From the NCBI RefSeq assembly GCF_000372365.1, contig NZ_AQUU01000015.1:1-48999 (forward strand): 48,999 bases of DNA. Direction: 5' to 3'. Position numbers and translations under genes: made by a program. This document shows positions 1-48,999 of this stretch, one piece after another (the stretch's first letter is position 1; the number at the start of each line of letters is the position of its first letter). The DNA is from Aggregatibacter actinomycetemcomitans DSM 8324 (GTDB lineage: Bacteria; Pseudomonadota; Gammaproteobacteria; Enterobacterales; Pasteurellaceae). The notes beneath the pieces are model-generated. The model made no database searches. It was not told the origin of the DNA and saw only the letters and a list, made by a program, of their open reading frames with translations.

Positions 1-297
1 ATCTGTGCACGTGCTAATGCCAGCTCTCGTTGCAGCTTTTTAAACGCTTTTGGGGAAAAGTCTGTTTGTTCCGGGATTTCAATCGCTTTCTTTTTCATCT
101 TTGGCTTCACTATTTTAGGGCGTTGAGGGTTTATATAAGGGGATTTTACGCCATTAAGCCCTCTTTCACGAAAGGCTTTTCCAATAAATGACTTGAGAAC
201 GAGAAATCTGATGAAATTTAGCCACCTCACGGATACCCAAATCCTGCTCGGTGACCTGTTTGATAGTTTTTTAACGAAATTGGTAAGAGTAAGACAT
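1..297 (-). pseudogene. IS3-family transposase orfA, broken by a stop and a frameshift
   Basis: The minus-strand frame starts at 297 as MSYSYQFR, meets TAA, and continues as a helix-turn-helix segment (EVAKFHQISRSQV). It then shifts frame near 194-200 into FRERGLNGVKSPYINPQRPK and a Lys-rich stretch ending KLQRELALARAQ at the window edge. Together this is a typical IS150-group orfA: an N-terminal HTH for end binding, a basic linker and the start of the leucine-zipper region. Two independent lesions make it inactive. Transcription from sodC, only 22 bp upstream of the element and in the same direction, would run into it. Confidence 0.8.
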
Positions 298-342
298 AAT
301 CTGCACCTCAAATTAGGTGTCCGGGTTTTGGGGTGCAGATCA
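1..342 (-). mobile_element. Decayed IS3-family (IS150-group) element, left end outside the window
   Basis: On the minus strand the element begins at 342 with TGATCTGCACCCCAAAA, the TG-started, C-rich terminus typical of IS150-group IS3 elements. An orfA with a helix-turn-helix follows about 45 bp inside. Only about 340 bp lie in the window. The orfA reading frame is broken twice (see next entry), so the visible part is a relic. No target duplication can be checked because the other end is missing. The family assignment rests on the terminus and on the orfA peptide; I cannot name the exact IS. Confidence 0.75.
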
Positions 343-364
343 CTTTTTTGTTTCGGAAAGCGGA

Positions 365-940
365 TTATTTAATTACACCACACGCCATACGCGGACCGCC
401 GCCGCCAAGTGGGGCCGGGTGATCGGAGTGGTTATCGCCACCAGCGTGGATCATGAGGGAGTGACCGCGCACGTCGTCTAAGTGTTTAATGCGTGGGGCT
501 AAAACCGGGTTAGCGGCTGTGCCGTCGTGTAATACGGTTAATGCCGGTAAATCACCTAAATGGGCGTCATCTTGCCATGGGTAGCCGTGTTGTTTGGTGT
601 CTTTCGGATCCCAGTGACCGCCTGCGCCAAGACCTGCGGTAAGTTTGCCGTCTTTTTCTTTTGGTTCACAGCTTGGGTTTTGGTGAATGTGGAAACCGTG
701 CAAACCTTCCGCCAAGCCTTTTAAATTTGGGGTGAATACCAAGCCGTAGCTGGATTCGGTGATAGTGACCGTACCCACATCTTTGTTGCCGTTGACCGGA
801 TCTAATTGCTGTATTTTAACTTCAATAGATGGTCCTTTAAGAGGCATCATCATGTTGTCATGCTTATGTTCATGAGCATTAGCAATGCCTGCAGAACAGA
901 TTGTGCCGATTACTATGGCTAAAATAGTTTTGATTTTCAT
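365..940 (-). CDS. sodC: Periplasmic Cu,Zn superoxide dismutase SodC
   Basis: Converts superoxide to hydrogen peroxide and oxygen in the periplasm. Residues 1-22 form a signal peptide (cleavage after IANA). The mature protein begins with a His/Met-rich segment ([10 protein letters not shown]) like the metal-binding tails of other bacterial SodCs. All metal ligands are visible: FHIH (two Cu His), GGHWDP (bridging His), KQHG and DAHLGD (Zn His and Asp) and IHAGGD (last Cu His). The disulfide pair is NPSC and MACGV. At 191 aa it has the usual family length. It stands alone; an AGCTCC-containing leader precedes the ATG. No terminator is visible between its stop and the IS end at 342. The intact ligands suggest an active enzyme. 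Confidence 0.97.
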
Positions 941-1127
941 TTTTAGCTCCTATTTATGTAAGAAAACCTTTGTCATTATAACCAAACTTAGTAATAAAAC
1001 CGATAAGTTTTAATAAAATATTAACTATTAAATCATTTACTATTTTAATGTGTTGGCTTTTTATATTTAATAAAAATCATATTTATTTATAATGTAAGCT
1101 GTTTGGTGTTATTGAGGAGAAAGCAAA

Positions 1128-1883
1128 ATGGGTAAAGAAGAAGTCGGCCATAATTTTTTAGCGCGTTTAGGTAAAACCCGTTTACGTCCGGGCGGTCGTA
1201 AAGCGACGGATTGGTTGATTGCCAGTGGTGATTTTAGTCAAGATAAAAAGGTGCTGGAAGTGGCATGTAATATGTGTACCACGGCAATTGGGCTGGCGAA
1301 GCAATACGGTTGCCACATTGAAGGCGTGGATTTGGATGAAAACGCGTTGGAAAAAGCTAAAGCCCATATTGTGGCGAATAACTTGCAGGATAAAATTCAT
1401 GTACAACATGCCAACGCCATGAAATTGCCTTTTGAAGATGACACGTTTGATATTGTGATTAACGAGGCGATGCTCACCATGTTACCGGTGGAAGCCAAAA
1501 TGAAAGCGGTTGCCGAATATTTTCGTGTGTTAAAACCGGGTGGTTTTTTGCTTACCCATGATGTTATGTTGGTAGGGGATGATCACCAGACGATTTTAAA
1601 CAATATGCGCGATGCCATTAATGTCACGGTCACACCGCTTACCAAAGACGGCTGGAAAAAGATCTTTACCGACAGTGGATTCCGTAATGTTGAAACCTTC
1701 TCTGGCGAGATGACGTTGCTGTCACCGAAGGGTATGATTTATGACGAAGGCGTGTTTGGTGCGTTGAAAATCATTAGAAATGCCATGAAAGCGGAAAATC
1801 GCGAGCAGTTTAAGAAAATGTTTAAGACCTTTAATGATCCTGAACATAAATTGCATTTTATTGCGGTTTGCAGTCAGAAATAA
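1128..1883 (+). CDS. Class I SAM-dependent methyltransferase, substrate unknown
   Basis: A 251-aa Rossmann-fold methyltransferase of the UbiE/Methyltransf_11 type. Motif I is VLEVACNMCT (residues 42-51), acidic loop VDLDEN (67-72), motif II/III region ANAMKLPFEDDTFDIVINEA and the post-motif LKPGGFLL. Motif I is unusual because the glycines of the E/DxGxGxG consensus are replaced by Ala, Asn and Cys, yet the rest of the fold is well kept. The start has a good GAGGAG site 9 bp upstream (1115-1120), and a TATAAT hexamer lies at 1088-1093. It is monocistronic and convergent with recF, sharing a terminator. Homologues occur across Pasteurellaceae as uncharacterised methyltransferases; I do not assign a substrate. 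Confidence 0.85.
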   Translation: MGKEEVGHNFLARLGKTRLRPGGRKATDWLIASGDFSQDKKVLEVACNMCTTAIGLAKQYGCHIEGVDLDENALEKAKAHIVANNLQDKIHVQHANAMKLPFEDDTFDIVINEAMLTMLPVEAKMKAVAEYFRVLKPGGFLLTHDVMLVGDDHQTILNNMRDAINVTVTPLTKDGWKKIFTDSGFRNVETFSGEMTLLSPKGMIYDEGVFGALKIIRNAMKAENREQFKKMFKTFNDPEHKLHFIAVCSQK

Positions 1884-1902
1884 ACCGACGGTCTTACAAA
1901 TT

Positions 1903-1931
1903 AGCCCTCATGATTGAGGGCTGATTTTTTT
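1903..1931. terminator. Intrinsic terminator between the methyltransferase gene and recF
   Basis: Perfect 8-bp stem AGCCCTCA/TGAGGGCT with a TGAT loop, followed on the plus strand by a T-rich run (1925-1931). It directly abuts the recF stop, so it serves the rightward gene and may also slow leftward readthrough. Confidence 0.85.
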
Positions 1932-3006
1932 ATAACAATGCTATTTTTCCCGTATCTATCTTAAAAGTGCGGTGCTTTTTCGGTTGCATTTCTTTGAGTT
2001 GGTTTGATGTGATGGCGGTGACAAATACTTGCGAGCCGCTGTTTTGCAGACGTTCTGCCAAAAGACGCCGTTTGGTTTGATCCAATTCGGAAGCGAAGTC
2101 GTCAATTAAGAAAATACAATGGCGTTGCTTTTGCCGCATTAAGTGTTCCCCTTGGGCGAGGCGGAGGGCGCTCATTAATAATTTCAGCTGCCCGCGCGAT
2201 AACACATCTTCCACCGGTAACCCGTTCGCTTTAAAACGAAAATCCGCTTTTTGCGGGCCGGAAACCGTGTAGCCTAAGGCGCGATCCCGTTCAAAATTGC
2301 GTTCCAGTAATTCCGCATAATGTTGTTCTTTTTCCCAGCCTTGATGGAAACTCACGCTAATGTCTAATTCGGGTAAGAATAAACGGCAGGTTTGTTCTAT
2401 TTCCGGTTGTAGCGCCAGGGCATAGTCGGCGCGCAGTTGGCTGACTTGTTCGGCAAGTTTGACCAATTCCATATCCCAGATCTTCATTTGCGAATAAGCG
2501 GAGGTTTGTTGTAAAGCGGCGTTTCGTTGCTTAAGTAAACGGTTTAAACTTGCCCATAAATTATAGAAAGCCACATGATGATGAAATAAGCCCCAATCCA
2601 GAAAGGCGCGGCGATAGCTTGGCCCGCCGTTGAGCAGATTTAAGCCTTCCGGCGTAATGATTTGCATGGGAAGCAGGTGTGCCAAATCGGAAATTTTATT
2701 GCCGTCTTCGCCGTTAATTTTAACGAGGGTATTGCCCTGACGCAGTTTTTGCAACCCTACCGACCATTGATGCTGTTGTTCCTGAATTTGCCCGAACAGG
2801 GTAAAGTGCGGTTGATCGTAAGAAATGATTCGATTACTGACCGCACTTTTAAAGGAGCGCCCGTGCCCCAGATAAAAAATCGCTTCCAGTAAACTGGTTT
2901 TGCCGCTGCCGTTGTTGCCGACTAAAAAGTTAAAGCCGTGATCCAATTCCAGATCCACGGCTTGTAAATTACGAAAATTTTCGACGGTTAAACGTGAAAT
3001 CGCCAT
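1930..3006 (-). CDS. recF: RecF, recombination mediator ATPase
   Basis: SMC/ABC-type ATPase that acts with RecO and RecR to load RecA at single-strand gaps. Walker A is GNNGSGKT at residues 30-37. A Walker B/signature region reading FLIDDFASELD lies near residue 300. Length 358 aa is normal (E. coli 357). It is the last gene of dnaA-dnaN-recF, starting 3 bp after the dnaN stop, so it is probably translationally coupled. Three exact uptake-signal cores lie within the gene (1965, 2804, 2840). Confidence 0.98.
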   Translation of the reverse strand: MAISRLTVENFRNLQAVDLELDHGFNFLVGNNGSGKTSLLEAIFYLGHGRSFKSAVSNRIISYDQPHFTLFGQIQEQQHQWSVGLQKLRQGNTLVKINGEDGNKISDLAHLLPMQIITPEGLNLLNGGPSYRRAFLDWGLFHHHVAFYNLWASLNRLLKQRNAALQQTSAYSQMKIWDMELVKLAEQVSQLRADYALALQPEIEQTCRLFLPELDISVSFHQGWEKEQHYAELLERNFERDRALGYTVSGPQKADFRFKANGLPVEDVLSRGQLKLLMSALRLAQGEHLMRQKQRHCIFLIDDFASELDQTKRRLLAERLQNSGSQVFVTAITSNQLKEMQPKKHRTFKIDTGKIALL

Positions 3007-3009
3007 AAA

Positions 3010-4113
3010 TTATAAACGCATCGGCATAATCACATATTCCGCGCTGGCATCTTCACAGTCTTCAATTAAGCAGCTGGAGGAGGCGTCCGTTAAGCGCATA
3101 CGCACCTGATTACACTTAAGTGCGTTGAGCACATCCAAAATGTAGCTCACGTTAAAGCCTACTTCCATTTCCTCGCCGCTGTAAGACACGTCGATAATTT
3201 CTTCCGCCACTTCCTGTTCGGGGTTGGTGGCGGTGATTTTGAGTTGATTTTCACTGAGTTGTAATCGCACACTGCGGAAACGTTCGTTAGATAAAATCGC
3301 GGCACGTACGAAAGCCTGTTTTAAGGTCTCCCAACCGGCTTCCACAATGCGGGTGGCATTGCGTGGTAATACGCGGCGATAATCCGGGAAGCGGCCGTCA
3401 ATGAGTTTGGATGTGAAGGTGATATTGTTTAGCTGAATGCGTAAGTTATTGGTGCCGATTTGTAAACGCGCCGGTTGATCACTCGGTTCCAGCAAACGGG
3501 CAAGTTCCAGCACGCCCTTACGCGGTAAAATTACCGAATGGGTCTGTAAATCCTGCTCCAGCGGAATGGTGCATACCGCCAAACGGTGACCGTCGGTCGC
3601 TACGGTACGCAATAAATTGCCTTCCGTCTCAAACTTCATACCGTTTAAGAAATAACGGGCATCTTGGTTCGCCATGGAAAATTGGGTGGCTTCAATTAAG
3701 CGGCGCAAGGTGGCTTGCTCAAGCGTAAAATCCACTTCCGATTGCCAGTCCGTTAAATTCGGATAATCTTCCGCCGGCAAAGTGGATAAATTGAATTTAC
3801 TGCGATCGGAACGCACAATAGCGCGATCTTCTTCAAATGTCACAGCAATTTCTGCATTATCCGGCAGGCTGCGACAAATATCCAGGAATTTTTTCGCCGG
3901 AATAGTGAATTTGCCGTCTTGTTCCGCATGAAGTAATGGGGTTTGGGTGGACAGTTCCACTTCTAAATCCGTACCGGTAATATTTAATTGATTATTTTCA
4001 ATTTGCAGCAATACATTATTTAATACCGGAATATTCGGGCGGCTATTCAGCACGCCGCACACTTGTTGTAAGGGTTTTAGTAAATTTTCTCTGGAAATAA
4101 TAAATTGCATCAT
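3010..4113 (-). CDS. dnaN: DNA polymerase III beta sliding clamp
   Basis: Ring-shaped processivity clamp of the replicative polymerase, 367 aa from the first ATG. The next codon is also ATG, giving the usual 366 aa, and MQFIISRENLLKPL is the conserved N-terminus. The C-terminus ends in VIMPMRL, the conserved tail that lines the protein-binding pocket (E. coli YVVMPMRL). It follows dnaA by 7 bp with AGGAG just upstream. The order dnaA-dnaN-recF is one of the most conserved in bacteria. Confidence 0.98.
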   Translation of the reverse strand: MMQFIISRENLLKPLQQVCGVLNSRPNIPVLNNVLLQIENNQLNITGTDLEVELSTQTPLLHAEQDGKFTIPAKKFLDICRSLPDNAEIAVTFEEDRAIVRSDRSKFNLSTLPAEDYPNLTDWQSEVDFTLEQATLRRLIEATQFSMANQDARYFLNGMKFETEGNLLRTVATDGHRLAVCTIPLEQDLQTHSVILPRKGVLELARLLEPSDQPARLQIGTNNLRIQLNNITFTSKLIDGRFPDYRRVLPRNATRIVEAGWETLKQAFVRAAILSNERFRSVRLQLSENQLKITATNPEQEVAEEIIDVSYSGEEMEVGFNVSYILDVLNALKCNQVRMRLTDASSSCLIEDCEDASAEYVIMPMRL

Positions 4114-4120
4114 ATGACTC

Positions 4121-5482
4121 CTATACGGATAAAATTCGGATTAAGTTAGCCCAATCTTCTTGAATATTCGGATCGGTGTCGCGGAATCCTGCAATGGTGC
4201 GGCAGGCGTGTAAAACCGTGGTGTGATCACGATCGCCGAAGGACTTACCGATTTCCGGCAGGCTACGGTTGGTTAATTCTTTTGCCAATGCCATGGCGAC
4301 CTGACGCGGACGTGCCACCGAACGGGAACGGTTTTTGGATTTCAGATCGGAAACCTTAATGCGATAGTATTCGGCGACGACTTTTTGAATATTGTCCACG
4401 GTGACCAGTTTGTCCTGTAGCGCCAGCATATCTTTTAAGGTTTCCCGCACAAAATCAATGGTGATCGGTTCGCCTTTGAACTCTTGCATGGCTTTCACAC
4501 GATTTAACGCGCCTTCCAATTCACGCACGTTGGTACGTAGTTTTTGCCCGATAAAAAACGCCACATCGTGCGGTAAATCAACATTATTTTCTTCCGCTTT
4601 TTTCATTAAAATCGCCACGCGGGTTTCTAAATCGGGCGGCTCAATAGCGGTGGTTAAGCCCCAGCCGAAACGGGATTTCAGTCGTTCCTCAATTTTTTCG
4701 ATTTCGCGCGGATAACGGTCGGAGGTGAGAATGATTTGGCGCCCACGTTCAAATAATGTATTGAAAATATGGAAAAATTCTTCCTGGGTTTTTTCTTTGT
4801 CACTGAAAAATTGAATATCATCCACTAATAAGGCATCCAACGAACGGTAGAATTTTTTGAATTCTTCCATTTTGTTATCGCGAATATAAGCCACGACTTG
4901 CTGCACAAAGCGTTCGGAGTGAATATACACCACGCGCGCGTTCGGATTATTGGCGATAATACCGTTGCCGATAGCGTGCAATAAGTGGGTTTTACCCAAA
5001 CCAGTGCCGCCGTATAAGAAAAGCGGGTTGGCAGTTTGTTCGCCGGGATTGTCCGCAACCTTTTGCGCCACAGCACGTGCCAGTTGGTTGGATTTCCCCT
5101 CAACGAAATTTTCAAACACCAATTTGGTATTTAAATTGGAATGATAAGGTGTTTTAGCGGAGCTTTTTTCTTCGGAAAAACCGACCGCACTTTGTTTCTT
5201 TGCCGGTTTCTCGGCTTTCGGTGCGGCAGGCTTAATACCTTCGATGACGGATACGTTGAGGTTCGGATTGGTACTGGTTTGACGGGCGATGTCGGTGATC
5301 AAGGGAAGATAGTTATCGACCACCCATTTTTGCACAAACGCGTTTGAGGCGTAAAGTAGGACACCGTTTGCATTTATATCGGCTTGCAACGGATAAAGCC
5401 AGATTTTGAAATCGTCCGCAGGAATTTTATCTTGTAGTTGCAGCAGACAATTTTGCCACAGAGAATTCGGCCGGTTTTCCAC
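4121..5482 (-). CDS. dnaA: Chromosomal replication initiator DnaA
   Basis: AAA+ ATPase that binds DnaA boxes and melts the origin. Domain I (1-80) begins [15 protein letters not shown] variable linker with K/A/P-rich sequence runs to about 105. The AAA+ domain has Walker A GGTGLGKT (158-165) and Walker B LVDDIQF. The C-terminal domain IV carries the DnaA signature helix [15 protein letters not shown]. The start is GTG (5480-5482), preceded by AAGGGAT. Length 453 aa is normal. It is divergent from rpmH across 417 bp. An uptake signal core sits in the variable linker at 5184 and encodes Ser-Ala-Val. Confidence 0.98.
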
Positions 5483-5899
5483 GTTAATATATCCCTTGTT
5501 TATTGGTTTACGTTTTTTCCTAGACTACTTTGCCAACCTTTATCTCATTGTTTTTCATTGAATTTATATGGTTTTTACTGACTTTTTCGCCATAAAGTGG
5601 GGTTGGAAGGGCGATCATTTTACAATAAAGGAAAAAAAAGATCTTCCACCCGCTTCTAAAAAAAGCAAAAAAGGTTGCTTGCCATTTTTAACCAAAACCG
5701 TATAATTCCTTCGCTTTTAAATGCTGTGAGTGGTGGAAAATTAAACGGATTGCCGGGTTTTTCCTGAATCTCATTTGACGAGCATCGAATTTATGATTAC
5801 AATTCGGCTCCCTATTTTTCAACAATCTTTGTTTATTAAATGTTTTTGAAACGTTTAAAATAGAAACAGTTAAACTAATTTTGACTTAGGTACATTACA
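5483..5899. other. dnaA-rpmH divergent intergenic region
   Basis: 417 bp without a gene. It must hold the leftward dnaA promoter and the rightward rpmH promoter. It is AT-rich with an A-run near 5631-5639. I found no TTATNCACA-type DnaA box on either strand and no 13-mer array, so I do not call an origin here; in known Haemophilus genomes oriC is elsewhere. Confidence 0.6.
5679..5706 (+). promoter_or_regulatory. Sigma-70 promoter candidate for the rpmH operon
   Basis: TTGCCA (5679-5684), a 16-bp spacer and a perfect TATAAT (5701-5706), about 190 bp upstream of rpmH. This would give a long leader. A second, weaker candidate lies nearer the gene (TTGAAA 5846-5851). Sequence-only prediction. 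Confidence 0.55.
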
Positions 5900-6034
5900 A
5901 TGAAACGCACATTTCAACCTTCTGTATTAAAACGCAGCCGTACTCACGGTTTCCGTGCCCGTATGGCGACTAAAAATGGCCGTCAAGTTTTAGCCCGTCG
6001 TCGTGCTAAAGGTCGCAAAAGTTTGTCTGCATAA
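5900..6034 (+). CDS. rpmH: Ribosomal protein bL34
   Basis: 44-aa, very basic large-subunit protein: begins [19 protein letters not shown] and ends GRKSLSA, matching bL34 along its whole length. First gene of the rpmH-rnpA-yidD-yidC series; rnpA starts 12 bp after its stop. Linkage of rpmH and rnpA next to dnaA is nearly universal in gammaproteobacteria. Confidence 0.98.
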
Positions 6035-6046
6035 TCGCATATCAAT

Positions 6047-6415
6047 GTGATTAAGCTAAACTTTTCCAGGGAGTTACGTTTGTTAACTCCCGAACATTTT
6101 AAATATGTCTTCCAACAGCCGTCCCGCGCCGGTTCACCTGAAATCACCATTCTTGCCCGCCAAAATCACCTTGAGCATCCCCGCTTAGGCTTAACCGTAG
6201 CAAAAAAACACCTGAAACGTGCCCACGATCGTAATCGGATTAAACGATTATGCCGGGAATCTTTTCGTTTAGCGCAACATGATTTGCCGAACTATGATTT
6301 TGTGATTGTGGCAAAACAGGGAATCGGTGTTTTAAACAACCGCACTTTATGGCAAACGCTGGATAAATTATGGCAACGACACATTCGTTTAGCGCAAAAA
6401 TCCTCATCGGATTAA
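6047..6415 (+). CDS. rnpA: Ribonuclease P protein component
   Basis: Basic 122-aa protein subunit of RNase P, which trims 5' leaders of pre-tRNAs with the catalytic RNA (not in this window). The RNR signature is visible as [18 protein letters not shown] (about residues 53-70). The start is GTG at 6047, 12 bp after rpmH. An ATG at 6045 is out of frame, so GTG is the only good choice. Its last 46 bp overlap yidD in another frame. An uptake core at 6339 lies inside. Confidence 0.97.
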
Positions 6416-6633
6416 TTCGTTTTTATCAAATCGTTATCAGCCCGTTAATCGGTCCGCGTTGCCGTTTTACGCCCACGTGTTCCTGTTATGGCATTGAGGC
6501 GGTAAAAACGCACGGCACGCTAAAAGGTGGTTGGCTTACGCTTAAACGTATATTAAAATGTTATCCTTTAAATACGGGTGGGTACGATCCCGTTCCACCG
6601 AAGATCAATAATAACAAAACAGAGAATAAATAA
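6370..6633 (+). CDS. yidD: Membrane protein insertion efficiency factor YidD
   Basis: Small 87-aa inner-membrane-associated protein that helps YidC insert membrane proteins. Family hallmarks: an amphipathic N-terminal helix followed by [20 protein letters not shown], the paired cysteines of [10 protein letters not shown], then [16 protein letters not shown] and GGYDPVP. It overlaps the rnpA end by 46 bp and shares the last base of its stop with the yidC ATG (TAATG), indicating tight coupling. Confidence 0.96.
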
Positions 6634-8264
6634 TGGATTCAAGACGAGGCCTGCTGGTCATTGCACTACTCTTTATGTCTTTTATTGTTTATCAGCAATG
6701 GCAACTGGATTATCACACGCCAAAACCTGTAACAACCGAACAAACCGCCGCATCGGCATCCGATGTACCTGCCTCTTCCAATGCGGGTAATGCGGTTATT
6801 GCAACGGACACCCAAGCAAAAGGCAAAATCATCACCTTGGAAAATGATGTATTTTGTTTGAAAATTAATACATTGGGCGGTGATGTCGTCAGTTCCGAGT
6901 TATTGAAATATGACGCCGAGTTAGATTCAAATACCCCGTTCATGTTGCTACAAAATACACCACAACATGTGTATATCGCACAAAGCGGTTTAATCGGTAA
7001 AGACGGGATTGACACCAAATCAGGTCGCGCGGACTATCAAGCAGACGGTGATAATTTTAAATTGGCCGATGGGCAGAATGAATTGAGCGTACCTCTTGTT
7101 TATGTGAAAGACGGCGTAACCTATCGTAAAGTCTTCACATTAAAACGTGGTGAATATAACATTGCCGTCAATTACGAAATCAATAACCAAAGCGATAAAA
7201 CCATTGAAGTGGAACCTTATGGTCAATTAAGACACACTTTAGTTGAAAGCTCCGGTAATGTGGCAATGCCGACTTATACCGGCGGCGCCTATTCTTCTTC
7301 CGAAACCAATTATAAAAAATACAGTTTCAGCGACATGGAAAATGCCAACTTGTCCATCAATACCAAAGCCGGTTGGGTGGCTGTGTTGCAACACTATTTC
7401 GTTTCTGCCTGGATTCCGAATCAGGATGCCGATAATCAGCTTTACACCTTAATCGACAAAGCCAATAACATCGGTTCAATCGGTTATCGCGGTCCGGTAA
7501 CCAGCATTCAACCAAATACGACGGAAACCTTAACCAGCAAATTATGGACTGGTCCGAAGTTACAAAATGAAATGGCACAAGTGGCCAACCATTTGGATTT
7601 AACTGTTGACTACGGTTGGGCATGGTTTATTGCAAAACCGCTATTCTGGTTGTTGACCTTTATTCAAAAACTGGTGCATAACTGGGGTGTGGCGATTATC
7701 TGTGTCACCTTAGTGGTGAAAGCGATTTTGTATCCGCTCACCAAAGCACAATATACTTCTATGGCAAAAATGCGTATGTTGCAACCGAAATTGCAGGAAA
7801 TGCGCGAACGTTTCGGTGAAGATCGTCAACGTATGAGCCAGGAAATGATGAAGCTGTATAAAGACGAGAAAGTCAATCCATTGGGCGGTTGCCTGCCGTT
7901 GTTATTACAAATGCCGATTTTCATCGCTTTATATTGGACTTTTTTGGAAGCCGTTGAATTGCGTCATGCACCGTTCTTCGGTTGGATTCAAGACTTATCT
8001 GCACAAGATCCGTATTATATCCTGCCGATCTTAATGGGCGCTTCCATGTTCCTGTTACAAAAAATGTCACCGACGCCGGTTGCCGATCCGATGCAGCAAA
8101 AAGTGATGACCTTCATGCCGTTAATCTTCATGGTGTTCTTCCTTTGGTTCCCGGCGGGTCTGGTGCTTTACTGGTTGGTGTCCAACTTAATCACGATTAT
8201 CCAACAACAACTGATTTACCGTGGTTTAGAGAAAAAAGGGTTACATACCCGTCATAAAAAATAG
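6633..8264 (+). CDS. yidC: Membrane protein insertase YidC
   Basis: Inserts and folds inner-membrane proteins, alone or with SecYEG. 543 aa, the Gram-negative length. N-terminal signal-anchor helix at about residues 6-22, a large beta-rich periplasmic P1 domain to about 330, then the conserved five-helix core ([20 protein letters not shown], a cytoplasmic hairpin, [18 protein letters not shown], then the last two helices). A basic tail ends HTRHKK. Fourth gene of the rpmH operon; a factor-independent terminator follows. Confidence 0.98.
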
Positions 8265-8281
8265 TTGAATCACTCCTATCG

Positions 8282-8310
8282 AAAAGGCACGTATCGGTGC
8301 CTTTTATTTT
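8282..8310 (+). terminator. Intrinsic terminator after yidC
   Basis: 9-bp perfect stem AAAAGGCAC/GTGCCTTTT with a 6-base loop (8282-8305), followed by ATTTTAGTT. Placed 17 bp after the yidC stop. Confidence 0.8.
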
Positions 8311-8332
8311 AGTTAAAAAACGCATCAAAAAA

Positions 8333-8363
8333 TGACCACACTTTAAAGGAAAAAGTGCGGTCA
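8333..8363 (+). repeat. Inverted uptake-signal pair (one copy degenerate) before mnmE
   Basis: TGACCACACTTT (8333-8344) and AAAGTGCGGTCA (8352-8363) pair over 12 bp with one A-C mismatch caused by the degenerate left copy. Located 28 bp before the mnmE ATG. It can form a hairpin but has no T-run after it, so I call it a repeat rather than a terminator. Confidence 0.7.
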
Positions 8364-8391
8364 CAAAATCTAATGTTTTGAGAATAGGCTT

Positions 8392-9747
8392 ATGAAAGAA
8401 ACAATCGTAGCACAAGCCACAGCCCCGGGGCGCGGCGGAATCGGCATTTTGCGTGTATCCGGTCCTAAAGCCATTGAGGTGGCGCAAGCGGTGTTGGGGA
8501 AATGCCCGAAACCGCGTATGGCGGATTATTTGTCTTTTAAAGAGGCGGACGGAACCGTTTTGGATCAGGGCATTGCACTGTATTTTAAAGGACCGAATTC
8601 CTTTACCGGCGAAGATGTGCTGGAACTTCAAGGACACGGCGGGCAGGTTGTGCTGGATTTGCTGTTAAAGCGGATTTTGCGCATTGAAGGCATTCGTTTG
8701 GCACGTCCGGGCGAGTTTTCCGAACAGGCATTTTTGAACGATAAACTGGATTTGGCGCAAGCGGAAGCTATCGCCGATTTAATTGATGCCAGTTCCGAGC
8801 AGGCAGCGCGTTCGGCGTTAAAATCCTTGCAGGGCGAATTTTCCAATAAGGTAAATCAGTTGGTGGATTCGGTGATTTACCTGCGCACGTATGTGGAGGC
8901 TGCGATTGACTTCCCCGATGAAGAAATCGATTTCCTCGCCGACGGCAAAATCGAAGGGCACTTGAATGATATTATCGCGCAGCTGGACAAGGTTCGCGCC
9001 GAAGCAAAACAAGGTTCGATTTTACGCGAAGGCATGAAAGTGGTGATCGCAGGTCGTCCGAATGCAGGCAAGTCCAGCTTGTTGAACACTCTTGCCGGGC
9101 GGGAAGCGGCGATTGTAACCGACATTGCGGGAACGACGCGCGACGTATTACGTGAGCACATTCATTTGGACGGAATGCCGTTGCATATTATTGATACTGC
9201 AGGGCTACGCGATGCCACCGATGAAGTGGAGCGCATCGGTATTTCCCGTGCATGGCATGAAATCGAGCAGGCGGATCGCATTTTGTTGATGTTGGATAGC
9301 AGCGATACGGAACAGGATTTGGCAAAAGTGCGGTCGGAATTTTTGGCAAAATTACCGAACAACATTCCGCTGACCATTATTCGTAATAAAGCGGATTTAA
9401 GCGGCGAAGCGGAACGTTTATATGAAGAAGATGGCTATACTGTGGTGAATTTGTCGGCGAAAACCCAGCAGGGCGTAGATTTATTACGTGATCATTTAAA
9501 ACAGGCGATGGGCTATCAAACAGGTATGGAAGGCGGTTTCCTGGCGCGTCGTCGTCATTTGGAAGCGTTGGAATTGGCGGCGCGACATTTGCAAATGGGG
9601 CATGTTCAATTAACCCAATTCCATGCGGGTGAATTATTGGCGGAAGAACTACGTATGGTGCAAAGCGCGTTAAGTGAAATTACCGGTCAATTTACCTCTG
9701 ACGATTTGCTGACGAATATTTTCAGTTCGTTTTGTATCGGCAAATAA
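8392..9747 (+). CDS. mnmE: tRNA-modifying GTPase MnmE
   Basis: With MnmG it builds the cmnm5 group on U34 of certain tRNAs. 451 aa. The N-terminal tetrahydrofolate-binding domain starts [20 protein letters not shown] helical domain is interrupted by the G domain: G1 [10 protein letters not shown]2 IAGTTRD, G3 DTAGLR, G4 NKAD. The C-terminus ends FCIGK, whose Cys is part of the C-x-G-K motif required for activity. Separate transcription from yidC is likely because a terminator intervenes. Contains an uptake core at 9326 (encoding Lys-Val-Arg). Confidence 0.98.
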
Positions 9748-9751
9748 GGCA

Positions 9752-9793
9752 AAAGTGCGGTCGAAATTTCAGGTGTTTTTTCTACCGCACTTT
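9752..9793. terminator. Inverted uptake-signal pair acting as terminator between mnmE and era
   Basis: AAAGTGCGGT (9752-9761) and ACCGCACTTT (9784-9793) form a 10-bp stem around a 22-base loop that contains a T-run. It lies 4 bp after the mnmE stop and between convergent genes. Uptake signals arranged like this are known to act as terminators in Haemophilus-type genomes. Confidence 0.7.
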
Positions 9794-9850
9794 GGGTGTG
9801 TCGGCGTATCCATTCGGCATATAAAAAGGTGAGCGTTATGCCCACCTTTT

Positions 9851-10759
9851 TTAATCTTCCATATAGCCCAAACTGCGTAGGGCACGTTCATCATCCGCCC
9901 AGCCGGATTTCACTTTCACCCAAAGCTCCAGATGGACTTTGTTGTCAAATAAGCGTTCCATATCAAGGCGGGCTTCGGTGCCGATTTTTTTCAGCTTTTT
10001 ACCTTTATGCCCGATGACGATTTTTTTCTGACCGTCCCGTTCCACTAAAATTAAACCGTTAATTTCGTAAGTGCCGCGTTCATTGACTTTAAATTGTTCA
10101 ATTTCCACCGTGACGGAATAAGGCAATTCCTCGCCCATAAAACGCATGAGTTTTTCGCGGATAATTTCCGATGCCATGAAACGTTGAGAACGATCGGTGA
10201 CGTAATCTTCCGGGAAATGGTGTATGCCGGGGCGGAGTGATTTGCGCACGATTTGTTCAAGCACATTAATGTTATTGCCTTTTTCGGCCGAAATCGGCAC
10301 GACGTCGGCGAAATTAAATTTGCTGCTGATTTCGGTGATAAACGGCAGCAAATCGTCCTTGTTTTTAATGTTGTCGATTTTATTAATGGCGAGCACCACC
10401 GGCGCTTTGGTTTTGCGCAGTTTGTTTAGCACCATTTCATCATCGTCGTTCCAGTGTGTGCCGTCCACCACGAAAATCACCAACTCCACATCGCTGATAG
10501 CACTGCTGGCGGCGCGGTTCATCAGGCGATTGATGGCGCGTTTTTCTTCAATATGCAACCCCGGGGTGTCCACGTAAATTTCTTGATACGCACCTTCGGT
10601 TTTAATGCCCACAATGCGGTGGCGGGTGGTTTGGGCTTTGCGTGAGGTGATGGAGATTTTTTGTCCGAGGATTTTATTCAGCAGGGTGGATTTGCCTACA
10701 TTCGGACGACCGACGATAGCAATAAAGCCGCAGTAAGTTTGGTTTTGTTGTTCGCTCAT
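9851..10759 (-). CDS. era: GTPase Era, 30S assembly factor
   Basis: Essential GTPase that binds the 3' end of 16S rRNA during 30S maturation. 302 aa: G1 [10 protein letters not shown]2 around TTRHRIVG, G3 DTPG, G4 NKID, and a C-terminal KH domain with the core [14 protein letters not shown]. Starts inside the rnc stop (ATGA overlap, 10756-10759), so the two are translationally coupled. Last gene of the lepA-lepB-rnc-era series; the recO and pdxJ genes found next in E. coli are absent. Confidence 0.98.
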
Positions 10760-11436
10760 TTGATATTCAACTCTTGTAAAATTTGTTCTGCCGCCGCCTG
10801 TTCCGCTTTACGACGACTGGAGCCTTTACCGATAAAAGTGCGGTCACTATTTTGGATGGAACATTCCACGATGAACAATTGATTATGGGCTTCTCCTTGA
10901 ATATTCACGATATTGTATGTCGGCAAAGGCAGGCGATTGCCTTGTAAATATTCCTGCAAGCGGGTTTTCGCATCTTTTTGATTGTCGCCCGGTTTAATTT
11001 CTTTCAATAAATTCTGATACCACTGACACACAATTTGTGTGGCATTTGTCAGATTGCTGTCCAGTGAAATCGCGCCGATAATGGCTTCCACGCAATCCGC
11101 CAGAATAGATTCACGGCGGAAACCGCCACTTTTTAATTCCCCTTGACCGAGCAAAATATAATCACCCAGCTTAAAATCCCGCGCCAGAAGGGCAAGGGTC
11201 GGTTCGCGCACCAAGGTGGCACGCATACGGCTCAATTCCCCTTCGTTACATTTCGGGAATTGATGGAACAAGGCTTCGCCGATGGTTAAATTCAAAATGG
11301 CATCGCCTAAAAATTCCAACCGCTCATTGTGTTGATGTCCGGCGCTACGATGGGTTAAAGCCTGTTTAAGCAACTCGATATTTTGGAACCTGTAGTTAAT
11401 TTGACGTTGTAAACGTTCTAATTGATTTTCTTTCAT
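10756..11436 (-). CDS. rnc: Ribonuclease III
   Basis: Double-strand-specific endonuclease that processes rRNA precursors and many mRNAs. 226 aa. The catalytic signature [12 protein letters not shown] sits near residues 37-48, and a C-terminal dsRNA-binding domain ends in [18 protein letters not shown]. Follows lepB by 6 bp and overlaps era by 4 bp. RNase III often cleaves its own leader in E. coli; here the gene is internal to the operon and no such site is assignable. Uptake core at 10836. Confidence 0.98.
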
Positions 11437-11442
11437 ATTGAA

Positions 11443-12465
11443 TTATTGGATTTTTTGGAACAACCGTTCGGTGCGTACGTCGGTCGGCCATTCATCCTGT
11501 TCTTTCTTCAAACTCAGCCAAATGTAGGTGGCTTTGCCGACGATATTTTGTTCCGGTACAAAGCCCCAAAAACGGCTGTCTTCGCTGTTGTTGCGATTGT
11601 CGCCCATCACGAAATAGTGATTTTCTGGCACAACCCATTCGGTTACGTAATTGTCCTGTTTATCAAAGGCTTTATAGCGGAAACTTTCATTTCTCACTTC
11701 AGGTGCCCAATGAATCGCATGGGAAACATCGCCGCTTTCGATAGTTTCCAACGGGGAAGGGCCATAAACAATCTTGCCTGCGTAATCACGTCCTAAGATG
11801 AAACGGAAATTTTCATTCGGTTGCGGCTGGGTGTAACTAAACTCTTTGGTGATGCAGTCGGTGAGGCATTCTTTGCCGTCTTTACCGTAAATGATGGTGA
11901 GGTGACGGTTGACATCATTATAAATGACCCGATCGCCCGGCGTGCCGACAACACGTTTAATGTAGTCTACGCTTGGGGATTCCGGCGCTTTGAACACGAT
12001 CACGTCACCGCGTTGCGGTTTGCCCATTTTGATTAAAGTGTTTTGGAAGACGGGATCTTTAATGCCATAGTCAAATTTATTCACCACAATAAAATCGCCT
12101 ATGCGTAAGGTCGGTTCCATTGACGAAGAAGGGATTTGGAACGGTTCGAACACAAAGGAGCGAATAATTAACACAAACGCCAACACCGGAAAGAGTGACG
12201 CCGTAAATTCGGCACTTTCGGAAATCGGTTCGATTTGCGCTTTTTCTTCATCCGTTAAGGTTTTTCCACTGCGTTGTTCTAACCGACTTATTTGTCTGGC
12301 GCGTTTCGGCAATACGCCAAAACGCAGATAACACCAAACCACGCCGGAAAGTGCGGTGAAAATAATCAGTAAAATTGAAAAGGTGTTAGGCAGTTGGAAA
12401 TGATCCAATAGCTTCCATAAACCATATCCGACAGCGATTAAAATAATTGTAAATAAATTCGACAT
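11443..12465 (-). CDS. lepB: Signal peptidase I
   Basis: Inner-membrane protease that removes Sec and Tat signal peptides. I choose the ATG at 12465 (MSNLFTIILIAVGYG), which follows AAGGAAG and does not overlap lepA. An in-frame ATG at 12492 would lie inside the lepA end and add nine residues not expected in the family. 340 aa: two N-terminal membrane helices, the catalytic Ser in PSSSMEPTL, the catalytic Lys in the YIKRVVGTPGD box, and the conserved MGDNRNNSEDSRFWG. Gap to lepA is 10 bp. Confidence 0.97.
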   Translation of the reverse strand: MSNLFTIILIAVGYGLWKLLDHFQLPNTFSILLIIFTALSGVVWCYLRFGVLPKRARQISRLEQRSGKTLTDEEKAQIEPISESAEFTASLFPVLAFVLIIRSFVFEPFQIPSSSMEPTLRIGDFIVVNKFDYGIKDPVFQNTLIKMGKPQRGDVIVFKAPESPSVDYIKRVVGTPGDRVIYNDVNRHLTIIYGKDGKECLTDCITKEFSYTQPQPNENFRFILGRDYAGKIVYGPSPLETIESGDVSHAIHWAPEVRNESFRYKAFDKQDNYVTEWVVPENHYFVMGDNRNNSEDSRFWGFVPEQNIVGKATYIWLSLKKEQDEWPTDVRTERLFQKIQ

Positions 12466-12475
12466 TGACACTTCC

Positions 12476-14272
12476 TTACTTGTCTTTTCCAACGTGCAAG
12501 ATGGCTAAGAAGGCTTCTTGCGGCACTTCCACGTTACCCAGTTGTTTCATGCGTTTCTTACCTTCTTTTTGTTTTTGCAACAATTTCTTCTTACGGCTCA
12601 CGTCGCCGCCATAACACTTCGCCAAAACGTTTTTACGCAATTGTTTCACCGTAGAACGGGCGATAATGTGATTGCCGATGGCAGCCTGAATGGCAATATC
12701 AAATTGCTGGCGCGGGATTAACTCACGCATTTTTTCTACCAATTCACGACCGCGATACGGCGCGTTGTCTTTGTGTACGATTAACGCCAAGGCATCCACG
12801 CGTTCGCCATTGATCATAATATCCACGCGAACCATGTCCGCCGCCTGGAAGCGTTTGAAACCGTAATCCAAAGACGCATAACCGCGTGAGGTGGATTTTA
12901 AGCGGTCGAAGAAATCCAGCACTACTTCGCCCATCGGGATTTCATAGGTAAGCGCCACTTGATTGCCGTGATACACCATGTGGGTCTGTACCCCGCGTTT
13001 TTCCACGCACAGGATAATCACATTGCCTAAATAGGTTTGCGGTAACAGCATATTACATTCCGCAATCGGCTCGCGAATCTCCGCGATATTGTTTAACGGC
13101 GGCAGTTTTGACGGGCTATCTACATAGACTACCTCGCCATTGGTAAGTTCGACTTCATAGACTACGGTCGGCGCGGTGGTGATTAAATCCAAATCATATT
13201 CTCGCTCCAGGCGCTCCTGAATGATTTCCATGTGCAACAGCCCAAGGAAACCACAACGGAAACCGAAACCAAGTGCGGTGGAATTTTCCGGCTCATAGAA
13301 CAGAGAAGCATCGTTAAGGCTTAACTTACCTAACGCGTCACGAAAGGCTTCGTAATCATCGGAACTGATTGGGAAAAGCCCCGCGTAAACCTGTGGCTTC
13401 ACTTTTTTAAAGCCCGGTAGTACGGAACTTGCAGGATGATTATGTAGGGTCAACGTATCGCCTACCGGCGCACCTAAGATGTCTTTAATGGCACATACCA
13501 CCCAGCCCACTTCGCCGCAATTTAACACGTTGGTATCCATTTGTTTCGGGGTGAAAATCCCCAAGCGATCCACGTTATACGATTGCCCGGTGGACATCAC
13601 TTTGATTTTATCACCTTTGCGTAATGTGCCGTTTTTAATTCGTACCAAGGACACCACGCCCAAATAATTGTCAAACCAGGAATCGATAATCAAGGCTTGT
13701 AACGGTGCGTTCGGATCTCCTTCGGGTGCCGGGATTTTCGCCACGATTTCTTCCAATACGTCTTCAATGCCCACGCCGGTTTTGGCGGAGCAGCGCACCG
13801 CATCAATGGCATCAATACCTACAATGTCTTCAATTTCTTCCGCCACGCGTTCAGGTTCGGCGGCAGGCAGGTCGATTTTGTTTAAAATTGGTACCACTTC
13901 CAAATTCATTTCAATGGCGGTGTAACAGTTCGCTAAAGTTTGCGCTTCCACACCTTGCCCGGCATCCACCACTAACAATGCACCTTCACAAGCGGCGAGG
14001 GAACGGGACACTTCATAAGAAAAGTCAACGTGCCCCGGGGTGTCGATAAAGTTAAGTTGATAAGTTTCGCCGTCTTTGGCGTTGTAATTTAAGGTCACGC
14101 TTTGCGCTTTAATGGTGATCCCGCGCTCACGTTCAAGATCCATGGAATCCAGCACCTGCTCCGCCATTTCGCGATCGGATAACCCGCCGCAGGTCTGGAT
14201 TAAACGATCCGATAAGGTGGATTTACCGTGGTCAATATGGGCAATAATGGAAAAGTTGCGAATATTCTTCAT
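12476..14272 (-). CDS. lepA: Elongation factor 4 (LepA)
   Basis: Ribosome-bound GTPase involved in translation initiation and subunit assembly. I choose the ATG at 14272 ([19 protein letters not shown]), matching the family start and giving 598 aa. An upstream in-frame ATG at 14302 would add ten residues; neither has a strong ribosome-binding site. G1 AHIDHGKS, G3 DTPGHVDF, G4 NKID. The C-terminal LepA-specific domain ends with the basic [19 protein letters not shown] and [10 protein letters not shown]. First gene of the lepA-lepB-rnc-era operon. Confidence 0.97.
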
Positions 14273-14391
14273 AACTAGGTAAGTTTTCTCATAAAAAGTC
14301 ATTAAATTTAACTGGCGGATTGTACCTGAAAAGCATGGGAATCGCTAGAAAAGAAAAGTGCGGTCGTTTTTTTCGGCGTTTTGAAAAAATA

Positions 14392-14415
14392 AAACCCCGA
14401 ATCGCTTCGGGGTTT
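14392..14415. terminator. Terminator between lepA promoter region and grcA
   Basis: Perfect 10-bp stem AAACCCCGAA/TTCGGGGTTT with loop TCGC. On the minus strand it follows the grcA stop by 20 bp and is succeeded by TATTTTTTC, a proper intrinsic terminator. Confidence 0.88.
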
Positions 14416-14435
14416 CTTTTCAATTCAACCTGAAA

Positions 14436-14819
14436 TTATAGGCTTTCAGTGAAAGTACGGGTGATAACGTCGCGTTGTTGTTCCGGTGTTAAAGAGTTGA
14501 AACGTACGGCATAACCGGAAACACGGATGGTTAATTGCGGATATTTTTCAGGGTGTTTCACCGCATCTTCTAATGTTTCACGACGTAATACGTTAACGTT
14601 TAAGTGTTGACCGCCTTCCACTTTAACGGTTGGTGCAACATCTACCGGCAATTCGCGATATTCGATTTTACCAAGTTCACTTACTGCAACCACTTGGTCT
14701 TCAGCGTAATCGCCTTTTGCACATAAACAACGAGCTTCACCTTTTTCGCTATCTAACAACCAGAAAGAGTTTAACAGATTGTCGTTAGCCGCTTGGGTAA
14801 TTTGAATACCTTTAATCAT
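14436..14819 (-). CDS. grcA: Autonomous glycyl radical cofactor GrcA (YfiD)
   Basis: 127-aa spare part for pyruvate formate-lyase: when oxygen cleaves PflB at its radical glycine, GrcA supplies a replacement glycyl domain. The C-terminal 61 residues match the PflB C-terminus in this same window at 49 of 61 positions, including RVSGYAVRF with the radical Gly at residue 102. The N-terminal half ([15 protein letters not shown]) is GrcA-specific. A good AGGAGG site precedes the ATG. A near-consensus FNR site lies about 130 bp upstream, consistent with the FNR control known for E. coli yfiD. Own terminator follows. Confidence 0.98.
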
Positions 14820-14943
14820 AAATGCCTCCTAAATTTGGCGCGTTTGTATATTAATTGAACGGTGCGGATTTTATCAAAAATTTTGAAGTTTTCAAATTAA
14901 TTTGACCTGGAACCAAAGTCTTTTTTTAATTAATTTTTAATAT

Positions 14944-14957
14944 TTGATGCACGTCAA
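14944..14957. promoter_or_regulatory. Candidate FNR-binding site upstream of grcA
   Basis: TTGATGCACGTCAA matches the TTGAT-N4-ATCAA palindrome at 9 of 10 positions. It lies between the divergent grcA and ung genes, 125-138 bp from the grcA ATG, in the AT-rich region 14820-15104. Anaerobic activation of grcA by FNR is known in E. coli; here it is inferred. Confidence 0.6.
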
Positions 14958-15104
14958 AAATATTTGGCATTTTTGAGGTGTTTTTAACAGAATAAGGCTG
15001 TTTTTATCACAATTTTATAACAAATAAACTGCGTCGCTTACTATGAATTTTACCCGAGGTTCTTTATAATTCCATTTCATTAAGAAATGTGTTGGAATTT
15101 TGGT

Positions 15105-15773
15105 ATGAGAACCTGGAAAGATGTGATTGGACAAGAAAAACAACAGCCTTATTTTCAGCAGGTGTTGGGACGGGTGCATGCGGAGCGCGAACAGGGCAAG
15201 ATTATTTACCCGCCGGCGCCGGATGTGTTTAATGCCTTTAAATTAACCGAATTTGAACAAGTGAAAGTGGTGATTTTAGGGCAGGATCCGTATCATGGTC
15301 CGAATCAAGCGCACGGTTTGTCTTTTTCCGTAAAACATGGTGTGCGTCCGCCGCCCTCTTTAGTGAATATTTATCAGGAATTGTCTAAAGACATTGAGGG
15401 TTTTCAAATTCCCAATCATGGTTGTTTGCTGGAATGGGCGCAGCAAGGCGTGTTATTGCTGAATTCGGTGTTAACCGTGGAACAAGGTCTGGCGCATTCT
15501 CATGCCAATTGGGGCTGGGAAATTTTCACCGATAAAGTGATTGAAACCTTGAATTCACAACGGGAAAATCTGGTCTTTTTATTGTGGGGCAGTCCGGCGC
15601 AGAAAAAAGGGCGGTTTATTGACAGACAAAAACATTGCGTGCTGACATCCGTGCATCCTTCGCCGTTATCCGCCCATCGCGGTTTTTTCGGTTGCCGTCA
15701 TTTCTCCCAAGCCAATGCTTATTTACAACAACACCATATTACGCCGATTAACTGGCAATTAACTTCAATTTAG
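15105..15773 (+). CDS. ung: Uracil-DNA glycosylase, family 1
   Basis: Removes uracil from DNA in base excision repair. Catalytic water-activating motif GQDPYHG, base-stacking segment PPSLVNIY and the DNA-intercalation motif [17 protein letters not shown] are all present. I start at the ATG at 15105 ([18 protein letters not shown]), which matches the family N-terminus and gives 222 aa. An ATG 18 bp earlier (15087) would add MCWNFG, which is not expected. Followed after 21 bp by yaaA. Confidence 0.95.
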
Positions 15774-15794
15774 CTTTTATTAATAGGAATTTTT

Positions 15795-16563
15795 ATGCTC
15801 GCGATTATTTCTCCGGCAAAAACCTTAGATTTTCAGTCCGCAGTGCCGGAAAAACTCCCGAAATTTCAACCGCACCTTTTGGCGCAAAGTCAACAATTAA
15901 TCGACATTTGCCGCCGCCTGACACCGGCGGATATTGCTTCGCTCATGTCTATCAGCGACAAACTTGCCGGGTTGAATGCCGCACGTTTCGCCGAATGGCA
16001 GTTGGAACATAACGAACACAATGCCAAAGCGGCGGTGTATGCCTTTAGAGGCGATGTTTACACCGGCTTGGACGTGGATTCCTTAAGCAATGACGATATG
16101 TTGTTTGCACAACAGCATTTGCGCATTTTGTCCGGGTTATATGGGCTGTTAACGCCGCTGGATTTGATTCAGCCTTATCGTTTGGAAATGGGCACCAAAT
16201 TAGCCAACGGCAAAGGCGCCGATTTGGCATGGTTTGGTGACGCAGGCGTTACAACAGGCGATTGATGAACAACAGGACGATGTTTTGGTGAATCTGGCGT
16301 CCGATGAATATTATAAATCGGTGCAACCGTCGAATTTAACGGCGCAAATCATTAAACCGGTGTTCCTGGATAATAAAAACGGCAAATATAAAATTATCAG
16401 TTTCTACGCGAAAAAAGCCCGCGGTTTAATGTGTCGTTATATTATTCAAAATCGCGTAACGGAAGTAGAGCAGTTGAAAGATTTTGACTTCGGCGGTTAT
16501 TGGTTTGACAGCGCGTCCTCAAGCAAAACGGAATTTGTCTTTAAACGGGATTTGGCGGAGTAA
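15795..16563 (+). pseudogene. yaaA: Peroxide stress protein YaaA, frameshifted
   Basis: YaaA (DUF328) limits free iron and protects DNA during peroxide stress; it also binds DNA. The gene reads correctly from [16 protein letters not shown] through [15 protein letters not shown] to about 16230. It then leaves frame and stops at TGA 16263-16265. The downstream half continues in another frame from [12 protein letters not shown] through [15 protein letters not shown] to FVFKRDLAE. At the junction the family has a segment like FWGD before xVTQ. Counting residues, about 11 nt are missing here. The lesion is not in a homopolymer, so a real deletion is plausible, though a sequence error cannot be excluded. 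With the lesion, only a 156-aa N-terminal fragment would be made. Confidence 0.9.
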
Positions 16564-16564
16564 C

Positions 16565-17131
16565 ATGAAGATAAAAAAAACACTTGGATTTTTGACCGCA
16601 CTTTTTCTGGCAGCCTGTGCCTCAAAACCGCAGCTACAGGTGCCGCAAAGCCTGCAACATAATCAGAAAACCTATGATTTGGCAAGCCGGCAGGATTTGG
16701 ATTCCGTTACCCGTTATTTTTATGTGCTGCCGGGCGAACAAGCGTCGAAATGGCAAAGTGCGGTGGAAATTCTGCTCGATCGTGGTGAGCAACATCGCAC
16801 GCTGGAAGAGCGTGCAGAGTGGCGCAAAAAGATTTACACCAACACCGGAGTGAAGTATTTCAAGCTGGATGTAAAAGATGACGCGCTGTATTCTTATGTG
16901 ATTTATGAGCCGTCGGCACAAAGTAAAGACTGGCAGGTGAATGTGGCGAAAGGCAAGAATGTAGCGCCTTGCGGGTTCGTGCAATATCAATATTCCATGA
17001 AAATTCCGCGCACCCATAAATTACGCAATATGAGCAATAAAAAAATCATCAGCCACTTGAAGAAATTCTTCGTAGATAAAGAAATGAAAAAGCTAACGCA
17101 GGCGGATTGGGCGTTGGGATGTAGAAGATAA
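16565..17131 (+). CDS. Predicted lipoprotein of unknown function
   Basis: 188 aa from the ATG at 16565; an ATG further upstream in frame lies inside yaaA and would bury the signal peptide. Signal MKIKKTLGFLTALFLAAC has the lipobox LAAC, so Cys18 would be lipidated. The residue after it is Ala, predicting outer-membrane sorting. The mature part is soluble, alpha/beta-looking, with Trp- and Lys-rich segments, and ends DWALGCRR. An uptake core (16595-16603) encodes Leu-Thr-Ala-Leu inside the signal peptide, and another lies at 16756. It sits between yaaA and fieF and shares one base with the fieF ATG. I know it only as a conserved Pasteurellaceae hypothetical. Confidence 0.85.
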   Translation: MKIKKTLGFLTALFLAACASKPQLQVPQSLQHNQKTYDLASRQDLDSVTRYFYVLPGEQASKWQSAVEILLDRGEQHRTLEERAEWRKKIYTNTGVKYFKLDVKDDALYSYVIYEPSAQSKDWQVNVAKGKNVAPCGFVQYQYSMKIPRTHKLRNMSNKKIISHLKKFFVDKEMKKLTQADWALGCRR

Positions 17132-18051
17132 TGCCCGCTGTCGCTTATTCCGCGCAGGTGAAAAAAGCCGCGCATTTTGCCATTATTACTGCGCTGATTT
17201 TAATCTTAGCAAAAGGCATTGCCTGGTGGCAAACGGGCTCGGTCAGTATGCTTGCCTCCATAACGGATTCCATGCTGGACTTGCTGGCGTCCTTTATGAG
17301 CATGTTGATTTTGCGCTTTGCGTTAATGCCGGCGGATCATAATCATTCTTTCGGTCACGGCAAGGCGGAATCGTTGGCGTCGCTGGTGCAAAGCGCGTTT
17401 ATTTCCGGTTCGGCGATTTTCCTGTTATTGCAGGGCATTCATCGTTTTAATTCACCGCAGGCGCTGACTAACACGTCGCTCGGCATTGTGGTGACGCTGT
17501 TTTCTATTTTGGCAACGGCACTTTTGGTGTTATACCAAACCCGCGTGATTAAACAAACGGACAGCCCGGCGATTAAAGCGGATCGGTTGCATTATCAAAC
17601 CGACCTGCTGATGAATGTGGCGATTTTGATTTCCCTTGGCTTAAGCGCTTACGGGGTGTTATTGGCGGACGCGGTTTTTGCTATTTTAACCGCCCTGTAT
17701 ATTTTGTTGAATGCCGCCAAAATGCTGTTTGATTCGGTGCAGTTATTGTTGGATCAAATGCTGCCGTCACAGGAAATTGAGCAAATCAACGCATTGCTTA
17801 CCACCGAAATCGCGGAGGATCGGCGCATTCTTGGCTTTCACGCGTTACGCACCCGACGTTCCGGCGCCATTCGTTTTATTCAGTTTCATTTGGAGTTGGC
17901 GGATGAGCTGTCATTTATTGACGCCCATGACATCACCGAACACTTGGAACGTCAATTACAGAGATTATTTCCGCGCAGCGACATTGTGATTCACCCTGAA
18001 CCCACAATTGTGGTGCAACGGGAAATGCAAGTAGATAAAAAAGTGATATAA
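17131..18051 (+). CDS. fieF: Cation diffusion facilitator FieF (YiiP family)
   Basis: Inner-membrane proton antiporter exporting Fe2+/Zn2+ from the cytoplasm. 306 aa with six membrane helices. The transport site is visible as TDSMLD in helix 2 (two Asp) and LHYQTD in helix 5 (His and Asp), the DD-HD tetrad of YiiP. The loop after helix 2 has DHNHSFGHGKAE. The C-terminal cytoplasmic metal-binding domain includes GFHALRTRRSG, HDITEHLE and IHPEP. It overlaps the lipoprotein gene by one base (TAATG). fieF upstream of pfkA is also the E. coli arrangement. Confidence 0.95.
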   Translation: MPAVAYSAQVKKAAHFAIITALILILAKGIAWWQTGSVSMLASITDSMLDLLASFMSMLILRFALMPADHNHSFGHGKAESLASLVQSAFISGSAIFLLLQGIHRFNSPQALTNTSLGIVVTLFSILATALLVLYQTRVIKQTDSPAIKADRLHYQTDLLMNVAILISLGLSAYGVLLADAVFAILTALYILLNAAKMLFDSVQLLLDQMLPSQEIEQINALLTTEIAEDRRILGFHALRTRRSGAIRFIQFHLELADELSFIDAHDITEHLERQLQRLFPRSDIVIHPEPTIVVQREMQVDKKVI

Positions 18052-18052
18052 T
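18025..18052 (+). promoter_or_regulatory. Possible pfkA promoter
   Basis: A perfect TATAAT (18047-18052) overlaps the fieF stop codon and stands 60 bp before pfkA. The best -35 is poor (ATGCAA 18025-18030, 16-bp spacer). Weak prediction. Confidence 0.35.
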
Positions 18053-18112
18053 TTGCGCATTTTGATCAAAGACGATTTTCTTAAAAATTAAAACTTATGT
18101 AGGGTATGACTT

Positions 18113-19078
18113 ATGATTAAAAAAATTGCAGTATTAACAAGTGGTGGCGATGCCCCGGGTATGAACGCCGCAATTCGCGGTGTGGTCCGTTCAGCATTAG
18201 CCGAAGGGTTGGAAGTGTATGGTATTTACGACGGGTATCATGGTTTATATAACAATAAAATCAAACAATTAACCCGTTATAGTGTGTCCGATATTATTAA
18301 TCGCGGCGGTACATTCTTAGGGTCTGCCCGTTTCCCTGAATTTAAAAATCCTGACGTGCGGGCAAAATGTGCGGAGATTTTACGCTCTCACGGCATTAGT
18401 GCTTTGGTAGTTATCGGCGGTGACGGTTCCTACATGGGCGCAAAATTATTAACGGAAGAACATGGTTTCCCTTGCGTCGGTATCCCGGGCACTATCGATA
18501 ACGACGTTGCCGGCACCGACTATACCATCGGCTACCAAACCGCCCTTGAAACTGCCGTTGAGGCCATCGATCGCTTACGCGACACCTCAAGTTCCCATCA
18601 ACGCATCTCTATCGTCGAAATCATGGGGCGCCATTGTAGCGATCTCACTATCTCCGCAGGGATTGCCGGCGGTTGCGAATACATCGTGGCGTCAGAAATC
18701 GAATTTAATCGTGAAGAGTTAATTCGCCAAATCGAAAGAAGCATTATCAAAGGCAAACGCCACGCGATTATCGCTATTACCGAGCTTATTTGCGACGTAA
18801 ACGAGTTAGCGCGCGAAATTGAAGCCCGCGTGAAACACGAAACCCGCGCCACTATTTTGGGTCATATTCAACGTGGCGGCACACCTTGTGCTTTCGACCG
18901 TATTTTAGGTTCGCGCATGGGGGTTTATGCCGTTGATTTGCTGTTACAAGGCAAAGGCGGCTACTGCGTGGGTATCCAAAACGAACAATTGGTTCACCAT
19001 GACATCATCGATGCGATCAACAATATGCGCCGTGAATTCAAAGCCGATTGGTTGAATATGTCCAAACGTTTGGATTAA
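18113..19078 (+). CDS. pfkA: ATP-dependent 6-phosphofructokinase
   Basis: Commits fructose 6-phosphate to glycolysis. 321 aa, standard bacterial allosteric type. ATP site [12 protein letters not shown] and GGDGSYMGA; catalytic [16 protein letters not shown] with the catalytic Asp; fructose 6-phosphate site MGRHCSDLT and [13 protein letters not shown]. Gly in the GGDGS position indicates ATP rather than pyrophosphate use. Followed by an uptake-signal terminator. Confidence 0.98.
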
Positions 19079-19098
19079 TTCTCCTCCCTTCTCACGCT

Positions 19099-19140
19099 AA
19101 AGTGCGGTCGGAAATTCATTTGTTTTTTTGACCGCACTTT
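19099..19140. terminator. Inverted uptake-signal pair between pfkA and rlmC
   Basis: AAAGTGCGGTC (19099-19109) and GACCGCACTTT (19130-19140) give an 11-bp perfect stem around a 20-base loop with a T-run. It is followed by TT on the plus strand. Lies between convergent genes and can serve both. Confidence 0.72.
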
Positions 19141-19177
19141 TTCTGATTTTCCACCTTCTTTAATATGAATTAAGCCC

Positions 19178-20355
19178 TTATTTATGCAATTTTAACAACA
19201 CCAACACCTCATAATGGGCAGTATGCGGGAACATATCGAACAGTTGGATTTTTTCCGACTGGTAATGAGTGAGGGATTGCAAGTCCTTGCCCATGGTTTC
19301 GGCGTTGCAGCTGGAATAGAGGATAAAGTGCGGTTGCATTGCATTGAGGAATTCGGCGAGTGTCTTGCCAACGCCACGGCGGGGCGGGTTGACGATAATC
19401 AAATCAGGTTTTTCCGCCTGGGTTAAGGCAAAATTTGCCGCATCCAGAGATTGAAAACTCAACTGTTCGGCAAGCCCAAGCTGTTGTGCCGATAATGTGG
19501 CGGCGGCAATGGCGGAGGCGGAGATTTCAATGCCGGTGAGACGAAGGGTTTTCTGCGTATGTCGCTGTTGTAGCGCTTGTAAACAATGTAATCCGAAGCC
19601 GCCCACACCGCAAAATAAATCCCAAAGGGTGTTAATCGGCAGATCTTGAACCCATTGTTGCGCCGTGCCATACAATCCTTCTGCAACCAGCGGATTGGTT
19701 TGGAAGAAACCTTGCGGGCGGATGAACAGCGGAATGCCGTTAAACGATTCCGGTAAAGTGTGTTGTTCCGTGAGGAAAATCTCTTTTTCCCCTTCTAAAA
19801 TAGCGGCATTTTGTGGCTGAATGTTGACGCTGATGTGACGGCAAGTTGCGGCAGCTTTTGACGCAACGCCGGCAATTCCCGCCGGATCAGCGGCAGTTTG
19901 CTTTCCGAGCGCAACACAAAACGCAACATCAGTTGATGACTGTGTTGGCTTTCCGTCAGCAGAATATGTTTCAGTTCCCCTTTTTGTTTTGCTACGTTGT
20001 AGGGCACGAGTCCCGCGCGGGCGATGAAGTCTTTGAGAATGGGGAAAATCGCCTGAAAGCGTTGCGGGTAAAGCGGGCAATCGCACAAATCTACCGCACT
20101 TTGTGGCGCTTGCGGATTCGGCAGAATACCGAGAATCGGGCGTTCCACCGCGCCGCTGATCACCATTTTGGCTTTGTTGCGAAAAGCGGTCGGCTGTGAT
20201 TGAAACGGCTTAAACCACGTTAAACGGGAGGTATTCAAACCTTGCAACTGCTGTTGCAAGTGCGCAGTTTTCTGTTCCAGTTGTGCGGCATAAGGCGTTT
20301 CCAACCATTGGCAGGAACGACAATCGCCCCGTCGATAATGTTCGCAAGGGATCAT
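19178..20355 (-). pseudogene. rlmC: 23S rRNA (uracil-747-C5) methyltransferase RlmC, frameshifted
   Basis: RlmC (RumB) methylates U747 of 23S rRNA. The N-terminal half is intact: Fe-S cluster cysteines in MIPCEHYRRGDCRSCQW plus CDCPLY, then the central domain to RQKLPQLAV. Reading then shifts near 19829-19838 and stops 19-20 codons later. The rest is in another frame: [21 protein letters not shown], the SAM site [21 protein letters not shown], and the catalytic cysteine in YSSCNAETM. The net change is +2 or -1 nt at GATGTGAC, which is not a homopolymer. Last gene of hinT-ycfL-nagZ-rlmC, one base after the nagZ stop. Either a recent inactivation or a base-calling error. Confidence 0.9.
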
Positions 20356-20356
20356 A

Positions 20357-21403
20357 TTAACCTTTGGTTGCCAGCCATTGCTGTTGAAGTGCGGTCAGTT
20401 TTTCGCGATTTTCCAACCAACGTGGCGCGGATTCCAGCTCTGACCAAGTGAAACTTTTACGTTTGAAGAGGCGTCGTAAGCGCTGTTGGCGTAGCAAAAA
20501 GTGCGGTTGTTTTTCCGTGAGTTTTAACTGGTCCAACACTTGAATCACGCCGTCCCGTTCGTTGCAAAGCAATAATAAATCGCAGCCCGCATTCAGTGCC
20601 TGTTCACTGCGAGCTACAAAATCGCCCATAAATCCGGCGCCTTTCATGCCGAGATCGTCGGAGAAAATGGCACCGTTAAAATGCAGCTGATGGCGTAAAA
20701 CATCTTGCAGCCAATAGGCGGAACCGCTCGCCGGTTGGTTATCGCATTGCGAGTAAATCACATGAGCGGGCATGATGGCTTGCAGAAGGTGTTGTTCAAT
20801 GAGTTGTTGAAACGGTTGAATGTCTTGCCGGAAAATCTCGTCTTTGCTTCGTTCGTCATAAGGCGTTTCCAAATGGGAATCGGCGATAACGTGCCCATGC
20901 CCGGGAAAGTGTTTGCCCGTTGCCGCCATGCCTGCCTGGTGCATGCCGCGAATAAAATTGGCTGCCAAATCCACCGCACTTTTGACGTCGTCACCGAAAC
21001 TGCGATCGCCGATGGCTTTGCATTGGTGACCGAGATCCAGCACCGGCGCGAAGCTCAGATCAATATCAAGTGCGGTCATTTCTGCCGCCATTTGCCAGCC
21101 GGCTTCCTGCGCCATTTTCTGTTGTTGCGCCGGATCTTTAATCAGCGCGGAAAACGCCTGCATGGCGGGAATTTGAGTGAAGCCTTCACGAAAACGCTGT
21201 ACCCGACCGCCTTCCTGATCCACGGTAATCAGCAACGGTTTTTTCACTTTTTGTCGTACGGATCGGATAAGCGCTTGAAGTTGCGCGCGATCGTGAAAGT
21301 TGCGGGTGAAGAGAATTAAACCCGCCACCAGCGGGTGTTCCAGCAGTTCGATTTCTTCCTGTTGAAGTTCGTAACCGGCTAAGTCAATGAGTAATGTGGA
21401 CAT
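20357..21403 (-). CDS. nagZ: Beta-N-acetylhexosaminidase NagZ
   Basis: Cytoplasmic family-3 glycosidase that removes GlcNAc from anhydromuropeptides in cell-wall recycling. 348 aa: [10 protein letters not shown] near the N-terminus, the family signature [14 protein letters not shown] with the catalytic His/Asp loop, and the nucleophile Asp in FSDDLGMKG. It starts just after ycfL, and its stop is one base before rlmC. Four uptake cores lie inside (20387, 20499, 20973, 21068). Confidence 0.97.
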
Positions 21404-21404
21404 C

Positions 21405-21758
21405 TTATTTCAGGCGAAGATATAAGCGATAATTGACGCTGTCGGCGCTCGGGCGGGCGAAAGTCAGCGTTTGTTTTTGCATCGGTTGTAACGTCAATGC
21501 GTGCCATGTAGGCTGTTCTTCCGCAAGGATGGTAACGCCGTTTTTGTCGTACCAATACAGGCTGTAAGCCAAATCTACGATGCGTCCGGTTTTGTTTTTC
21601 ACCCAGGCGTTATCGCTGTTTACACCGGCTTCCACTCTTGCCGCCGCAGGGGCTTCAATGTTTAGAATCGGGTTTTGGGTGTTCAATAAATTCGGCGCTT
21701 TGGCGCTACAGGCCGCTAAAAGTGCGGTCAAAAAAAACAGTGAAATTGGTTTTTTCAT
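21405..21758 (-). CDS. ycfL: YcfL family lipoprotein
   Basis: 117-aa DUF1425 lipoprotein of unknown function. Signal [17 protein letters not shown] has lipobox LAAC (Cys17), followed by Ser, predicting the outer membrane. The mature domain is beta-rich ([19 protein letters not shown]). It begins immediately after the hinT stop and precedes nagZ, the same order as hinT-ycfL in E. coli but without lpoB and thiK. An uptake core (21720-21728) encodes Leu-Thr-Ala-Leu in its signal peptide. Confidence 0.88.
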
Positions 21759-22109
21759 TTATTTATCCAACATTTTGCCCAACGGTTCGCCGCCGACGAG
21801 GTGCATATGTAAGTGGAACACTTCCTGTCCGCCGTGTTTGTTGCAATTGACGATTAAACGATAGCCGTCTTGTGCGATGCCTTCTTGGGCAGCAAGTTTG
21901 GCGGCAACGGTGAACAGGCGACCAAGAGTTACTTCATCTTGTTCGGTCACATCATTAACGGTCGGGATCAATTTATTCGGAATGATTAAAATGTGGGTTT
22001 TTGCTTGTGGCGCAATATCGCGAAAGGCGGTGACAAGCTCATCTTGATATACAATATTGGCGGGGATTTCTTTGCGGATAATTTTGCTGAAAATGGTTTC
22101 GGCTGTCAT
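21759..22109 (-). CDS. hinT: HIT-family purine nucleoside phosphoramidase HinT
   Basis: Hydrolyses AMP-lysine and related phosphoramidates. The catalytic histidine triad is HLHMHLVGG near the C-terminus. I start at the ATG at 22109 ([20 protein letters not shown], 116 aa), which follows an ideal AAGGAGA. The in-frame ATG at 22130 would include that ribosome-binding site in the coding region. First gene of the operon; divergent from focA. Confidence 0.96.
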
Positions 22110-22236
22110 GGTTTTCTCCTTAAAAAACATTGCGTTTTATGACCGCACTTTTTAGCAGAAAACAGGCTAAATAGCAATTTCTCCTTGATTTTTCGCCTAT
22201 TTGAACTCACTTGAACGGGTTACGCCTATCTAATTA

Positions 22237-22250
22237 TTGACAAAGAACAA
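22237..22250. promoter_or_regulatory. Candidate FNR-binding site upstream of focA
   Basis: TTGACAAAGAACAA matches TTGAT-N4-ATCAA at 8 of 10 positions, 172-185 bp before the focA ATG in a 312-bp AT-rich region (22110-22421) shared with hinT. The rest of that region holds an uptake core at 22142 and long A/T runs around 22300-22340. FNR and ArcA control of focA-pfl is established in E. coli; here inferred. Confidence 0.4.
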
Positions 22251-22421
22251 GTTCCCTCGTGAAAACCGAGAAATATTTTTACTTTGCCCCGGAAAGAAAA
22301 TATAATTAACAAAAATTATAAAAAATAAAATTTTTTTTAAGCTTTTGCTGCTTAAGCAGTGTAGTACGGTTGTAAGTTAGCGTATTTACGAGTTAAAAAA
22401 TTATAAAAGGGGGATGTTGAA

Positions 22422-23273
22422 ATGGATACCGAAACTTCCAAAACGACTTGTATGGTGTCTCCGGCAGAAATGAGCCAAATCGGCGAGGACGTCGGTGTAT
22501 ACAAAGCTTCAAAAAGACAGATTTTATCGTTTTTTTCAGCTATTCCTGCCGGTGCGTTTATTGCATTGGCGTTTGTTTTTTATACCACTACGCAAACGGG
22601 AAGTGTGGGCGGTTCCTGGGGGTTGACGAAATTAGTCGGCGGGATCGTGTTCTCGTTAGGGGTCATTATGGTAGTGGTGTGCGGCTCCGAGTTATTTACT
22701 TCTTCTACAATGACGACAGTTGCCCGTGCCGGTGGTCGTATCAGTACGTTTCAAATGCTGCGAAATTGGGTTGTAGTTTATTGTGGTAATTTCGTCGGCG
22801 CAATTTTTATTGTTTTAGTCATTTGGTTTTCCGGTCAGACAATGGCTGCTCACGGGCAGTGGGGGCTCACCATTTTAAGTACGGCGCAACATAAGATTCA
22901 CCATACATGGATTGAAGCGTTCTGCTTAGGTATTTTATGTAATATCATGGTGTGTATTGCCATTTGGATGACATACGCGGGAAAAACGTTAACAGATAAA
23001 GCCTTCATTATGATTTTACCGATTGCTTTGTTTGTGGCCTCAGGGTTTGAGCACAGTGTGGCGAATATGTTTATGATTCCGATGGGGATCATTACCGCAC
23101 ACTTTAGCTCACCTGAATTTTGGCAGGCAATTAATATGGATCCTCAGCAGTTTGCGGACTTGGATCTTTATCATTTTGTGGTGAAGAATTTAATTCCGGT
23201 CACGCTGGGTAATATTGTTGGTGGTGGTTGTTGTATTGCATTGACTTTATGGTCAATTAATAGACTGCACTAA
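22422..23273 (+). CDS. focA: Formate channel/transporter FocA
   Basis: Pentameric FNT-family channel that passes formate across the inner membrane. 283 aa, six membrane helices. The FNT gating region is visible in CGSELFTSS, and the central pore His in ASGFEHSVANMFMIP. The N-terminal cytoplasmic segment (MVSPAEMSQIGEDVGVYKA) is the part that contacts PflB in E. coli. Start preceded by AAAAGGGGGATG. Directly upstream of pflB (98-bp gap), the classic operon. Confidence 0.96.
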   Translation: MDTETSKTTCMVSPAEMSQIGEDVGVYKASKRQILSFFSAIPAGAFIALAFVFYTTTQTGSVGGSWGLTKLVGGIVFSLGVIMVVVCGSELFTSSTMTTVARAGGRISTFQMLRNWVVVYCGNFVGAIFIVLVIWFSGQTMAAHGQWGLTILSTAQHKIHHTWIEAFCLGILCNIMVCIAIWMTYAGKTLTDKAFIMILPIALFVASGFEHSVANMFMIPMGIITAHFSSPEFWQAINMDPQQFADLDLYHFVVKNLIPVTLGNIVGGGCCIALTLWSINRLH

Positions 23274-23290
23274 TCGGTTTATGGTGGGAT

Positions 23291-23327
23291 GGAAAGAAAA
23301 GAAGAGGGTATGTTTTTCTTTCTTTCC
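23291..23327 (+). repeat. Hairpin between focA and pflB
   Basis: GGAAAGAAA (23291-23299) pairs with TTTCTTTCC (23319-23327), a 9-bp stem with a 19-base loop. No T-run directly after it. It may stabilise the pflB message or act as a partial terminator giving more PflB than FocA; this is inference. Confidence 0.5.
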
Positions 23328-23371
23328 CGGTCGTAGATAATTTGTTATCAATAATCTAAAAGAGGAATGTT

Positions 23372-25684
23372 ATGACTCAATTAACAGAAGCTCAACAAAA
23401 AGCCTGGGAAGGTTTTGTCGGTGGAGATTGGCAAAAAGAAGTCAACGTGCGTGACTTTATCCAAAAAAACTATACTCCGTATGAAGGCGACGAATCTTTC
23501 TTAGCCGATGCAACACCTGCGACCACGGAGTTGTGGGAAAAAGTGATGGAAGGGATTAAAATCGAAAATAAAACGCATGAGCCGTTAGATTTTGATACGG
23601 ATAATCCATCTACAATCACTTCTCACAAACCGGGTTATATCAATAAAGAATTGGAAAAAATCGTCGGTTTACAAACCGATGCACCGTTAAAACGTGCAAT
23701 TATGCCGTTCGGTGGTATCAAAATGGTGAAAGGATCTTGCGAAGTTTATGGTCGTCAATTAGATCCTGAAGTAGAACATATCTTTACCGAATATCGTAAA
23801 ACCCACAACCAAGGTGTTTTCGACGTTTATACACCGGACATTCTTCGTTGCCGTAAATCCGGCGTGTTAACCGGTTTGCCGGATGCTTACGGTCGTGGTC
23901 GTATTATCGGTGACTATCGTCGTTTAGCGGTTTATGGTGTCGATTTCTTGATGGCGGATAAGAAAAAACAATTCGCTTCCTTACAACCTAAATTAGAACG
24001 TGGTGAAGACATTCAAGCCACCATTCAATTACGTGAAGAAATTGCCGAACAACATCGCGCATTGGGTAAATTAAAAGAAATGGCAGCCTCTTACGGTTAC
24101 GACATTTCTAACCCGGCAACAAACGCACAGGAAGCCGTTCAATGGAATTACTTTGCTTATCTTGCCGCCGTGAAATCCCAAAACGGTGCGGCAATGTCAT
24201 TTGGTCGCGTATCGACTTTCTTAGATATTTATATCGAACGTGATTTGAAAAACGGTAAAATCACCGAACAAGAAGCACAAGAATTAATCGACCACTTGGT
24301 GATGAAGCTTCGTATGGTTCGTTTCTTGCGTACGCCTGAATATGATCAATTGTTCTCCGGCGACCCAATGTGGGCAACTGAAACTTTAGCCGGTATGGGC
24401 TTAGATGGTCGTACTCTCGTGACCAAAAACAGCTTCCGTATCTTACACACCCTATACACCATGGGGCCTTCTCCGGAACCGAACTTAACCATTCTTTGGT
24501 CTGAACAATTACCTGATGCGTTCAAACGTTTCTGTGCCAAAGTGTCTATTGATACTTCTTCCGTACAATATGAAAACGATGACTTAATGCGTCCGGACTT
24601 CAACAGCGATGACTATGCTATTGCCTGCTGTGTATCCCCGATGGTGGTGGGTAAACAAATGCAGTTCTTCGGTGCCCGTGCGAACTTGGCGAAAACCTTG
24701 TTATACGCAATCAACGGCGGTATCGATGAGAAAAACGGTATGCAGGTTGGTCCGAAAACCGAAGCGATTAAAGACGAAGTGCTTGATTTCGACACTGTGA
24801 TGACCCGCATGGACAGCTTCATGGATTGGTTGGCAACACAATATGTGACCGCTTTGAACATCATCCACTTCATGCACGATAAATATGCTTATGAAGCGGC
24901 GTTAATGGCGTTCCATGATCGTGACGTATTCCGTACCATGGCATGCGGTATCGCAGGACTTTCCGTTGCTGCTGACTCTTTATCTGCCATTAAATACGCG
25001 AAAGTTAAACCGATTCGTGGCGATATTAAAGACAAAGACGGCAATGTTGTGGCATCTAATGTGGCAACCGACTTCGAAATTGAAGGCGAATATCCGCAAT
25101 TCGGTAACAACGATCCGCGTGTGGATGACATTGCGTGCGACTTGGTTGAACGTTTCATGAAGAAAATTCAAACTCACCATACTTACCGTAATGCAACACC
25201 AACGCAATCCGTGCTTACTATCACGTCTAACGTGGTATATGGTAAGAAAACCGGTAATACCCCGGACGGTCGTCGCGCAGGCGCACCATTCGGACCGGGT
25301 GCTAACCCAATGCACGGACGTGACCAAAAAGGTGCGGTGGCATCTTTAACTTCCGTGGCTAAATTGCCATTCGCTTACGCGAAAGACGGTATTTCTTATA
25401 CCTTTTCCATCGTACCGAATGCGTTAGGTAAAGATTACGAAGCGCAAAAACGTAACTTAGCCGGCTTAATGGACGGTTACTTCCACCACGAAGCCACTGT
25501 TGAAGGCGGTCAACACTTGAACGTTAACGTGATGAACCGTGAAATGTTGTTAGACGCAATGGAAAATCCGGAAAAATATCCGCAATTAACCATCCGCGTT
25601 TCCGGTTATGCCGTACGTTTCAACTCGTTGACTAAAGAGCAACAACAAGACGTTATCACCCGTACATTTACCCAAACAATGTGA
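23372..25684 (+). CDS. pflB: Pyruvate formate-lyase (formate C-acetyltransferase)
   Basis: Splits pyruvate and CoA into acetyl-CoA and formate during anaerobic growth. 770 aa. The active-site cysteine pair is C419-C420 (ACCVSPM), and the radical glycine is G745 in RVSGYAVRF. Preceded by AAAGAGGAATG. Needs PflA, encoded 144 bp downstream, to install the radical. The C-terminal domain is duplicated as GrcA about 10 kb away. No uptake core occurs anywhere between 22150 and 26614. Confidence 0.98.
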
Positions 25685-25714
25685 TTGGGTAGTAAAAATA
25701 CCTTAATATCTCAG

Positions 25715-25747
25715 CCGCTTACCCCGTGGTAAGCGGTCTGATTTTTT
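25715..25747 (+). terminator. Intrinsic terminator after pflB
   Basis: 9-bp stem CCGCTTACC/GGTAAGCGG with loop CCGT (25715-25736), then a T-run (25742-25747). It separates pflB from pflA, so pflA probably has its own promoter or relies on readthrough. Confidence 0.82.
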
Positions 25748-25777
25748 CTGTCATTTAAACATGTTGGGGAAAGTAAA

Positions 25778-25810
25778 ATGATTACCGTCGTACTTTTTCG
25801 CTATTTATGA
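25778..25810 (+). CDS. Possible 10-codon upstream ORF before pflA
   Basis: ATG with GGGGAAAG 7-14 bp upstream encodes MITVVLFRYL then TGA, ending 18 bp before the pflA ATG. The ribosome-binding site is as good as that of pflA. It could be a translated leader or chance. No homologue known to me. Confidence 0.25.
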   Translation: MITVVLFRYL

Positions 25811-25828
25811 CGATCTATTGGGGAATAC

Positions 25829-26569
25829 ATGTCAGTCGTTGCAAGAATCCATTCTTATGAATCCTGCGGCACCGTTGACGGGCCGGGAATTCGTTTTATT
25901 CTGTTTTTACAAGGCTGTTTAATGCGCTGTAAGTATTGCCATAACCGTGATACTTGGGATTTGCACGGCGGCAAAGAAATCACCGTGGAAGAGTTGATGA
26001 AAGAAGTGGTCACTTATCGCCACTTTATGAACGCCAGCGGTGGTGGAGTGACGGCATCGGGCGGCGAGGCCATTTTACAGGCGGAATTCGTTCGCGATTG
26101 GTTCCGCGCCTGCAAAGCGGAAGGCATTCATACCTGCCTGGATACCAACGGATTCGTACGTCACTATGATCATGTTATTGATGAACTGATTGATGTCACC
26201 GATTTGGTGCTGTTGGATTTGAAAGAACTCAACGACAAAGTGCACCAAAACCTCATCGGCGTGCCGAATAAACGCACTCTTGAATTTGCCAAATACCTGC
26301 AAAAGCGGAATCAGCCCGTATGGATTCGTTATGTGGTGGTGCCGGGTTATACGGATTCCGACCACGACGTGCATTTGCTCGGGCAATTTATCGAAGGCAT
26401 GACCAATATAGAAAAAGTAGAGCTACTGCCATATCACCGTTTAGGTGCGCACAAATGGGCGGCAATGGGCGAGAAATACGAATTGGAAGACGTAAAACCA
26501 CCGACAAAAGAATCCTTAGAACACATTAAAACCATCTTGGAAGGCTATGGTCACATCGTTAAATATTAA
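25829..26569 (+). CDS. pflA: Pyruvate formate-lyase-activating enzyme
   Basis: Radical SAM enzyme that abstracts hydrogen from the PflB glycine. 246 aa. The Fe-S cluster motif CLMRCKYC has C30, C34 and C37 (Cx3Cx2C). The SAM-binding GGE region is ASGGEAIL. Start preceded by TTGGGGAATAC. Lies 144 bp after pflB beyond a terminator. An AT-rich gap with an uptake core at 26614 follows. Confidence 0.97.
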
Positions 26570-26710
26570 TCCGGATCGAACATTGCCTGATCTGAAAAAT
26601 GTTTTGTAAAACGACCGCACTTTTAGCACAAATAAACCCATTTCCTCGTTTACGCTGTTATCAAAGCGCACTACAATAGTCGCTCACCTCCCTTCTTTTT
26701 AAGGAATCTC

Positions 26711-27574
26711 ATGCAGTACATTCTCATCGCATTGTGTTTGTGGAGCAGTTCTTTTGTCGCCGGTAAATACACTTACACCATGCTCGATCCCGTGTTGATG
26801 GTGCAAATGCGCTTGTTTATTGCGACAGCGATTGTGCTGCCGATGTTTGTACGGGTTTGGAAACGCGTGCCGAAGGAGATTCGCCCGCAGGTGTGGTGGC
26901 TGGGTTTTTTAAATTATCCCGCGATTTTTTTATTGCAGTTTATCGGCTTAAGTCATACTTCCGCGTCCAGCGCTTCCACCATGTTAGGACTGGAACCGTT
27001 TCTGGTGGTGCTGATCGGGCATTTTTTCTTTGGCGATAAAGCCAAAACCCATCATTGGATTTTCGGCTTAATTGCTTTTTTAGGTGTGGCATTATTGATT
27101 TCCGGCGGCGAAGAAACCGGCAATATCAGTATTTTCGGCTGTAGCCTGGTGTTGTTTGCCGGCGTGGTTTTTGCCTCTTGCTTGCGTTGGACGCAAAAAA
27201 TCATCGTGCAGCTCACCGCACAGGTTTATACCACCAGCAGTATCGTCCTCGGTACCATCACTTGTCTTCCTTTTACGTTATGGCTAACGCAAAGCTGGCA
27301 AATTCACTGGAATTGGCAAGGCATCGCAGGATTGTTGTATATCGGCATTGGTTGTAGCTGGCTGGCGTATTATCTCTGGAACAAAGGCATCAATAGCGTG
27401 GATTCCAATCTTGCCGGCATTTTGGTTTCATTGGAGCCGGTGTTTGCCATCATCTTGGCGGTGTTGTTACTGGGCGAAAATATCAGCCCGCTTTCTTGGC
27501 TGGGGATTTTGGCGGTGGTCAGCACCACATTGATTTCCAGCGTCTATCCGCGCTTGGTTCGGCGTGCGAACTAA
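26711..27574 (+). CDS. EamA/DMT-family transporter
   Basis: 287 aa with ten predicted membrane helices in two repeated EamA halves: the first half has WSSSFVAGKY and SHTSASSASTMLGLEPFL, the second GIGCSWLAYYLWNKGI and ILVSLEPVFAIILAVLLLGE. Such carriers export amino acids or metabolites, but the substrate cannot be told from sequence. Start follows TTAAGGAATC. Monocistronic, convergent with ftsP across an uptake-signal terminator. Confidence 0.88.
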   Translation: MQYILIALCLWSSSFVAGKYTYTMLDPVLMVQMRLFIATAIVLPMFVRVWKRVPKEIRPQVWWLGFLNYPAIFLLQFIGLSHTSASSASTMLGLEPFLVVLIGHFFFGDKAKTHHWIFGLIAFLGVALLISGGEETGNISIFGCSLVLFAGVVFASCLRWTQKIIVQLTAQVYTTSSIVLGTITCLPFTLWLTQSWQIHWNWQGIAGLLYIGIGCSWLAYYLWNKGINSVDSNLAGILVSLEPVFAIILAVLLLGENISPLSWLGILAVVSTTLISSVYPRLVRRAN

Positions 27575-27596
27575 TCTGAAAAACGCCGTAAAATTC

Positions 27597-27628
27597 ACCG
27601 CACTTTATAGTGAAGCATAAAGTGCGGT
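27597..27628. terminator. Inverted uptake-signal pair between the DMT gene and ftsP
   Basis: ACCGCACTTTA (27597-27607) and TAAAGTGCGGT (27618-27628) give an 11-bp perfect stem with a 10-base loop, followed by GCGTTTTTTT. It sits between convergent genes 22 bp and 16 bp from their stops. On the minus strand a short T-run follows too, so it works in both directions. Confidence 0.82.
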
Positions 27629-27644
27629 GCGTTTTTTTGTGTTT

Positions 27645-29057
27645 TTATTGCACGATCATTAACCCCATGCAGCCTTTATCCGCCAGCATAAGATCGGACG
27701 CGCCGAAGGTGAAGGGATAATTGTTGGACGAGGTGTTTTCAAATTTCACCAAAATAGTCACTTTGCCATCGATCCAAACGCTGTCTTTCCAACTGATTTC
27801 AGCCGCTTCTAACGGTTTATCATTAATAGATTCGACGATAAATTTTGCCCCGCGCACGGAAAAGCCTACGGCGGAAGAGGCGGTGAGCGTCCAGCGTTCA
27901 ACACTGTCTAATTTGGCGTATATGTCCAAACGGCGCGGGTCGAATCGGTTCTGATTGATGCTGGCGTTGGTGGTGTCAATGTGGAAACGACGTTCTTGTT
28001 GCACTTGTGCGGAGAGCGTGGCAGGCGCATCGGTGTCAAATTGCCAGCTTTTTTCTTTTTGTTCAAAGGCACCGGCTAAACCGTCCGGGCGTAGTTCTAA
28101 AATGGTGTTGTCAATCAGTTCGCCGTCCGAACTGAAAAAATTGCCGATTTTATCGAAAAAGCCGCGTTTATGACCGGCAATTAAACTGACTGCTTCGCTG
28201 TTGTTTAAATCCACCAGGATTTCTGCGCGTTCGCTTGGCGCAAGATGGATAACATTGACTTTTTTGCCTTGTGGTAGGAAGCCGAGATCTTGAGCGATAA
28301 GGGTAAATTCGCGTTCGTCGTCAAAGCGAATGTCGTAGGCACGGGAAAGGGAAGCGTTCAGTAAACGTAAGCGCACCAAACCACGCGGTGCGGTTAAATA
28401 AGGGGCTTCTCGCCCGTTGACAAATAAACGATCGCCGATGAGCGAGGTTTGATTTTGCTGAAACAATTGCGCGCCTTCGCCGTTGAGTTGCATATCCTGC
28501 AAAATTAACGGAATGTCATCCACGCCGTATTTTTGCGGCAAGCCCGGTTTGGCACTGTTTTTATCTTCAATCAGCCACAGCCCCACAAGCCCGCGATAAG
28601 TTTGATACGCCGCACTGGCAAGGGTGCAGGCGTGATACCAGCAAGTGGCGGGTGCTTGGGTAATCGGCACGATTGGCGCCCAGGTTTCGCCTTTTTGCAG
28701 ATTTTTGGCGATACCGCCCATTAATTCGCCGGAAGCCTGTAAACCCTGAATATTCATGGCGACAAATTGCGGCAGATTGTTTTTCCAGTTCAATTTGGCA
28801 AAATCGCCTTTTTTGATTTTAATTGTCGGCCCGAGATAAGCGCCGTTGAAACCCCAAACTTCGGTACGTTTCCCCGGCAACAAGGACGTTTGGGTGTTTT
28901 GCATATTCAGGAAAATCGGTTTGCCGCGACGGGTTTCAAGCAGCGGCGGAACGTACAACGGCGGATTGGTCGCCGCCAACAAAGGCTTAGGCACCGCAAA
29001 AAGTGCAGTGGAAAATAATGTTGTTTTTAAGAGCTGACGACGGGAACACGGTTTCAT
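27645..29057 (-). CDS. ftsP: Cell division protein FtsP (SufI), copper-free multicopper-oxidase fold
   Basis: Tat-exported periplasmic protein that protects the divisome under stress. I start at the ATG at 29057 ([21 protein letters not shown]); the longer frame from 29102 overlaps plsC. The Tat motif SRRQLLK is near the N-terminus, cleavage likely after LLAA. 470 aa with three cupredoxin domains. As in E. coli SufI, the copper ligands are lost: where oxidases have HCH/HxH the protein reads WYHACT and, at the end, [13 protein letters not shown]. Second gene after plsC (7-bp gap), the E. coli order. A degenerate uptake core encodes STALF of the signal. Confidence 0.92.
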
Positions 29058-29064
29058 TTGCGTT

Positions 29065-29808
29065 TTAGCCTGCGGGTGATGTTGTTTGTGCGGATTGGGC
29101 AATTTCCTGATCTAATTCATTGATGCGTTTTTGCATTATATCGTGGCAATATTCCGCCAGTTCGCGCACGTTTTCACGGGTATAGCCGGAAACGTCAATG
29201 GGTTCCAGCATTTCACAAATCACCTTGCCGTTGTTCCAGCGGTTTAAATCGATTTTATTGTGTGTAGTGGAGCAGACCACCGGCACGACAGGCACGTCGG
29301 CAGCAATGGCAGCATGAAAGGCGCCGGTTTTAAACGGCAATAATCCGCGTCCGCGACTGCGAGTGCCTTCCGGGAACATCCAAATAGACAGATTGTCCTG
29401 ATTTATGCGGCGTGCCAGTTCCGTCATGGTGTTGTGGGCTTTGGAGCGATTGTCGCGATCCAGAAAAATATTGCCCGTCGCCCAATATAAAATGCCGAAA
29501 AACGGCACCCAAATCAGGCTTTTCTTACCGACGCTGACGGTGCGCGGCATCACCATATAAGAAATGGTCACCATGTCGTAGTTATTTTGGTGGTTGCCGA
29601 TATAAATGCAGCGCCCGATTTTGTCGGTATTCGGCGGGTAGCGATGTTCGACGTTCAGCCCGAAAAGCGGATATAGCCGACCGAACCAACGGGCGAAAAT
29701 GCCCACGTTACTTGGGTTACGAAAACGAATGAAAGAATAGAGCGTGCCGAGGACGCAAATGAGAATGCAGCAAAGAAGAATAATGAAAATTCTGGCGATT
29801 TTTAACAT
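29065..29808 (-). CDS. plsC: 1-acyl-sn-glycerol-3-phosphate acyltransferase
   Basis: Makes phosphatidic acid at the inner membrane. 247 aa. An N-terminal membrane helix (residues 5-25), acyltransferase block I NHQNNYD (HX4D), block [12 protein letters not shown] and block IV VPVVPVV. A C-terminal helical tail ends QTTSPAG. Divergent from lpxH, another lipid gene, and upstream of ftsP in the same transcript. Confidence 0.96.
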
Positions 29809-29918
29809 GGTAAAACCTCTTAAAATTTTGCCTCAGTATAGCGAAATTAACCAATTAAGTGTATTAATAAGTACTAAATGTGCTAATCTAACGGAAAAAT
29901 TTCTTGAATTAAATTCCT

Positions 29919-30650
29919 ATGCAAAAAACCTATTTTATTGCAGACTTACATCTGGCAGAAAGTCGACCGCACTTATTAGCGCTTTTTCGCCAATTTATGC
30001 AGGAACAGGCGCCACAAGCGGAAAAACTGTATATTCTGGGCGATTTATTTGATTTTTGGATTGGCGATGATGAACAATCCGGCTTAATTTTCGATGTACA
30101 ACAGTTAATTAAAAACTTAACCCATCAAGGCGTGCAGTGTTACTTTCAACATGGCAATCGTGATTTTTTAATAGGCGAAACCTTTGCCGATGCTTGTGGT
30201 CTAACCCTCCTACCCACTTATAAATTGATTGATTTATACGGCGTACCGACACTGTTATGCCACGGCGACACCCTGTGTATTGATGACGTGAAATATCAGC
30301 AGTATCGTAAGAAAGTCCATCAAAAATGGCGTCAGTGGCTGTTCCTGCACTTGCCGTTAAAAGTGCGGTTAAAAATCGCAGAGAAAATTCGGGCGAAGAG
30401 CCGGCGGGATAAACAATTTAAACCGACAGAGATTATGGATGTGAATGCGGATTTTGTGTTGCAAACGTTCGCTAAATTTCAGGTGACACAAATTATTCAC
30501 GGACATACGCACCGTCAAAAACACCATGAAATTCCACCGCACTTTCACCGTATCGTGCTCGGTGATTGGGGTGAAACTTCCTCTATTTTGGAAGTTACGC
30601 CCGATTCCATGCAGTTTATTAATGATAATCTAAGGAGTAAAAATGGCTGA
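29919..30650 (+). CDS. lpxH: UDP-2,3-diacylglucosamine hydrolase LpxH
   Basis: Fourth step of lipid A synthesis: hydrolyses UDP-diacylglucosamine to lipid X and UMP at the membrane surface. 243 aa calcineurin-like phosphoesterase. Metal sites: ADLHL (8-12), [11 protein letters not shown], the GNRD loop, [10 protein letters not shown] and the final HGHTHR. Overlaps the next gene by 8 bp. Three uptake cores lie inside (29966, 30361, 30536). Confidence 0.97.
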
Positions 30651-31149
30651 TCCACATATTAAATCCCATATGGATGTTTGGGACTATGTTACCGTTATCA
30701 TCTATCGTTCGGGTTTCACCCTTGCGGTGCCCATGTTATTGATGTTGCCATGGTATCCCGCAACGGCGCAAATCGGCTTATTAATTGCCGCCGCTTCTTG
30801 TGCCGCCTGCGTGCATTTATATATGAAAAATTTCCGTTATCTTTTTCAGTTCGCCATGTGGTTGGGGTTGTTATGCCAAATTCTGGGTTTTCCTCAGCTT
30901 GCTTTGGGCGCGGCGTTTTTAGTGCTGGGCGGGTTAAGTTATAAAGAATATTTTTGTTTTCGTGTTTTTGCGTTAAACCTGCAACCAATATTTTTTGCAA
31001 TATTATGGTTTGCCTTATTATTTGATCTGACCTGGCTTAGCACCTTATTATCGCTTGTAACAGGCATTTTAATTTTATTATTAAGCATTCAAAAGTGGCG
31101 TATGCCGTTACATTTCGATATTGGAGATAAAAGAAAATATCAGGTTTAA
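30643..31149 (+). CDS. Conserved integral membrane protein of unknown function
   Basis: 168 aa, about five to six hydrophobic helices (for example residues 25-40, 44-58, 66-80, 82-96, 109-122, 127-145), with a short polar N-terminus and a basic tail ending DKRKYQV. The motif [12 protein letters not shown] in the middle suggests the DUF2301 family of integral membrane proteins, a tentative match from memory. The start has an excellent AAGGAG and lies inside the lpxH end, so it is translationally coupled to lpxH. A role in envelope lipid metabolism is only a guess from position. Confidence 0.75.
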
Positions 31150-31211
31150 TATTTATGTTACTTACAATAAGCATAGAATAAAATCATAATAACTGATTAT
31201 TGGAGTCATAA

Positions 31212-31889
31212 ATGAACAGGTTACAAAAGAAATATTTTATTGGTTTAACCCATTTTTTAGGCAATGTATTAGGGCCGAAATATGAGGTGGTGTTTCATTC
31301 CTTTGAAAAAAATAAGGCCTCAATGGAAGCCATCGTCAACAGCCATGTGAGCGGCAGAAATCTCTCTTCGCCACTGAGTTCTTTTGCATCGAATATGTTG
31401 CAGGAAAAGGTTTATTTAGATAAGGATTTTATCTTTAATTACAAAGCAGTTGCCGATTCCGATAAGACAATTCGCGGTTCAACATTTTTCATTAAAAACG
31501 GTAAGCGATTGGAAGGGATTTTGTGTATTAATCACGATACCTCCGAACTTATGGATGCCATGACGAAATTAATTTCCCTGGAAAATTTGGGTAATTTTAT
31601 CAATGTGCTGGGGTTCGATCCGGCATTAGACCGTAGTGATGATGCCGGTATTCCTAATAAAGAAAGGTTGGAACATTCTATTGAAGATATTCTTTCGGAA
31701 TATATCGACATTAATTTATTAAATTCGGAGAAAAACCTGACTTTAAGACAGAAAGAAAACTCCATTCGGATTTTGTTCGATAAGGGCGTTTTTAATATAA
31801 AAGGTGCGATTCCCATGGTGGCAAAATATTTAAAAATATCGGTGCCAAGTGTTTATCGGTATTTAAAATTAATCAGAGGAAAAGCATAA
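31212..31889 (+). CDS. YheO-type transcriptional regulator (PAS-like plus HTH)
   Basis: 225 aa. The N-terminal half (residues 8-115) resembles the YheO PAS-like sensor domain: LGPKYEVVFHSF, VSGRNLSSPLSSF, and the nucleating IRGSTFFIKN and LEGILCINHDT. The C-terminal segment NIKGAIPMVAKYLKISVPSVYRYLKLIR is a helix-turn-helix of the YheO/DauR type. Start with TTGGAG 8 bp upstream. It faces the tyrP-like gene, tail to tail. Members of the family sense small amino-acid-like ligands, so control of the adjacent tyrosine genes is a reasonable inference but unproven. Confidence 0.82.
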   Translation: MNRLQKKYFIGLTHFLGNVLGPKYEVVFHSFEKNKASMEAIVNSHVSGRNLSSPLSSFASNMLQEKVYLDKDFIFNYKAVADSDKTIRGSTFFIKNGKRLEGILCINHDTSELMDAMTKLISLENLGNFINVLGFDPALDRSDDAGIPNKERLEHSIEDILSEYIDINLLNSEKNLTLRQKENSIRILFDKGVFNIKGAIPMVAKYLKISVPSVYRYLKLIRGKA

Positions 31890-31890
31890 A

Positions 31891-31931
31891 AACAATTGAC
31901 ATTCTAAAGTGCGGTTAGAATGTCAATTGTT
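31891..31931. terminator. 17-bp perfect hairpin with an uptake signal in its loop
   Basis: AACAATTGACATTCTAA (31891-31907) pairs perfectly with 31915-31931 around the 7-base loop AGTGCGG. The exact uptake core AAGTGCGGT (31907-31915) occupies the loop and the closing base pair. A T-run follows on the plus strand (TTTTTTATG), and the minus strand reads into TTTTTATGC. It lies between the convergent regulator and permease genes and ends both. Confidence 0.88.
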
Positions 31932-31954
31932 TTTTATGTGCAGGTTTTACGTGA

Positions 31955-33169
31955 TCACCCCACCACCATCGGCAGGTAGCCGAGTTTGATCAGAAATGGA
32001 ATACTGACGATAATGATCCCCAGAATGGAAACGAGCAGTAGCACGCCGGCGCCGCCGGGCACGCAATATGCTAAATTCGGGTGTTGTTGGCGGGCTTTCC
32101 ACACCAATGCCGCCGGCAAAACTACCGCGTAGAACGCGAACATTTGCCCGGCGTAGCCTAGCGCTAAAATGAAGCCTTCCGGATAGAAGAAGGCAAACAG
32201 CAACGGTGGGAAAAAGGTTAATATGCCGAGGCAAGGTCTATTGGCATCAATATTGAAGGCGCGTTTGAGCAGATCTTCAATACATTCAAACAATCCTAAC
32301 GCAACACCGAGGAATGAGGTAATCAATGCCAAGGCGGAGAACAGTTTGACGACGCCTGCAATCATATCGCTGCCTGTAATGATTTTCACTGCGTTCACCA
32401 ATCCGTTTAATGTCGGATCCTTACTTAGAATCTCTAAGAAGCGGGTTTGGCTTAACACGCCGTGGGTGGAAAATTGCCAAAGAATATAGCCGATAAGCGT
32501 AATCGCCGAACCGATAGTAATGGAAATTCTCAGGGCTTTTACATCACCTTCGAGATATTTATTTAGGCAAGGAATGGAGCCGTGAAAACCGAAGGCAGTA
32601 AAAAATACCGGACTGGCAGAAATCAATAAAGCATTATCTATTGGCATAGCCATTAAATTATCAACATGAATTTCCGGAATCATTAAGCTAAGTACCACGA
32701 ACAGGGCAATGAGCATGGTGAAAAATAAGATTCGGTTTAAGCCATCAACAATTTTTGTTCCGACAACGATAAAAATGCCGAAAAAGACGGTGAAGATCAG
32801 AATGGAGCCTTTCATTTTAAGCTCCGGTGTGGCAAAGTCCGGCAAGGTTGATGCAAGAATTGAACCGCCGCCGGTAACATAAGCGGAGAGCAGCGCATAC
32901 AGGAAAATCATGAGAACGGTGGTTGCCACAACCCGTCCCGGTCTGCCGAAGTATTGTGCCGCGAGAGTTCCTACGCCGGCATCATATTCTGCCGTTTGAT
33001 AGACTTCTACAAAAAGAAGCGCGCTGTAGGTGAGCAATACCCATAAAATACAAAGTAGCCCCACCGTAAATGTGAAACCGATACCTGCCGAAGTGAGCGG
33101 CATGGCAAGCATCCCCGCACCGATCATCGTTCCCGATGTAATCAGCGTACTGCCTAATGTTTTGTTCAT
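31955..33169 (-). CDS. Aromatic amino acid permease, TyrP-like (HAAAP family)
   Basis: 404 aa, eleven predicted membrane helices; begins MNKTLGSTLITSGTMIGAGMLAMPL, the unwound first helix typical of the HAAAP family, and carries GFHGSIPCLNKYL in the middle. Closest in type to TyrP (tyrosine:proton symport), and its position after tyrosine phenol-lyase supports tyrosine as substrate; tryptophan cannot be excluded. The ATG follows AGGAAAGGAG. It lies 161 bp downstream of tpl on the same strand, as the tyrosine permease gene tutB follows tpl in Citrobacter/Erwinia. Confidence 0.88.
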   Translation of the reverse strand: MNKTLGSTLITSGTMIGAGMLAMPLTSAGIGFTFTVGLLCILWVLLTYSALLFVEVYQTAEYDAGVGTLAAQYFGRPGRVVATTVLMIFLYALLSAYVTGGGSILASTLPDFATPELKMKGSILIFTVFFGIFIVVGTKIVDGLNRILFFTMLIALFVVLSLMIPEIHVDNLMAMPIDNALLISASPVFFTAFGFHGSIPCLNKYLEGDVKALRISITIGSAITLIGYILWQFSTHGVLSQTRFLEILSKDPTLNGLVNAVKIITGSDMIAGVVKLFSALALITSFLGVALGLFECIEDLLKRAFNIDANRPCLGILTFFPPLLFAFFYPEGFILALGYAGQMFAFYAVVLPAALVWKARQQHPNLAYCVPGGAGVLLLVSILGIIIVSIPFLIKLGYLPMVVG

Positions 33170-33295
33170 AAGTTTTCTCCTTTCCTGTTGCTGTAGAAAG
33201 GCTAGTCATTTCCTTATTTGACAATACATCAAACTACAATGTCACTAGAATGTTTTCGCATTTTCCTCATTAAAATTCTGACGGGATATAAGAAA

Positions 33296-33321
33296 CCCTT
33301 ACTCTGTTTCCAAAGTAAGGG
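33296..33321 (-). terminator. Hairpin after tpl, possible partial terminator
   Basis: CCCTTACT/AGTAAGGG 8-bp stem with a 10-base loop, 9 bp past the tpl stop. On the minus strand it is followed by TTTCTTATATCC, a weak T-run. It may lower expression of the downstream permease relative to the enzyme. Confidence 0.55.
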
Positions 33322-33330
33322 CAGATATGA

Positions 33331-34767
<1,437 letters not shown>

Positions 34768-34786
34768 CTATCATCGAGTTGTGGCT

Positions 34787-34829
34787 ATACTAATAAAAAA
34801 TTTTTAGCATTACTGTGAGGAATGTCACA
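34787..34829 (-). promoter_or_regulatory. CRP-dependent (class II) promoter of tpl
   Basis: TGTGAGGAATGTCACA (34814-34829) is a perfect TGTGA-N6-TCACA CRP palindrome. On the minus strand a -10 hexamer TAGTAT lies at 34792-34787, predicting a start near 34780 and a CRP centre at about -41.5, the class II position. There is no good -35, as expected. The 5' leader would be about 73 nt. The rest of the 329-bp tpl-efp gap (34708-35036) is very AT-rich and holds the efp terminator. Confidence 0.75.
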
Positions 34830-34989
34830 TATAATAAAAAATTATTAAAATTTAGTTTATTTTTATAAAATAAATAATTTTTTATATAAAATAGCGTGAT
34901 TTTTAGATAAATTATTGAGTTTTGAAAGGTGTTATTGTAAAGAATATTAATTTCCATCTAACAGAACGGAGGGAAAATTGCAGATAAAA

Positions 34990-35015
34990 AAATAGACCCG
35001 AAAACGGGTCTATTT
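34990..35015 (-). terminator. Intrinsic terminator after efp
   Basis: 11-bp perfect stem AAATAGACCCG/CGGGTCTATTT with loop AAAA. On the minus strand the stem runs into TTTTTTTATC. It lies 22 bp past the efp stop. Confidence 0.88.
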
Positions 35016-35036
35016 CATAAGATTCTTTAAATTTGA

Positions 35037-35603
35037 TTACTTCACGCGGGAAACATATTCGCCGGAGCGGGTATCTACGCGGATCACTTCACCGATTTGT
35101 ACGAATAACGGCACTTTCACCACGGCGCCGGTGCTTAAGGTTGCCGGTTTGCCGCCGGTACCTGCGGTATCACCTTTTAAGCCAGGATCGGTATCGACGA
35201 TTTCCAACTCAACGAAGTTCGGTGGGGTCACGGTAATCGGTGCGCCGTTCCATAAGGTCACGATACAATCGGCTTGGTCTAATAACCATTTTTCGGCATC
35301 GCCTACGGCTTTGGCGTCGGCGGAATATTGTTCGAACGTTTCCGGGTGCATGAAATACCAGAACGCATCGTCTTTGTAAGAATAGGTTAAGTTTAAATCC
35401 ATAACATCAGCGGCTTCAACAGAGGTACCGGATTTGAAGTTCACATCCAATACTTTGCCGGAAATTAATTTACGAATACGGGTGCGGGTGAACGCCTGAC
35501 CTTTGCCGGGTTTGACGAATTCATTTTCAACGATCACGCAAGGTTCGCCGTCTTGCATAAATTTTAGACCTGGTTTGAAATCACTGGTAGTATATGTAGC
35601 CAT
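35037..35603 (-). CDS. efp: Translation elongation factor P
   Basis: Rescues ribosomes stalled on polyproline stretches. I start at the ATG at 35603 ([15 protein letters not shown]), preceded by TTGAGGATAAT; an earlier in-frame ATG (35642) has no family support. 188 aa, three OB/KOW domains. The loop VKPGKGQAF carries K34, the residue that receives beta-lysine in EpmA/EpmB organisms. EpmB is encoded next door on the opposite strand, 31 bp from this start, strongly suggesting this EF-P is beta-lysylated. Confidence 0.98.
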
Positions 35604-35634
35604 ATTATCCTCAAGAAAAAGATTGTTTTTTAAA

Positions 35635-36654
35635 GTGGTCATTCTACATCAAAACATCCCGATTAGAGAAGAACAAAGTTGGTTGGAACATCTGGCAAAC
35701 GGGATTTCGGACCCGAAAATCTTATTACAACACCTGGAACTGCCCCTCGAACCGTTTAAACAAGACATTGAAGCCCGCAAATTGTTTGCCATGCGCGTGC
35801 CTTTGCCTTTTGTGGCGAAAATGGAAAAAGGCAATGCGCGCGATCCCTTATTTTTACAAGTGATGTCTTTTGCTGACGAATTTCTGCAGGCAGAAGGGTT
35901 CAGCAAAGATCCGCTGGAAGAACAAGAAGATAAGAATGTGGTGCCGAATATTCTGCACAAATACCATAATCGCTTGTTATTTATGGTCAAAGGCGGCTGT
36001 GCGGTCAATTGCCGCTATTGTTTTCGCCGTCATTTTCCCTATGACCAAAACAAAGGCAATAAACAAAATTGGCAGAAGGCGCTGGACTATATCGCCACCC
36101 ATCCGGAAATCGAAGAGGTGATTTTATCCGGCGGCGATCCGCTTATGGCGAAGGATCATGAAATCGCTTGGCTGATAAAACACCTGGAAAATCTACCGCA
36201 CTTAACACGTCTGCGCATTCATTCACGTTTGCCGGTGGTGATTCCGCAACGCATTACCGACAAATTTTGCCATATTCTGACGCAAACCCGTTTACAGAAA
36301 ATTCTGGTCACACACGTTAATCATGCCAATGAAATTGATGAAGATTTTTCCCATGCCATGGATAAATTAAAGAATTGCGGTGTCGTATTATTAAACCAAT
36401 CGGTTTTACTGAAAAACGTGAATGACGATGCCCATATTCTGAAAGTATTGAGCGACCGTTTATTTTCAGTGGGGATTCTGCCTTATTATCTGCATTTGCT
36501 GGATAAGGTGGAAGGCGCGGCGCATTTTTATCTTGATGATGCGCAGGCGTTAAGAATTTACAAACAATTACAACGCATTACCTCCGGTTATTTAGTGCCG
36601 AAACTCGCCCGCGAAATTGGTGGCGAACCGAATAAAACCTTGTTTGCAACATGA
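35635..36654 (+). CDS. epmB: EF-P beta-lysylation protein EpmB (lysine 2,3-aminomutase)
   Basis: Radical SAM/PLP enzyme converting L-lysine to (R)-beta-lysine, which EpmA attaches to EF-P. The cluster motif is CAVNCRYC within [23 protein letters not shown] binds SAM; the C-terminal [18 protein letters not shown] holds the PLP lysine. I start at GTG 35635 ([16 protein letters not shown], 339 aa), which aligns with known EpmB starts. An ATG at 35503 would overlap efp by about 100 bp antisense. No ribosome-binding site is clear at the GTG. Divergent from efp with only 31 bp between starts. Uptake core at 36195. Confidence 0.93.
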
Positions 36655-36824
36655 TATTCCGGTATCAAAAAAGCAAAAGATGTTTTAGAATAGGCGCGAT
36701 TTTTTTACTTATTAATTTATGCTGTGAGCGATTCGGTTTCTGTGTTGATTCCTCTCATGAAAAACGCAGAAAAAAACGACCGCACTTTTACGGCATATCG
36801 GCATAATTTCACCAGAGGTATATT

Positions 36825-38138
36825 GTGGATTCTGAAAAAAGAACCCCGGAAAATGAAAATAATCCGGCACAAAATGAATTGGATTTGGGCTTTAGTCAAA
36901 TGGAACCGATCACCCCGAAAAAAGTGATTAAACCGGAGCCGTCTTTGTTTGAGAAGTTGCTTGGAAAAGGCAAAGATCTCCTTGCGAAGAAAGAACAAAA
37001 GAATATGGAAAATCAATTTGCCGTTCGCAGAGAACCCGTATTCGGTGGTGCCGGTGCGACTGGAGAGAAAAGCATGACAAGCGAAAACCCGACCGAGAGA
37101 TTTTCAACCGAAAACACAGAAAGCAAAGAACCGCAGATTGCCGCCGACACGGCGACGGAAACCCTGCCAGAAGCGCCTGCCGAGCCTCTCGTTACCGAAG
37201 CGGAAGAAGCCGTTGAAGCAACACAACCGGAGCCTGCCGAATTGAAAGAAAAACCGAAAGCCGGTTTTAAAAATCCTGAAAATTGGGCGATTTTAAGTAT
37301 TCTCCCGCAAAAACATCGTCGCATTTTCGTCGCGCTATTCGGTGTGGTGTTGGTGCTGATTTTTATCTTGTGGATGAAACCAAGCTCCGATACGGTGCAG
37401 TCTTACGAGCAGCAAAGCAATAACGGCGTGCCGATTCAATTCCAGCAGTTAGACCAATCACAAACCGTTGAACCGACCGTGTTGGATAATCTGACCCCGC
37501 AAACCGATAACACTGTCGCGCAACAACCTGCTGCGGAAACCAATACGCAAAATGTCAATGCCGGCGCCATAGAACCGCAAGCGGTGGAACAAGGGGCAAC
37601 CACCTCCGTTGCTGAGCAAACGACAACTGCGGCGGTAGAAAATAAACCGGCAGAAGTCAAACCGGAAGAGGTCGAAACCGTTAAACCGAGTGAGCCTGCA
37701 AAAGCGCAAGAAGCCGTCAAACCGCGTCAACATCAGGAAAGCGTGAAAAAAGAGCCGGTGAAAACCGATAAAGTGAAACAGGCTGAAAAAGCGACTGCTA
37801 AAAATCAACCGACTAAATCGGCAAAAACCGAAAAAGAAGTACGGGATATTTTAGAAGGCAAAACAACGACTATCACCAAAGCAGCAGCCGGTAGCAAAAC
37901 CTTAACCATTCCGCAAGGCGTGACCTTAATGCAGGTGTTCCGTGACAACCATCTACCTGTCGGTGATGTGAATGCCATGACCAAAGCCAAAGGCGTAGGC
38001 AAGGTGTTAAGCAGCTTCAAGCCGGGTGATAAGGTACAGGTTTCCCTGAATGCACAAGGTCGCGTGAGCGAATTGCGTTTGCCCAACGGCGCACGCTTTA
38101 CCCGCCAATCCGACGGCAGTTATCAATTTAAGGAGTAA
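36825..38138 (+). CDS. oapA: Opacity-associated protein OapA
   Basis: Cell-envelope protein linked in Haemophilus influenzae to colony opacity and attachment to epithelial cells. 437 aa. Start GTG 36825 (MDSEKRTPENENN), with AGAGG 8 bp upstream. A cytoplasmic N-terminal region, a single membrane helix at about 167-186 (IFVALFGVVLVLIFILWM), then a long low-complexity Glu/Lys/Pro/Thr-rich linker (190-340). The C-terminal OapA/LysM-like domain (TLTIPQGVTLMQVFRDNHL to the end) is likely peptidoglycan-binding. The gene for OapB follows 55 bp later. Confidence 0.93.
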   Translation: MDSEKRTPENENNPAQNELDLGFSQMEPITPKKVIKPEPSLFEKLLGKGKDLLAKKEQKNMENQFAVRREPVFGGAGATGEKSMTSENPTERFSTENTESKEPQIAADTATETLPEAPAEPLVTEAEEAVEATQPEPAELKEKPKAGFKNPENWAILSILPQKHRRIFVALFGVVLVLIFILWMKPSSDTVQSYEQQSNNGVPIQFQQLDQSQTVEPTVLDNLTPQTDNTVAQQPAAETNTQNVNAGAIEPQAVEQGATTSVAEQTTTAAVENKPAEVKPEEVETVKPSEPAKAQEAVKPRQHQESVKKEPVKTDKVKQAEKATAKNQPTKSAKTEKEVRDILEGKTTTITKAAAGSKTLTIPQGVTLMQVFRDNHLPVGDVNAMTKAKGVGKVLSSFKPGDKVQVSLNAQGRVSELRLPNGARFTRQSDGSYQFKE

Positions 38139-38149
38139 TCCTGAAATTC

Positions 38150-38178
38150 AATAAGCGTAGTTATTAGCTACGCTTATT
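38150..38178 (+). repeat. Hairpin between oapA and oapB
   Basis: Perfect 11-bp stem AATAAGCGTAG/CTACGCTTATT with a 7-base loop, directly after oapA. The following CCATTT is a poor T-run, so it may be an RNA-stabilising hairpin or weak attenuator within the operon. Confidence 0.6.
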
Positions 38179-38193
38179 CCATTTAAAAGAGAC

Positions 38194-38574
38194 ATGATTA
38201 TGTTAAGAGCGAGCTTCATCTTATTGACGCTAATGGGATTAACCGCTTGTATGGTAAAACCGGTAGAGCAAAAGGCCCCAGCCAAACCACGCACGCAGGT
38301 TCTGCAAAAAGCCACTCAAAAGGGTTCGGCGCAAGACTATCTTTGCAAAGATAATAAAACGGTTAGGGTTGTTCGCCACACCACTAAAAACAAGAAAAAA
38401 TTGAATTCTATCAGCGTGACGTTTAACAACGTGACACACCGTCTGACCCCGACGATCGCCGAAAGCGGACGTAATTATTCCAACATTCATTGGCTTTGGT
38501 TGGAACGCAAGGAATTCTCCATTCTGAAAAGCAGCGTAGGTGAAATTCTTGCGGAGCAATGTGCCGCACAGTAA
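38194..38574 (+). CDS. oapB: Opacity-associated lipoprotein OapB
   Basis: 126 aa. Signal MIMLRASFILLTLMGLTAC has lipobox LTAC, so it is a lipoprotein; a start at the second ATG (38200) is equally possible. The mature part has two cysteines (YLCKDNKTV, EQCAAQ) that could form a disulfide, and the beta-rich MliC-like layout (VRVVRHTTKNKKKLNSISVTF). Needed in H. influenzae for OapA-dependent opacity. Short AAAAGAGA before the start. Ends before an uptake-signal terminator. Confidence 0.88.
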   Translation: MIMLRASFILLTLMGLTACMVKPVEQKAPAKPRTQVLQKATQKGSAQDYLCKDNKTVRVVRHTTKNKKKLNSISVTFNNVTHRLTPTIAESGRNYSNIHWLWLERKEFSILKSSVGEILAEQCAAQ

Positions 38575-38602
38575 TTTTCATCTTTAAAAACACGAAAAAA
38601 AT

Positions 38603-38632
38603 GACCGCACTTTTTCCCCGAAAAGTGCGGTC
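38603..38632. terminator. Inverted uptake-signal pair between oapB and rdgC
   Basis: GACCGCACTTTT/AAAAGTGCGGTC, a perfect 12-bp stem with a 6-base loop TCCCCG, between convergent genes. Followed on the plus strand by TGTTCTT, and on the minus strand by ATTTTTTTCG, so termination is stronger for rdgC. Confidence 0.82.
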
Positions 38633-38664
38633 TGTTCTTAAGGTGTTTTTAATCATCAAACGGT

Positions 38665-39570
38665 TTATAGCCGTTCTTTCTCTCCACCGAAATCGTGCAA
38701 CAGATTTTCCGTCAGTTTGCTTAGAATACCCGTCATTAACACAAAATCCGCATCAAAACGCTGGGCAAAATCTTCTTTTAAAATATCGTCATTTTGCTCC
38801 CGAATTTGATCGGCGAATTTTAAGCGTTTTAAACTGCAATCTTCGTTCAACACGAAGGATAAACGCTCCTCCCATTCCAAGGCTAATTTTGTGACGAATT
38901 TAGAATGCACCAACGATAAAATTTCTTCGCTGTCCAAGGCTTGTTGTTTGCAACGAATCACACCGTCGGTTTGCACATCGCGCAATTCCGCTTCTTCCAG
39001 CGGCACCAGCCATTCCGGTGTGTTTTCCTGCGCGATCCAGGTTTGCATGATTAATGCCGGTTCGTTGGTAAATGCCAGCGGCACTACAGGCAACGAACCT
39101 AAAGATTTCCGCAATAACGCCAGCACCTCTTCCGCGCGTTTGGCGGAGGCGGCGTTTACATAAATCAAGTGGTTTTCCGCATCAATCCAAATTGTCGTTT
39201 GTTGATATTTACTGAAAGCCCGTGGCAATAGGGTGGCGACCACGTCGTCTTTTAAGGTTTGTTTTTCCACTTTTTTCAGCTTGCGGTTTTCCGCCTGCTC
39301 CAATTTTTCTATGCGGGCGTCTAGTTCCCGTTTCACCACATGGGAAGGCAGGATTTTTTCTTCTTTTTGCGCGAGCAGTAAAATCTGCTTGCCGACGGTG
39401 AAATACAATAATTCACTGCCTTTCAGCGGTTGTGACCAACCGAATTTGCTTTGTTCCGATTGATGGCAAGGGTGATATTGATGGTTTGCGAGGGCGGCTG
39501 AAAGGGTTTGTTCCGACCAATCGAGGGATTTGGTCAGGCGGTAAATCATGGCGTTTTTGAACCAAAACAT
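38665..39570 (-). CDS. rdgC: Recombination-associated protein RdgC
   Basis: Ring-shaped DNA-binding protein that limits RecA loading. 301 aa, the family length. Begins MFWFKNAMIYRLTKSLDW with the conserved FGWSQPL; a charged coiled segment (residues 80-108); and the conserved C-terminal ADFVLMTGILSKLTENLLHDFGGE. Monocistronic and divergent from proC across 62 bp. Confidence 0.96.
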   Translation of the reverse strand: MFWFKNAMIYRLTKSLDWSEQTLSAALANHQYHPCHQSEQSKFGWSQPLKGSELLYFTVGKQILLLAQKEEKILPSHVVKRELDARIEKLEQAENRKLKKVEKQTLKDDVVATLLPRAFSKYQQTTIWIDAENHLIYVNAASAKRAEEVLALLRKSLGSLPVVPLAFTNEPALIMQTWIAQENTPEWLVPLEEAELRDVQTDGVIRCKQQALDSEEILSLVHSKFVTKLALEWEERLSFVLNEDCSLKRLKFADQIREQNDDILKEDFAQRFDADFVLMTGILSKLTENLLHDFGGEKERL

Positions 39571-39632
39571 AGTAGATCCTTATTCTTATTCAGGTAAAAT
39601 GTGCGCTATTGTAACGTACTTCAAGGTGAAAT

Positions 39633-40336
39633 ATGCAACATAAATTGGTGATTTTTATCGGTGGCGGCAATATGGCACAAGCCATCGTGTTCGGTTTGTT
39701 AAAACGTGGTTATCCTGCCGATAAAATCATTGTCTGTGATCCTAACGAAGAAAAACGGGATTTGTTTGCGCAAAAAGGTGTGCGCACGGCAACGGATAAT
39801 GTTGCGGCAGCCATGCAGGCGGATGTGGTGTTGTTGGCGGTAAAGCCGCAGATGTTGGTGGCAGTTTGTGCGCCGTTAAGTGCGGTAGATTTTCAGGCTA
39901 AATTGGTGATTTCCATCGCCGCCGGGAGTTCGTTGGCAAGATTGACCGCACTTTTGCGCAGGATTTGTTGGCCGCCGTGGGCAAAACCCTGTGGCTTGAT
40001 TCGGAAGAAAAAATGCACGCCGTTACCGCCGCCTCAGGCAGCAGCCCGGTGTATTTTTTTCAGCTGTTGGAAGCCATGCAACAAGGTTTGATTCACATGG
40101 GATTAAACGATCAGCAGGTACGCGAATTGGTGCAGCAGGCAATGTTGGGTTCGGCAAAAATGGTGGTGGAAAATCCACAACTGGATTTAGCAACCTTGCG
40201 CCAAAATGTCACATCCAAAGGCGGCACCACGGCAGCAGCGCTGAATGTGTTCAATCAACGTCAATTTAACGACATCGTGCAGCAGGCAATGCAGGCTTGC
40301 ATGGCACGTTCAAAAGAAATGGAAACCTTATTTTAA
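39633..40336 (+). pseudogene. proC: Pyrroline-5-carboxylate reductase, internal deletion with frameshift
   Basis: ProC makes the last step of proline synthesis. The start is good: MQHKLVIFIGGGNMAQAIVFGLL with the dinucleotide-binding GGGNMA. Frame is kept through SIAAGSSLARLTAL at about 39950. The second half, in another frame, resumes at FAQDLLAAVGKTLWLDSEEKMHAVTAASGSSP and continues through TSKGGTTAAAL to SKEMETLF. The 704-bp length is about 112 bp short of a usual proC. What is missing is the segment carrying the RxMPNTPA signature near the substrate site, so this is not a base-calling slip. The lesion sits in the uptake core 39945-39953. Almost certainly inactive, implying proline need or a second copy. 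Confidence 0.93.
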
Positions 40337-41496
40337 TGCCCGTTCGTCCTTTTACTTGGCTCGCCTTGAGCTTTTTCGGCTACTACTGCGCTTATGGCGT
40401 ATTCGTGCCGTTTTTTCCCGTTTGGATGAAATCCCAACAATACGGCGAGGAAATGATCGGCATGGTGCTGGCGAGTGCTTATGTGTTCCGTTTTGTGGGC
40501 GGTTTGTTCTTCTCCGGTTTAATTAAACGGGCGTCGCAGCTGATTAATTCCTTGCGCTTATTGGCGCTGGCAAGTGCCTTGATTATGGCGGGGCTCAGTT
40601 TTGTTGCCGAGAATTTTTGGCTGTTATTCTCCGCTATCGGTTTGTTTGCCATGGTAAACGCCGCCGGTATGCCGATTACGGATTCGCTGGCGAGCACCTG
40701 GCAGCGCCAGATTCAACTGGATTACGGCAAAGCGCGGTTAATCGGTTCTCTGGCGTTTGTGGTGGGCGTGACTTTGTTCGGCAATGTGATCGGCTTTTTC
40801 GGCGAGCAAAATATCGTTTGGATTTTGGCCGCACTTTTAGCCGCTTATACGCTCATGCAGTGCGTGAGCCCGACCATTCCGCCGCAGGATGAACAGTCGG
40901 CACATGCCGCCGTTGGGGTGTGTTATTGGGATTTATTGAAAAACAAAACCACGTTGCGCGTCTTGCTGGCATCGTCGCTGATTCAAGGATCGCACGCCGC
41001 TTATTATGTTTACAGCGTGTTGTATTGGACGGGACTTGGCATTTCCGTTTCGCAAACCAGTTTGCTTTGGGGCTTGGCGGTGGTCTCCGAAATTCTGTTA
41101 TTTTTCTTCTCCCGTCGTTTACTGCAAAACTGGAAAGTCAGCACCATTTTTCATTTGGCAACCGTTGCCTGCATTGTTCGCTGGTTGGGGCTTGCCGCCA
41201 CCGATGCGATTTGGCTTATCGCCATCTTGCAATTGTTGCACAGCCTGACTTATGCCTCTGCACATTATGCCATGGTGCGTTATATTACGACGCAACCGCA
41301 AACCCATATCTCCAAGTTACAAGCCTTGTATAACGGCGTTTCCAACAGCGCAATGGTGGCGATTTTGACCGCACTTTCCGGTGTCATTTATCCGTATTCG
41401 GCGTCGATGACGTTTATTCTCATGGCATTGGTTGCTGCCGTTGCTTTCGTCGTCACTCCGCGTAAAGTGGATGCCTTTTTGTTGAAACAGGGATAA
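40336..41496 (+). CDS. MFS transporter, HcaT/phenylpropionate-permease type
   Basis: 386 aa from the ATG at 40336, which shares its A with the proC stop (TAATG). Twelve predicted helices; [21 protein letters not shown] in helix 1 and [16 protein letters not shown] in helix 4 are typical of the LacY-like HcaT branch. True substrate unknown; the 'phenylpropionate' name is by family only. The segment ILTALSGVI uses an uptake core (41368) as codons. Followed by xerD after 2 bp. Confidence 0.88.
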
Positions 41497-41498
41497 CC

Positions 41499-42392
41499 AT
41501 GAATAACTCGGCATTATTGGATTTATTCCTGAACGAATTATGGATTGGCAAAGGCTTGTCACCCAATACGGTGGAGTCTTATCGCTTGGATCTGACCGCA
41601 CTTTGCGATTGGTTGGAGGCGCGGCATTTGTCGTTGCTCGGTTTGGATGCCGTGGACTTGCAAGCCTTTTTGGGCGAACGGGTAGAGCAGGGCTACAAAG
41701 CCACCAGCACGGCGAGATTGCTCAGTGCTATGCGGAAGCTGTTTCAATATTTGTATCAGGAAAAATATCGCACCGATGACCCCAGCGCGGTGCTCAGTTC
41801 GCCTAAATTGCCGAGCCGTTTGCCGAAATATTTAACGGAGCAGCAAGTGACGGATCTGCTGAATGTACAGAGTTTGGAACAACCCATTGAGTTACGCGAT
41901 AAAGCCATGCTGGAGCTGTTGTATGCCACGGGCTTGCGGGTGACGGAATTGGTTTCCCTGAACACCGACAACATTAATCTGAATCAAGGCGTAGTGCGGG
42001 TTATCGGCAAAGGCAAGAAGGAACGTATTGTCCCCATGGGCGAGGAGGCGACCCATTGGGTGAAACAATTTATGTTGTTTGCCCGCCCGATGTTGCTGGA
42101 CGGGCAAAGCTCCGATGTGCTATTTCCCAGCCGACGCGGTACGCAAATGACGCGGCAAACTTTTTGGCATCGGATTAAACATTATGCGGTGTTGGCGGAG
42201 ATTGACAGCGAGATGTTGTCGCCGCACGTTTTACGCCATGCGTTCGCTACTCATTTGGTGAATCACGGGGCGGATTTGCGCGTGATGCAAATGTTGTTGG
42301 GACACAGTGATTTATCCACGACGCAAATTTACACCCACGTGGCAAAAGAACGGCTAAAACGTTTACATGAACGCTATCATCCGCGCGGCTAA
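41499..42392 (+). CDS. xerD: Site-specific tyrosine recombinase XerD
   Basis: With XerC resolves chromosome dimers at dif, under FtsK control. 297 aa. Catalytic residues are visible: Arg in ATGLRVTELVSL, Lys in VIGKGKKER, His-x-x-Arg in SPHVLRHAFATHL, His in LLGHSDLSTTQIYTHV and its Tyr nucleophile. N-terminal SAM-like domain ends near residue 110. Starts 2 bp after the transporter. An uptake core at 41595 encodes Leu-Thr-Ala-Leu. Confidence 0.97.
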   Translation: MNNSALLDLFLNELWIGKGLSPNTVESYRLDLTALCDWLEARHLSLLGLDAVDLQAFLGERVEQGYKATSTARLLSAMRKLFQYLYQEKYRTDDPSAVLSSPKLPSRLPKYLTEQQVTDLLNVQSLEQPIELRDKAMLELLYATGLRVTELVSLNTDNINLNQGVVRVIGKGKKERIVPMGEEATHWVKQFMLFARPMLLDGQSSDVLFPSRRGTQMTRQTFWHRIKHYAVLAEIDSEMLSPHVLRHAFATHLVNHGADLRVMQMLLGHSDLSTTQIYTHVAKERLKRLHERYHPRG

Positions 42393-42450
42393 TTTTATGG
42401 AATAAATCGAGTGTTTTTTAATCAATTATGCGCTTTTATCGTGCATTTCC

Positions 42451-42479
42451 TCGACGGAAAGCCTTTGTCCCGTTATAAT
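42451..42479 (+). promoter_or_regulatory. Sigma-70 promoter for tig
   Basis: TCGACG (4 of 6 to TTGACA), a 17-bp spacer and perfect TATAAT (42474-42479), 76 bp before the tig ATG. The gene's SD is TTGAGGTAAC. Confidence 0.6.
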
Positions 42480-42555
42480 TCGTCGTCTTATTTTCTATTA
42501 ATAACGTGTTCGGTGTGAGCATTCGCCGAGTGCATCAATTTGAGGTAACATCATA

Positions 42556-43854
42556 ATGTCATTAAATATTGAAACGACTCAAGGTTTAGAGCGTCGTGTA
42601 ACCGTCACCGTTCCGGCTGAAACCGTTGATCAAGCAGTACGCGAAGAATTAAAACGCGTTGCCAAAAACGCACGTGTTGACGGTTTCCGTAAAGGTAAAG
42701 TCCCTCCGCAAATTATTGAAAAACGCTTCGGCGCTTCCGTTCGTCAAGATATTTTAGGCGATTTATTACAAAAACATTTCTTCCAAGCGGTTATCGAAAA
42801 TAAAGTTAACTTAGCCGGTCGCCCAAGCTTCACCGTGGAACAATTTGAAGACGGCAAAGAATTAAAATTCAGCGCAACTTTTGAAGTTTACCCTGAAGTT
42901 GAATTGAAAGGTTTAGAAAATATCAAAGTTGAAAAACCGGTTGTTGAAATCTCCGAAGCGGATGTTGACAAAATGGTTGACGTGTTACGCAAACAACAAG
43001 CCACTTGGTCTGAAACGCAAGAGGTAGTAAAAGCGGAAGATCGCGTTACTATCGATTTCGTCGGTTCCGTTGACGGTGAAGAATTTGAAGGCGGCAACGC
43101 GGAAGATTTCGTGTTATTCACGGGGCAAGGTCGTATGATTCCGGGCTTTGAAGATGGCATCGTAGGTCACAAAGCCGGTGATAAATTCACGATTGATGTG
43201 ACCTTTCCGGAAGAATACCACTCCGAAAAATTAAAAGGCAAAGCGGCGAAATTCGACATTACCTTGAAGAAAGTCGAGGTTATGGTATTGCCTGAATTAA
43301 CCGATGAATTCATCGCAAAATTTGGTCCGAACACCAAATCCGTAGCGGATTTACGCAGCGAAATTCGCAAAAATATGCAACGTGAATTGAAAAATGCATT
43401 GACTACCCGCGTGAAAAATCAAGTGATCGACGGTTTAGTTGAACAAAACCAAATTGATGTCCCAAGCGCCGCAGTTGAGCAAGAAATTGACGTGTTACGC
43501 CAACAAGCGGCACAACGTTTCGGCGGCAATGCACAGCAAGTGGCACAATTACCACGTGAGTTATTTGAAGAACAAGCAAAACGCCGTGTACTAGTCGGTT
43601 TATTATTAGCGCAAGTTATCGCGTCAAACGAACTAAAAGCAGACGAAGAACGTGCCAAAGCCATGATTGAAGACATCGCTTCCGCTTACGAACAACCAGC
43701 GGATGTGGTTGAATACTACAGCAAAAATAATGAATTAATGAACAATATTCGTAACGTTGTATTGGAAGAACAAGCAGTTGATGCGGTACTGGCTAAAGCG
43801 CAAGTTACCGAAAAAGCGGCAACCTTCGATGAAATCATGAATCCGCAAGCTTAA
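42556..43854 (+). CDS. tig: Trigger factor
   Basis: Ribosome-bound chaperone and prolyl isomerase acting on nascent chains. 432 aa. The N-terminal ribosome-binding signature is [17 protein letters not shown] (residues 44-60). A PPIase FKBP-like domain spans about 150-245 ([23 protein letters not shown]). The C-terminal helical arms run to the end. Monocistronic here; clpP/clpX/lon, which follow tig in E. coli, are absent. Confidence 0.98.
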
Positions 43855-43918
43855 TGATTTCCCGCGCTTAATCATTTTTCGTAAAGTGCGGTAAAAAATT
43901 TAAGTGTTTTTAAGAGAA

Positions 43919-43940
43919 TACCCCGGCACAAGTCGGGGTA
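43919..43940 (+). terminator. Intrinsic terminator after tig
   Basis: TACCCCG/CGGGGTA stem with an 8-base loop, then CTTTGTC. The T-run is weak. A single uptake core lies just before it at 43884. Confidence 0.6.
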
Positions 43941-43941
43941 C

Positions 43942-44077
43942 TTTGTCTACTATGCCATTTTTTAGAGTACTTGATAGATAGCGTACACGTCGCAGTACTA
44001 ATAGGAACAAAAAGCACGTGTTGAAACCACAAGTGTTCGAAAAATTGTAATGCATTGATATTTTATAAAGTATCTTA
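43942..44077. other. Gene-free spacer before the inverted-repeat element
   Basis: 136 bp in which I see no ORF, promoter or RNA gene. It includes two copies of AGTACT (in TTAGAGTACTTGATAG and CGCAGTACTAATAG) and the near-palindrome CACGTGTTGAAACCACAAGTG. Function unknown; it may be the remnant of an earlier insertion. Confidence 0.4.
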
Positions 44078-44205
44078 CCTTCTTCCGTTTACGGGGGAAG
44101 GTGCCCGAAGGGCGGGGAATATACTCTATTTTTTAACAAACTCATGCTTAAAAATCGAGATTTTGCCCTCTCAGGGTTTCGTCCGGCTCCCCCGTAAACG
44201 AGAGG
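44078..44205. repeat. Inverted-repeat (MITE-like) element
   Basis: The left arm (44078-44101) reads CGTTTACGGGGGAAGG at its core. The right arm (44187-44205) is its inverse, CTCCCCCGTAAACG. Internal GCCCGAAGGGC (44103-44113) also forms a small palindrome. The whole unit is about 128 bp, has no coding content, and lies 113 bp beyond the ispH stop. A third copy of the arm is at the right window edge. Family not named by me. Confidence 0.75.
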
Positions 44206-44318
44206 ATTCAAATTTTTCTTTTTTATTAAATAACTACAATGTTTCGACAGCGATAATTGGGAAATGCGCGCCATCAGATGAGCACCATCAAATTCTCGGA
44301 AATACATTCGGTGAAAAA

Positions 44319-45263
44319 TCAATTTGCTTCTTTCAGCCGCAACTCTTTCGGAACTTCAAAGAACATATTTTCTTCCAAGCCTTGCAGTTCTTCTACGGTG
44401 GTGACGCCGAATTCTTTCAGGCGGGAGATAACCGATTGTACCAATTCTTCCGGGGCGGAAGCACCGGCGGTGACGCCGATAGTTTGCACGCCGTCGAACC
44501 AGTTTGCGTGAATGTCGTTCGGGTCATCGATTAATTTAGAAGCGACGCCCATGCGGGAGGCAAGCTCCGCCAAACGATTGGAATTGGAGGAGTTTTTGGA
44601 TCCGACCACGACCACTAAATCCGACTGTTTCGCCAGTTCACGTACGGCTTCTTGTCGATTGGTGGTGGCATAACAAATGTCGTTTTTATGCGGGCCTTGA
44701 ATGGCGGGATATTTTTCTTTCAAGGCGCTGATGGTTTCCGCCGTGTCGTCCAAAGATAAGGTGGTTTGCGTCATAAATGTGAGGTCGTCATTTTGTTTCA
44801 CCGGTAAGTTGGCGATGTCTTCCACACTTTCGATTAAATAAATGCCGCCCTCTTGATTGCCGTATTGCCCCATGGTGCCTTCCACTTCGGGATGCCCTTT
44901 GTGCCCGATTAAAATGGCTTTGGTGCCTTTACGGCTGGCACGCGCCACCTGCATATGCACTTTGGTCACCAACGGGCACGTGGCGTCGAACACTTTCAAA
45001 TTGCGCTCTTTTGCTTCCTGACGCACCGCTTGGGACACACCATGAGCGGAGAAAATCACAATGGCGCCGTCCGGCACTTCGCTTAATTCTTCCACAAAAA
45101 TGGCACCGCGCTCACGCAAGCCGTTCACCACGAAACGGTTATGCACCACTTCATGCCGCACATAAATGGGCGCACCGTGAATTTCCAACGCCAGTTCTAC
45201 GATGCTGATAGCACGATCCACGCCGGCACAGAACCCGCGCGGGTTGGCTAAAATAATTTTCAT
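44319..45263 (-). CDS. ispH: 4-hydroxy-3-methylbut-2-enyl diphosphate reductase IspH
   Basis: Last step of the MEP isoprenoid pathway, an Fe-S enzyme. 314 aa. Cluster cysteines: C12 in [13 protein letters not shown], one in FDATCPLV and one in [11 protein letters not shown]. Also the conserved AHGVS and [10 protein letters not shown]. Last gene of ileS-lspA-ispH; its first base is the last base of the lspA stop. Confidence 0.98.
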
Positions 45264-45757
45264 TATTTACGTTCCTGTTTATTGCCGTTTTTGAACGCAT
45301 CCAAGGCAATCAAACCGGCACCCACACAAATGGCAATATCCGCCACGTTAAACACGGGATAATGCCAATCCCGCCAATAGAAATCTAAAAAATCCACCAC
45401 ATAGCCGTGATACAGACGATCCGCCGCATTGCCCAAAGCGCCGCCGATAATCAAAGCGTAGGCGGCATTCAGCAGTTTTTGTTCATGGCGATTTTTCATT
45501 AAAAAATAAACCAACATGGCGGAAATCCCCACTGCCAACGCAAGGAAAAAGAATTTTTGCCAACCGTCATGATCCGCCAGGAAACTAAAAGCGGCGCCAA
45601 AGTTACCCACATAGGTCAAATTAAAAATCGGCAGGATATTTACGCTTTCGCCGTATTCAAAATGGCTTACGATTAAGTATTTGGTAAAAATATCGGCGAT
45701 AAATGCCAGCGTACTTAACCACAAAAATGAGAGCCCGGATTTTGGTTTGTTCGTCAT
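45263..45757 (-). CDS. lspA: Lipoprotein signal peptidase II
   Basis: Inner-membrane aspartyl protease removing the signal from lipidated prolipoproteins, such as the three lipoproteins encoded in this window. 164 aa, four helices. Catalytic aspartates in [15 protein letters not shown] and FNVADIAI; conserved NFGAAFSFL. Overlaps ispH by one base and follows ileS by 79 bp that include an uptake-signal hairpin. Confidence 0.97.
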
Positions 45758-45791
45758 AAGTTCGTTAAATCATCTTGATTATAAAAATAAT

Positions 45792-45821
45792 AAAAGTACG
45801 GTCGATTTTAACCGCACTTTT
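45792..45821. repeat. Inverted uptake-signal pair inside the ileS-lspA gap
   Basis: AAAAGTACGGT (45792-45802, one base off consensus) and ACCGCACTTTT (45811-45821) pair over 11 bp with one mismatch. Lying between two genes of an operon it may attenuate rather than end transcription. Confidence 0.6.
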
Positions 45822-45836
45822 TTTATTGGCAGCAAA

Positions 45837-48659
45837 TTAAGCGAAATGTCGGATTTCGCCGTTACCTGCCACGTTTTCCACGCAACGCGGACAAAGGCTC
45901 GGATGTTGCGGGTTGACGCCGATTTTGTCGGAATAATGCCAGCAACGCGGGCATTTCTCGCCGTTGGAACGGGCAATGCTCACGGCGATGCCTTCCAACT
46001 CGCCCTCCGCCACATCGGCAGGTTTGTCTGTCAATGGTTTGACTTCCGCTTTAGAGGTAATCAACACGAAACGGAGTTCGTCGCCGAGTTTTTCCAATAA
46101 CGCACGATATTCGTCGTTGGTGTAAACGGTCACTTCCGCTTCCAAACCGGCGCCGATCACTTTATCGTTACGGGCGATTTCCAACACGCGGTTTACTTCG
46201 GAACGCACTTTAATCAAGGTTTGCCAATAAGCGTCGTCTAATTTTTCGTTTTCACCTAAGCTGAATAAGCCTTCGTAAAATTCTTCGGTAAACACGAATT
46301 CGGCGCGCGGTGCGGTGGTTTTCGGCAAGTGGCCCCAGATTTCATCCGCCGTGAAGGATAAAATCGGCGCCATCCAACGAACCAAGGCTTCCGCAATGTG
46401 CCACAAGGCGGTTTGGCAGCTGCGACGGGCGAGGCTGTCCGCTTTGGTGGTGTATTGGCGGTCTTTGATAATATCAAGGTAGAAAGAACCCATTTCCACG
46501 GAACAGAAACGCATTAAGCGTTGCACGACGGCGTGGAATTGATAGTTATCGTAGGCGTCTTTGATTTCGTTTTGCGCCTCTAACGCACAAGCCACCGCCC
46601 AACGATCCAGGCTAATCATTTCCTCCGGTTTCACCGCATCACGTTGCGGGTCGAAGCCGTTTAAGTTCGCCAACAGGAAACGCGCCGTGTTACGAATACG
46701 ACGATAACTGTCCGCCGCACGTTTTAAGATTTCATCGGAAACCGTCATTTCGCCGGTGTAATCGGTGGATGCCACCCACAAACGCAAAATATCACCGCCG
46801 AATTTATCCATCACTTCTTGCGGGGTCACCACATTGCCGATGGATTTCGACATCTTGCGCCCTTGACCGTCCACAGTGAAACCATGGGTAAGCACTTGTT
46901 TATAAGGCGCTTTGTTGTCCGTGGCGGTGGAAAGCATTAATGAGGACATAAACCAGCCGCGATGTTGGTCGGAACCTTCCAAATACATATCCGCCGCTTT
47001 GCCTTCAAATTCAGGGCGATTCGCCACTACGGAAGAATAGGTGGATCCGGAATCAAACCACACATCAAGGGTGTCCGGCACTTTACGATAGGTTTCCGCG
47101 TCGGCACCGAGCAGTTCTTTTTCGTCCAAATCCCACCATGCCTGAATCCCGGCTTTTTCTACGCGTTTTGCCACTTCTTCCAGCAATTCAAGGGTGCGCG
47201 GGTGTAACTCTTCGGTTTCTTTGTGCACGAATAAGGTCATCGGCACGCCCCAGGTACGCTGACGGGAAATACACCAGTCAGGGCGATTTTCCACCATTTT
47301 TTCAATACGCGCCTGCCCCCAATCGGGGATCCAACGCACTTGTTTGATTTCGCCAAGCGCTTGCGGACGCAAACCTTGCACTTCCATGCCGATAAACCAT
47401 TGCGGTGTGGCGCGGAAAATAATCGGGGTTTTATGACGCCAGCAGTGTGGGTAGCTGTGTTTAATCTTGTCTAATTTCAACAAGTTACCCGTTTCTTGCA
47501 ATTTTTCGATCACTAACGGATTGGCTTCAAACACGCCTTTGCCGGCAAAAAATTCGGTGGAAGAAATAAATTTACCGTCATTCGTTACCAAGCCTGCCAT
47601 CGGCAAGTCATATTGTTTACCCACGATAAAGTCGTCCAAACCGTGATTCGGCGCGGTATGTACCAAACCGGTACCACCGTCGGTAGTCACATGATCGCCT
47701 AAAATAATCGGCACGGTGAAATTGTAAAACGGATGATGGAAGCGGAATAACTCAAGATCTTTACCTTTTGCGGAACCTAAGATTTCCACCTTTTCCACGC
47801 CAACCGCCTTCACCATGTCTTCCACCAAATCGGCAGCTAAAATCACGCGCTCGTCGCCTAATTGCACAAGCTGATATTCCAGCTCGGCATTCACGGAAAT
47901 AGCACGGTTGGACGGCATGGTCCAAGGGGTTGTGGTCCAAATCACGGCGGACAACTTGCCGCTGCCTTTGCCGACGGCGTTAAATTTACCTTCAATTTCC
48001 ACCGCACTTTCTGCCGGGAAACGTACATAAATGGACGGCGACACACGGTCTTCATATTCCACTTCCGCTTCCGCCAAAGAGGAGCCACAATCCAAACACC
48101 AATGCACCGGTTTGGAGCCTTTATATAAATGCCCGTTGGCGATCACTTTGCCCAAAGTGCGAATAATGTTGGCTTCGGTGTTGAAATTCATGGTGAGGTA
48201 CGGATTATCCCAATCGCCCAACACACCGAGGCGCACGAAGTCTTTTTTCTGACCTTCCACCTGTTCCGCCGCATATTCACGGCATTTTTGGCGGAATTCC
48301 GCCGCTGAAATTTTCTCGTTCGGTTTGCCCACCAAGCCTTCCACTTTCAGTTCAATCGGCAAGCCATGGCAGTCCCAACCCGGAATATAAGGGGAATCAA
48401 ACCCAAGTGCGGTTTTGGATTTCACGATAATATCTTTAAGAATTTTATTCACCGCATGACCGATATGAATGGTGCCGTTGGCATAAGGAGGACCGTCGTG
48501 CAAAATAAAGGATTTCTTGCCTTTGGTCGCCTGACGGATTTTTTGGTAAAGATCTTTCTCATACCAATTTTTCAACATCACAGGCTCACGTTTGGCTAAA
48601 TCGCCACGCATCGGAAAGCCCGTTTCGGGAAGGTTAAGGGTATTTTTATAATCAGTCAT
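45837..48659 (-). CDS. ileS: Isoleucyl-tRNA synthetase
   Basis: Charges tRNA-Ile. 940 aa, the type-1 bacterial form with a C-terminal zinc site. HIGH motif at residues 65-68 ([12 protein letters not shown]); KMSKS in [10 protein letters not shown]. The CP1 editing domain lies between, with [13 protein letters not shown] and [16 protein letters not shown]-terminal CPRCWHYSD and CPRCVENV provide four cysteines. First gene of ileS-lspA-ispH within the window; ribF, usually upstream in enterics, is not adjacent. Confidence 0.98.
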
Positions 48660-48696
48660 TTTCTATTCCAGTTTTGTGTAAAAATTTAAATTTATT

Positions 48697-48945
48697 TTAA
48701 GCCACTTGTTGTGGGCTATGTGTTACATCACCCCGACCGGCAAGTAATCCATCAATTGAAATATCTTCATCCAATGCATCCCAGTGAATGCCACGACGAC
48801 TTAATTCATAATTTTCCAATTCCGTTTTTGTCGCCCGCAGCAATTTTGGAAACCAAACCAAAGGAATGCCTAAAATACGCGCATCATCAAGCTCAACCTA
48901 CATTGTGTTTTCATTAAAACGTACATGTTTAGCCGAAGTAGTCAT
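48697..48945 (-). pseudogene. DUF2442 protein gene with an in-frame stop
   Basis: The minus-strand frame from ATG 48945, with a strong GGAAGGAGG upstream, encodes MTTSAKHVRFNENTM, then TAG at 48898-48900. It continues VELDDARILGIPLVWFP, LSRRGIHWDALDEDIS and DGLLAGRGDVTHSPQQVA before TAA, 82 codons in total. These are DUF2442 family features, where the position of the stop is normally Trp (TMWVEL), so a single TGG to TAG change explains it. DUF2442 genes are often next to a DUF4160 partner in toxin-antitoxin-like pairs; none is visible because an inverted-repeat arm and the window edge follow. Only a 15-residue peptide would be made. Confidence 0.8.
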
Positions 48946-48970
48946 ACCAAGCCTCCTTCCTATTTTTTTG

Positions 48971-48999
48971 CTCCCTCCGTTTACGGGGGGAGCTGCCGA
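48971..48999 (+). repeat. Second partial copy of the inverted-repeat arm
   Basis: CCGTTTACGGGGGGAGCTGC at the window edge matches the arms of the element at 44078-44205. It lies 26 bp upstream of the DUF2442 start and runs out of the window. Confidence 0.7.

Follow-up and report, generated by a model that had tools for sequence, protein, structure and literature searches.

A disrupted proC gene

The stretch of DNA analysed here, referred to as the window, comprises positions 1-48999 of contig C15 (48,999 nucleotides) in a 2.09-Mb genome that is represented by one assembly of 33 contigs and rated 100% complete. It carries a broken copy of proC, interrupted at a junction that holds an uptake signal (USS) core. 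Counts of proC, proA, and proB in congeners refer to eight other Aggregatibacter genomes, one per species. The nearest relatives are A. actinomycetemcomitans SL7469 907 (G004) and A. actinomycetemcomitans HK_961 (G008), to which C15 aligns at ~91-95%. In what follows, L006 and L005 are the proC sequences of these two relatives, and L013 is the A. kilianii sequence. The features of the locus and of the related sites elsewhere in the genome are collected in Table 1.

Table 1. Positions of proC features and of the proB and proA sites (window numbering unless a contig is named)
Feature	Position	Strand	Basis or remark
proC, broken	39633-40336	+	comparison with eight other Aggregatibacter genomes
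proC left part (Rossmann half)	39633-39943	+	PF03807; TIGR00112 positions 1-107; eight-congener alignment; ends at the last base before the shared repeat
152-aa frame from the proC start codon	39633-40091	+	departs from proC at the junction; stop at 40091
Additional exact USS core in proC	39878-39886	+	opposite strand to the junction core, away from the junction
Junction, sole remaining copy of the direct repeat GACCGCACTTTTGC	39944-39957	+	two copies in relatives, 112 bp apart
Exact USS core AAGTGCGGT (minus strand), within the repeat at the junction	39945-39953	-
proC right part (dimerisation half)	39958-40336	+	PF14748; TIGR00112 positions 148-263; frame differs from left part
Open frame, TTG start, within the proC right half	39965-40336	+
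proB, broken, two pieces in different frames	C9:47658-48391 (L112)
proA site, gene and surroundings missing	C15:63139-63172 (L061)

The proC reading frame is open in all eight of the other Aggregatibacter genomes examined (272-275 codons) and is broken in the window genome. A first-pass annotation of the sequence had estimated the loss at about 110 bp and proposed alignment with relatives; such alignment gives exactly 112 bp absent relative to each of the eight congeners. The same annotation recognised both halves of ProC and a change of frame where they meet, and profile searches and alignment bear it out on both counts. The frame that runs from the start codon matches F420_oxidored (PF03807) at 77.4 bits, and the open frame in the right half matches P5CR_dimer (PF14748) at 118.7 bits. 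Against the NCBIfam proC profile (TIGR00112), the two pieces align to separate parts of the model, with the stretch between them absent. Scored separately they reach 78.5 and 122.3 bits, both below the curated cut-off of 196.75 bits, as compared to 271.4 bits for an intact relative. As 112 divided by three leaves a remainder of one, the reading frame changes at the junction and the right half of the gene is out of frame.

The lost segment corresponds approximately to residues 104-142 of the 271 in an intact relative and includes VRVMPNTPA. A segment of this type is present in the aligned relatives, and in alignments with solved structures it reads VRVMPNTP in 1yqg and VRAMPNTP in 3tri. It is presumably part of the ProC active site. 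The first-pass annotation held that the signature motif of the gene was gone, which is correct for the MPNTPA segment but not for the C-terminal PROSITE-type signature; this P5CR signature (PS00521) is retained in the right half with the match LATLRQNVTSKGGTTAAALNVFN. Both folded halves known from ProC structures (3tri, 1yqg, and human PYCR1) are recognisable in the window sequence, but they stand in different frames and lack the segment that should connect them. No single frame, as looked for in a functional P5C reductase, passes through both domains. With the right half out of frame and VRVMPNTPA lost, a working P5C reductase would not be expected from this sequence. Relaxed selection on the two halves was considered and rejected, as the ratio of nonsynonymous to synonymous codons is 7:9 on the window branch versus 3:4 and 4:5 on the sister branches. 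There is no clear nonsynonymous excess, and thus, the deletion aside, proC does not look long decayed.

The remainder of the proline pathway

Besides the broken proC, the window genome lacks proA and has a broken proB. The best match to proA in the window genome reaches 47.7 bits, within an 879-codon frame, against a cut-off of 317.45, whereas all eight congeners have the gene at >600 bits. In G008, proA shares a contig with proC and lies ~24 kb beyond it; the corresponding place in the window genome lacks ~3.0 kb and has 32 other bases instead, and C15 ends ~1 kb later. A glycine-transporter-like gene is truncated at this site, and near the contig end an adjoining frame contains the P-loop-like sequence GKSGTGKT and has no Pfam match. 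The proB gene, whole in each of the eight congeners, has lost 291 bp between two 11-bp repeats, and its frame, judged by eye, changes both before and after the deletion. Its left piece alone still exceeds the family cut-off (216 versus 186 bits). The idea that a USS marks each lesion of the pathway was rejected, as the proB repeats GTGCAGGCGGA are ordinary repeats rather than USSs, and no USS within one mismatch is found at either the proB or the proA break.

Profile searches of the window genome found a single P5CR_dimer match, and hence no second P5C reductase, and no match to ornithine cyclodeaminase. A Na+/proline symporter is present, with a score of 675.1 bits. Judging from gene content, the strain most likely needs external proline and would live on imported proline or peptides. 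The first-pass annotation had predicted proline dependence unless another reductase existed. The need is indeed likely, no other P5C reductase having been found, but it is not attributable to the proC deletion alone, because proA is missing and proB is broken too.

Comparable absences occur elsewhere in the family. In three other members (G011, G012, and G013) neither proA nor proB is matched above the cut-off, and two (G012 and G019) have no P5CR_dimer match; therefore, loss of the pathway is not new in the family. According to PMC13076348, H. ducreyi, a host-bound member of the Pasteurellaceae, lacks proline biosynthesis. Loss of proline synthesis is then common to both, the difference being that the window genome still shows the remains of proC and proB. 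In the reconstruction of PMC2690999, F. nucleatum, P. gingivalis, and T. denticola lack proline synthesis, and A. actinomycetemcomitans HK1651 is handled as an outlier. Among the literature matches listed for the collection and terms searched, no title concerned a need for proline in A. actinomycetemcomitans.

Direct repeats at the proC junction and the origin of the deletion

The window contains 44 exact copies of AAGTGCGGT, as compared to a mean of 0.39 in 100 shuffles, and this sequence is the 9-base core of the Pasteurellaceae USS. The junction repeat in proC holds one such core on the minus strand, in line with the first-pass annotation, which had placed the junction within or beside it. 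In the relatives, a sequence like GACCGCACTTTTGC occurs twice in proC, in the same orientation and 112 bp apart, and in G007 the two copies are read in two frames, as L-T-A-L-L and D-R-T-F-A. The window proC has a single copy, preceded by the sequence that flanks the left copy on its left in the relatives and followed by the sequence that flanks the right copy on its right, and therefore bears the mark of a direct-repeat deletion. The deleted length equals the spacing of the repeats, 112 bp.

The expectation that USSs would stand at the ancestral endpoints is upheld fully on the right and partly on the left. The right copy is exact in all eight congeners. The left core is exact in three (G007, G005, and G003) and within one mismatch in five; G006 and G001 have one mismatch, G002 has three, and both nearest relatives, G004 and G008, have two. 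With G008 as the undeleted reference, the ends of the proC deletion share an exact repeat of at most 7 bases; for random placements the median is 4 bases, with 95% and 99% points of 6 and 8. Both the decayed left copy in the nearest relatives and this short end repeat count against a deletion between the repeats.

On this evidence, the window proC is very probably a pseudogene produced by a direct-repeat deletion in which both repeats were uptake signals. In the ancestral proC, two same-way copies of the GACCGCACTTTTGC-like sequence would have stood at a spacing of 112 bp and been read in two frames. Misalignment of the copies, presumably by slipped-strand replication or single-strand annealing, would have taken out one copy together with the 98 bp between the copies, which would have broken the frame and removed VRVMPNTPA. 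Decay of the gene was probably tolerated, because the proline pathway as a whole is dismantled, with proA missing and proB broken. Known deletions by slipped misalignment or single-strand annealing take the same form, with two copies in the intact sequence, one in the deleted sequence, and a lost length equal to the spacing, and so does the proB deletion in the same genome. Ordinary direct-repeat deletions differ in that the repeats here are uptake signals, which are abundant in the genome for another reason. The mechanism is most likely of a known kind and the repeats are what is unusual. Slippage aided by a hairpin was tried as a refinement and rejected, since the L005 segment shows no unusual hairpin and its folding is ordinary (z = 0.8).

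The first-pass annotation proposed instead that the deletion was created by imported DNA joined at a USS. An import could have taken the form of a fragment recombined at the USS or of an already deleted donor allele that replaced the local one. The location of a USS exactly at the junction invites such a reading, natural transformation and USSs in A. actinomycetemcomitans are the subject of a title in the reference list of PMC2996985, and in the 80 bp at 39801-39880, which lie just left of the junction, the window is nearer to the A. kilianii sequence L013 (85%) than to L006 (80%) and L005 (82%). The sites that L013 and the window share against both L006 and L005, 19 in number, are however no more clustered than chance, their densest 80 bp being reached by 522 of 2000 random sets, and L006 or L005 is the closest sequence in both of the 80-bp intervals that span the junction. 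The agreement between lost length and repeat spacing, moreover, is what local misalignment would produce. The proposal is not supported by these comparisons, and we regard import as improbable; joining at a USS is possible but not needed, and an already deleted allele may have spread between sister strains. A deletion between direct repeats that required no imported DNA is the most likely origin of the present sequence. A search for the junction pattern in viral_contigs returned 0 matches.

The short direct repeat at the junction and the division of the assembly into 33 contigs would both be compatible with an error of assembly or sequencing, in which near-identical repeats were collapsed and the DNA between them dropped. 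Such an error is very unlikely, as the genome is rated 100% complete and the other two pathway genes are independently broken or missing in it, as real loss predicts. Usual sequencing reads are, in addition, longer than the 14-bp repeat. Least credible is a deletion that was unrelated to the repeats and merely ended in a USS: the left copy has two core mismatches in both nearest relatives and most clean indels of the window genome (see below) have no notable end repeat, but the deletion length matches the copy spacing, and random deletions of equal lengths yield a mean of only 0.052 fitting USS pairs (<=2 mismatches) per set of 20.

Uptake signals and deletions elsewhere in the genome

A second USS-to-USS deletion, of 118 bp, lies at C15 ~62475, 22.5 kb from that in proC. 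The window genome has one USS at this site, whereas a pair of copies in the same orientation, spaced by 117 or 118 bp, is found in all six relatives for which both flanks could be read (G001, G002, G004, G006, G007, and G008; a single flank matched in G003 and G005). In G008, one of the two copies has a mismatch. Judged by the longest open frames, the 118-bp loss removes the start of a minus-strand gene that has no Pfam match.

Indels were then surveyed over 332191 bases of four contigs of the window genome (C15, C9, C1, and C2; C11 and C14 were unused) in comparison with G008. The survey yielded 34 indels or breaks; at 26 of them the window genome lacks DNA, and at 8 it has additional DNA. 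Twenty clean indels (16 missing, 4 extra) were tested for USS pairs at their ends, and the other 14 were excluded. A pair with exact cores fits none of the 20 (random mean 0.001), a pair with <=1 mismatch fits one (random mean 0.004), and a pair with <=2 mismatches fits two (random mean 0.052), a number that a fraction of 0.001 of 2000 random sets also attained. Of these two, proC itself prompted the test, and therefore only the case at C15 ~62475 is independent. At two of the 20, the ends share an exact repeat above the 8 bases that mark the 99% point of random placements, with 11 bases in proB and 36 bases in the other.

Most USS pairs have been left in place. On the G008 stretches, a single aligned block contains both members in 21 of 23 exact same-strand pairs with a spacing of 50-300 bp, and in 46 of 58 pairs when <=1 mismatch is allowed, and such pairs have thus not been lost in the window genome. 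USSs are accordingly not supported as the main cause of deletion, with at most 2 of the 20 clean indels fitting a USS pair and 46 of 58 near-exact pairs undisturbed. An effect of USSs on deletion, if real, is weak, and most deletions of the window genome have no USS at their ends.

Several other differences from the relatives were observed. At window position 25789, ~297 bp present in G004, G007, and G008 are missing, including a small open frame that starts MITV; the right edge of this gap is inside a USS. Opposite window positions 8363 and 20501, contig C22 of G008 (L049-L051) is longer by ~74 and ~81 bases, which are palindromic in part and adjoin USSs. Both sites were discarded as deletions in C15, since G004 aligns without a break and the insertions are in G008 only. 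Another repeat, of ~100 bp, occurs at many places in G004, G007, and G008. With 26 missing against 8 extra relative to G008, a count in which the G008 insertions are included, the window genome may be shrinking.

A more general reading is that uptake signals double as deletion hotspots: the drive that maintains hundreds of USSs in a genome would also seed same-way repeats, and where the members of a pair lie within a few hundred bases of one another, loss of the DNA between them would be more frequent, with a single USS marking the scar. We consider this doubtful, because 46 of 58 near-exact pairs are undisturbed. PMC2397512 ties uptake signals to genome stability and describes them as absent from recently lost core genes in Neisseria, with similar preliminary results for the Pasteurellaceae USS. 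In contrast to that pattern, the USSs in proC mark both edges of a loss. No title among the literature matches listed, for the collection and terms searched, dealt with deletions between uptake signals.

With its proline pathway dismantled, this oral bacterium is predicted to be nutritionally dependent. If the reading of uptake signals as deletion hotspots were general, it would identify a cost of these signals that lies outside the stability view set out in PMC2397512, and one open to counting across Pasteurellaceae or Neisseria genome sets.
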